40,157 nucleotides of DNA from Chloroflexota bacterium (GTDB lineage Bacteria > Chloroflexota > Limnocylindria > P2-11E). A model generated the notes under the pieces. The model had not been told where the DNA came from, ran no database searches, and was given only the letters and a program-made list of their open reading frames with translations. The position numbers and the translations under genes are program-made. Positions 1-40,157 of this stretch are shown here, one piece after another. The stretch is taken from the NCBI GenBank assembly GCA_005889295.1, contig VBEY01000238.1, positions 1 through 40,157 of the forward strand, in the 5' to 3' direction. The stretch's first letter is position 1, and each line of letters begins with the position of its first letter.

Positions 1-470
1 TGCGCCTCGACGCCCGCGCGGATCGCCTCCTCGAGCTTGTGGGGATGGGCCGACCCGATGAGGACCGGCAGCCCTTTGCGTAGCCGCAGCTGCACGCCCT
101 CGTTGCCGCTTGTCACGTAGGCCCAGCCCTTCGGGCCGAGGCGAACGCCCCAACCGCCGTACTCCAGGAGCGGGTTGTAGCGACGGACCTCGAGGCCGAC
201 GATGTCGTCGAACGCGATCCGGCGAGCCGGCCACACGTACCTGAACGCGATCATCACGCCTACGTCCGTGACATCGACGTCGAGGTGCGAGAGCGACAAG
301 AGCACCGCCACGACCAGGACGACGAGCGGCCCAACGACCACCAGCCAAACCTCGGCGGGCCGCCCCGCGACCACCTCGACAACCGTAACGACCGCGACGA
401 CGACGATGGCCGCGACGAGCACCCCGAGGATCCCACCGTGAAAGTGCTGCTCCTCGTGGTACGGGCTCAC
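1..470 (-). CDS. Membrane protein with PH-like domain (C-terminus cut by window edge)
   Basis: A reading frame runs from a GTG at 470 off the left edge of the window. The GTG shares four bases (GTGA) with the stop of the upstream crotonase gene, which supports this start and translational coupling. The visible 156 residues show a short His/Glu-rich N-terminus, two hydrophobic segments (about residues 14-34 and 41-60) separated by a short basic/proline loop, then a soluble beta-rich part. That part contains a motif resembling bacterial PH-type domains (ADDIVGLEVRRYNPLLEYG-like; the sequence reads FDDIVGLEVRRYNPLLEYGG) and a Gly-Trp-Gly segment. The arrangement of two membrane helices plus a small PH-like domain fits a family of uncharacterised bacterial membrane proteins. 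No catalytic motif is visible and the function is unknown. It is the last visible gene of the minus-strand cluster that begins with lemA. Confidence 0.7.
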   Translation of the reverse strand, partial: MSPYHEEQHFHGGILGVLVAAIVVVAVVTVVEVVAGRPAEVWLVVVGPLVVLVVAVLLSLSHLDVDVTDVGVMIAFRYVWPARRIAFDDIVGLEVRRYNPLLEYGGWGVRLGPKGWAYVTSGNEGVQLRLRKGLPVLIGSAHPHKLEEAIRAGVEA

Positions 471-1243
471 CGCCCCTTCCACACCGGCTTGCGCCGTTCG
501 AGGAATGCGGCGACTCCCTCGCGGAAATCGGCGCTCGTGTAGCAGAGCGCGACCAGGTCCGAGGCCTCGTCCGGCATCATGCGCGAGCGGATTCGGCGGA
601 CCATCTCTTTCGTCGCGTGGAGGGTGAGTGGTGCGTACGACGTGAGCTCGGCGACGAGCTCGCCGACGCGGGGTTCGAGGGCTTCCTCGCCGGCCACGAC
701 CTCCGAGACGAGCCCGATCGCGCGCGCCTCCTGCGCGTCGATGAGCCGCGCCGTGAGCACGAGCTCCTTCACCCGTCCGAGGCCCACGAGCGCCGCCAGC
801 CGCACGAGGTTCGCCGCGGAGAAGCAGTTTCCAAGCGTGCGGGCGACCGGGACTCCGAATCGCGCGGAGGGGGCCGCAACACGAAGGTCGCAGGCCGCGG
901 CGATCGCGAGGCCGCCGCCCACAACCGGGCCGCGCAGCGCCGCGATCGTCGGGACGCGAACGGCTTCGATCGCGCCGAGCCACGCGTCCATGCGGCGCTC
1001 GTAGTCCAGGGCCTGGGAGGCTTCTTTAAAATCCACGAACTGCGCGATGTCCGTGCCGGCCACGAACGCCTCGCTCGAGCCCGCCAGCACGACCGCCTTT
1101 ACCGTGGCGTCGCCGTTCGCGTCCCGGCAGACCGCGGCGATCCGGTCGTACATCGCGAAGGTCAACGCGTTCCGCGCGGCGGGGCGATCGACGTGGATCC
1201 AGAGAGCGGCCCCACGGCGTTCGGTGCGGATCTCCTCGCTCAT
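467..1243 (-). CDS. Crotonase-fold (enoyl-CoA hydratase/isomerase family) protein lacking both catalytic Glu
   Basis: This 258-residue protein has the normal crotonase length. The ATG at 1243 overlaps the CoA-transferase stop (ATGA). The oxyanion-hole strand is present (AFVAGTDIAQF, the family's AFxAGxDI), as is the core VGGGLAIAAACDLRVA, which forms the second half of the CoA pocket. However, the two glutamates used by classical enoyl-CoA hydratase are not there: the GGGxE position reads GGGLA and the FGxPE position reads FGVPV. Hydration of 2-enoyl-CoA by the standard mechanism is therefore unlikely. Other crotonase chemistries that need only the oxyanion hole, or a non-catalytic CoA-binding role, are possible. 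Its partner is a family III CoA-transferase, a pairing also seen in carnitine-type pathways (CaiB with CaiD), so it may act on the CoA thioester which that enzyme makes. The fold is certain; the reaction is unknown. Confidence 0.85.
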   Translation of the reverse strand: MSEEIRTERRGAALWIHVDRPAARNALTFAMYDRIAAVCRDANGDATVKAVVLAGSSEAFVAGTDIAQFVDFKEASQALDYERRMDAWLGAIEAVRVPTIAALRGPVVGGGLAIAAACDLRVAAPSARFGVPVARTLGNCFSAANLVRLAALVGLGRVKELVLTARLIDAQEARAIGLVSEVVAGEEALEPRVGELVAELTSYAPLTLHATKEMVRRIRSRMMPDEASDLVALCYTSADFREGVAAFLERRKPVWKGR

Positions 1244-2439
1244 GCCCGCGCGATGATGCCTTCGCTGGCGAGCCGATCGATGTCGTCGTCGCTGCACCCG
1301 ATCTCGCGCAGCACCTCCGCGCTGTGCTCGCCGAGGAGCGGACCCGCGCGTCGGTGCCGCACCGGGGTCCGTTCCAGACGAAGGGGCGAGCCGAGACCAC
1401 GCAGCGCGCCGAGGACCGGGTGCTCGAGGTCGATGAAGAACTTCCGCGCGAGGAGGTGCGGGTCCTCGAAGACATTGCCGTAATCCGCGATCTCGCCACA
1501 GGGAACGCCGGCGTCTCGCAGGAGCGCCAGCCAGTGCGCGGCGGGCCTGGTGCGAGTCACCTGCTCGATCGCCGCGACGAGCTCCGCGCGGTGATGGCGC
1601 CGCGCGTTCGCGTCCCCGTAGCGCGAGTCGGACTCGAGGGCGCCGAGCCCGAGAACGCGACAGAAGGCCGTCCAGTTCGGGGGTGTCGTCGCGCCGACGA
1701 TGAAGTGCCGGTCGGACGCGGCGACCGCCTGGTACGGCGCGACGAGTTTGTGCGCGGACCCGGCGGCCCGTGGGACCTCGCCGCTTCCGAAGTACATGCC
1801 GGCCTCCCAGACGGCGAGCGACACCGCGGACTCGAACATCGAAATGTCCACGAACTGCCCGCGACCGTCGCGGTCGCGGGCGCGGAGCGTCGCGAGTGTG
1901 GCGATGGTCGCGTACAGCGCGGCGGTGAGGTCCGCGATGGACACGCCAACCTTCACCGGCGCGCCGCCCTCCTCGCCGGTGATGCTCATGAGCCCGCTCT
2001 GCCCCTGGACGATGATGTCGAGGGCCGGCCGCGCGGCGTACGGACCGTCGAGGCCCCAACCGGTGACCGCCACGTAGATGAGCCGGGGATTGCTGTCGAG
2101 GAGCGAACGGGGCTCCAGGCCCAGGTCCTCCATTGTTCCCGGACGGAGGTTCTCGACGATCACGTCGGCCTCCTTTGCGAGCCGCCGGAACACCGCCCGG
2201 CCCTCTTCGCGCTTCAGGTCGATGGCGAGGCCGCGTTTGTTCCGGTTGAGGCGCGCGAAGTTGCCGCTCTCGCCCGAGGCGAGCGGCTCGAGGAGGCGAG
2301 CGAAGTCGCCCGCCCGCGGGTGCTCGACTTTCACGACGTCCGCGCCCAGGTCGGCAAGCTGCATCCCGCAGAACGGACCCGCCATGTAGTTGCCGATCTC
2401 GAGGACGCGGATGCCCAAAAGTGGCGGGGCGCCTAGCAC
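1240..2439 (-). CDS. Family III (CaiB/BaiF) acyl-CoA transferase
   Basis: The protein is 399 residues from a GTG at 2439, the usual size for formyl-CoA transferase-like enzymes. It moves CoA between carboxylic acids in the cytoplasm. The N-terminus has the family hallmark GIRVLEIGNYMAGPFCG followed by LADLGADVVKVEHP and the NRNKRGLAIDLK segment. The aspartate of GVSIADLTA (about residue 170) corresponds to the catalytic Asp that forms the aspartyl-CoA anhydride. The DGRGQFVDISMFES strand and a C-terminal GVPCGEI complete the fold. The start overlaps the last codons of the upstream propeller gene, and its stop overlaps the crotonase start, so the genes are probably co-translated. The substrate cannot be read from the sequence. 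A TTG at codon 8 is an alternative start, but the GTG keeps the family N-terminus and the overlap. Confidence 0.92.
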   Translation of the reverse strand: MLGAPPLLGIRVLEIGNYMAGPFCGMQLADLGADVVKVEHPRAGDFARLLEPLASGESGNFARLNRNKRGLAIDLKREEGRAVFRRLAKEADVIVENLRPGTMEDLGLEPRSLLDSNPRLIYVAVTGWGLDGPYAARPALDIIVQGQSGLMSITGEEGGAPVKVGVSIADLTAALYATIATLATLRARDRDGRGQFVDISMFESAVSLAVWEAGMYFGSGEVPRAAGSAHKLVAPYQAVAASDRHFIVGATTPPNWTAFCRVLGLGALESDSRYGDANARRHHRAELVAAIEQVTRTRPAAHWLALLRDAGVPCGEIADYGNVFEDPHLLARKFFIDLEHPVLGALRGLGSPLRLERTPVRHRRAGPLLGEHSAEVLREIGCSDDDIDRLASEGIIARA

Positions 2440-3383
2440 GTGCCCCAGCGGTCGAGCACCCGGTCGCCGCTCCGCCGCCAGACGCCGGCGTGCAGACCCT
2501 CCGATCCGACGAACCACACCTCGACGCCGCGCGAGAACACCCCCGTGACCGTGCACGACGTTTCGAGGTCGACGCGGGTCACATCGCCTCCGGTCACCTT
2601 CAGGACGACACCGTTGTCTCCGGTGATGTAGGTGGCACCGGCGGCGCGGACCGACGCGCGCAACGGGGTCTTCACTCCGCTCTCGAGCGCGCGCCATGCG
2701 CCGTCGAAGCGAAGCAGGACGCCGTCGTCGCCAGCCGCGATCGCGTCGGTCGGAGACGCGCCTGCCACCGTACGCAGTGTGGCGGTCGTGCCGGTTTCGA
2801 TCTGACGCCAGCCCGCTGGCTCGAGGCTGTACGCGACGCCTCCCGATCCGACGGCCCAGGCCGAGGTTCCGGTGAACGCCGCGACCCCGAAAAGATCTTC
2901 TGTGATGCCCTGCGCGTAAACATCCCATCCCGCCGCGCTCTCGCGCTGCACGGTCCCCTTCTCACCAACGACCAACGCGCCGTCCGGAAGGAGCGAAATG
3001 CCGTTGAGATCGGCGATGCCGAGGTCCTCGGCGCGAATTGTCTTCGCCACCGCATCGATGATGAGGACGCGACCCGCCCCGCCGACCGCGAGGACGGTGT
3101 CACGGGTGCACGCCGCATAGACAAGCGACCGGAGCGTGGTGTCGACGAGCTGCCAGCGCTGCCCATCGAAGCGGCCGATGCCGCCACCGTTCGAGACCAC
3201 GAAGACGTCGTCGAGCGTCGCACAGCCCGAGGAGAGCGGCTGTTGAAAGACGGCCGGTCCGGTGTCCGGCTCCGGCGTCGCCGTCCGGCGTGGCGTCGCC
3301 GAGGGCGATGGGAGGACCGGCGTCGGTCGCGTGACAATGCCGACAGCCGCGCCCGCGCCGACCGCGACGACGAGCATGACCAC
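2433..3383 (-). CDS. Membrane-anchored beta-propeller-like protein of unknown function
   Basis: From the GTG at 3383 the product has 316 residues. A hydrophobic N-terminal segment (first 18 residues) is followed by a Pro/Thr/Ser-rich linker (about 20-45). The rest is a repeat-rich beta domain with recurring blade-like units (GGGIGRFDGQRWQLVD, GEKGTVQRESAAGWDVY, GSGGVAYSLEPAGWRQI, GDDGVLLRFDGAWRALES). These resemble the six- or seven-bladed propellers of YCF48/WD40-type proteins, and the domain would sit outside the cytoplasmic membrane. No enzyme motif is seen. The start is uncertain. In frame at 3431 a CTG overlaps the M48 stop as CTGA, which would add 16 residues including an Arg before the hydrophobic stretch and so make a better signal anchor. 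It lies between the M48 protease and the CoA-transferase and may belong functionally with LemA/M48 rather than with the CoA enzymes. Confidence 0.75.
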   Translation of the reverse strand: MVMLVVAVGAGAAVGIVTRPTPVLPSPSATPRRTATPEPDTGPAVFQQPLSSGCATLDDVFVVSNGGGIGRFDGQRWQLVDTTLRSLVYAACTRDTVLAVGGAGRVLIIDAVAKTIRAEDLGIADLNGISLLPDGALVVGEKGTVQRESAAGWDVYAQGITEDLFGVAAFTGTSAWAVGSGGVAYSLEPAGWRQIETGTTATLRTVAGASPTDAIAAGDDGVLLRFDGAWRALESGVKTPLRASVRAAGATYITGDNGVVLKVTGGDVTRVDLETSCTVTGVFSRGVEVWFVGSEGLHAGVWRRSGDRVLDRWGTC

Positions 3384-3427
3384 GGCAGCCGCGAGGGCCG
3401 TGCTCGTGCGGAGCGCTCCGATTGGAA

Positions 3428-4354
3428 TCAGTCCATGGCCTCGAGTCTCTTTATGCGCTCCTCGATAGGCGGATGGGTGTCGAAGAGGTGGTCAAAGAAC
3501 GCTGGGGCGTCCTTCAAAGGATTGGCGATGTAAAGGGCTGCGGTCGCCTTGTTCGCCACCTCGAGCGGCTCCTTGTCTGCCGCGATCTTGCGGAGCGCGG
3601 ACGCGAGGCCCGGCGGGTAACGGGTGAGGAGCGCGCCGGACGCGTCGGCGAGGTACTCGCGCTGCCGCGACACGGCGAGCTGGATGAGCGTCGCGATGAT
3701 CGGCGTCAGTACAGCGAGCGCTATCGCGATGACCGCGATGATCGCGCCCCCGCCCCCACGATCACGATCGCGTCCGCGGCCCCAGAACATCGACCGCCAC
3801 ATCCAGTCGGCGAGGAGCGCGACCGTGCCGACGAGAACGACGACGAGGACCATCACCCGGATATCGCGGTTGCCGACGTGCGACAGCTCGTGCGCGATCA
3901 CCCCCTCGAGCTCCGTTCGATCGAGCTTGTCGAGGAGGCCGCGCGTCACCGCGATCGACGCGTGCTGCGGATCGCGCCCGGTCGCGAACGCGTTCGGGGC
4001 CGAATCGTCGATCACATAGATCTTCGGTGCTGGGATCCCGAGCCCGATGGCCAGCGTCTCCACGATGTTGCGAAGCTGCGGCTCCTCGCTCGGACCGAGC
4101 TCGCGGGCCTGACTCTGCGCGAGGATCAGCTTGTCGCCGGCGAAGTAGGACGCGAGCGCGCCACCGATCGAGAGGGCGAACGCGAACGGCAGCGCCGCGA
4201 TACCGCCTCCCGGTGCGAAGTACTCGCCGACGAAGTAGGCGAGCACCGCGACCAGGCCGGTGAAGACAGCGATCAGCAGCAGCGTGCGCCAGCGGTTCGC
4301 CGCGGCCGCTTCATAGATCGAGAGTCGCGCTGGTGTCGGGTCTGCGGTCACCAA
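3428..4354 (-). CDS. M48 family zinc metalloprotease, HtpX-like
   Basis: This 308-residue integral membrane protease has two N-terminal hydrophobic helices (about 23-43 and 52-72). The catalytic zinc-binding HELSH lies at about 155-159, preceded by the HtpX-type segment NAFATGRDPQHASIAVTRGL. Two more hydrophobic stretches flank a Gly/Arg/Asp-rich loop, and a C-terminal REYLADASGALLTRYP carries the third zinc ligand Glu. The ending DTHPPIEERIKRLEAM is typical of HtpX. The family degrades misfolded membrane proteins at the cytoplasmic face. The gene starts at TTG 4354 (a GTG is the next codon), 20 bases after lemA. LemA/M48 pairing is common in bacteria, so the two probably act together in envelope quality control. 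Confidence 0.93.
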   Translation of the reverse strand: MVTADPTPARLSIYEAAAANRWRTLLLIAVFTGLVAVLAYFVGEYFAPGGGIAALPFAFALSIGGALASYFAGDKLILAQSQARELGPSEEPQLRNIVETLAIGLGIPAPKIYVIDDSAPNAFATGRDPQHASIAVTRGLLDKLDRTELEGVIAHELSHVGNRDIRVMVLVVVLVGTVALLADWMWRSMFWGRGRDRDRGGGGAIIAVIAIALAVLTPIIATLIQLAVSRQREYLADASGALLTRYPPGLASALRKIAADKEPLEVANKATAALYIANPLKDAPAFFDHLFDTHPPIEERIKRLEAMD

Positions 4355-4374
4355 CTCAAAAGGCTAGAGCTTCG

Positions 4375-4935
4375 CTAGAACTTCACCTGCGGCGTCTCGC
4401 GCTCGGCCGCATCGGCGAGCTCGAAGTATTGCTCCGGCTTGAAGCCGAACATGCCGGCGAAGACGTTCGTCGGGAAGGTCTGCAGCGAGGTGTTGTAGTC
4501 GCGCACGTTGCCGTTGTAGAAGCGGCGCGCGAACGCGATCTTGTCCTCGGTCGCGGTCAGGTTCTCGGAGAGATCCTTGAACTCCTGCACGGCCTGCAGC
4601 TGTGGGTAGTTCTCCGCGACCGCGAAGACCGAGCGCAGCGCGGTGGTCAGCATGTTCTCGGCCTGAGCGCGCTCCGCAGGAGACGCCGACGCGCCGGCCG
4701 CGACCGCCGCGGCGCGAGCCTCGGTCACCTTCTGAAAAACCGTGGACTCGTGCGTGGCGTAGCCCTTGACGGTCTCGACGAGGTTCGGGATGAGGTCGTG
4801 ACGCCGCTTCAGCTGGACATCGATGTCTGCCCAGGCCTCCTTCACGCGCTGTCGCAGCGTGATGAGGCGGTTGTAGGTGCCGATGAAGAAGAGGGCGAGC
4901 GCGGCGACGATAACGAGAACGACGACGATCTCCAC
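4375..4935 (-). CDS. lemA: LemA family protein
   Basis: The protein is 186 residues, the family's usual length. A single N-terminal transmembrane segment (about residues 2-19) is followed by the LemA core with NRLITLRQRVKEAWADIDVQ and KRRHDLIPNLVETVKGYA, then long helices and the terminal FGFKPEQYFE typical of the family. The start is a GTG at 4935 with a strong ribosome site (GGGGAGGG) just upstream. LemA proteins have an extracytoplasmic helical bundle; their biochemical role is not settled, but they occur beside HtpX/M48 proteases, as here. It is the first gene of the minus-strand cluster, 75 bases downstream of tkt, from which a hairpin separates it. Confidence 0.95.
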   Translation of the reverse strand: MEIVVVLVIVAALALFFIGTYNRLITLRQRVKEAWADIDVQLKRRHDLIPNLVETVKGYATHESTVFQKVTEARAAAVAAGASASPAERAQAENMLTTALRSVFAVAENYPQLQAVQEFKDLSENLTATEDKIAFARRFYNGNVRDYNTSLQTFPTNVFAGMFGFKPEQYFELADAAERETPQVKF

Positions 4936-4980
4936 GAACCCTCCCCTGGGACCCCTGCCCTGCGCCGAGGCTAGCAGAAG

Positions 4981-4999
4981 GCGGCGCGTCGGGCGCCGC
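4981..4999 (-). terminator. Putative tkt terminator hairpin
   Basis: A perfect 7-bp stem (GCGGCGC / GCGCCGC) with a 5-base loop lies 11 bases after the tkt stop. On the minus strand it is followed by the moderately T-rich CTTCTGCT. It sits between tkt and lemA and would reduce read-through, although the T tract is weak. Confidence 0.5.
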
Positions 5000-5010
5000 G
5001 ATGGGGATCG

Positions 5011-6873
5011 CTAGCCGAGGAGTGCCTTCACCGCGCGGACGATGTGGACCGTGCTGAGGCCGGCGTCGTCCAGCATCTCGGCCGGTTTCCCGGAGCCCGG
5101 CATCTTGCGTACCGCGAGGTGCTTGTAGCGCAGGTCGCGGAACCCGCGCTCGGCGAGCGCGGCGAGAACGGCGTCTCCGATCCCTCCCTCGGCCCAGTGA
5201 TCCTCCACCACGACGACACGGCCGCCCGTCGCGCGCGCCGCATCGGCAAGCGTGTCGCCGTCGATGGGTTTCACCGTGTAGAGGTCGATGACCCGCACCG
5301 GGATGTCCTCATGGGCGAGCACGTCGACCGCTTTCAGGGCTTCGTGAAGGGTGATGCCGGCGGCGACGATCGTCGCACGATCCTTGTTCGAGCCACCGCG
5401 CACGACCTTGCTGCCGCCAATCGGAAAGCTCTCGCCCTTGTCGTAGATGATCGGCGTCTTCTCTCGCGTCGTCCGGAGATAGGTGATCCCGTCGCGATCG
5501 GCCATCTGCGCGACGAGCTTCGCGGTCTGATTCCCGTCGGATGGGTAGAGCACGGTGCTTCCGTGGACCGCGCGCATCATCGCGAGGTCCTCGAGGCCCA
5601 TCTGCGAGGGGCCGTCCTCGCCGATCGAGACACCCGCGTGCGAGCCAGCGAGGCGGATCTGCGCGCGCGAGATCGCGGCCATGCGGATGAAGTCGTAGGC
5701 GCGCGTGAAGAAGGCTGCAAAGGTCGAGGCGAACGGGACCAGATCCACGACCTGCATGCCGACCGCGGCCGCGACCATCTGCTGTTCGGCGATGTACATC
5801 TCGAAGAACCGTTCGGGCGCCGTCTTCTTGAAGTCCTCGGCGTGCGTCGAGTTCGAGACCTCGGCATCCAGCACGACCACGTCCTTGCGCGCGGCACCGA
5901 GCGCGGCCAGCGCCTCGCCGTACGCCTTTCGGGTCGCGATCGGCTCGGTGTAGGTCCGTAGGGCGAGCGATCCGGTGCGCTGCATCGAGGGCCGCTCCCA
6001 CCGCTCGGGCTTCGCGACAGGGAACGTGCGCGAGCGCGTCTCGCCGCCGAGCTCGGCGATGGCCTGCTTCGCCTGGTCGGGATCGAGGGCTTTGCCATGC
6101 CAGCCTTCCTTGTTCTCGATGAACGAGACGCCCTTCCCCTTCACGGTGCGGGCAAGCACCGCGGTCGGCCGTTCGGCCGCGCGAGCGCGCGCGTAGGCGT
6201 CGTCGATTTCGGCGAGATCATGGCCGTCGATGACGATCGGGTCGATGCCAAAGGCGCGGACCCGCGCGGCATAGGCGCCCATGTCCCATTCGAGCTCGGT
6301 GGGGCCGCGCTGACCCAGCCGATTCACGTCGACGATCGCCGTGAGATTCGAAAGCCCTTCGTGACCGGCGTGATCGAAGGCCTCCCAGACCGAGCCCTCA
6401 GCAGTCTCGCTGTCGCCGACGAGAACCCACACGTGGTAGGGCGCGTCGAGGGGGCGCTTTCCAGCGAGTGCGATGCCGACGCCGATGGGGAGGCCTTGAC
6501 CGAGCGACCCCGTGGCTACGTCCACCCACGGGAGGATCGGCGTGGGGTGTCCCTCGAGGCGGCTTCCGAGCTTCCGGAACGTCATCAGCTCGTCGTCGTT
6601 GATCGCGCCCGCCGCTTTGAACATCGCGTAGACAAGCGGCGACGCGTGGCCTTTCGAAAAGATCAAGTGATCGTTGGCTGGGTTGTCCGGCTGCCCAAAG
6701 TCGTACCGGAGATGTCCCGCCAGGAGGACCGCGATGAGGTCCGCGGCCGAGAGCGAGGAGGTCGGGTGCCCGGATGCCGCCGCGGTGGAGCAGCGAATGC
6801 TGTCGATGCGAAGCTGTCGGGCTAACTCGCGGTACAGGTCGAGTTTGGTGCCGGTTTCGGCCACGGTGGCCAC
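5011..6873 (-). CDS. tkt: Transketolase
   Basis: A 620-residue single-chain thiamine-diphosphate enzyme of the non-oxidative pentose phosphate and Calvin-type pathways. It transfers two-carbon ketol units between sugar phosphates. The N-terminal domain has ASGHPTSSLSAADLIAVL and the substrate/TPP-binding HLIFSKGHASP. The TPP-Mg motif starts at GDSETAEG (about 153-160; Ser replaces the common Gly) and ends at IVDVNRLG. The pyrimidine-binding domain contains the conserved MYIAEQQMVAAAVGM with its catalytic-type Glu, and GEDGPSQMGLEDLAMMRA. A C-terminal transketolase domain follows. The start is a GTG at 6873. The gene is divergent from gnd-zwf-opcA with only 92 bases between, so both arms of the pentose phosphate pathway probably share a control region. 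Confidence 0.97.
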   Translation of the reverse strand: MATVAETGTKLDLYRELARQLRIDSIRCSTAAASGHPTSSLSAADLIAVLLAGHLRYDFGQPDNPANDHLIFSKGHASPLVYAMFKAAGAINDDELMTFRKLGSRLEGHPTPILPWVDVATGSLGQGLPIGVGIALAGKRPLDAPYHVWVLVGDSETAEGSVWEAFDHAGHEGLSNLTAIVDVNRLGQRGPTELEWDMGAYAARVRAFGIDPIVIDGHDLAEIDDAYARARAAERPTAVLARTVKGKGVSFIENKEGWHGKALDPDQAKQAIAELGGETRSRTFPVAKPERWERPSMQRTGSLALRTYTEPIATRKAYGEALAALGAARKDVVVLDAEVSNSTHAEDFKKTAPERFFEMYIAEQQMVAAAVGMQVVDLVPFASTFAAFFTRAYDFIRMAAISRAQIRLAGSHAGVSIGEDGPSQMGLEDLAMMRAVHGSTVLYPSDGNQTAKLVAQMADRDGITYLRTTREKTPIIYDKGESFPIGGSKVVRGGSNKDRATIVAAGITLHEALKAVDVLAHEDIPVRVIDLYTVKPIDGDTLADAARATGGRVVVVEDHWAEGGIGDAVLAALAERGFRDLRYKHLAVRKMPGSGKPAEMLDDAGLSTVHIVRAVKALLG

Positions 6874-6965
6874 GCGATAACCCTAACGCACAATGCTCAC
6901 GTCGACGCGTGCCATGAACGCGGACCAAAATCCGCCCGAAGGGCGATAGAAGAGGCGCGAAGCGA

Positions 6966-7865
6966 GTGGAGATCGGCCTTTATGGACTCGGGCGCATGGG
7001 CGGAAACATGGTCACGCGACTCGCGCGCGGCGGGCATCGCGTGATCGCCGGGAACCGTAGCCCCGAGCCGGTACAGGAAGCGTCGAAACACGGCGCGGTA
7101 CCGTCGACCTCGGTCGAGGACATGGTCAAGAAGATGAAGCCGCCTCGCGTGCTCTGGGCCATGGTCCCAGCAGGCGATGTCACCGACCACACGCTCGATG
7201 AGTTCGCCCGTTTCGCTTCGCGGGGCGATGTGCTCGTCGATGGCGGCAACAGCTACTTCCGCGATTCGATGCGGCGCGCGGACAAATACTCCGCGATGGG
7301 GTTCCGGTTCATGGACGTCGGCGTGTCCGGGGGAATCTGGGGGCTCGAGAACGGCTACTGCATGATGGTCGGCGGACCCGCGGACGCGGTCGCGATCGCC
7401 AAGCCCGCGCTCGACACGCTCGCGCCTCCGAATGGTTGGGCCCACTTCGGAAAGAACGGCGCCGGCCACTTCGTGAAGATGGTCCACAACGGGATCGAGT
7501 ACGGAATGATGCAGGCGTACGGTGAGGGGTTCGAGCTCCTGCATGCGAGCGAGTTCGCGCTCGACCTCCGCAAGGTCTCCACGGTCTGGCTTCAGGGGAG
7601 CGTCGTGCGCTCGTGGCTGCTCGAGCTTGCCGAACGCGCCTTTGAGCAGGAGGGCAGCGACCTGAAGAACATCAAGGGCTGGGTGGAGGATTCCGGTGAA
7701 GGCCGCTGGACCGTCCTCGAGGCCGTGACCCACGGCGTGCCCATGACCGCCATCGCTCACTCGCTCTTCGCGCGCTTCGTGTCGCGACAGGAAGACAGTT
7801 ACGCGATGAAGGTGGCGGCCGCGCTCCGGAATCAGTTCGGCGGTCACTCCCTGAAGAAAGATTGA
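6966..7865 (+). CDS. gnd: 6-phosphogluconate dehydrogenase, decarboxylating (short form)
   Basis: At 299 residues this is the short GndA-like class of 6-phosphogluconate dehydrogenase, which yields ribulose-5-phosphate, CO2 and reduced cofactor. The Rossmann motif GLYGLGRMGGNM opens the protein. VLVDGGNSYFRDS and the VGVSGGIWGLENGYCMMVGG segment bind substrate, and the catalytic Lys is in GHFVKMVHNGIEYGMMQ. After the second strand the sequence reads AGNRSPEPV; Asn-Arg at this place resembles NADP-dependent enzymes rather than the Asp found in NAD-dependent forms, so NADP use is inferred. The start is a GTG at 6966, preceded by AGAGG about 13 bases upstream. It is the first gene of a gnd-zwf-opcA run; the 97-base gap to zwf contains two short GC hairpins. 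Confidence 0.95.
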   Translation: MEIGLYGLGRMGGNMVTRLARGGHRVIAGNRSPEPVQEASKHGAVPSTSVEDMVKKMKPPRVLWAMVPAGDVTDHTLDEFARFASRGDVLVDGGNSYFRDSMRRADKYSAMGFRFMDVGVSGGIWGLENGYCMMVGGPADAVAIAKPALDTLAPPNGWAHFGKNGAGHFVKMVHNGIEYGMMQAYGEGFELLHASEFALDLRKVSTVWLQGSVVRSWLLELAERAFEQEGSDLKNIKGWVEDSGEGRWTVLEAVTHGVPMTAIAHSLFARFVSRQEDSYAMKVAAALRNQFGGHSLKKD

Positions 7866-7962
7866 GGCCGAGCGAGGAGTGGCTCCGCCACGACGCGCGA
7901 GTCGACCAGCCTTGAGCGAGTCTCCGGCGCGCAGCGCCGAGATTGAGAAGGAATAAGAGAAG

Positions 7963-9486
7963 CTGGCGACCACCACCCTCAACCCGCTGCGCGAGGGGCT
8001 GCGGCTCTCACGCATCCCCGAGCCCTCGACGATCGTCATCTTCGGCGGCTCGGGCGACCTCGCTCAGCGCAAGCTCATCCCCGCGCTCTACAACCTCGCG
8101 TTGCAGCGCCTCCTGCCGGCGACGTTTTCCGTCGTCGGCACCGCGCGCAAGCCGATGAGCCACGAGGAGTATCGCGAGGAGCTCCACGCCGCCGTCGCGC
8201 AGCACAGCCGGACGAGGCCACTGAACGAGGAGGTCTGGCGCAGCTTCGCCGAGCATCTGCATTTCGTCGCGACCCCTGACGACGCCGGATACGAGACGCT
8301 CCGACGCACGCTGGATCAGCTCGACTTCGCGCTGGGCACACACGCGAACCGTCTCTTCTACCTCGCGACGCCGCCCCCCGCTTACGAGCCGATCGTCAAG
8401 GCGATAGCCGAGCACCGTCTGCGAGGTCAGACCGGCTGGGCGCGCATCGTCGTCGAGAAGCCGTTTGGCCACGACCGCGAGTCGGCGCGGGCGCTCAACG
8501 AGGTGGTCCACACCGTCTTCCGCGAGGACGAGGTGTTCCGAATCGATCATTACCTGGGCAAGGAGACCGTTCAGAACATCCTCGTCCTGCGTTTCGCCAA
8601 CGGGATCTTCGAACCGATCTGGAACCGCCAGTACGTCGACCACGTGCAGATCACGGTGGCCGAGACGATCGGGGTCGAGGAGCGGGCCGGCTATTACGAG
8701 CAGGCCGGGGCGATGCGCGACATCGTCCAGAACCATCTCCTTCAGCTCCTGGCGCTCGTCTCGATGGAGCCGCCGGCCGCGTTCGACGACAAGGCGGTCC
8801 GCGACGAGAAGGTGAAGGTGATGCGCGCGCTTCGCCCGATCGCTGGGGAGGACCTTTCGACGAACGCGGTGCGGGGGCAGTACACCCGCGGCTTCATCGA
8901 GGGCGTGCCCGTGCCCGGATATCGCGAAGAACCGGGCGTCGCACCCGACTCGCGGACGGAGACCTACGTCGCGCTGAAGTCGTGGGTCGATAACTGGCGC
9001 TGGGAGGGCACACCCTTCTACCTCCGAACCGGCAAACGGCTCCCGAAGCACTCGACCGAGATCGCGATCCAGTTCCGCGTCGCGCCGCACCAGCTCTTCT
9101 CCCGCGAAGCGTTGGCGGGCCTCGAGCCGAACGCGCTCGTCCTCCGCATCCAGCCGGACGAAGGGATTTCGCTGAAGTTCGGCGCGAAGGTCCCTGTACA
9201 GGGCATCCGCATTCGCGCCGTGAACATGGACTTCGACTACGGCGCGTCCTTCATGGTCGATGCTCCGGACGCGTACGAGACGCTCATCCTCGACGCGCTC
9301 CGCGGCGACGCGACCCTGTTCACACGACACGACGAGGTCGACGAGCAGTGGGCTTTCGTCGATCCGATCATCAAAGGCTGGGGCGAGGCGCCAGGCGGGC
9401 CAGCGCTGTACGAGGCCGGCACCTGGGGTCCGGTCGAGGCGGACAACCTCATCGAACGGGACGGACGAGAGTGGCGCAAGGCGTAG
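7963..9486 (+). CDS. zwf: Glucose-6-phosphate dehydrogenase
   Basis: This enzyme makes 6-phosphogluconolactone and NADPH. The NADP-binding signature [17 protein letters not shown] lies upstream of the first in-frame conventional start (TTG at 8101), so translation must begin earlier. An in-frame TAA at 7954 bounds the frame. No ATG, GTG or TTG lies between that stop and the signature. The best candidate is CTG at 7963, 10 bases after an AAGGA ribosome site, and it gives 507 residues, the normal family size. The active-site motif [13 protein letters not shown] falls at about residues 193-205, with [10 protein letters not shown] before it and the family C-terminus after. It overlaps opcA by 16 bases. 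The function is firm; the CTG start is inferred from the frame and ribosome site. Confidence 0.95.
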
Positions 9487-10625
9487 TCGTCGACACGATG
9501 TTCTGGGGCGCCCGTCAGGGGGGCGTCGCCGCGCTCGAGCGCGAGCTGACCCGCCTGCGCCGGGCGCAGAGCGCGCACGCCCGTGAGCTGGGGCGTCCGC
9601 TCGCGCGCGCGTCGGTGCTCAACCTCATTGTGTACGCCGACCGCGAGGAGCACGCGCGTCGCGCGGCCCGAAGCATCGCGGACCTGGCGCTCCGCCATCC
9701 ATCTCGCGCGATCGTCGTTCTCGTCGACCGCGGCGCGCGCGAGGGCGTGGACAAGCGCATCGAGATGCATTGCCGGCTGCCGATCGCGGACGGCGCCCGC
9801 CTCGTTTGCTACGAGCAGATCCTCGTCCGCGCGCACGGCGACGTCGAGGATCGCCTCGCGTCCGCGGTGATCCCGCTGCTCGTGCCGGACCTTCCGGTGT
9901 TTCTCTGGTGGACCGGAACGCCGCCTCTCGGTTCGCGGTCGTTCGGCGACTTGCTGCGTCTGACCGACCGGCTTGTCGTCGACTCCGCGGACTTCGCGCG
10001 GCCCGAGCTCACGCTGCCGATCATCGCGCGCATCTCCGAGGCGGCGCGAGGACGGTTCGGGCTCACCGACCTCAATTGGACGCGTCTCACGCCCTGGCGC
10101 GAGATCGCGACAGCGTTCTTCGACGTCCCCTCGTGGCGGCTCTTTCTGGACGGTATCACCGGCCTCCGTGTCGGTTTTGCCGTCGACATGGATGGACGTG
10201 ACATCCATCCGTCGCAGGCGTTGCTGTTCGTGGGATGGCTCGCGTCGCGTCTCGGCTGGCGACCGCTCGAGACACTCGCCCCCTCAGAGGCCGGCGGACT
10301 CCTGTTCGCGATCGCGCGCCCCGACGGCGCGCGCATCATGGTCCGGGTGCGGCCACGCTTCGAACGCGGGCTCGAGGAAGGCGACATCTCCGGAATCCGC
10401 ATCCAAGCCACCAGCACGAGCGAGCTGGCGGAGTTCGTCGTGAAACGCCAGCCCTCGCCACGCCACCAAACCGCCACCGTCCTCCTGAACGGCCAGCCGC
10501 GCTGGGAGCGCACGATGCCGCTCCCGTCACCCGCGATCGTCGAGCTCATCGGTGAGGAGCTCTCGATCCTCGGGAGCGACCGAACCTACGAGGCGGCCCT
10601 CGCCGCCCTCGTCGAGCTCGCCTAG
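9471..10625 (+). CDS. opcA: OpcA, glucose-6-phosphate dehydrogenase assembly/allosteric effector
   Basis: A 384-residue protein starting at GTG 9471 inside the end of zwf. The sequence matches Opc[22 protein letters not shown], the AIVVLVDRG strand, [28 protein letters not shown] and [16 protein letters not shown] are the recognisable blocks. In cyanobacteria and actinobacteria OpcA binds Zwf and is needed for its activity, in some cases as a redox-responsive partner. The direct overlap with zwf fits a one-to-one complex. It has no catalytic motif. Cysteines are few (CRLP and CYEQ near residues 99-113), so redox control through them is only a possibility. Confidence 0.9.
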
Positions 10626-10659
10626 TCCGGTAGCACCCGAGGTGCGGACCAACGACGGT

Positions 10660-11916
10660 ATGGCCAGCGAGAAGAGGGTGCGGCGCGGCGTAGCCGAACC
10701 GGCGCGACAGCTTGCGAAGCGGTATCGCCTGATTGAGCGCATCGATGAGGGCGGGGCCGGCGAGGTGTGGCGCGCGCGCGACGAGAAGCTCGACCGCGAC
10801 GTCGCGATCAAGCTCCTCGGCCCCGATGCGGACGACGCATTCCGAGCGCGTTTCGCGGACGAGGCACGCCGCGCGGCGGCCGTCGTCCACCCCAACGTCG
10901 TCACGGTATTCGACGAGGGCCGCGACGGTGCGGACGCGTTCATGGTCATGGAGCTCGTGCCCGGAAAGACGCTCCGTGAGATCGTGGCCGAGCGCGGTCC
11001 GTTGCCTGCGCACGAGGTGGCCCGTCTCATCAGGCAGGTCGCCGGCGCACTCGACGCCGCTCACGCCGCCGGCGTCGTGCATTGCGATGTGAAGCCGGCG
11101 AACGTGATCGTCGATCGGGAGGGCGTCGCGAAGCTCACCGATTTCGGGATCGCCCGCGCGGCGCGCGACCGTGACGAGCAGGAGCTGCTCGGCACGGCGC
11201 GCTACATCGCGCCCGAGCGAGTCGAAGGTGGACAGGTCACGGCGCGCACCGACGTGTACGGCCTTGGCCTTGTCGCCTACGAGCTCCTGACGGGCCGGCC
11301 CGCGTTCGATGGCGCGACCAGCGAGGAGCTCGTGCGCGAGCGGCTTCTCGGGCCACCTCCGTCGCTCCGACTCGCGCGTGTCGGCATCGACGACCGGCTC
11401 GACGCGATCGTCGGACGCGCGCTCGCGCCAGTGCCGGACCGTCGCTACGCCAGCGCCGGTGCGTTCGCTCGAGCGTTCTCCAACGTGGCGGACGAGGACG
11501 GGGAGCCTACCTCGGCGTTGCGTTCGCTGGGCCGGGCGCGCTCGAGATCCATCAGCTGGTCGTTGCCGCGCTTCGACACCGCGGTCGCGATCCTCGCGGT
11601 GCTCGCGATCCTGCTCGCGCTCTTCCTGTTTTTCTCGTCGTTTCCGAGAGTGGCGGGGCCCGGTCCGAACCCGACCGCGGCATCGAGCGCGCCTGCGGCC
11701 GGCACGCCGAACGTCGTAGGCAAGAGACTCTCGGACGCGATCAGCGCGCTCCAGTCCGCCGGCTACCCGGTCGTCGAGTGGGCTCCCGGGCAGGGTCAGG
11801 GGAGTCAGTGTGCCGTTCTCCGGCAGGACCCGCCGGCAGGCACAGCGCTGGCGCGCGGCGCGAAAACGACCCTCTCGTACGTCCCGGGAAACGACTGCAC
11901 GAAGAAAGGGGACTAG
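10660..11916 (+). CDS. PASTA-type Ser/Thr protein kinase (PknB/Stk family)
   Basis: The 418-residue protein has a cytoplasmic Hanks kinase domain (about 20-285). This contains the Gly loop DEGGAGEVWRA, ATP-binding Lys 51 (VAIKLL), the catalytic loop HCDVKPANV (141-149), the DFG motif (161-163) and APERV. After a basic juxtamembrane stretch there is one transmembrane helix (about 303-325), then one extracytoplasmic PASTA repeat (PNVVGKRLSDAISALQSAGY). PASTA kinases sense peptidoglycan fragments or lipid II and control growth and wall synthesis; most carry several repeats, so one is minimal. The catalytic loop has Cys in place of the usual Arg (HCD, not HRD), which makes it a non-RD kinase. ATG 10660 was chosen; an in-frame GTG lies at 10642. 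A PP2C phosphatase gene follows within two bases. Confidence 0.93.
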   Translation: MASEKRVRRGVAEPARQLAKRYRLIERIDEGGAGEVWRARDEKLDRDVAIKLLGPDADDAFRARFADEARRAAAVVHPNVVTVFDEGRDGADAFMVMELVPGKTLREIVAERGPLPAHEVARLIRQVAGALDAAHAAGVVHCDVKPANVIVDREGVAKLTDFGIARAARDRDEQELLGTARYIAPERVEGGQVTARTDVYGLGLVAYELLTGRPAFDGATSEELVRERLLGPPPSLRLARVGIDDRLDAIVGRALAPVPDRRYASAGAFARAFSNVADEDGEPTSALRSLGRARSRSISWSLPRFDTAVAILAVLAILLALFLFFSSFPRVAGPGPNPTAASSAPAAGTPNVVGKRLSDAISALQSAGYPVVEWAPGQGQGSQCAVLRQDPPAGTALARGAKTTLSYVPGNDCTKKGD

Positions 11917-11918
11917 GG

Positions 11919-12713
11919 CTGGGAGCGCGAACCGCGGCACGCACCGATACCGGACGCGTGCGCGAGAACAACGAAGATCGCTACCTCGTGCGCGATGGAG
12001 GGAACACGACGCTCCTCGCGGTGGCCGACGGGGTCGGCGGCGAAGCCGGCGGGGAGATGGCGAGCGCCGCAGCGATCGACGGGCTCGCCGCGAGCTTCTT
12101 CGGCTCGGGCTCCGAACGCGCGCCCGCGGAAGCGCTGGCGGCCGCGATCCGCGGCGCGAACGACGCGGTGCTCAGCGCGGCCGGCAAGAGCGGTCAGCAG
12201 GGTGCGGCGTCGACACTGGTGGCGGCGGCGATCGCAGGCACAAGCGCGGTGATCGGCAACCTCGGCGACAGCCGCGCCTATCTCCTGCGCGACGGCGATA
12301 TCCGCCTCGTCACCGCCGATCACTCCGGCGAGTTCCAGAGCTCGATCACGAGATTCGTGGGCGATCCCCGCGGTGTGCAGCCCGACGTGTTCGTCGAGAC
12401 TCTCCGCCCTGGCGACCGGCTCCTGCTCTGCTCGGATGGCCTCACGCGACATGTGCCGGACGGGGAGATCGCTTCGACCGTGCGGCGTGCCAATCTCGAG
12501 ATGGCGGCAGCGGCCCTCATCGACCTGGCCAAGTCGCGTGGCGGCGAGGACAACATCACGGTCGTGCTCTACGCGGTTCGCCGCACGTTTGGCTTCGCCG
12601 ACGTGCGCCGGAACCTCGTCAACCTCGTGCTCGCCTTGCTCGCGTTGGTCGTCGTAGCCGGCACGATCGCCGCTCTCGTCTTCGCTAGCGGCGCGTACCC
12701 GACCGCACCGTAG
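11919..12713 (+). CDS. PP2C-type (PPM) protein phosphatase, membrane-anchored
   Basis: This is the phosphatase partner of the kinase just upstream. All metal-binding motifs are intact: ENNEDRYLV, VADGVGGEAGGE, GDSRAYLLRDG, CSDGLTRHV and GGEDNITVVLY. It is therefore an active-looking Mn/Mg phosphatase, followed by a C-terminal transmembrane helix (about 237-258) and a short tail. The frame has no ATG, GTG or TTG between the kinase stop and the conserved N-terminus. CTG at 11919 lies 6 bases after a strong AAAGGGGA site and begins LGARTAARTDTGRVRENNED, exactly where the family starts. An upstream ATG at 11778 would overlap the PASTA coding region by over 130 bases and is unlikely. Length from CTG is 264 residues. 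Its 3' end overlaps the convergent glycosyltransferase gene by 29 bases. Confidence 0.93.
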   Translation: MGARTAARTDTGRVRENNEDRYLVRDGGNTTLLAVADGVGGEAGGEMASAAAIDGLAASFFGSGSERAPAEALAAAIRGANDAVLSAAGKSGQQGAASTLVAAAIAGTSAVIGNLGDSRAYLLRDGDIRLVTADHSGEFQSSITRFVGDPRGVQPDVFVETLRPGDRLLLCSDGLTRHVPDGEIASTVRRANLEMAAAALIDLAKSRGGEDNITVVLYAVRRTFGFADVRRNLVNLVLALLALVVVAGTIAALVFASGAYPTAP

Positions 12714-15700
12714 CGAGCAGGCGGGAGAACCCCGGCGAGCCGCTCCACATGATGAGCATCGCGACTGTCGCGGCGACCGCCACCGAGAGCGCGAGCCGGC
12801 CGAAGAGCGCGACCACCGAGAAGGACGAGCCGATGGTCGGATTGCAGACGAACGTTGGATAGAACTGGCACTCGTAGGTCCACGTCGGAAGGATGAAGAA
12901 CATCCCCGCTTGTGCGCCTGGGAAGGGTTGCGCCGAGATGAACGGGTAGAAGTACGCGAAAGCCGCGGCGGCGGCTGCGAGGTAGCCGACCACCAAACGG
13001 GCCCGGCCGGTCTCCCACAGGAATGCGAGCCCCGCCGCGAGAGCGAGCAGGTAGAACGGCAGCACCGTGAAGAAGTGATAGAAGAAGAGCACGCGTCCGA
13101 TCGGGATCCACGCGACGTACTGCGCGAGGCCCGCGAATACCACGAACGCGAGCGGCACCGATCGCGCCCGGATCGCGGCGACGGCGCACCAGCAGAACGC
13201 GACCAGCCCGGCCCAGAACAGAACGACGTTGCCCGCGTCGTAGATGTACGCGTTGTCGCCGCCACTCGACGCGCCGAAATACCAGTAGACCGGTTTGAGC
13301 ACCAGTGGCCAGCTCCACCAGGGCGATCCGGCGGGATGCGGGGCGGTCAGGCTGGAGTGGTACCAGTACATCTGCTGCGTCAGCTCGACGAGGTTCCAGC
13401 CATACGGAATCGTCGGACCGCCGAACCAGCGCAGATAGCTCGCGAGGTAGATCGCGGCCGGAACTACGGCGAACGAGACAAAGAGGATGACCGCATTGAG
13501 CCCGCGGCGCGCCAGGAGGTCGAGCGGCCCGCCCGTCCCGGGCCGACCGCGCTCGTACGCTCGGGCGGTGACAGCGATCGACGCGATGAGCAAGCCGACC
13601 AGCGTGTACGCGCCCGCCCATTTCGAGGCGAGCGCCAGGCCGAACAGCACGCCGGCGATCAGCACGTCGACGAGCGCGGAGCGCCTGGGTCTGTACGCGG
13701 CGACGACGAAGTACCAGCCGGCCACGATGAGCGTCGCCACGTAGATGTCGTTCATGCCGATCCGCGCCTGCGCGAACATCGAGCCATCGAGGACGACCGC
13801 GAGACCGACGAGCGCGGGCAGCACCGCCGACGCGAACAGGCGGCGGGCGAGGAGCACAAGCAGGAAGGCGAGGAGCGCCGCGAACAGGACGCCCGGTAGC
13901 CGCCAGGCGAGGGCGTGGCGGCCGGTCTCGATGAGATCGGCTCCGCCCGGGCCCGCGACAACGAGCGTGTCGCCCTCCCCGTCCACGCCGAGCATCGAGC
14001 CGCCGACGGGGATCGACGCGTACGGCGAGGTCCCGTGCGTCTCGACGACCACGACGCGTCCTTCGTCGAGGGCATAGAGGAAATCGGTGCGCGGCACGAC
14101 CGCGAGCGCGCTCGCCCCGCTCGAGAACGTGCCGGTGCGCGGGTTCGCGAGCGGGACCGCGTCGTGTGATCCCGTCTCGAGCTCGTACACATCGAGGGTC
14201 GCGGAGTCGGCACGCGCAACGAAAACACGATTCGGCCCGAGCGCGTACGCGATGGCCGTCCCTGGGCGGCCGCCGGTGAGCGCGCGCGTCTCCTTCGCAG
14301 TCTCCGCGGAGATGACGTGCACGATCCCCTGCGGATCGAGTGCGTAAAACTCGCTGCCGTCGGTCTTGGCGGTGACCGCGACCGTCGCGATCGGGACGAT
14401 CGTGGGGTCCGCATCAAGCGTTGAGTACACGGCGAGGGATCGCGAAGTCCCGACGAGGACCCGACCGACGCTCACGGTGAACGACGTCACCGCCGGCTCT
14501 CCTACGCGCGCCCGTACCCTGCTGAAGCTCAGGTGGCCCGACGGGGTTGCGCGGATCGACGGGGTCAGATCGATCTCATCGATCTCCTGGTCGATCACCG
14601 CGAAGATTCGATCGTCGTCGATCGCGAGTCCCTGGGGCGGCCCGAGCAGCTGCGTGAGCGTCTGCGGGCTCGCTCCGCGTTCGGCGATCTGGATCGTGCC
14701 ATCCGCGAGCGCGTACACCCGCAACCCGTCGTTCGCGACCGCCGACATGACCGTGGTCGCGGGCGCACTCTCGTGTCGGGAGACTCGATCGTCGCCGAAG
14801 GCGAGGATCCCGAGCGCCATGATCTCCTTCGCGAGATGCGGGTGCGTCCACTCGTAGGGCTCACGCTGCGCGAGGAGCTCGAACGCGGTACGCGCGTGGT
14901 AGACCTCGTCGAAGTACATGTCGCGCGGCCAGTCCAGGCGGTAGCCGCGGGTCCCGAGCACCGCGAGCGCGACGAGCGCCGCGACGGTCACGTCGCGGCG
15001 GGTCGGGGCCCGGCCGGTCCCGAGCCCGGCGGGTAGGATCCACCGCCCCTCCCGCGCGGGACCGTCGACCGGGATGCTCCAGCGCGTGTCATTCTCGAGC
15101 CGGGCGTCTCCCCGCAGGAGCCGCCAGACCAAGTACGCGGCCGCGCCCAGCAACACGAGCGCGATGCCGATCTGTCCGGCCCGGCTGAAGAGCGTCGCCT
15201 CGAGGATCTGCGGGACGCGCAGGTCGACGTACTGCTCGTAGCGCGTGAAGGCGTAATAGAGCGACAGCGCGAAGGCGAGAGCGAGCACCACATACGGCGG
15301 CAGCACGCGCTTGCGCGCGGCGGCGAACGGAAGGGCGAGCGCGAACACCGGGAAGAGATACCGCTCGTGCGCGCGTGTCGGCAGGAAGTAGAACGCGAGA
15401 CCGGCCAGGACCGCGCAGGCGAGCAGCGTCGCGGTGTCCCGACGCCACCAGAGCGGAACGACCGACAAAACCAGGCCGACGACGAGCAGGACACCGCCCC
15501 AGTAGACGAGATCGGTATCCGACTTCCAGAAGTCGAAGAAGACGGACCACGCGTTGAACGCGTAGAGCGAGGTGAAGGGGTAGGTCTCGGACGCGCTGCG
15601 CACAAGGCCGACGAGCTCGGCCGCGATGCGCGTCGGGTCGACACCCCAGAACGGAACGCTCAAGGCGTATGCGGTCGCTGCGGCGCCTCCGATCACGAGA

Positions 15701-16311
15701 GCCACCGGCCGCGGGTGCGCCTCGCGGATGAACTCGAACGCCGCGGCCGCCCCGATCACCAGCAGACCGATGCCGAACTGCGGCTTCACCAGGGCCGCGA
15801 GCGCGCCGAGCGCCCCCGCGAGCAGCCAGCGTCGGGATCCGGCGGCGACGAGGGAGCCGAAGAGTGGCAGCGTCCCGACCGCGTCGACCTGCCCCCAGTA
15901 CGGTCCGGCGAAGATCGGTCCGGGCTGGAGCGACCAGAGCGCAGCGGCGGCGATGGCGGCGGTGCGCCCGGCGCTCCGCCACAAGAGGCGCGCCCCGAGC
16001 AGCGCGATGCCGACGTCTGCTGGGATGCTGATCGCTTTGACGGCGAGCCGAAGAAGCTCGCCGTCGAAGAGCGCGCCGAGAAGCCACAGGACGTACAGGA
16101 ACGCGGGTGGGTAGTCGCTGAAATAGCCCGGTTCGTAGAAGCGCCCCGGGCCGATTTCGGCGAGTCGCTCGGCCCACGCCTCGAACGTGCCGACGTCGGT
16201 CGGAAAGCCCTGCGCACGTACCGCGAGGAGACGGACGATCACGCCGATCGCGATGACGCCCACGACGAGCAGTCGCGCGCGGCGGTCGCGGCCGACGACG
16301 TCGTCGTTCAT
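12685..16311 (-). CDS. Double GT-C glycosyltransferase: N-terminal mannosyltransferase-like unit fused to a PMT with an internal beta-propeller
   Basis: The protein is 1208 residues, about twice the length of a normal protein O-mannosyltransferase. Residues 1-400 form a complete GT-C-like unit with many membrane helices; an Asp in the first outer loop (FPTDVGTFEAWAERL, about 36-50) and FYEPGYFSDYPPAFLYVLW resemble polyprenyl-phosphate-dependent mannosyltransferases. Residues 438-506 start a second enzyme of the PMT (GT39) type: MYFDEVYHARTAFELL holds the catalytic-type Asp-Glu pair (468-469), followed by WTHPHLAKEIMALGI. Instead of the usual next helix there are about 290 soluble residues (507-798) of repeated beta blades, a propeller. 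PMT resumes at AWRLPGVLFAALLAFL (802), LDGSMFAQARIGMND and WWSWPLVLKPVYWYF. It probably transfers mannose or another sugar from a lipid carrier outside the membrane. It overlaps the upstream GT-C-like gene by ATGA. Confidence 0.85.
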   Translation of the reverse strand: MNDDVVGRDRRARLLVVGVIAIGVIVRLLAVRAQGFPTDVGTFEAWAERLAEIGPGRFYEPGYFSDYPPAFLYVLWLLGALFDGELLRLAVKAISIPADVGIALLGARLLWRSAGRTAAIAAAALWSLQPGPIFAGPYWGQVDAVGTLPLFGSLVAAGSRRWLLAGALGALAALVKPQFGIGLLVIGAAAAFEFIREAHPRPVALVIGGAAATAYALSVPFWGVDPTRIAAELVGLVRSASETYPFTSLYAFNAWSVFFDFWKSDTDLVYWGGVLLVVGLVLSVVPLWWRRDTATLLACAVLAGLAFYFLPTRAHERYLFPVFALALPFAAARKRVLPPYVVLALAFALSLYYAFTRYEQYVDLRVPQILEATLFSRAGQIGIALVLLGAAAYLVWRLLRGDARLENDTRWSIPVDGPAREGRWILPAGLGTGRAPTRRDVTVAALVALAVLGTRGYRLDWPRDMYFDEVYHARTAFELLAQREPYEWTHPHLAKEIMALGILAFGDDRVSRHESAPATTVMSAVANDGLRVYALADGTIQIAERGASPQTLTQLLGPPQGLAIDDDRIFAVIDQEIDEIDLTPSIRATPSGHLSFSRVRARVGEPAVTSFTVSVGRVLVGTSRSLAVYSTLDADPTIVPIATVAVTAKTDGSEFYALDPQGIVHVISAETAKETRALTGGRPGTAIAYALGPNRVFVARADSATLDVYELETGSHDAVPLANPRTGTFSSGASALAVVPRTDFLYALDEGRVVVVETHGTSPYASIPVGGSMLGVDGEGDTLVVAGPGGADLIETGRHALAWRLPGVLFAALLAFLLVLLARRLFASAVLPALVGLAVVLDGSMFAQARIGMNDIYVATLIVAGWYFVVAAYRPRRSALVDVLIAGVLFGLALASKWAGAYTLVGLLIASIAVTARAYERGRPGTGGPLDLLARRGLNAVILFVSFAVVPAAIYLASYLRWFGGPTIPYGWNLVELTQQMYWYHSSLTAPHPAGSPWWSWPLVLKPVYWYFGASSGGDNAYIYDAGNVVLFWAGLVAFCWCAVAAIRARSVPLAFVVFAGLAQYVAWIPIGRVLFFYHFFTVLPFYLLALAAGLAFLWETGRARLVVGYLAAAAAAFAYFYPFISAQPFPGAQAGMFFILPTWTYECQFYPTFVCNPTIGSSFSVVALFGRLALSVAVAATVAMLIMWSGSPGFSRLLATVRSGTRR

Positions 16312-17498
16312 TGCCAGTACTCGAAGCGCGTGATCGCGATCGTGGCATAGATGTTGACCGCGAGCGACAGGACGATCGCGACGATGAAGACGATCGTCGG
16401 CCGACGTCTCCAGACCCCACGGAAGAGACCGTCGCCGGTGAGCGCGAGGGCCACGAGGAAGGGCTGCGCGTCGATGCTGAAGCGGTAGCCAAACTGCTGG
16501 AAGCCCACGGTGCCGTGGAACAGATCCGGTAGCAGCGCAAAGAGCGCGGCCGCCGCGGCCGCGGCCACGACGACGTCGCGGCGGACCTGGCGCAGCGCGA
16601 TGAAGATCCAGAGGAAGGCCGGCGTCGTGAGAAAGAGGCTCATCCCGATGAAGTGGGGACGCAGAAAGAACGGCGTTCCCGGAACGATCTCGGGCGCCTG
16701 CAGGAAGATCGCGTAGAGCTGTCGCGGCAGGTAGAGCGGTGAGAAGAGCCCGTGGTTGAAGAACACGTCGCCTTGCGTGAGGCGCGCGTAGCCCTCATCG
16801 AGAGGGGTGCCCCAACGCAACAGGTTGTAACCGAAGTACACCACGGCGAACGGCACGCCGCCCGCGATCACGCCGCCAAGAGACTTTCCGTACGCCGTCC
16901 CGGCGCGCCGAGCGCAGAGCAGCGCGAGCGCCGGGGCGGCGAGCGCGACAGGCAAACGGGCGAGGGCGGAGACACCGATCAGCGCTCCGATCGCGACCGC
17001 GTTGCCGCCGCGCGCTGCGATCGCGAAGGCACCGGACAGAAAAAGCATCGACGCCGCGTGTGCCGCGTACCATGCGCGACCGTCGACGCTCGAAAAGAAG
17101 AGCGTCGTTCCGAAGGCCGAGAGGAGCGCACCCGCAAGCGCGAACGTACGCGGCGCCCCGAACGCACGGAGCCCGTAATAGAGGACACCGGCTGACGCTC
17201 CGCCTGCGATCCGTGACGCCACGACCTGCGCCACAGCCGTCGAAAAGAACGGCACGAGCGGAAGCGAGAGGATCGCGGGGAGAGGCGGATACACGACACA
17301 GAAGCGGCCGTCGCCGCAGGGGAGAAGCTCGTTCAGCCACGGCGGCGCCTCGGTGAGCCACCATCGCCCGTGGAGCAACGCTTCCGCCAATCGGCCGTGG
17401 TAGTCGTAGTCGGTCGAGAGCCCAATGCCGGCGGCGACGTAGATCGCGGCCGCGATCGCCCCGATCCAGATCGCCGCTGCTCGGTCGGACACGGTCAT
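16308..17498 (-). CDS. GT-C-like multi-pass membrane protein, probable glycosyltransferase
   Basis: A 396-residue protein with about ten hydrophobic helices. The first outer loop contains the acidic/aromatic stretch STDYDYHGRLAEALLHGRWW and later CVVYPPLPAILSLPLVPFF, a layout shared by GT-C glycosyltransferases that use polyprenyl-phosphate sugars. A loop with ARLTQGDVFFNHGLFSPLYL and a late outer loop DLFHGTVGFQQFGYRFS are further family-like features, but no exact subfamily can be named from the sequence. Its ATG at 17498 is 30 bases from the divergent GT2 gene, and its stop overlaps the start of the fused GT-C gene by ATGA, so the two GT-C proteins are co-expressed. Role inferred: synthesis or transfer of surface glycan outside the membrane. 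Confidence 0.78.
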   Translation of the reverse strand: MTVSDRAAAIWIGAIAAAIYVAAGIGLSTDYDYHGRLAEALLHGRWWLTEAPPWLNELLPCGDGRFCVVYPPLPAILSLPLVPFFSTAVAQVVASRIAGGASAGVLYYGLRAFGAPRTFALAGALLSAFGTTLFFSSVDGRAWYAAHAASMLFLSGAFAIAARGGNAVAIGALIGVSALARLPVALAAPALALLCARRAGTAYGKSLGGVIAGGVPFAVVYFGYNLLRWGTPLDEGYARLTQGDVFFNHGLFSPLYLPRQLYAIFLQAPEIVPGTPFFLRPHFIGMSLFLTTPAFLWIFIALRQVRRDVVVAAAAAAALFALLPDLFHGTVGFQQFGYRFSIDAQPFLVALALTGDGLFRGVWRRRPTIVFIVAIVLSLAVNIYATIAITRFEYWQ

Positions 17499-17528
17499 GC
17501 GACACGAACACGCTAACCTTGCCCGCCT

Positions 17529-18251
17529 GTGCCCGCTCGGCTCGACGGCCTCTCCTTCTTCTTCCCCGCCCTGAACGAAGAGGAGAACGTGGCGCCGATC
17601 GTCGAAGAGGCGCTCACGGTGCTACCGCGGTTCGCGGACGATCTCGAGATAACCGTCGTCGACGACGGGAGCACCGACCGCACTGGCGCGATCGCCGACG
17701 AGCTGGCCCTGAAAGACTCGCGCGTCCGGGTCATCCATCACGGGAGCCGCCGTGGCTACGGCGGCGCGGTCCGGTCGGGTCTCGTCGCCGCGACAAAGCC
17801 CTGGGTCTTCTTCACGGACGGGGATCGCCAGTTCGCGCTCGAGGACCTCGGCCGTCTGGTGGAAGCGGCGGACGGCGCGGACGCGGTCGTGGGCTACCGA
17901 ATAAAGCGCGCCGATCCGGCGCGGCGCCTGTTCGTGGCGTGGGTCTACAACCGCCTCATCCGTCTCCTGTTCGGTGGCGGCTGGCGGGATGTCGACTGCG
18001 CGTTCAAGCTCTTCCGCCGGGATGTGTTCGCGCGCGTGCCGCTCGAGCGCGTTCGCTCGAACGGCGCGTTCTTCTCACCGGAGCTTCTCATCACGCTGCG
18101 GCGTGCGGGCCTGCGCGTCCGCCAGGTCGGCGTGCGGCACTTTCCCCGGACGGCGCACGAGCCGAAAGGGGCTTCGCCTCGCGTGATCGTTCGCGCCATC
18201 CGGGATCTCCTACGGTTACGCGCTCGTCTCTGGCTCCGCCCGAACGACTAG
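17529..18251 (+). CDS. GT2 glycosyltransferase, polyprenyl-phosphate mannose synthase (DPM1)-like
   Basis: The protein is 240 residues from GTG 17529, the size of a catalytic DPM1-type domain without added membrane helices. The GT-A fold is visible: FFFPALNEEENVAPIVEEAL, VVDDGSTDRTGAIADELA, the donor-binding YGGAVRSGL, a metal-binding FFTDGDRQF (in place of DxD) and WRDVDCAFKLFRR, followed by SPELLI and a basic C-terminus. Such enzymes move a sugar from a nucleotide donor to polyprenyl phosphate on the inner membrane face. The divergent GT-C genes would use the resulting lipid-linked sugar, which explains the location. The start lies 12 bases after a TAACCT sequence and has no clear ribosome site, so the mRNA might be nearly leaderless. 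The 3' end overlaps lysA by four bases. Confidence 0.9.
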   Translation: MPARLDGLSFFFPALNEEENVAPIVEEALTVLPRFADDLEITVVDDGSTDRTGAIADELALKDSRVRVIHHGSRRGYGGAVRSGLVAATKPWVFFTDGDRQFALEDLGRLVEAADGADAVVGYRIKRADPARRLFVAWVYNRLIRLLFGGGWRDVDCAFKLFRRDVFARVPLERVRSNGAFFSPELLITLRRAGLRVRQVGVRHFPRTAHEPKGASPRVIVRAIRDLLRLRARLWLRPND

Positions 18252-19546
18252 CGGCGCTCGAGCCGCCAGATGTCCGCGATACTCTCGCGCTCACGGATGA
18301 CCCGCGCGCGGCCGGCATCGAGAAGGACCACCGCGGGGCGCGGGGTCTCGTTGTAGTTCGATGACATCGCGACGCTGTAGGCGCCAGCCGCCGGGACTGC
18401 GAGGACATCGCCCGCATGTGCCGTCGGCAAACGCACCGAGCGGATCAGCACGTCGCCGGATTCGCAATAGCGTCCGGCCACGGTGACCTCGTCGGTCGCG
18501 GGGTCGTTCGCGCGTGCCGCCAGGACCGCGCTGTACTCGGCGCCGTAGAGCGCCGGACGGATGTTGTCGCCCATCCCGCCATCGACTGCGACGAACGTGC
18601 GGACGTCCGGCACGCGCTTGGTCCCGACCACGCGATACAGGGCAACTCCGGCTCGGCCCACGAGCCCGCGCCCGGGCTCGACGTACACGGTCGCACCCCG
18701 GAGCGTGCGGTCCTTCCGCACGGGCCCGGTCACAGCGCGCGCGTAGTCGTCCAACTCAGGCGCCTCCTCCGTCGAACGGAGGCGCACCGCGACGCCGCCG
18801 CCCATGCCGAGCTCCGAGATCAGAGCACTGGTCGAGGCACGGACCTCGTTCGCGAAAGCAACGAGAGCACGCGCGAGCTCACCGTATGGGCGCGCGTCTC
18901 GTACCTGGGCGCCGAGGTGGGCGTGGATGCCGACGAGCACGAGGCCCTTCGCTCGCGCGATCTCCCGCGCCTGCGCGAGCGCTTCGCCCGTGCTGATCGG
19001 CGCGCCGAACTTGCTATCGATCGTTCCTGTAGCCAGGTGCGGGTGTGTCTCCACCTGGATGCCTGGCGCGACGCGGAGCCACACCGCCTGCGGGCGGCGC
19101 CGGCCGTGCGTGAGCCGGGCGAGCCGCTCGATGTCGTGGGCGCCATCAACGACGAAGCGCCCGACTCGCGCACGTAGCGCCGCATCGACCTCGTCGTCGG
19201 GCTTCGCGTTGCCGTGCAGCTCCATGCGCGAGACGGGGAACCCCGCGCGTCGTGCGGCCTCGAGCTCGCCCCACGACGCCACGCTCGCGTCGACACCCTC
19301 ACGCGCGATGACCGCACCGACACCAATGAGGGCGCACGCCTTCACCGAGTACGCCACTCGCACCGGCCGGTAACGGAAGAACGCGTCCACGTACTCGCGC
19401 AAGCTCGCGCGGATCGTTTCGGCGTCATAAACGTACAGCGGTGTGCCGTACTCCTCGGCGAGTTCTGAGAGGTCGCTCGTCCCAATGCGGACGCGGCCGT
19501 CGCGGCCGACGGCCGTCCGGAGGGGCCAGATCGCGCGTTCGATCAC
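18248..19546 (-). CDS. lysA: Diaminopimelate decarboxylase
   Basis: A PLP-dependent fold-III decarboxylase that makes L-lysine from meso-diaminopimelate. From GTG 19546, five bases after the stop of the preceding gene, it has 432 residues, the usual size. Lys 69 in RVAYSVKACAL is the Schiff-base lysine. Other recognisable pieces are ELHGNAKPDDEVDAAL, GIHAHLGAQV, ELGMGGGVAV (PLP phosphate), VEPGRGLVGRAG and the ring GGMGDNIRPALYGAEY. CESGDVLIRS supplies the catalytic Cys of the partner subunit, and SSNYNETPRP closes the family core. It is the last gene of the dnaN-recF run, an unusual place for lysA. No lysine riboswitch is visible because it has no leader of its own. Confidence 0.95.
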   Translation of the reverse strand: MIERAIWPLRTAVGRDGRVRIGTSDLSELAEEYGTPLYVYDAETIRASLREYVDAFFRYRPVRVAYSVKACALIGVGAVIAREGVDASVASWGELEAARRAGFPVSRMELHGNAKPDDEVDAALRARVGRFVVDGAHDIERLARLTHGRRRPQAVWLRVAPGIQVETHPHLATGTIDSKFGAPISTGEALAQAREIARAKGLVLVGIHAHLGAQVRDARPYGELARALVAFANEVRASTSALISELGMGGGVAVRLRSTEEAPELDDYARAVTGPVRKDRTLRGATVYVEPGRGLVGRAGVALYRVVGTKRVPDVRTFVAVDGGMGDNIRPALYGAEYSAVLAARANDPATDEVTVAGRYCESGDVLIRSVRLPTAHAGDVLAVPAAGAYSVAMSSNYNETPRPAVVLLDAGRARVIRERESIADIWRLERR

Positions 19547-19550
19547 GCTG

Positions 19551-20051
19551 TCAGGAGTTCTGTTGGGGATCGTCCGGCAACGATTCGATGAACTCTTTGA
19601 ACACCGAGAGCTCGTTGTCATCGCTCGACTCAGCGGTGATCGCCGAGCGATCCAGGACCGTCTCGCTCACGAGGATGCGCGCGGAGCAGCGGACGGCGAG
19701 CGCGATGGCGTCGGACGGCCGGCAATCGACCTCGATCTCGCGATCGGCGATCTGGACGAAGACGCTTCCGTGGAAGACCCCACCCCCAGACTCGTCGGCG
19801 ACGAGATCCTTCACCACGACCCGGGTGATCTCGGCGCCGAGTTTTGTCAGCATGTCGAGGATGAGGTCGTGCGTCAGGGGACGCTCACTGGTGATGCCGG
19901 CGATGCGCGTCGCGATGCTGTACGCCTGATCTGGTCCGATCCAGATCGGCAGCAGTCGGCGCACGCCCTCGGCCTGCAGAAGGACGACGTGTTGATTGGT
20001 GAGTACGTGGACGCGCACCGACTCGACCGAACACGGCACGAGCATCGTCAC
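19551..20051 (-). CDS. Bifunctional nuclease (BFN, DUF151) domain protein
   Basis: A 166-residue protein that is nearly all BFN domain: HVVLLQAEGVRRLLPIWIGP, AYSIATRIAGITSERPLTHDL, then DCRPSDAIALAVRC and RILVSETVLD are the conserved blocks. A short acidic tail (SAITAESSDDNELSVF) contains the usual helix. Related proteins are described as nucleases or DNase/RNase-like proteins, but in most bacteria the role is unproven. It starts at GTG 20051 with a possible ATG two codons later, 51 bases after the rhomboid stop, and is followed by lysA. Confidence 0.92.
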   Translation of the reverse strand: MTMLVPCSVESVRVHVLTNQHVVLLQAEGVRRLLPIWIGPDQAYSIATRIAGITSERPLTHDLILDMLTKLGAEITRVVVKDLVADESGGGVFHGSVFVQIADREIEVDCRPSDAIALAVRCSARILVSETVLDRSAITAESSDDNELSVFKEFIESLPDDPQQNS

Positions 20052-20102
20052 AAGCCTACCCGGTCGAACCGCCGCGCAAGCCTCGCACCGAGCGTACGTG
20101 TG

Positions 20103-20801
20103 CTAGCCGAAACGGAATCGACCCTCTTCGCGCCGCTGCCTGATGAGCAGGAGCAGCAGTATCCCCGCGACAAAGCCGAAGATGTGGGCGAAGTACGCGA
20201 TGTTCGCGGTCGCCTGATGCGCCGTGAGGCGGAGCTCGGCAAGAGCGTCGATCACTTGAAGCACGATGAAGAAGCCGATGACCACGAGGGCGGGCAGCTG
20301 CACGATCGTGATGAAGATCCCTAGGAACACGAGCGTCGAGACCCGCGCCGCGGGGAACAGCACGACGTACGCGCCGAGCACCCCGGCGATCGCTCCCGAG
20401 GCACCGACCATCGGCTCGGGTTGCACGAGCCCCTGTCCGATCGCGGCGACGATCCCGCAGAGCACGTAGAAGACGAGGTACGGCCCGCTTCCCAGACGAT
20501 CCTCGATGTTGTCGCCAAATATCCAGAGATAGACCATGTTGCCGATCACGTGTAGCCAACCGCCGTGCACGAACAGGTGCGTGACGAGCGGCGCGAAAGT
20601 GGCGAGCGTGACCTGCCCCTGCGTGATCTGGGTCGCGAACGGCGTCCAATCGAACGAGTAGCGGTCGTAGAACGCCGCGACCGCGCCCGGCTGGCGCACC
20701 AGAGTGAGAACGTAGATCCACACGAGGATGTTCGCGGCGACAAGGAGTCGGTTGACGATCGGTGTCTTCGTCGTCGGGTTCTGGTCGCGGAGCGGGATCA
20801 C
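20103..20801 (-). CDS. Rhomboid family intramembrane serine protease
   Basis: A 232-residue protein with seven predicted hydrophobic helices. The rhomboid active site is intact: catalytic Ser in GASGAIAGVLGAYVV, the oxyanion His/Asn in HLFVHGGWLHVIGNMVYLW, and the catalytic His in ANIAYFAHIFGFVAG. It would cleave membrane-anchored substrates within the bilayer. The GTG start at 20801 overlaps the stop of the pseudo-phosphatase gene (GTGA), so they are translationally coupled; the single-pass neighbour is an obvious candidate substrate, though that is speculation. Confidence 0.95.
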   Translation of the reverse strand: MIPLRDQNPTTKTPIVNRLLVAANILVWIYVLTLVRQPGAVAAFYDRYSFDWTPFATQITQGQVTLATFAPLVTHLFVHGGWLHVIGNMVYLWIFGDNIEDRLGSGPYLVFYVLCGIVAAIGQGLVQPEPMVGASGAIAGVLGAYVVLFPAARVSTLVFLGIFITIVQLPALVVIGFFIVLQVIDALAELRLTAHQATANIAYFAHIFGFVAGILLLLLIRQRREEGRFRFG

Positions 20802-22894
20802 GCGCGGAGCTCCGTCGCCACCACCTTCGATCCGTGGACCGTGAAAATCGTCCTGAGTCCCTCGGACACGTAGAACGCGCTCGGCTCAGGAAGGTTGGGC
20901 GGAAGCGCGAAACGCGCGATCTCGCCGCCGTCGCGGTTCATCTGGACGACCACTTTGTTCGGGGTGTCGAGGAAATAGATCGCACGTTGTACGTCGATGG
21001 CCTGCACGGCCGTCGGCCTTATCGGGGCTCCCCTCCATCGCGGGACGAAGTCGACCCGCGTGGCCGTGAAGGACGTCGTGAGCCGGCGGAAGCGGAGGAT
21101 GTCGCCTTGCGTCGTCACGATCCAGATGTCCTGGTCGACGGCGATCGACCGACCCGTCCCGGTCGGGATCGGATCGGTCAGGTACGCCTGCGCCCGCTGG
21201 AAACCGGTGCCCGGGAAGGACTCGTGTTTCCAGACCTGGCCGCTCGTGGCGTCGAGGACGTAGAGATTCGTGACGAACACCGCAAACGCGTCGGCCGACT
21301 TCCACGTCGACGAATCCTCGGGCGTCACGTCGGCCACGCCGGTGCCTTCGACACGCCAGACGTGTCTCTGGTCGTCGAGCGCATAGATCACTTCGCCGAG
21401 GTTCCCGACGAGGCTCGGCGCGCCGACACCCAGCGCCCCCCGTGTGAGCGCGGGGGCGACCTGCGTCGGGTCGCCGAAGATCTTCCAGAGCCGTCCCGCG
21501 CCCGGATCGGCCGCGTAGAGCCCGCTCACGTTGCCCACGAGCGCCGTCGGCTTCGCGCCAGGCGCGATGGAACGACCGTCGGGGCCAGTAACACGTGCGA
21601 GGTCGACGACCACTCCGGTGATGCGGTCGTCCAGGGCGGCGACCTGTTCGCGGAGCGTCGCGATCCGTGCCGGATCCGCGGTGGGCGAGCGCGCGGCATC
21701 CTCGAGGGCAATGCGGGCGTGATCGATCTTCTGCCGTGCCAGCTCGCTGTCGGGCGGCTTGCGGTCCGCGGCCCGCTGCGCCGCGGAGATGTCGCTCTCG
21801 ATGCCGAGGATGGCGAGCGCGTAGTCCCCGATGACGCGGTTCTGCTGGTAGTCCCGATAGGCGAGGGTGCCGATACCACCGGCCACGAGCAGGAGCAGGA
21901 CCGCGAGCAAAGAGGCGGCGCGCCGCTGACGGCGCGAGCGGTCGCGTGCCGTGTCGGGTCGGCGTGGAAGGGGGGCCGCGCGCCGCGGCATGAGCTCGAA
22001 GCCCACGGCCACGGTCTTCCCCATCGCCTTCGCGGCGGGGGCCGTGGCGGCGCCGATCGCCTGCGTGACCTTCGGACGGCGGCGCCAGATCGATTCGAAC
22101 CGTGTGCGGATGCCCTCCGCGATCACCACCTCCGTCGGCTCCGCCGCCGGCGGCTCTGGGAGGACCCGGCCCGCCGCCGCGGTCGCCGCGGTCACCTCGA
22201 TGAAGATCGCGGCCGTGCTGCCGACGACCCCGTCTGCGACCGCCCGGTTGTTGATGTGTTCGGCCGCCGCGCGCGGGTGCAGCGTGACCGCCGCGTTCTT
22301 CAGCGCCTCTGCGCCGAGGCCATCCACGAGCGCGCCCGATGCGAGGATGAGCGTGTCGCCGGGCTCGATGCTCTGCCGCCACACGTCCGGCAGAAGGTCG
22401 GCCACTCCGCCGAGCGATTCGGCCTCACGAGTCGTGGTGCGATGGACGAAGTCGGCAAGCTCGCCAGGTTCGTCTCCCGGGAGGAAGAGCCGGGCTCGCC
22501 GCACCAAGAAGACCTGCGCGGCACCGATGCGGGCCGCGTAGAGCTCGTTATTCACCACGACGGCGCAAGCGCAGTGGAGAGCAACACGCCCGTGTTGATC
22601 GCGAAGGCGCTGCGCGGCCCGGCGATTCGCTTGCCGCAACGCTTTTCGGAGCGAGACCTCGATCCCGGCCGAGAGGTCGTAGTAGTACTCCTGACGCGCG
22701 AGATCGGCGACCTCCTTCGCGATGTCGCCGCCGGCGTTCCCGTGCTGCCGCGCGACCTCGCACAGGAAGTAGAAGCGCCCCTTCGTTCGTAGCGTGGCGC
22801 CGAGAGTGGGTTCGCTGGCGACGATGACGTCAGCGGTGCCCGGTCGGAGCTCGACCGTCGTCCCGATCTTCGTCGCGAGACTCGCTTGTCGCAT
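20798..22894 (-). CDS. PP2C-like pseudo-phosphatase with transmembrane helix, coiled coil and outer beta-propeller
   Basis: A 698-residue single-pass membrane protein. Residues 1-235 have the length and strand order of a PPM phosphatase, but each metal-binding motif is altered: no NED near the start, VIVASEPTL where the first Asp motif is expected, IGAAQVFLVRRARLF in place of GDSR, ASGALVDGLG in place of SDGL, and GSTAAIFIEV in place of DNIT. It is therefore probably inactive and may bind a phosphoprotein or act as a scaffold. A basic stretch leads to a helix at about 326-345, then a coiled coil (about 350-425), then a propeller-like domain of about 270 residues ending GSKVVATELRA. It sits between DUF721 and a rhomboid protease in the dnaN operon. 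The pseudo-enzyme call is inferred from motif loss. Confidence 0.8.
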   Translation of the reverse strand: MRQASLATKIGTTVELRPGTADVIVASEPTLGATLRTKGRFYFLCEVARQHGNAGGDIAKEVADLARQEYYYDLSAGIEVSLRKALRQANRRAAQRLRDQHGRVALHCACAVVVNNELYAARIGAAQVFLVRRARLFLPGDEPGELADFVHRTTTREAESLGGVADLLPDVWRQSIEPGDTLILASGALVDGLGAEALKNAAVTLHPRAAAEHINNRAVADGVVGSTAAIFIEVTAATAAAGRVLPEPPAAEPTEVVIAEGIRTRFESIWRRRPKVTQAIGAATAPAAKAMGKTVAVGFELMPRRAAPLPRRPDTARDRSRRQRRAASLLAVLLLLVAGGIGTLAYRDYQQNRVIGDYALAILGIESDISAAQRAADRKPPDSELARQKIDHARIALEDAARSPTADPARIATLREQVAALDDRITGVVVDLARVTGPDGRSIAPGAKPTALVGNVSGLYAADPGAGRLWKIFGDPTQVAPALTRGALGVGAPSLVGNLGEVIYALDDQRHVWRVEGTGVADVTPEDSSTWKSADAFAVFVTNLYVLDATSGQVWKHESFPGTGFQRAQAYLTDPIPTGTGRSIAVDQDIWIVTTQGDILRFRRLTTSFTATRVDFVPRWRGAPIRPTAVQAIDVQRAIYFLDTPNKVVVQMNRDGGEIARFALPPNLPEPSAFYVSEGLRTIFTVHGSKVVATELRA

Positions 22895-22905
22895 CGGTGC
22901 CGAGT

Positions 22906-23220
22906 TTACGGAGCGGAGCGACCGGGCCGGGAAGCCGGCACGGAGCGGATCTTCGCTATCCCGCTCCGTGGCGCGCGAGAGGCAAGCTCAGCGACGAGCT
23001 GTTCTTGGCGAAGCCGGATCTCGGCCGCCCATTGCGCGGTCGGGACCGCCACGACGAGGGTGCCGCCGTCCATGCGGAGGGCGGTCGTGCGTGTCGCGTC
23101 CGGGCCGATGACCGCGCACGCGACCGCGGTCCAGGCGCGCATCGCATCCGCTTTGGCGACGTCGCTATCCAGGCGAAGGGTCCGGAGCGCGCGAGCGATC
23201 GCGGCGGCGAGTGGCCTCAT
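22906..23220 (-). CDS. DUF721 (DciA-like) protein
   Basis: A 104-residue protein whose middle part carries the DUF721 pattern: KADAMRAWTAVACAVIGPDA and GGTLVVAVPTAQWAAEIRLRQEQL. DUF721/DciA is the predecessor of DnaC-type loaders and helps DnaB load at the origin; it commonly lies after recF. The ATG at 23220 overlaps the recF stop (ATGA). The tail is short, basic and rich in Ser/Pro/Arg. Function in helicase loading is inferred from family and position. Confidence 0.87.
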   Translation of the reverse strand: MRPLAAAIARALRTLRLDSDVAKADAMRAWTAVACAVIGPDATRTTALRMDGGTLVVAVPTAQWAAEIRLRQEQLVAELASRAPRSGIAKIRSVPASRPGRSAP

Positions 23221-24356
23221 CGGGGTCTGACGATCTCCGTGACCGTAGCCACCCGCCGAAGCGCTTCAGGAATGCTCGTCAGGACGGCAGCCGTGAGGAG
23301 CGCCTGCGCGCCATCGGGAAGAGCCTGGCAGAGCGCCTCGCGGTGCGCCGTATCCAGCTCCGAGAGCACGTCGTCGAACAGAAAGATCGGAGGCTCCCCG
23401 ACGTGCGCACGGATCCACTCAGCCTCGGCGAGCTTCAGCGCCAGGACGGCCGAGCGCTGCTCTCCGCGTGAGGCGAAGGTTGGCAGAGGGCGCTCGGCCA
23501 CCGCGACGGCGAGATCCTCGCGGTGTGGGCCGACAAGTGTCGTCGCTTGCCAACGCTCGCGATCCCGCTTCAGGGCGATCAAGCCGCGATAGCCCTCGGC
23601 TCGTTCCGCCGCGGTCGAGCCCTGGACCTGCCCGGCGTACGCGATGTCGGGCGCCGGATCGGCGCCGAGCGCGGCAGCCGCGGCCCGGAACGCGGGACGG
23701 AGGTCGCGCACCGCGGCCTCCCGACGAAGGGAGATCGCGGTCGCGAGCCGCACAAGCTCGGTGTCCCAGAAGGCGATCTCGCTCTCGGAGACCGGCTCCT
23801 CATCGCGTCCCGCGCGAAGCAGGGCGTTCCGTTGCGTCAGGACGTTCGCGTAGGCGCGCGTGTCGGCACGATGCGAGCGATCGACCTGCGCGATCATCGC
23901 ATCCATGTACCGCCGGCGCGCCGACGGGGCCGATGCGAGGAGATCGGTGTCCTCGGGAAAGAACGCGACGACCGCGATCGTGCCGATGACATCATCCGCC
24001 CGCCGTGGCGCCCCATCCGCGGTGTAGCGACGTGGACGACGGCGGGCATCGGCGGCGGCCGGTCCGAAGAGCGTGACCTCGAGTCGGTGCCGGTCCAGAG
24101 GGGCGGGGGCCCCAGACCCCGGAGCGGCCCGGCATGCCTCGACCGTCACTCGCGCGAGCGGAGCGCCCCAGCGGATCATCTCGGTGTCCTCGCCGGCACG
24201 CGAGGATTCCCCGCGCGCGATGACGTGCACGGCCTCGAGGATGTTCGTCTTCCCGGCACCGTTCGGACCCACAAATGCGGTAACCCCCGGGCCGAAATCG
24301 ACCCGTCGGTCTTCGTAGCTGCGGAAGTTCTCTAGTCCGATCGCGGCGACGCGCAA
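23217..24356 (-). CDS. recF: DNA replication/repair protein RecF
   Basis: A 379-residue SMC-like ABC ATPase that binds single-/double-strand junctions and helps RecR/RecO load RecA at gaps. Walker A is GPNGAGKTN (30-38), the N-terminus reads GLENFRSYEDRRVDFGPGV, the signature is FASRGEQRSAVLALKLAE and Walker B is IFLFDDVLSELD. The start is TTG 24356 with GAAGG about 10 bases upstream, 16 bases after the dnaN stop. It is part of the minus-strand run from dnaN. Confidence 0.97.
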   Translation of the reverse strand: MRVAAIGLENFRSYEDRRVDFGPGVTAFVGPNGAGKTNILEAVHVIARGESSRAGEDTEMIRWGAPLARVTVEACRAAPGSGAPAPLDRHRLEVTLFGPAAADARRRPRRYTADGAPRRADDVIGTIAVVAFFPEDTDLLASAPSARRRYMDAMIAQVDRSHRADTRAYANVLTQRNALLRAGRDEEPVSESEIAFWDTELVRLATAISLRREAAVRDLRPAFRAAAAALGADPAPDIAYAGQVQGSTAAERAEGYRGLIALKRDRERWQATTLVGPHREDLAVAVAERPLPTFASRGEQRSAVLALKLAEAEWIRAHVGEPPIFLFDDVLSELDTAHREALCQALPDGAQALLTAAVLTSIPEALRRVATVTEIVRPR

Positions 24357-24372
24357 GCCCGGCGACCTTCGA

Positions 24373-25500
24373 TCAGGCCGGGATGCGAAGCGGCATCACC
24401 ACATGAAGATAACTGTCGTCGCCGACGATCTTGACGACTCCGGGGGCGAGGGGGCCGCCGAGCTCGAGCGCGACCTCCGGCGCCGTGAGGCTCGAGAGCG
24501 CGTCGGATACGAAACGCGAGTTGAACGCGATGGTCGTGGCCTGGCCTTCCACGGTGGCGTCGATTCGTCCCGTGTTGTCGCCGACTTCGGCAGCGTTTGC
24601 CGTGATCACGAGCGGCGGTTCATTGGAGGGATCCACCTGGAAACGCAACATGTTCGCCGCGTCGCGCGCGAAGTACGACGCCAGCCGGGTGGCCTTGAGC
24701 AGCTCTTCGCGTTGCGCCAGCACACGGGTCGAGTGGCTCGTCGGGATGACTTGCCGGTAATTGGGGAATTGACCCTCGATGATCCGCGAGACGAGATCGG
24801 CTTCGTCGGTGTGAAAGATGATCTGACTCTTGTTCGGAGTCACCAGGATATCGACGGTGGCCTCGTCGGTGTCCTCGAGAATCCGCGCTACCTCGAAGAG
24901 ACTCTTTGCGGGGATGATCACTTCGATCGCGGGGTCGACACGGTCGAGCAGACGTGCATGACGCACCGAAAGGCGATATGGGTCAGCGGCCGCCATGGTG
25001 ACGAGATCACCGGAGAACGTAGTGAGGACGCCCGTGAGCACCGGACGGCTGTCGTCAGTCGCCGCGACGAAAGCAACCTCCCCGATCATTCGCCGCAGGG
25101 TCGCCTGGGACATGCGCGTGGTCGGCTTGTCCGGGATCTGGGGGATGATCGGGAACTCCTCAGCGTCCATCCCTTTGATGTTTGCTTCGTACGGACCTGA
25201 TTTCAGGTGCAGGGTCTTCGTTCTCACATTGAGGGAGAGCTCGACGTTACCGGGTGGAAGTGAGTTCACGAAGTCGATGAAGAGCTTCGCCGGTACGGTG
25301 ATGGCGCCTTCGTCCTCGACCTTCGCTGGGACCCAGCAATTGATGCCCACCTCGAGGTTTGTGGCAGTCAGTCGAAGGCGCCCCGCGTCGGTTCGGAGCA
25401 GAACATTGCCGAGTATCGGCAAGCTGCCCCGCGTCGAGACTCCCCTTCCCGCGATTCCGAGCCCGTGCGCCAGGTTCTCTTGGAGACAAACGACCTTCAC
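24373..25500 (-). CDS. dnaN: DNA polymerase III beta subunit (sliding clamp)
   Basis: The clamp is 375 residues from GTG 25500, preceded by the strong site GGGGAGGG at ideal spacing. The next upstream start in frame (25539) would add 13 residues reaching toward oriC and lacks such a site. Recognisable parts are the first domain RGSLPILGNVLLRTDAGRLRLTATNLEVGI, KLFIDFVNSL, the domain-2 motif PVLTGVL, and the ending DDSYLHVVMPLRIPA, typical of DnaN. It forms the ring that tethers the replicase and it binds other partners. It is the first gene of the long minus-strand run. Confidence 0.97.
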   Translation of the reverse strand: MKVVCLQENLAHGLGIAGRGVSTRGSLPILGNVLLRTDAGRLRLTATNLEVGINCWVPAKVEDEGAITVPAKLFIDFVNSLPPGNVELSLNVRTKTLHLKSGPYEANIKGMDAEEFPIIPQIPDKPTTRMSQATLRRMIGEVAFVAATDDSRPVLTGVLTTFSGDLVTMAAADPYRLSVRHARLLDRVDPAIEVIIPAKSLFEVARILEDTDEATVDILVTPNKSQIIFHTDEADLVSRIIEGQFPNYRQVIPTSHSTRVLAQREELLKATRLASYFARDAANMLRFQVDPSNEPPLVITANAAEVGDNTGRIDATVEGQATTIAFNSRFVSDALSSLTAPEVALELGGPLAPGVVKIVGDDSYLHVVMPLRIPA

Positions 25501-25540
25501 GCGGCCCTCCCCGCTCGTACCCCGGAACAATAGATACAAC

Positions 25541-25561
25541 CAGTAGTAGTGCTAGTAGTGG
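25541..25561 (+). promoter_or_regulatory. DnaA-trio-like element of oriC
   Basis: Seven triplets in phase, CAG TAG TAG TGC TAG TAG TGG, run straight into the DnaA box TGTGGACTA at 25562-25570. Read 3' to 5' away from the box, they give mostly GAT, the trinucleotide that DnaA is known to bind as single strand in B. subtilis-type origins. The run could continue into the AT-rich stretch as CAAC/ATAG/CAA. Four of seven are exact TAG. Confidence 0.7.
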
Positions 25562-25707
25562 TGTGGACTATGGGGCTTCCCTCATGGTTTGTGCTCGGGA
25601 TGCTTTGGGACAGGCTGTGGAGGCGCTGGGGAGGTCTGTGGACGGTGCGGGGGAGGACGTCTCTCTAAGCGACACCGGTGGCACAACCGAACAGATGAGC
25701 GGCAGGC

Positions 25708-25757
25708 CTGTCCACAAAGCGGGGTCCTTATCCACACGGCAGTGCCTCTTATCCACA
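25708..25757 (+). promoter_or_regulatory. DnaA-box array
   Basis: Three boxes point the same way: CTGTCCACA (25708, two mismatches), TTATCCACA (25728) and TTATCCACA (25749). The start-to-start distances are 20 and 21 bases, about two helical turns each, so DnaA would sit on one face of the DNA. Beyond them lies the end of dnaA. Confidence 0.88.
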
Positions 25758-25804
25758 CTGCCCAGCCTTCCGAAGGCGGCCGCAGGAGGCCTCAGCCGCG
25801 GAGG

Positions 25805-27175
25805 TCAATCGGCGTACAGCAGCTCCCGAACCGCCCCGACATCCCGTCGGAAGTCGTCGTTCTCGGCCATCTCGCGCTCGATCTTCTCGCAGCCGTGTAA
25901 CACCGTGGAGTGGTCGCGCCCCCCGAGGGCCTCGCCGATTCGAAGGAGCGGGGCTTCGGTCTCCTCGCGCATGAGGTACATCGCGATCTGGCGTGGCAGG
26001 ACGACCTGCTTGTCGCGCGCCTTGCCTTTGATCTGGTCGAGTGGGACGCCGTAGTAGCGCGCGACCGTCTCGACGATGCGCTCGGGCGAGAGGCTCTTGC
26101 GGTGCGGGTTGTACAGAAGGTTCTGAAGCATCTCCTGCGCGAGCTGGGTCGTCACCGGAACCGCCTGCAGGGTGGCGAACGCGACGATGCGGGTGAGTGC
26201 ACCCTCGAGCTCGCGGATGTTCGAGACGATCCGCTGGGCCAGAAAGTCGATCACGGGTGGGGGCACTGCAACGTTTTGCGCCTCCGCTTTCGCGCGGAGG
26301 ATCGCGATACGCGTCTCGAGATCGGGAGCCGAGATGTCCGCGATGAGGCCCCATTCGAAACGCGAGCGCAGCCGGTCTTCGAGCTGGGTGATGGCCTTTG
26401 GCGGTCGGTCGCTCGACATGACGATCTGCTTGCCCTCTTCGTGGATCGCGTTGAACGTGTGGAAGAACTCCTCTTGCGTGCCCTCCTTGCCGGCGATGAA
26501 CTGGATGTCGTCGATGAGGAGGACATCGATACGGCGGTAGCGTTCGCGGAACTCCTCGCCCTTTTGCGCACGGATCGAGTTGATGAACTCGTTCGTGAAC
26601 TTTTCGCTGGTCGCGTACGCGACGCGCTTCTTCGGGTGGCGCGCGATCACCGCGTGTCCGATCGCGTGCATCAGATGCGTCTTGCCGAGTCCCGAGCCGC
26701 CGTAGACGAAGAGCGGGTTGTAGCTGTGGCCCGGCCGCTCGGCCACGGACAAGGCGGCAGCGTGAGCGAGACGGTTGTTCGAGCCCACCACGAAGGTCGA
26801 GAAGGTGTAGCGCGCGTTCAGCAGGGCGCCGGCCTCGCGCCGCTCTTGCCCGCCTGCCTGCTGGCCCGGCCCAGAGGCCGGCGCCGCCATCCCCGGGGCG
26901 GCGCTCGTGCGTGCGCCCGCCGAGGAAGTGCCGGAAGACGTTACGAACCGGACGTCGACGGTGCGTCCGAGGAGGTGCTGCAGCGCGGCACGTACCTGGG
27001 GTCGGAATTTGCTCTCGAGCCACTCGCGCGCGAACGCATTAGGCACGCCGATGAGGAAGACGTCGTCCTCTTCGGAGACGACCTGTGTGTCCTTGAACCA
27101 GGTGTCGTACTGCGCACGCGAAAGCCCGACCTGCAACTCACCGAGGGCGGCCGTCCAAAGCTGTTTGAGGTTCAA
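25805..27175 (-). CDS. dnaA: Chromosomal replication initiator DnaA
   Basis: DnaA has 456 residues from TTG 27175, which follows a good AGAAGGGGAG site; the longer frame to 27277 lacks DnaA-like sequence. Domain I (LKQLWTAALGELQVGLSRAQ ...) is followed by a short Ala/Gly/Pro-rich linker, then the AAA+ domain with Walker A GGSGLGKTH (159-167) and Walker B VLLIDDIQF (218-226). The C-terminal DNA-binding domain has the signature GRDHSTVLHGCEKI after RQIAMYLMREETEAPL. It binds the boxes in oriC immediately downstream of its own 3' end. It is divergent from rpmH. Confidence 0.97.
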   Translation of the reverse strand: MNLKQLWTAALGELQVGLSRAQYDTWFKDTQVVSEEDDVFLIGVPNAFAREWLESKFRPQVRAALQHLLGRTVDVRFVTSSGTSSAGARTSAAPGMAAPASGPGQQAGGQERREAGALLNARYTFSTFVVGSNNRLAHAAALSVAERPGHSYNPLFVYGGSGLGKTHLMHAIGHAVIARHPKKRVAYATSEKFTNEFINSIRAQKGEEFRERYRRIDVLLIDDIQFIAGKEGTQEEFFHTFNAIHEEGKQIVMSSDRPPKAITQLEDRLRSRFEWGLIADISAPDLETRIAILRAKAEAQNVAVPPPVIDFLAQRIVSNIRELEGALTRIVAFATLQAVPVTTQLAQEMLQNLLYNPHRKSLSPERIVETVARYYGVPLDQIKGKARDKQVVLPRQIAMYLMREETEAPLLRIGEALGGRDHSTVLHGCEKIEREMAENDDFRRDVGAVRELLYAD

Positions 27176-27400
27176 CGGCTCCCCTTCTCTTCGCTCGTGC
27201 AACAAAAGCTCCCCACAAACCATCGCGCGATGACCGCCGCCCTGCGCCACACCGAAGGGAAAGACCGAGGGATCCAACGCCCGCTTTCGGAAGCCCGCGA
27301 ACTATACCCCAAGGAGAAGACGCCGCGTCTACTGCTATGCTCATGTGCACACATCGTTGTTTTTTGATCGTTTTGTTTCAGCGGGAGAAGGGACTCGACC
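27176..27400. promoter_or_regulatory. dnaA/rpmH divergent promoter region
   Basis: This 225-base gap separates two divergent essential transcription units. A likely minus-strand -10 for dnaA is TATAGT (27306-27301), and a plus-strand TATGCT at 27336-27341 could serve rpmH; neither has a clear -35. A T-rich tract (27353-27380) lies just before the rpmH ribosome site. A single weak DnaA-box-like sequence (CTCCCCACA, 27211-27219) could allow autoregulation. Evidence is short-motif only. Confidence 0.45.
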
Positions 27401-27538
27401 GTGAAGCGCACCTACCAGCCGAAGACCCGCCGACGTGCGCGCGTACATGGATTTCGCTCGCGCATGAGGACCACCGGCGGTCGTCGAGTGCTCGCCGCGC
27501 GCCGCGCGCGTGGCCGCAAGCGCCTCACCGTCGTCTAG
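27401..27538 (+). CDS. rpmH: Ribosomal protein bL34
   Basis: The 45-residue protein begins [20 protein letters not shown] and ends in [15 protein letters not shown], the standard bL34 sequence, with the usual Lys/Arg content. The start is GTG 27401, with the strong ribosome site GGGAGAAGGGA upstream. It is the first gene of the rpmH-rnpA-yidD-yidC-jag operon. It is short and easily missed. Confidence 0.97.
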
Positions 27539-27551
27539 AGCCGCGTCATTC

Positions 27552-27899
27552 GTGGACGCCGCGCGTCTGCGGCGGGATGCGGATATCGCCGCGGTGTGGA
27601 GCGATGGAATGAAGATTCAGCATTCGATGTTCGCCCTGCGCGGTCGTCCGAATGGACTCGGCGTGATTCGCGTCGCGGTCGCGGCACCGCGTTCGCTTGG
27701 CCGCGCGGTCGCGCGCAATCGCTCGCGCCGGCGGCTCCGCGAGGCCTTCCGCGGAGCGATCCGTGACCTCGCGCGCGGGCCCGGCTGCGACCTGGTGATC
27801 GTGGCACGTCCGCAGATCGCGTCCGCCGCGTTCGGCGACATTCGCGAGGCCGCGTCCGGAGCACTGGCAGCGCTCAGCAGGCGCGTGTCTGCAACATGA
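27552..27899 (+). CDS. rnpA: Ribonuclease P protein component
   Basis: The protein is 115 residues from GTG 27552, 13 bases after rpmH; a GTG at 27510 inside rpmH is the longer alternative. The family features are an N-terminal [16 protein letters not shown], the RNR motif [14 protein letters not shown] that binds the RNA, and [14 protein letters not shown]. It acts with the catalytic RNA to trim tRNA and tmRNA 5' ends; the RNA gene is not in this window. Its last bases overlap yidD (ATGA). Confidence 0.94.
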
Positions 27900-28120
27900 A
27901 AACCGTCGTTCTCGCCGCCCTGCGTTTCTACAAGTCCGCGGTGAGCCCGATGCTGCCGCCTGCCTGCCGTTACACCCCGACGTGTTCGGAGTACGCGATG
28001 GAGGCCGTCGAGCGATACGGCGTCCTGCGCGGCGGCTGGCTGGCGACGAAGCGCCTCTTCTCCTGCCACCCCTGGAGCCGCGGTGGCTACGATCCGGTGC
28101 CGGACCGGCGGTCGGGCTGA
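27896..28120 (+). CDS. yidD: Membrane protein insertion efficiency factor YidD
   Basis: A 74-residue protein with the YidD signature [24 protein letters not shown], then [33 protein letters not shown]. It lies at the inner membrane and assists YidC. It overlaps rnpA (ATGA) and yidC (TGATG), the standard gene order. Confidence 0.97.
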
Positions 28121-29082
28121 TGCCACCGATCGTCACCGAGCTGTGGAACGCGCTGCTCGTCTATCCGCTCATCAACCTGCTCGTCCTCGCGGATTACTTC
28201 GTCCACGACTTCGGACTCGCGGTCGTGATCGTCACGGTGGCGATCCGTCTCGCGCTTTTCCCGGTCTTCCGCGCGCAGGTCCGCTCGTCGCGCGCGATGC
28301 AGGAGCTCGCTCCCGCGATGAACGACATCAAGAAGAAGTACGGGAACGATCGCCAGAAGCTTCAGCAGGAGCAGATGAAGCTCTACCAGGAGCGGGGCAT
28401 CAACCCGGTCGGCGGCTGCCTCCCGATGCTCGTCTTCTTTCCGGTTCTCTTCGCCATGTACGCAGCGTTCCAGCAGGTTGGTGGCCTCTCCGGGGCGCAT
28501 GCGCTGACGGTCGAGCAGCTCAGGGACATGGTGCTGTGGCCCTTCCTCCGCTTCACGGTCTCCGACCTACCAGCGGATTCGGCTATCGATCTGACCGCCC
28601 ACTGGCTGCCGTGGGTCACGAGCCTGGCGCAGCCGGACCACCTGTTCTTCAACTTCATTGGGCCGCTGCCCGTCATCTCGGCGCTCCTGCAGCTGGTCGC
28701 GTCGATCCAGGCACTGCCACGGAACCCGCCGCAAACCGACGACCCGACCCAGCGGACGATGCAGTCGATGACCTACTACCTGCCCCTGATCACGATCGTC
28801 TTCTTCAAGGATCTGGCGGCAGGAGTCTTCATTTACTACATCACGACGACGATCTTCCAGATAATCCAGCAGTACTTCGTCATGGGATGGGGTCAACTGC
28901 CTCGCTGGATTCCGCCGCTCGCGAAGATCCCGACGCCCGCGGATCGGACGATGCGGGCACGCGAACTGGCGGCGATCGAAGAGGCTGAGCACGACATGGA
29001 GGAACCTGAAGCCGTGGCGGTGTCAGGCCAAAGCGGCAACGGCGGCGGACGCCGCCGCGGGAGGAGGAGGAGAAAGCGATGA
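28120..29082 (+). CDS. yidC: Membrane protein insertase YidC/Oxa1
   Basis: The protein is 320 residues from ATG 28120, with the five-helix core of Gram-positive-type YidC and no large periplasmic domain. The groove Arg is Arg 43 in VAIRLALFPVF. It is followed by the cytoplasmic hairpin RAMQELAPAMNDIKKKYGND and QEQMKLYQERGINPVGGCLP, and later TYYLPLITIVFFKDLAAGVFIYY. There is no lipoprotein signal. The last ~20 residues are a Gly/Arg/Lys-rich tail (GNGGGRRRGRRRRKR) which, as in other YidC2-type proteins, could hold ribosomes near the membrane. The jag start overlaps the stop (ATGA). Confidence 0.96.
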   Translation: MPPIVTELWNALLVYPLINLLVLADYFVHDFGLAVVIVTVAIRLALFPVFRAQVRSSRAMQELAPAMNDIKKKYGNDRQKLQQEQMKLYQERGINPVGGCLPMLVFFPVLFAMYAAFQQVGGLSGAHALTVEQLRDMVLWPFLRFTVSDLPADSAIDLTAHWLPWVTSLAQPDHLFFNFIGPLPVISALLQLVASIQALPRNPPQTDDPTQRTMQSMTYYLPLITIVFFKDLAAGVFIYYITTTIFQIIQQYFVMGWGQLPRWIPPLAKIPTPADRTMRARELAAIEEAEHDMEEPEAVAVSGQSGNGGGRRRGRRRRKR

Positions 29083-29990
29083 GTCCGCTCCGTGGGGAGG
29101 AGTTCACGGGCCGTTCCGTGGAAGAAGCGATCGAGCGCGGACTGCGGGCACTTGGCAAGAAACGCACGGACGTCGAGTACGAAGTCTTGGAAAAGGGCAA
29201 GCCGGCAAATGTCCTCGGTATAGGCGGCGAGGACGCCCGCGTGCTCATCACCTTCGTCGAGGAGGAAGCGCCGTCCGAGCCTCTGCCCGTGATCGACGAG
29301 GCCGAGGTCCCGCGCCGACCCGACGCGTTGCGCGAGCGGGAGCGGCGCGAGGACACCGAGGCCGAGGAGTCGGCCCCGGCGCTCGCCGAGGAGCTCGCGG
29401 CGGGCGCCGAGGTGCTGCGCGACCTGCTCGCGCTCATGGGCGTCGAGGCGGAAGTCGCCCTGGGCGATGGCTCGGGCCGCGAGGGGGTCGAGGTCCTCGG
29501 CCCGGATCTGGGCGCGCTCATCGGGCGCGGCGGCGAGAACCTCGTCGCGTTGCAGCAGATCACGTCGGCGATCACCTCGCGCCGAGTCGGGCGGACAGTC
29601 CACGTCCCGCTCGACATCGAGGGCTATCGGCACCGCCGCGAGGAGCAGCTTCGCGAGATCGCTCGCCGTGTCGCGTCGCGCGTACGTACGAGCGGCCAGG
29701 CCGTGACGCTCGAGCCGATGCTGGCGTACGAGCGCCGGATCGTGCACCTGGCGGTGCAGGACACGCCCGGTGTGAAGACTGAGTCGGTGGGCGTTGATCC
29801 AAACCGCCGCGTCGTCATCAGCTCGACCGCTCCGGGCGCGCGCGGCCCGTCCGAATACCGCCCGCGAGCTCCCGGCGGATTCCGCGGCAGCGGAGGTGGG
29901 CAGGGCCGCTACGGTCCGCGCCGCGGCTTCGGGCCGAGACCAGGCGGATACCGACCGGGATCGAACTTTGATCCGCGAGATCGACCCTAA
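29079..29990 (+). CDS. jag: RNA-binding protein Jag/KhpB with RG-rich tail
   Basis: The protein is 303 residues. A Jag-N domain (about 5-60, with the motif GKPANVLGIGG) is followed by an acidic linker, a KH domain (about 108-178, GxxG at IGRGGENL) and an R3H domain (about 185-250, R-x-x-x-H at 219-223). The R3H motif binds single-stranded RNA. The last ~50 residues are Gly/Arg/Pro-rich (RAPGGFRGSGGGQGRYGPRR...), an extra RG-type tail not usual in Jag. Jag/KhpB works with KhpA in control of cell shape and division through RNA binding. It is the last gene of the rpmH operon; TAA at 29988. Confidence 0.93.
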   Translation: MSPLRGEEFTGRSVEEAIERGLRALGKKRTDVEYEVLEKGKPANVLGIGGEDARVLITFVEEEAPSEPLPVIDEAEVPRRPDALRERERREDTEAEESAPALAEELAAGAEVLRDLLALMGVEAEVALGDGSGREGVEVLGPDLGALIGRGGENLVALQQITSAITSRRVGRTVHVPLDIEGYRHRREEQLREIARRVASRVRTSGQAVTLEPMLAYERRIVHLAVQDTPGVKTESVGVDPNRRVVISSTAPGARGPSEYRPRAPGGFRGSGGGQGRYGPRRGFGPRPGGYRPGSNFDPRDRP

Positions 29991-29993
29991 ATA

Positions 29994-30007
29994 GCCCCCG
30001 CGGGGGC
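29994..30007 (+). terminator. Possible operon-end hairpin after jag
   Basis: A perfect 14-base palindrome GCCCCCGCGGGGGC lies three bases after the jag stop. It could fold as a short GC hairpin. There is no T tract after it, so it may be weak. Confidence 0.4.
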
Positions 30008-30050
30008 CTTCCGGAAGTGCGGCTTGGGGCGGTAGCGTTCGATTCCTCGC

Positions 30051-31274
30051 ATGGATGGCAACTGGGCGCCCGCGCGCGTTCGCCGTAACTTCCGGATCGA
30101 CACATTCAGCGCCATCTGCGGCGGCGTGTACATCGCGGTCCTCATCACGTTCATGCCCATCGTCGTCCGCCGGCTCGGTGGATCCACGACCGATGTGGCC
30201 ATTGTCATTGCGGCTCCGTTTGTCGGGCATCTGTTGTCGCCGATCTCGACGTACCTCCTCATGGGCTTTCCTCTTGTCAGAGTCGTTGCGGGCACCGTGA
30301 CCGTCGCGCGCGCGACGTTCCTGGCCGGCGTCCTGGTTGCGGCGACTCCCCTCATGCTCGCCATGACGACGGTCGTCACCTTTGTCATCAGCGTCGCCAA
30401 CATCAGCGCTTACACCGCGCTCATGCATGGGATCTATCCCGATCGCGAGCGCGCCCAGGCGATGGCCAACGTCCGCATCGGCGGAGCGATCGCCGGCATC
30501 GCTGCCGCCGCCGTGGCTGGCACGTTCATCGACGTCATCCCGGCGTCGTGGGTCTTCGCCGCGGCGGCTCTCGTCGGTCTACCGGGGGCGATCGCGTTCT
30601 TCTGGGTCCGCTACGAAGGCTCGGCGAAGGTCGCGGTGCGCAAGTCTCTCCCGACGATTGCGCGCGACGTCTGGGCCGATCACAAGTACCGGCGGCTTCT
30701 ACTCTCGTTCACGGTTTTCGGGATCGGCAACCTGATGAACGTCGCGGTCTACCCGATCCTGCTGGTCGATCACTTCAACGCGTCGAACGCCTTCGTCGGC
30801 GCGATGATGGCGGTCTCGTCGGCCACGATGATCGTGGCGTATTTCGTGTGGGGCCGGATGATCGACCGGGGATCGTCGATCCGGCTCACGCTTCTCATCA
30901 CCGTCGTGACACTGCTCATCCCGATCGGGTACATCGCGGCGGCCGATGTGTGGCTCCTCATACCCGTCGCGATCGTCGCCGGGATCGTGAATGCGGGCGG
31001 CGAGATCACGTTCTTCACGAACATCGTCCAGATCGCGCCTCGGGACAGGATCGCCGAGTACGCGACCGCGCAGTCGCTCCTCATGGGACTCCGTGGCACC
31101 GCCGCGCCGTTCGTCGCGGCGGCGCTTCTCGGGGTCACCGACCCGCGGGTCGTTCTCCTCATCGGCATCATCTTCATGACCGCGGGATGCGCAATCATGG
31201 CCGGCGCGGTCCGTCTCATCGCGCCGACAATCGTGCCGAGCGCGCGCGTGGTCGTCGAGAGCCCCGCCGACTAA
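30051..31274 (+). CDS. Major facilitator superfamily transporter
   Basis: The protein has 407 residues with twelve likely helices. Helix 1 starts after a basic N-terminus (RVRRNFRIDTFSAICGGVY). The loop YPDRERAQAMANVRIGGAIAG and the symmetric APRDRIAEYATAQSLLMGLRG resemble the conserved loops of MFS proteins. A cytoplasmic central loop with RYEGSAKVAVRKSL divides the two halves. No substrate-defining motif is recognised; drug or metabolite export is a guess. It has an ATG start at 30051, and its stop overlaps that of the convergent SGNH gene. Confidence 0.88.
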   Translation: MDGNWAPARVRRNFRIDTFSAICGGVYIAVLITFMPIVVRRLGGSTTDVAIVIAAPFVGHLLSPISTYLLMGFPLVRVVAGTVTVARATFLAGVLVAATPLMLAMTTVVTFVISVANISAYTALMHGIYPDRERAQAMANVRIGGAIAGIAAAAVAGTFIDVIPASWVFAAAALVGLPGAIAFFWVRYEGSAKVAVRKSLPTIARDVWADHKYRRLLLSFTVFGIGNLMNVAVYPILLVDHFNASNAFVGAMMAVSSATMIVAYFVWGRMIDRGSSIRLTLLITVVTLLIPIGYIAAADVWLLIPVAIVAGIVNAGGEITFFTNIVQIAPRDRIAEYATAQSLLMGLRGTAAPFVAAALLGVTDPRVVLLIGIIFMTAGCAIMAGAVRLIAPTIVPSARVVVESPAD

Positions 31275-32032
31275 GCCCGGAGGGCGACCCCGCTCGCGCG
31301 CATGGCGCTCACGAAGCGGTCCGCGATCAGCCGGTACCCCTCGTCGGACGGATGGAAGCCGTCCGGCGACACCGTCCCCGATGAGACGAGCGCGGCGCTG
31401 CCCGTGAAGAGATCGACCACCCTGACGCGGCCTGGGTTCCGAGCCGCGATCCCCGCGATGACGTCGTTGTAGGCCTGTATCCCCGCGAGTAGGCGAGCTT
31501 TGTCGACACCCGCGTAGACCGGTACCGCCCGGAGATCGGGCACGTTCCCGACGAAGATCGTCGCGCCCGTCTTCTGGACGAGGTCGTCGACGATCTGCCC
31601 GAGCGCGTCCGCGAACGACGCGGGCTCGATCGTCGCATTCAGGTCATTCACAGCGAGCCAGACCGAGACGAGGCTGGGCTTCTGCGCGATCGCGCCCGGC
31701 AGCTGTTGGGTGACCGCCTGGAGAGCGAGCGAGCCCGAAACGCCGAGGTTGATGTAGGGAGGCGATCCTGTCGGGAGGCGCGCGGCCACCAGCGCGGGCC
31801 ACGACCCGTTTGTGGGATCGGTCGCGCCCACGCCGACACTGTCCGACGCACCGATGGCCACGTAGCGGATGCCCGAGCCCGCCGTGGGGCTCGCGGTCAC
31901 GCTGACTGGTGCGCTGCTCGGGGAGCTCGTCGCCAGCTGTGTTGGCGAAGGCTGGGCTGCGGGTGCGCCGGAGCACGCGGTCACGAAAGCAGCGGAGATC
32001 ACCATGAGGACGGCGATTTCACCTTTCCCCAT
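31271..32032 (-). CDS. SGNH/GDSL hydrolase lipoprotein
   Basis: A secreted esterase-type protein. ATG 32032 gives MGKGEIAVLMVISAAFVTAC, a short signal peptide with lipobox VTAC, so Cys 20 would be lipidated. After a Ser/Thr/Pro-rich linker the hydrolase starts with block I GASDSVGVGA (catalytic Ser), followed by the Gly block GVSGSLALQAV, the Asn block VWLAVNDLN and block V DGFHPSDEGYRL with the catalytic Asp-His. Total 253 residues, average for the family. It probably hydrolyses an ester or acyl group at the cell surface; the substrate is unknown. The longer frame to 32146 crosses non-coding GC-rich spacer and is not used. Confidence 0.9.
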   Translation of the reverse strand: MGKGEIAVLMVISAAFVTACSGAPAAQPSPTQLATSSPSSAPVSVTASPTAGSGIRYVAIGASDSVGVGATDPTNGSWPALVAARLPTGSPPYINLGVSGSLALQAVTQQLPGAIAQKPSLVSVWLAVNDLNATIEPASFADALGQIVDDLVQKTGATIFVGNVPDLRAVPVYAGVDKARLLAGIQAYNDVIAGIAARNPGRVRVVDLFTGSAALVSSGTVSPDGFHPSDEGYRLIADRFVSAMRASGVALRA

Positions 32033-32279
32033 CACGCAGCTCGTCCCGTCGGCTTCGCCTCCGCCGAGGCAGGGGCCCAGGGGGTTGGGGTCCCCGGACG
32101 CGAAGCGGAGCGCGATAGCGCACGCCACGAGCTCAGGGCTGACCACGCCTCGCTGTGCTCGGCTAACTGGGGGCCCTGCCCCCTCGCTCGTCGCGAACGG
32201 GGGCCCCTGAGCGCGTAGCGAATCGCTCCTCGCTCACTCATCATCTGATCGGTACAATTGTCTTGCCTCAAGGGGCCAC
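32033..32279. repeat. GC-rich structured spacer before ssrA
   Basis: About 247 bases with no gene, between the SGNH lipoprotein start and tmRNA. It is full of GGGGCCC-type blocks and contains hairpins such as GGGGGC-CCT-GCCCCC (32169-32183) and the palindrome GGGGCCCC (32200-32207). Short repeats of CTCGCTC/CGCTCCTCGCTC type follow. It resembles an intergenic repeat of the kind found in high-GC genomes, but a second copy is not seen in this window. Confidence 0.4.
32253..32258 (+). promoter_or_regulatory. Putative ssrA -10 box
   Basis: TACAAT lies 22 bases before the mature tmRNA 5' end, in a local AT-rich patch, at a distance that leaves a short leader for RNase P to remove. No good -35 is visible. 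Confidence 0.55.
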
Positions 32280-32632
32280 GGGGATGCGTGGTTTCGACAG
32301 GGCAGGCAGACGGACCGCCGCGAGCCGAGGAACGCCGTTCCTCCTCGTTAATCCGAACGGCAGGCAGACAACTGCCAACACTTCGTACGCTCTCGCTGCC
32401 TAGTCAGTGAGACGTCCTCCCGGTCTCCGCTCCGCGGGCCGGGAAGGGCGATATAAGCGGAGCTGCGGCCCGCCAATCGGCCGGTAGGCGGGCTCAAGTG
32501 AACCGACCTGGCGAGAACGGGGAGCGTGTCGGTGCGCGCCTCGTTCCGCGAGACCAAAGTTCGCCGACTACGCTCGTAGACGCGATCCGCGCGCAAGCCC
32601 TGGACGGGGAGTTCGACCCTCCCCCATCTCCA
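32280..32632 (+). ncRNA. ssrA: Transfer-messenger RNA (tmRNA)
   Basis: The 5' end GGGGATGCGTGGTTTCGACAGGG has the universal tmRNA start: seven acceptor bases GGGGATG, then the D-like GTGGTTTCGACAGGG. The 3' end has a T arm (stem GGGGAG / CTCCCC around TTCGACC, 32606-32624) and the acceptor strand CATCTCC (32625-32631), which pairs with all seven 5' bases (one G-U). CCA is not encoded: the next genome bases are ACA. The tag frame ends with TAC GCT CTC GCT GCC TAG, giving YALAA and a stop at 32401. The best resume codon is GCC 32374, giving ANTSYALAA. tmRNA with SmpB frees stalled ribosomes and adds the tag for proteolysis. It is not protein coding and is absent from ORF-based lists. Confidence 0.95.
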
Positions 32633-32644
32633 CAGAATCGTCGG

Positions 32645-32668
32645 CCGACGGGAGCTCGCTCCTGTCGG
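32645..32668 (+). terminator. Probable ssrA terminator hairpin
   Basis: A 10-bp stem (CCGACGGGAG / CTCCTGTCGG, one G-U) with loop CTCG lies 12 bases after tmRNA. A second hairpin follows at 32671-32708 (CAACGAGAGGA with TCCTCTTCTCGTTG, a 3-base bulge). Neither has a T tract, but the tandem hairpins suit transcription termination or 3'-end protection. Confidence 0.55.
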
Positions 32669-32798
32669 TCCAACGAGAGGATGGCCATGCCCGGTCCTCT
32701 TCTCGTTGCGGACGACCACGGTCGGGCTTCCAACGTGTGTCGGCATCGCCCCGTCATCCTCTACGGTGCGCCGATCGCAGCGAAGGGGGACCTGCCCG

Positions 32799-33740
32799 AT
32801 GAACGCGCTCGACTGGCTGCTCGATGCGGATCCGGCCATCCGCTGGCAGGCGATGCGCGACCTGACCGATGCGCCGGCCAACCAGATCGCCACGGAGCGT
32901 GCCCGCGTTGCCACGGAAGGTTGGGGAGCGCGGCTGCTGTCGATCCGGCAGGAGGATGGACTGTGGCACACCGACAAGTCGGATTCGGAGTGGCCATCGC
33001 TGCTCGCCCTGGGAATGCTCCGCGACATGGGCCTCGACGCTTCGAACGAGCAGGCGCGGAACGCGATCGGTCTCGTCCGCGATAACGCGACGTGGCACTC
33101 GCGCGGCCCATGGCATGGGACACCGGTATTCGCAGGCGAGGTCGAGCCGTGCATCAACGGGCGCGTCGTTGCGGTCGGCTCGTACTTCGGCCTCGACGTG
33201 AGCGGCATCGTCGAGAGGCTGCTCGGCGAGCAGATGGCGGATGGCGGGTGGAATTGCGAGCAGGAGAACGGCTCGACCCGCGGATCGTTCCACACGACGA
33301 TCAACGTCCTCGAGGGCCTTCTGGAGCACGAGCGTGCGACCGGCGGCTCGGCCGAGGTGACAACGGCGCGTGAGCGAGGACATGAATACCTGCTCGAACG
33401 CCGGATGCTGCGCCGGCTGTCGACTGGGGAGCTGATCGATCCAGCCTTCTCCCTCTTCTCGTTCCCGACCGGCTGGCACTACGACGCGCTGCGCGGGCTC
33501 GACTACCTGCGCGCAGCGGGCGTGACGCCTGATGCGCGAGTCGCCGAGGCCATCGACCTGGTCCGCTCCAAGCGTGATGCCGAAGGCCGATTGCCGCTCG
33601 AGAATCAACACGAGAGCGAAATGGTCAACGCTCGCGTCCGCGATCTCGAGTTCGGCATGGAGGAGCGCGCAGGCCGGCCCAGCTACTGGAACACCCTGCG
33701 CGCCATGCGCGTGCTGGACTGGTACGAACGCGGCCGCTAG
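32799..33740 (+). CDS. Terpene-cyclase-like alpha/alpha-toroid protein, function unknown
   Basis: From ATG 32799, preceded by GAAGGGGGA, this is a 313-residue protein. It contains the prenyltransferase/squalene-cyclase type repeats: RQEDGLWHTDKSDSEWPSL and QMADGGWNCEQENGSTRGSF resemble the QW-type motifs that pack the alpha/alpha barrel, and HYDALRGLDYLRAAG and SYWNTLRAMRVLDWYE continue the toroid. The DxDD acid motif of squalene/hopene cyclases is missing, so cyclase activity is not expected. Proteins of this kind are often annotated simply as squalene-cyclase-like. A Trp/His-rich loop (TWHSRGPWHGTPVFAGEVEP, 97-116) could hold a ligand. The role is unknown. Confidence 0.8.
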   Translation: MNALDWLLDADPAIRWQAMRDLTDAPANQIATERARVATEGWGARLLSIRQEDGLWHTDKSDSEWPSLLALGMLRDMGLDASNEQARNAIGLVRDNATWHSRGPWHGTPVFAGEVEPCINGRVVAVGSYFGLDVSGIVERLLGEQMADGGWNCEQENGSTRGSFHTTINVLEGLLEHERATGGSAEVTTARERGHEYLLERRMLRRLSTGELIDPAFSLFSFPTGWHYDALRGLDYLRAAGVTPDARVAEAIDLVRSKRDAEGRLPLENQHESEMVNARVRDLEFGMEERAGRPSYWNTLRAMRVLDWYERGR

Positions 33741-33812
33741 ATCCGTTGCGGCCTGTTACTTCGGTTTCAGCTTCAATCTGGGACCGGCCGCGACGCGGCT
33801 GACGGCCACAGA

Positions 33813-34520
33813 ATGCGATTCATGTCGCTCATCTATCTGGTGTTCGTCGCGGTGGGCGCGGCCATCGCCGCGATCGTCGCGCCCGTCTACCTCGATCTCT
33901 TCCGCCGCGAGCTTTCGCGCGCCCATGAGATCGAGAAGGTCGCGATCGGGCTCGGGCTGCGGTTCTCGCGGATGGACCCTGCGTACCTGGGATCGACCGC
34001 CTACCGCTATCCGTTCGAGCTCTTCTCGCGAGGTGTCGAGCAGACCTGCGAGAACTTCATGGTTGGGACGATCGGCTCGGTCGACCTCGTCGCGTTCGAT
34101 TTTCTCTACCGGCAGCGGGTCGACTCCGACGGCGATCCCGACAACGATGTTCGCTCCGAGCCGATTCGGTTCAGCTGCGCGCTCGCGACCGTAGCCGGTT
34201 CACGTCCACACGTCGTCATCGAACCCGCGTTGGCTCCCTTGCCCGTCCGTGCCGACGGTGAGCCGGTGCGTCTCGAATGGGGTGACTTCAACGCGCGGTA
34301 CCGTGTCATCTCACCGGATCGTGGATTCGCGGCCGCGCTGTGCGACCTCAGGCTTATGGCCTGGCTCGTCGACGAGGCGCCGCCACTTCCGCTCACATGG
34401 GAGATCCAACGCGACCAGGTGCTCTGCCGCGCGCCGAGTCTCGAGCCAAAAGACATTGCCGCGTTCGCCAAGGCAGTGCCGGAGTTCGCGCGCCGGATCA
34501 GCCGAGGCGCCTCGGACTAG
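33813..34520 (+). CDS. Membrane-anchored protein of unknown function
   Basis: A 235-residue protein from ATG 33813 (second ATG at codon 4). One N-terminal helix (about 4-25) is followed by a soluble domain seen in many high-GC bacteria: LRFSRMDPAYLGS ..., a strand with FDFLYRQRVDSDGDPDNDVR, HVVIEPALAPLP, and a motif FNARYRVISPDRGFAAAL followed by LRLMAWLVDEAPPLPLTWEI. These suggest a beta-rich domain like those called DUF3137-type. No catalytic residues are obvious. There is no convincing ribosome site at the start. Its stop overlaps that of the convergent VOC gene (CTAG). Confidence 0.7.
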   Translation: MRFMSLIYLVFVAVGAAIAAIVAPVYLDLFRRELSRAHEIEKVAIGLGLRFSRMDPAYLGSTAYRYPFELFSRGVEQTCENFMVGTIGSVDLVAFDFLYRQRVDSDGDPDNDVRSEPIRFSCALATVAGSRPHVVIEPALAPLPVRADGEPVRLEWGDFNARYRVISPDRGFAAALCDLRLMAWLVDEAPPLPLTWEIQRDQVLCRAPSLEPKDIAAFAKAVPEFARRISRGASD

Positions 34521-34891
34521 CTCGCATAGGAGATGAGCTCGAGCAACGTCCCGTCTGGGTCGCGGAAGTACACGCTCGTGCCAGGCCCCTTCGCTCCGCC
34601 GCGGGTCATAGGCCCGGCCTCAACGCGGATGCCGCGCGCGCGCAGATGCTCGACCGCTTCCTCGATGGCGCCGGGCCATTCAAAGCAGAGGTCGCTGTTA
34701 CCGGGAGCGACCGGAATCCGCGCGAGCATCGCCGGCCGCGTTCCGGGACCGTGTACGTTGAGCTGCTGCTCGCCAACTCGGTAGGCGACTCGCCCGTCGA
34801 TCGCGACGACCTCTGCGCCGAAGACGTCGCGGTAGAAGGCGTTCGAGCGTTCGAAATCGCTGACCGCGATGACGACGTGATCCAGCCGCAC
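34517..34891 (-). CDS. VOC (glyoxalase/bleomycin-resistance) superfamily protein
   Basis: A 124-residue protein with the paired beta-alpha-beta fold: RLDHVVIAVSDFERSNAFYRDVFGAEVV starts it and SVYFRDPDGTLLELISYAS ends it. The likely metal ligands are His 4 (RLDHV), the Glu in LLELI and the His in QLNVHGPG. The start used is GTG 34891, where the VOC core begins; an earlier GTG at 34963 would add 24 residues and leave only 20 bases to the divergent DoxX gene. Possible roles are dioxygenase, lyase or resistance by binding; not determinable. Confidence 0.88.
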   Translation of the reverse strand: MRLDHVVIAVSDFERSNAFYRDVFGAEVVAIDGRVAYRVGEQQLNVHGPGTRPAMLARIPVAPGNSDLCFEWPGAIEEAVEHLRARGIRVEAGPMTRGGAKGPGTSVYFRDPDGTLLELISYAS

Positions 34892-34983
34892 GCCCGCACG
34901 ATAGAGGCGAGTGTCCGAATCGACACTGGGAATAACCGCGGTCCGGAACGCGCTATGCCACACGGACGAATGGAGGGATCTTC

Positions 34984-35514
34984 ATGATCGTCACATCTGT
35001 CATCAGCACCGATCTGGCAATCGCGCTGGTCCGCGCGGTTGTCGGTCTTGTCATCGCGGCGCACGGAGCGCAAAAAGTCCTCGGAGTCTGGGGCGGGCCG
35101 GGCCTTGAAGGATGGACTCAGGGCATCACCCGGATGGGACTTCGGCCGCCGGTCTTCTGGGCATGGGTCTCGGCGTTCGCGGAGCTTGCCGGCGGGATCG
35201 CTTTCGCGCTCGGGTTCCTCTTGCCGGTGGTCGCGGCGGCCCTGACGATCCAGATGGGTGTGGCCATCGCGCGCGCCCACTGGGGCAAGGGTTTCTGGAA
35301 CACGAAAGGTGGGATCGAGTTCCCATTCACGCTCGGCGCGATCGCCGCGATCAACGGCGTCGCCGATCCGGGCGCGTACTCCCTCGATCGGGCGCTCGGG
35401 CTGCCGGCGATGGGCGTCGGCGTCTACGCGGGCGTGCTCGTCCTGGGCGTGCTCGCTTACCTCGTCGGGTCGAGAACCATGGGTGCGCAAGGGGCGGTCA
35501 AGCGCGCGGCCTGA
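34984..35514 (+). CDS. DoxX family membrane protein
   Basis: The protein is 176 residues with four hydrophobic helices. The DoxX pattern is clear: RAVVGLVIAAHGAQKVLG, AFAELAGGIAFALGFLLPVVA and RAHWGKGFWNTKGGIEFPFTLGA. Its ATG follows a near-perfect ribosome site GGAGGG (34972-34977). DoxX-like proteins are linked to redox and thiol stress, although the biochemical task is unclear. It is divergent from the VOC gene. Confidence 0.94.
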   Translation: MIVTSVISTDLAIALVRAVVGLVIAAHGAQKVLGVWGGPGLEGWTQGITRMGLRPPVFWAWVSAFAELAGGIAFALGFLLPVVAAALTIQMGVAIARAHWGKGFWNTKGGIEFPFTLGAIAAINGVADPGAYSLDRALGLPAMGVGVYAGVLVLGVLAYLVGSRTMGAQGAVKRAA

Positions 35515-35555
35515 GCCTCGCGCTCCGCAAGACCCGTCTATCCTTTCGTGCGGGG

Positions 35556-35861
35556 ATGCCGTCCGTGAAAGAAGCGCTCGTGCGGCTCGACGCGCTGATG
35601 AATCGCTTGATCGAGGCGGACCAGTCTGGGTCCGGGATCGATCCCCTACCCATCGCGAGCGAGCTCGGCCAGATCCGGCAGCTCCTCGCCGAGGCACCGG
35701 CGGTCGTCCGCGCCAGGGGCGGTCAGAAGCATTTCCGCTGCGAAGCCTGCGGGACGATTTCGCATGGCGAAGCCGAGCCCGAGCGCTGCCCCACCTGTGG
35801 CGGGCGCAAGTTCTTCGCCGCGGATATTGAGCAACCCTTCGTGGAGTCGGGCGCCGGGTAG
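35556..35861 (+). CDS. Small zinc-ribbon protein (rubredoxin-like C-terminus)
   Basis: A 101-residue protein starting at ATG 35556, 41 bases after doxX. A helical N-terminal half (about 1-50) is followed by a zinc ribbon with four Cys (62, 65, 78, 81): HFRCEACGTISHG and ERCPTCGGRKFF. This spacing matches the C-terminal rubredoxin-like domain of rubrerythrin, but without the diiron domain, so it probably binds zinc or iron and handles electrons or structure. It is distinct from the longer frame that starts inside doxX. Confidence 0.82.
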   Translation: MPSVKEALVRLDALMNRLIEADQSGSGIDPLPIASELGQIRQLLAEAPAVVRARGGQKHFRCEACGTISHGEAEPERCPTCGGRKFFAADIEQPFVESGAG

Positions 35862-35907
35862 ACCGTCCGCTCGGTTGTTTCTGTGACCGACGATGCACTC
35901 GCGCCCC

Positions 35908-35936
35908 TTGTCCTCTTGCTGCGGAGTCCTTATATT
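35908..35936 (+). promoter_or_regulatory. Putative promoter of the efflux operon
   Basis: TTGTCC (35908) and TATATT (35931) lie 17 bases apart, an ideal sigma-70-like arrangement, in an AT-rich patch. An inverted repeat TTCGG ... CCGAA at 35936-35966 overlaps the start region of MarR and might be an operator. The Marʀ gene starts 34 bases after the -10. Confidence 0.5.
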
Positions 35937-35969
35937 TCGGCGACTTAACTATTTGGAGTCCGAACCGCA

Positions 35970-36438
35970 GTGACCACCCTGATCGAGCGTCATGCCCCCG
36001 CGAAGACCGAAGACCTCGAGCTCGCGGGACTTCTCCTGGACACCCTGCGCCTGGTCAAGATGGCCACGGCCGCAAGCCGCGAGCACAGCCACGTGTCGGC
36101 GAACCGCGCCGGGGTGATGTGGCAGCTTCGCGAGCGCGCGATGCGGAGCGGTGATCTCGCACAGCGCTGCGCGATGACGGCGCCCGCGCTCACCGAGCTC
36201 GTCGACTCGCTCACGCGCGAGGGTTTCGTCCGGCGTCTCGAGGATCCGGCTGATCGGCGGGTCGTGCTCGTCGAGCTGACCGCTCAGGGACGCCGCGAGC
36301 TCGACAAGCACCGCGAGATCATGAAGCGGGGCGTGGCCGCCCTGCTCGCACGCGTCCCCGCTGACAAGCGAGTACGTCTGCGCGCCGCGCTGTCGGATCT
36401 CAATGAGTCGATCGATGCCATGGCCAAGGAGACCGCCA

Positions 36439-36449
<11 letters not shown>
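35970..36449 (+). CDS. MarR family transcriptional regulator
   Basis: A 159-residue DNA-binding protein from GTG 35970 (GGAG upstream). The winged helix-turn-helix contains RSGDLAQRCAMTAPALTELVDSL and the wing FVRRLEDPADRRVVLVELTAQG, which is the usual DxRxxxxxLT motif. Dimerisation helices flank it. MarR proteins repress efflux genes and release on drug binding. Here the gene overlaps the following pump by 11 bases, so it likely autoregulates its own operon. Confidence 0.95.
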
Positions 36450-37992
<1,543 letters not shown>

Positions 37993-38032
37993 GCGCGGAC
38001 ATCTTCTCGGCCGTCCTGCGAGGTAGCTGCCG

Positions 38033-39763
38033 GTGCTGATTCGCCTGCTTCGGAGGTACCTCGCCCGGTATAGGCGGCAGGTCGCGATCGTCACCGCGCT
38101 CCTGCTTCTCCAGTCGGTCGGGAACCTCTACCTGCCCAATCTCAACGCGGACATCATCAATAACGGTGTCGCCGTAGGCGATACCGACTACATCTGGCGT
38201 ACCGGCGCGGTCATGCTCGGGATCACGCTGCTGCTCGGCCTCTTCGCCGTCGTAGCGGTGTACTTCGCCTCACAGACGTCGATGGGCGTCGGCCGCGACG
38301 TCCGCGGCGCGGTCTTCGATCGCGTGCAGAGCTTCTCAGCGCGCGAGATGAATCGCTTCGGGACGGCATCGCTCATCACCCGCAACACGAACGACGTCCA
38401 GCAGGTGCAGCTCTTCCTGCAGATCGCGCTCACCATCCTCGTGAGCGCTCCGATCCTGGCGATCGGCGGAATCATCATGGCTCTTCGCGAAGACGCGACG
38501 CTGTCCTGGCTCATTGTCGTGATCGTCCCGCTCATGGGCGCGGTGATCGGTGTGTTGCTCTGGAAGGCGGTGCCGCTCTTCCGCCAGGTCCAGGTGAAGA
38601 TCGACCGGATCACGCAGGTGCTCCGCGAGCAGATCACGGGCGTGCGCGTCGTTCGCGCGTTCATCCGCGTTCGATCGGAGCGGGCGCGCTTCGAGGTCGT
38701 GAACGCGGATCTCACCGCGACATCGCTTCGGGTGAACCGGATCTTCGCCCTGGCGTTCCCGGCCCTTCTCGGGATCATGAACCTGTCGACCGTCGCGATC
38801 CTGTGGTTCGGCGCCGGGCTCGTCGACCGCGGCGACATGCCCATCGGCAACCTCACCGCGTTCCTGCAGTACATCATGCAGATCCTCTTCGCTGTGATGA
38901 CCGCCGTGTTCATGGTCATCCTCATCCCGCGCGCGGAGGCAAGCGCGCAGCGGATCGTTGACGTGCTCGGGACGACGTCATCCGTCGCCGAGCCGCTGCG
39001 CCCGGTCGCGCCGCAGCAGCTCTCCGGGCTCGTCGCGTTCGCGGATGTCACATTCGCGTACCCGCACGGCGAGCGTCCGGTGCTGCACGACCTGACTTTC
39101 GCGGCGCGACCCGGTCGCACCACGGCGATCATCGGCGGGACCGGCTCCGGAAAAAGCACGGTCGTGAGCCTCGTGACGCGGAGCTTCGACGTCACCTCCG
39201 GGGTCGTTCTGGTCGACGGTCTCGACGTCCGCGAGCAGTCGCTCGATGGGCTCTGGTCGCGCATCGGGCTCGTGCCGCAGACCGCGTACCTGTTCAAGGG
39301 AACGGTCGCGCAGAACCTCCGCTTCGGCAATGAGAACGCGACCGACGCAGAGCTCTGGCGCGCTCTCGAAGTCGCGCAGGCGCGCGATTTCGTCGCGGCC
39401 ATGGCCGGCCAGCTCGAGGCGCCGATCGACCAGGGCGGTACCAACGTCTCGGGCGGGCAGCGCCAGCGTCTCGCGATCGCGCGCGCGATCGTGAAACGGC
39501 CGGCCATTTACCTCTTCGATGACTGCTTCTCTGCCCTCGACGCCGGGACAGACGCGCGTCTGCGCACCGCCCTCAAGGCCGAGACCGGCGACGCCACCGT
39601 GATCATCGTCGCCCAGCGCGTCAGCACGATCCTCCACGCCGATCACATCGTCGTGCTCGATGAGGGACGCGTCGTGGGAAGCGGCACGCACGACGAGCTC
39701 ATGCAAACCAGCGCCGAGTACCGCGAGATCGTCGAATCGCAGCTCGGGACGGCCGCGGCATGA
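38033..39763 (+). CDS. ABC exporter subunit with degenerate Walker B
   Basis: A 576-residue half-transporter with six transmembrane helices (1-300) and an ATPase. Walker A is GGTGSGKST (368-376), the signature is VSGGQ (472-476) and Walker B is YLFDDCFSALD (493-503), where the catalytic Glu is replaced by Asp. The Q-loop is LVPQTAYLFKGT. The subunit is of the type that pairs with a second half-transporter in a heterodimer, with one weak site; its partner follows with an overlap at 39760. The start is GTG 38033 after GCGAGGTAG. It is in the MarR-controlled operon and probably exports drugs or lipids. Confidence 0.93.
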   Translation: MLIRLLRRYLARYRRQVAIVTALLLLQSVGNLYLPNLNADIINNGVAVGDTDYIWRTGAVMLGITLLLGLFAVVAVYFASQTSMGVGRDVRGAVFDRVQSFSAREMNRFGTASLITRNTNDVQQVQLFLQIALTILVSAPILAIGGIIMALREDATLSWLIVVIVPLMGAVIGVLLWKAVPLFRQVQVKIDRITQVLREQITGVRVVRAFIRVRSERARFEVVNADLTATSLRVNRIFALAFPALLGIMNLSTVAILWFGAGLVDRGDMPIGNLTAFLQYIMQILFAVMTAVFMVILIPRAEASAQRIVDVLGTTSSVAEPLRPVAPQQLSGLVAFADVTFAYPHGERPVLHDLTFAARPGRTTAIIGGTGSGKSTVVSLVTRSFDVTSGVVLVDGLDVREQSLDGLWSRIGLVPQTAYLFKGTVAQNLRFGNENATDAELWRALEVAQARDFVAAMAGQLEAPIDQGGTNVSGGQRQRLAIARAIVKRPAIYLFDDCFSALDAGTDARLRTALKAETGDATVIIVAQRVSTILHADHIVVLDEGRVVGSGTHDELMQTSAEYREIVESQLGTAAA

Positions 39764-40157
39764 TGATGGGCAGGCCGCAGGGTGGCGGTTCGGGGGGTCG
39801 CCCGCAGCCGGGCCGTGGCGGTCCTTTCATGGGCCTCAGCGCGCCGGTCGAGCGATCAAAGGATTTCCGCGGGACACTCGGAAAGCTGCTATCGCGCCTT
39901 CGCTCCGAGCGGCCTGTGCTCGCGGTTGCCGTCGTGTTTGGATCGCTCGGCGTCGTCTTCAGCGTCATCGGCCCGAAGATCACGGGAAACGCGATGAACA
40001 TCATTTTCGACGGTGTTCTCGGCCGGACTCTTCCGGCGGGCGTACCGAAGGAGCAGGTGATCGAGTCGCTCCGGGCTCGAGGCCAAGGCCAGCTCGCGGA
40101 CATGCTCGCCGCGACGAACGCGGTCCCCGGTGTGGGCGTCGACTTCGCTGCGCTCGC
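39760..40157 (+). CDS. ABC exporter subunit, second half (cut by window end)
   Basis: The frame starts with three Met codons at 39760, 39763 and 39766, overlapping the stop of the first subunit. A Gly/Arg/Pro-rich N-terminus is followed by SKDFRGTLGKLLSRL, which resembles the N-terminal elbow helix of ABC exporters. It continues into a hydrophobic first helix (VLAVAVVFGSLGVVFSVIGP) and an outer loop KITGNAMNIIFDGVLGRTL. After 132 codons the window ends. This would be the partner of the preceding subunit; the ATPase part is not seen. Confidence 0.9.
   Translation, partial: MMMGRPQGGGSGGRPQPGRGGPFMGLSAPVERSKDFRGTLGKLLSRLRSERPVLAVAVVFGSLGVVFSVIGPKITGNAMNIIFDGVLGRTLPAGVPKEQVIESLRARGQGQLADMLAATNAVPGVGVDFAAL

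Follow-up and report, generated by a model that had tools for sequence, protein, structure and literature searches.

Proteins that join a kinase, a transmembrane (TM) helix and an NHL domain are known, PknD among them. PPM pseudophosphatases are already known in eukaryotes, and TAB1 is an example. A second, PHLPP2, is inactive and still binds zinc (PMC12002173). Bacterial PP2Cs bind two catalytic metals through the Asp residues of motifs 2, 8 and 11 and a third metal through the Asp of motif 5, and in their motif 1 a Gly, an Arg and an Asp are conserved (PMC12088040). The motif 1 Arg aids substrate binding in tPphA (PMC3375153). Among bacteria, pseudokinases are an established class (PMC12599244). 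In a literature search of limited scope we found no description of a bacterial PPM-type pseudophosphatase and no paper on PP2C in Limnocylindria, and the words inactive, propeller and NHL are absent from a 2025 survey of 3,573 bacterial PP2C sequences (PMC12088040).

We analyzed a gene, here called X, in a 40,157 bp stretch (the window) of a genome from Limnocylindria, a class of uncultured soil bacteria. Gene X lies on the minus strand in the order dnaA, dnaN, recF, dciA, X, rhomboid, BFN-domain gene and LysA-type decarboxylase, as assigned by Pfam:

25805..27277, minus strand: dnaA (PF00308, E = 1.1e-75)
24373..25539, minus strand: dnaN (PF00712/02767/02768)
23217..24356, minus strand: recF (PF02463)
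22906..23220, minus strand: dciA, helicase operator, upstream of gene X (PF05258, E = 4.7e-11)
20798..22894, minus strand: gene X, with predicted pseudo-PPM domain, TM helix, helical bundle and propeller (698 aa, ATG start)
20103..20801, minus strand: rhomboid protease, overlapping the stop of X (PF01694, E = 1.5e-33)
19551..20051, minus strand: BFN-domain protein, the next conserved gene downstream (PF02577, E = 1.3e-32)

PF05258, formerly DUF721, is dciA. The recF/dciA junction is an ATGA overlap, about 10 nt separate the dciA stop from the X start, and the stop of X shares GTGA with the start of the rhomboid gene. This tight packing from dnaN through recF, dciA and X to the rhomboid gene suggests co-transcription.

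The single X protein had zero Pfam matches at E ≤ 10 and no phmmer match in the PDB, and in NCBIfam it reached a Stp1-type PP2C at only E = 0.002. Because the Pfam scan was blank, a profile route was needed. We built an alignment of 38 sequences (A1, the window and 37 relatives) with separate alignments of the N-domain (A2) and the C-domain (A3). The protein divides as follows:

22175..22894, minus strand: residues 1-240, PPM/PP2C-fold domain without the catalytic metal site (AF2, Foldseek, profiles)
21920..22174, minus strand: residues 241-325, cytosolic linker, basic before the membrane
21863..21919, minus strand: residues 326-344, transmembrane helix, N-in (hydropathy 2.32, positive-inside rule)
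21617..21862, minus strand: residues 345-426, three-helix bundle outside the membrane, the fastest-evolving part (AF2, dN/dS)
20801..21613, minus strand: residues 428-698, six-bladed NHL-like propeller (AF2, Foldseek, profile)

AF2 modelled residues 1-240 with pLDDT 85.6 and pTM 0.86, and a Foldseek search with the model retrieved tPphA (E = 2.5e-13) as well as PppA, PstP and Stp1, with TM-scores of ∼0.61-0.76 to these bacterial PP2Cs. Run against the PDB, the family profile of the N-domain matched tPphA (E = 2.1e-7) and, less strongly, Stp1-type entries (∼2e-4). When X was aligned by hhalign to the profile of the genome's own PP2C, residues 38-239 matched with probability 98.5 and E = 3.4e-15. 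By all three routes X belongs to the PPM/PP2C fold superfamily, a beta-sandwich with flanking helix pairs, and structure prediction thus bears out the proposal, made from the sequence only, that the N-terminal region has a PPM fold of preserved length and strand order. A possible identity with CIS12_fam (NCBIfam, 7 members) was rejected because the matches failed to recur when the members were scanned individually.

The motif positions of the PP2C active site were placed in X by hhalign global alignment and, for motif 1, also by strand order:

22829..22846, minus strand: motif 1, R17...D22, retained (Arg and Asp of RxxNED)
22754..22759, minus strand: motif 2 site, with E46-V47 in place of DG
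22514..22525, minus strand: motif 5 site, with GAAQ (G124-A125-A126-Q127) in place of GDSR
22331..22339, minus strand: motif 8 site, with SGA (S186-G187-A188) in place of SDG
22217..22222, minus strand: motif 11 site, with GS (G225-S226) in place of DN

Across the 38 class sequences the motif 2 site holds E, T, Q, A or H but in no case D; the required Asp that bridges both metals is absent. The motif 5 position is P or A in most and D in 3/38 (A125 in the window). There is no D in any of the 38 at motif 8 position 187, which is R, G, P or S (G187 in the window), or at motif 11 position 225 (G225 in the window). A D two residues past position 225 is common elsewhere in the class. At motif 1, the position of D22 is D in 34/38 and E in 3/38; an Arg lies 4-6 residues upstream in nearly all 38, and 32/38 have the pattern R-x4/5-D/E. 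D22 opens strand 2, as the corresponding Asp does in PP2Cs. The genome's own PP2C, which served as the control for the motifs, and most PP2Cs of the relatives keep the metal motifs intact. Hence the sequence-only reading, which had every metal-binding Asp motif lost, was right for motifs 2, 5, 8 and 11 and wrong for motif 1, where R17 and D22 are largely retained. Lacking the defining Asp residues, X is not counted among the active PP2C Ser/Thr phosphatases. An element YYYDxSAG was considered as a newly evolved interface and discarded, since a YYxDxS-like element also occurs in intact PP2Cs of the phylum.

Three observations speak for X being a working enzyme whose active site has been rebuilt, still a phosphatase or another hydrolase but using a different metal set: the motif 1 Asp is retained, E stands for D at motif 2 both in the window's family and in many phylum members, and a D lies near motif 11 in 29/38 sequences. 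We consider this very improbable because motif 2 varies among five residues in a single class, motifs 5 and 8 offer no conserved ligand, and the invariant residues of the family include no PP2C-like ligand set. By analogy with the inactive, zinc-binding PHLPP2 (PMC12002173), X may nevertheless have an unusual metal site, and we counted this against a pseudoenzyme.

We compared the window with three genus relatives (70-87% identity). In the three comparisons the PPM domain has dN/dS values of 0.038, 0.083 and 0.140, and RecF has values of 0.072, 0.183 and 0.154. The values for the propeller of X are 0.079-0.312 and those for the outer helices are 0.32-0.50. The degenerate PPM domain is the most constrained region of the protein, and its dN/dS of 0.038-0.140 rules out a decaying remnant. 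Fifteen columns, among them G11, P29, R36, G39, D73, S75, G77 and W172, are invariant across the 38 X sequences, whose identity falls as low as 32%. With a PPM fold, no catalytic metal set and purifying selection, X is predicted to be a PPM pseudophosphatase, as the sequence-only reading had proposed from the fold and the loss of metal ligands.

A single hydrophobic helix, at residues 326-344 in X, is common to all 38 sequences. There are 8 K/R in the 15 residues before the helix versus 2 after it, which by the positive-inside rule places the PPM domain in the cytosol and the propeller outside. For the C-terminal part, the AF2 model (pLDDT 94.3) shows three helices and then a propeller of six four-stranded blades, the arrangement of an NHL-type propeller sensor, seen both in the AF2 strand pattern and by Foldseek. 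Foldseek matched it to the TRIM71/Lin41 NHL domain and to Pizza6 (E about 4e-9), the C-domain profile matched Pizza, NHL and PknD entries in the PDB, and Pfam NHL matched only 3/38 members, weakly. Because the PDB matches are generic NHL relatives only, no ligand can be named. A helix and a propeller across the membrane had been predicted and are both present. Where a coiled coil had been predicted, the model has a three-helix bundle outside the membrane.

The same outer module occurs in one of the 61 genomes (G028) fused to a Wzz/BY-kinase (L040), whose TM helix, helices and propeller are homologous to residues ∼330-700 of X (159.6 bits). The fusion hints that phospho-regulated envelope functions use the outer module as a portable sensor. 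Propeller, helices and single TM helix would also make a tether, and X could be a passive structural anchor, with a wall-binding propeller outside, a dock in the cytosol and no signalling. That the family needs no kinases agrees with such an anchor, which we regard as unlikely but worth keeping in view; a conserved PPM fold is an odd choice for a mere tether.

The window also carries, on the strand opposite to X and 8-10 kb from it, a kinase and phosphatase pair with which X had been proposed to act in concert:

10552..11916, plus strand: PASTA Ser/Thr kinase (PF00069, PF03793)
11778..12713, plus strand: ORF of an intact PP2C with TM helix, the motif control (PF13672, E = 1.1e-20)

The true start of the PP2C is probably later, because the ORF overlaps the kinase. 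The presence of the pair in the window is confirmed, and within the window's order it lies ∼8-12 kb from X; proximity is limited to that order. Among the 32 class genomes outside this order, all of which carry X, 29 lack a true PP2C (weak PP2C matches in G034, G049 and G053 are X itself and were left out of the count). Hanks kinases are found in 61/61 class genomes. In the phylum, X has matches in 23 genomes that lack a Hanks kinase at E ≤ 1e-10. The matches run mainly through the propeller, so some of them may lack the PPM part. We read six of these 23 in full. The PPM part is clear in five of them, with 26-51 bits (L152, L153, L160, L171 and L172), and weak in the sixth (L167). The degenerate PPM domain of the L160 group aligns by hhalign with PP2C at E = 7e-14 and with the class X at E = 6e-19. 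One genome with an X relative and no Hanks kinase (G081) is a single contig.

These counts bear on the possibility that X, together with the window's PASTA kinase and PP2C, feeds a signal from outside into Ser/Thr phospho-signalling, for example by shielding phosphoproteins or by regulating the kinase like TAB1. The largely retained motif 1 Arg and Asp would suit this role, since the Arg aids substrate binding in PP2Cs (PMC3375153), and so would the universal Hanks kinases of the class and the nearby pair in the window's order. Against it, X is found without a true PP2C in most class genomes outside that order and a relative is found without a Hanks kinase in 23 phylum genomes, including the single-contig one, and no kinase lies near X in other classes. 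Hanks kinase and PP2C do not co-occur with X in the manner of partners. Taken across its members, the family requires neither of them, which argues against action in concert with the pair as a general function; we think it rather improbable, although it may still apply within this class.

The class set comprised 61 genomes (the window's own and 60 relatives). Orthologues of X were found in 59/61 by single-sequence search, and in the remaining two, reduced genomes of 1.1-1.2 Mb from one family (f5), X was found by profile. At the locus read in that family (G035), X occupies the same site. This presence is far beyond chance. In all 38 class loci with upstream sequence RecF is encoded ahead of X in the same orientation, a BFN gene follows X in 35/35 loci not cut by a contig end, a rhomboid gene is present in 20/38, and DciA at the X locus is also confirmed by Pfam in families f3 and f5. 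The sequence-only reading had sited X in the dnaN-recF cluster, between DUF721 and a rhomboid protease, and had proposed a check of co-occurrence near dnaN in related genomes; the location holds in the window and the linkage holds across the class.

The A1 profile matches in 194/301 phylum genomes. We read 38 loci from other classes. Thirty-one are complete or near-complete and match the X model in its N-domain as well as in its propeller region, six have intact PP2C motifs and no match to the X propeller, and the remaining one is truncated at a contig end. The degenerate relatives lack the motif 2 DG, the GDSR, the motif 8 DG pattern and the motif 11 DN. A loss peculiar to the genus or the class is refuted by these degenerate loci across the phylum. 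A tree built from 57 N-domains gathers the 16 PP2C-type rows in a single clade (100/100) apart from all degenerate rows. One ancient loss of the metal site is the simplest reading of the alignments and the tree, whose root is not fixed and in which several degenerate rows sit on long branches. We conclude that X appears to belong to an old, phylum-wide pseudophosphatase family with no Pfam entry and, given relatives across Chloroflexota, probably to an undescribed family of dead-enzyme membrane adaptors.

None of the 38 loci read outside the class has dnaA, dnaN, recF, dciA or a PASTA-type kinase near the X relative. Neighbour clustering for a conserved pathway partner outside the class returned only housekeeping-type neighbours (aspartyl-tRNA synthetase, IF-3, TsaD and glycosyltransferases, with a MoxR AAA protein in some families). 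This distribution weighs on the idea that X is part of a replication or cell cycle checkpoint and anchors or inhibits DciA, DnaN or RecF at the membrane according to the state of the envelope. Operon-like packing with dnaN, recF and dciA, in an order conserved in 38/38 loci across the class and kept in 1.1-Mb genomes, argues for a checkpoint. Relatives in other classes are unlinked to replication genes, X has no replication-type motif, and the dnaA-dnaN region gathers unrelated genes in many bacteria; we therefore hold a checkpoint to be quite improbable. The coupling to the cell cycle suggested from the replication genes stands as far as the dnaN linkage within the class and fails elsewhere, where relatives lie among unrelated housekeeping genes. 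It is a weak suggestion, drawn only from gene order within one class.

We favor, as somewhat likelier than the opposite, the reading of X as a pseudoenzyme that acts as a receptor or scaffold, with a partner in the cytosol bound by its dead domain. This reading and the alternatives overlap, and our estimates for them are not mutually exclusive. It is preferred because the PPM fold is kept, the metal motifs are replaced and the PPM domain is the most constrained, and because of the topology, the loci across the phylum, the 100/100 PP2C clade apart and the retention in 1.1-Mb genomes. The outer propeller would bind a cell-surface or wall-derived ligand or a protein, the three helices and the single TM helix would relay a change of position or conformation across the membrane, and the PPM-fold domain, without catalytic metals, would present a conserved protein-binding surface inside the cell. 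The partner might bind via the retained motif 1 Arg/Asp pocket. From the modelled architecture it is plausible that X passes an outer signal inward. We counted against a receptor or scaffold that the housekeeping neighbours outside the class give no pathway.

A broader scenario, which we put forward as speculative and doubtful, is that TM pseudophosphatase receptors form an as yet unnamed class throughout Chloroflexota, that a dead PPM domain has served them since early in the phylum as a protein-binding module that transmits signals, that the outer propeller has been exchanged between heads (pseudo-PPM and BY-kinase), and that capture by the dnaN-recF-dciA operon in one class coupled the state of the envelope to replication. 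A family that is conserved across a phylum, that in one class adjoins the replication genes and that persists in 1.1-Mb genomes likely matters to its hosts, and it would offer a tractable test of whether bacteria employ dead phosphatases as receptors.

X resembles the PP2Cs tPphA, PstP and Stp1 in fold, strand order, domain length and the motif 1 Arg and Asp, and it shares with PstP one TM helix and an outer domain. It differs from the three in lacking the Asp residues of motifs 2, 5, 8 and 11, in its separate branch of the tree and in the propeller outside. Like PHLPP2 (PMC12002173) and TAB1, X keeps the PPM fold under selection and has lost the catalytic metal site; unlike X, these two eukaryotic proteins reside in the cytosol, carry PH/LRR or kinase-binding tails and have no TM helix or propeller. 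The layout of X is that of Mycobacterium tuberculosis PknD, with a cytosolic phospho-signalling head, one TM helix and an outer six-bladed NHL propeller, and one X blade weakly matches 1rwi by profile (E = 6.7e-6), a generic NHL likeness to PknD. The head of PknD is an active Ser/Thr kinase, whereas that of X is a predicted dead phosphatase. The Wzz/BY-kinase fusion of G028 shares with X a homologous TM helix, helices and propeller, and carries as its head a tyrosine-kinase-like P-loop protein of polysaccharide export.

Across most genomes of the window's order, X, the gene for the pseudo-PPM protein with an outer propeller, lies ∼8-12 kb from the PASTA kinase/PP2C pair. This distance is kept, and therefore the wider dnaA region is syntenic in these genomes. 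Other genes of the window include one immediately upstream of the PASTA kinase (OpcA):

9348-10625 (+), OpcA (glucose-6-phosphate dehydrogenase assembly protein)
10552-12713 (+), PASTA kinase/PP2C pair
12685-16311 (-), 1208-aa protein, a single chain with GT87-like and PMT-like mannosyltransferase regions
32280-32633 (+), tmRNA gene, tag ANTSYALAA

Genome G053 carries two differing X copies (L055 and L056), each followed by a BFN gene, and the pair possibly reflects a strain mixture in the MAG. The L056 copy retains GDAD at motif 5 (GDSR in intact PP2Cs) and has the best match to Stp1, a bacterial PP2C type, among class members (E=1.7e-8). In genome G014 the X gene (L069:5611-7605 (-)) contains a run of N, an assembly gap, and the dciA-X spacing is ∼3 kb, in contrast to all relatives. 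A class-type X gene is also present in L219, a record titled Solirubrobacteraceae MAG, for which misbinning or mislabelling of the contig is the likeliest explanation. Outside the class, a MoxR-type AAA ATPase gene lies immediately downstream of the X relative on the same strand in L146, L152, L159 and L171 (families f14/f27).

The profile built from aligned class X sequences also matched intact PP2Cs with one TM each, in L139, L145, L161, L164, L165 and the following locus:

L138:6087-8498 (-), intact PP2C with one TM

The N-domain (PPM/PP2C-fold part) of these proteins scores high against the profile and the majority have ∼440 additional residues, while the propeller gave no match to any of them.

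The outer part of X is found on another head in genome G028, where a 951-aa Wzz and BY-kinase-like protein (L040:4503-7355 (+)), whose gene is followed by an O-antigen-ligase-like membrane ORF, shares homology with X (159.6 bits) in its C-terminal part, which consists of a TM, a helical region and a propeller.
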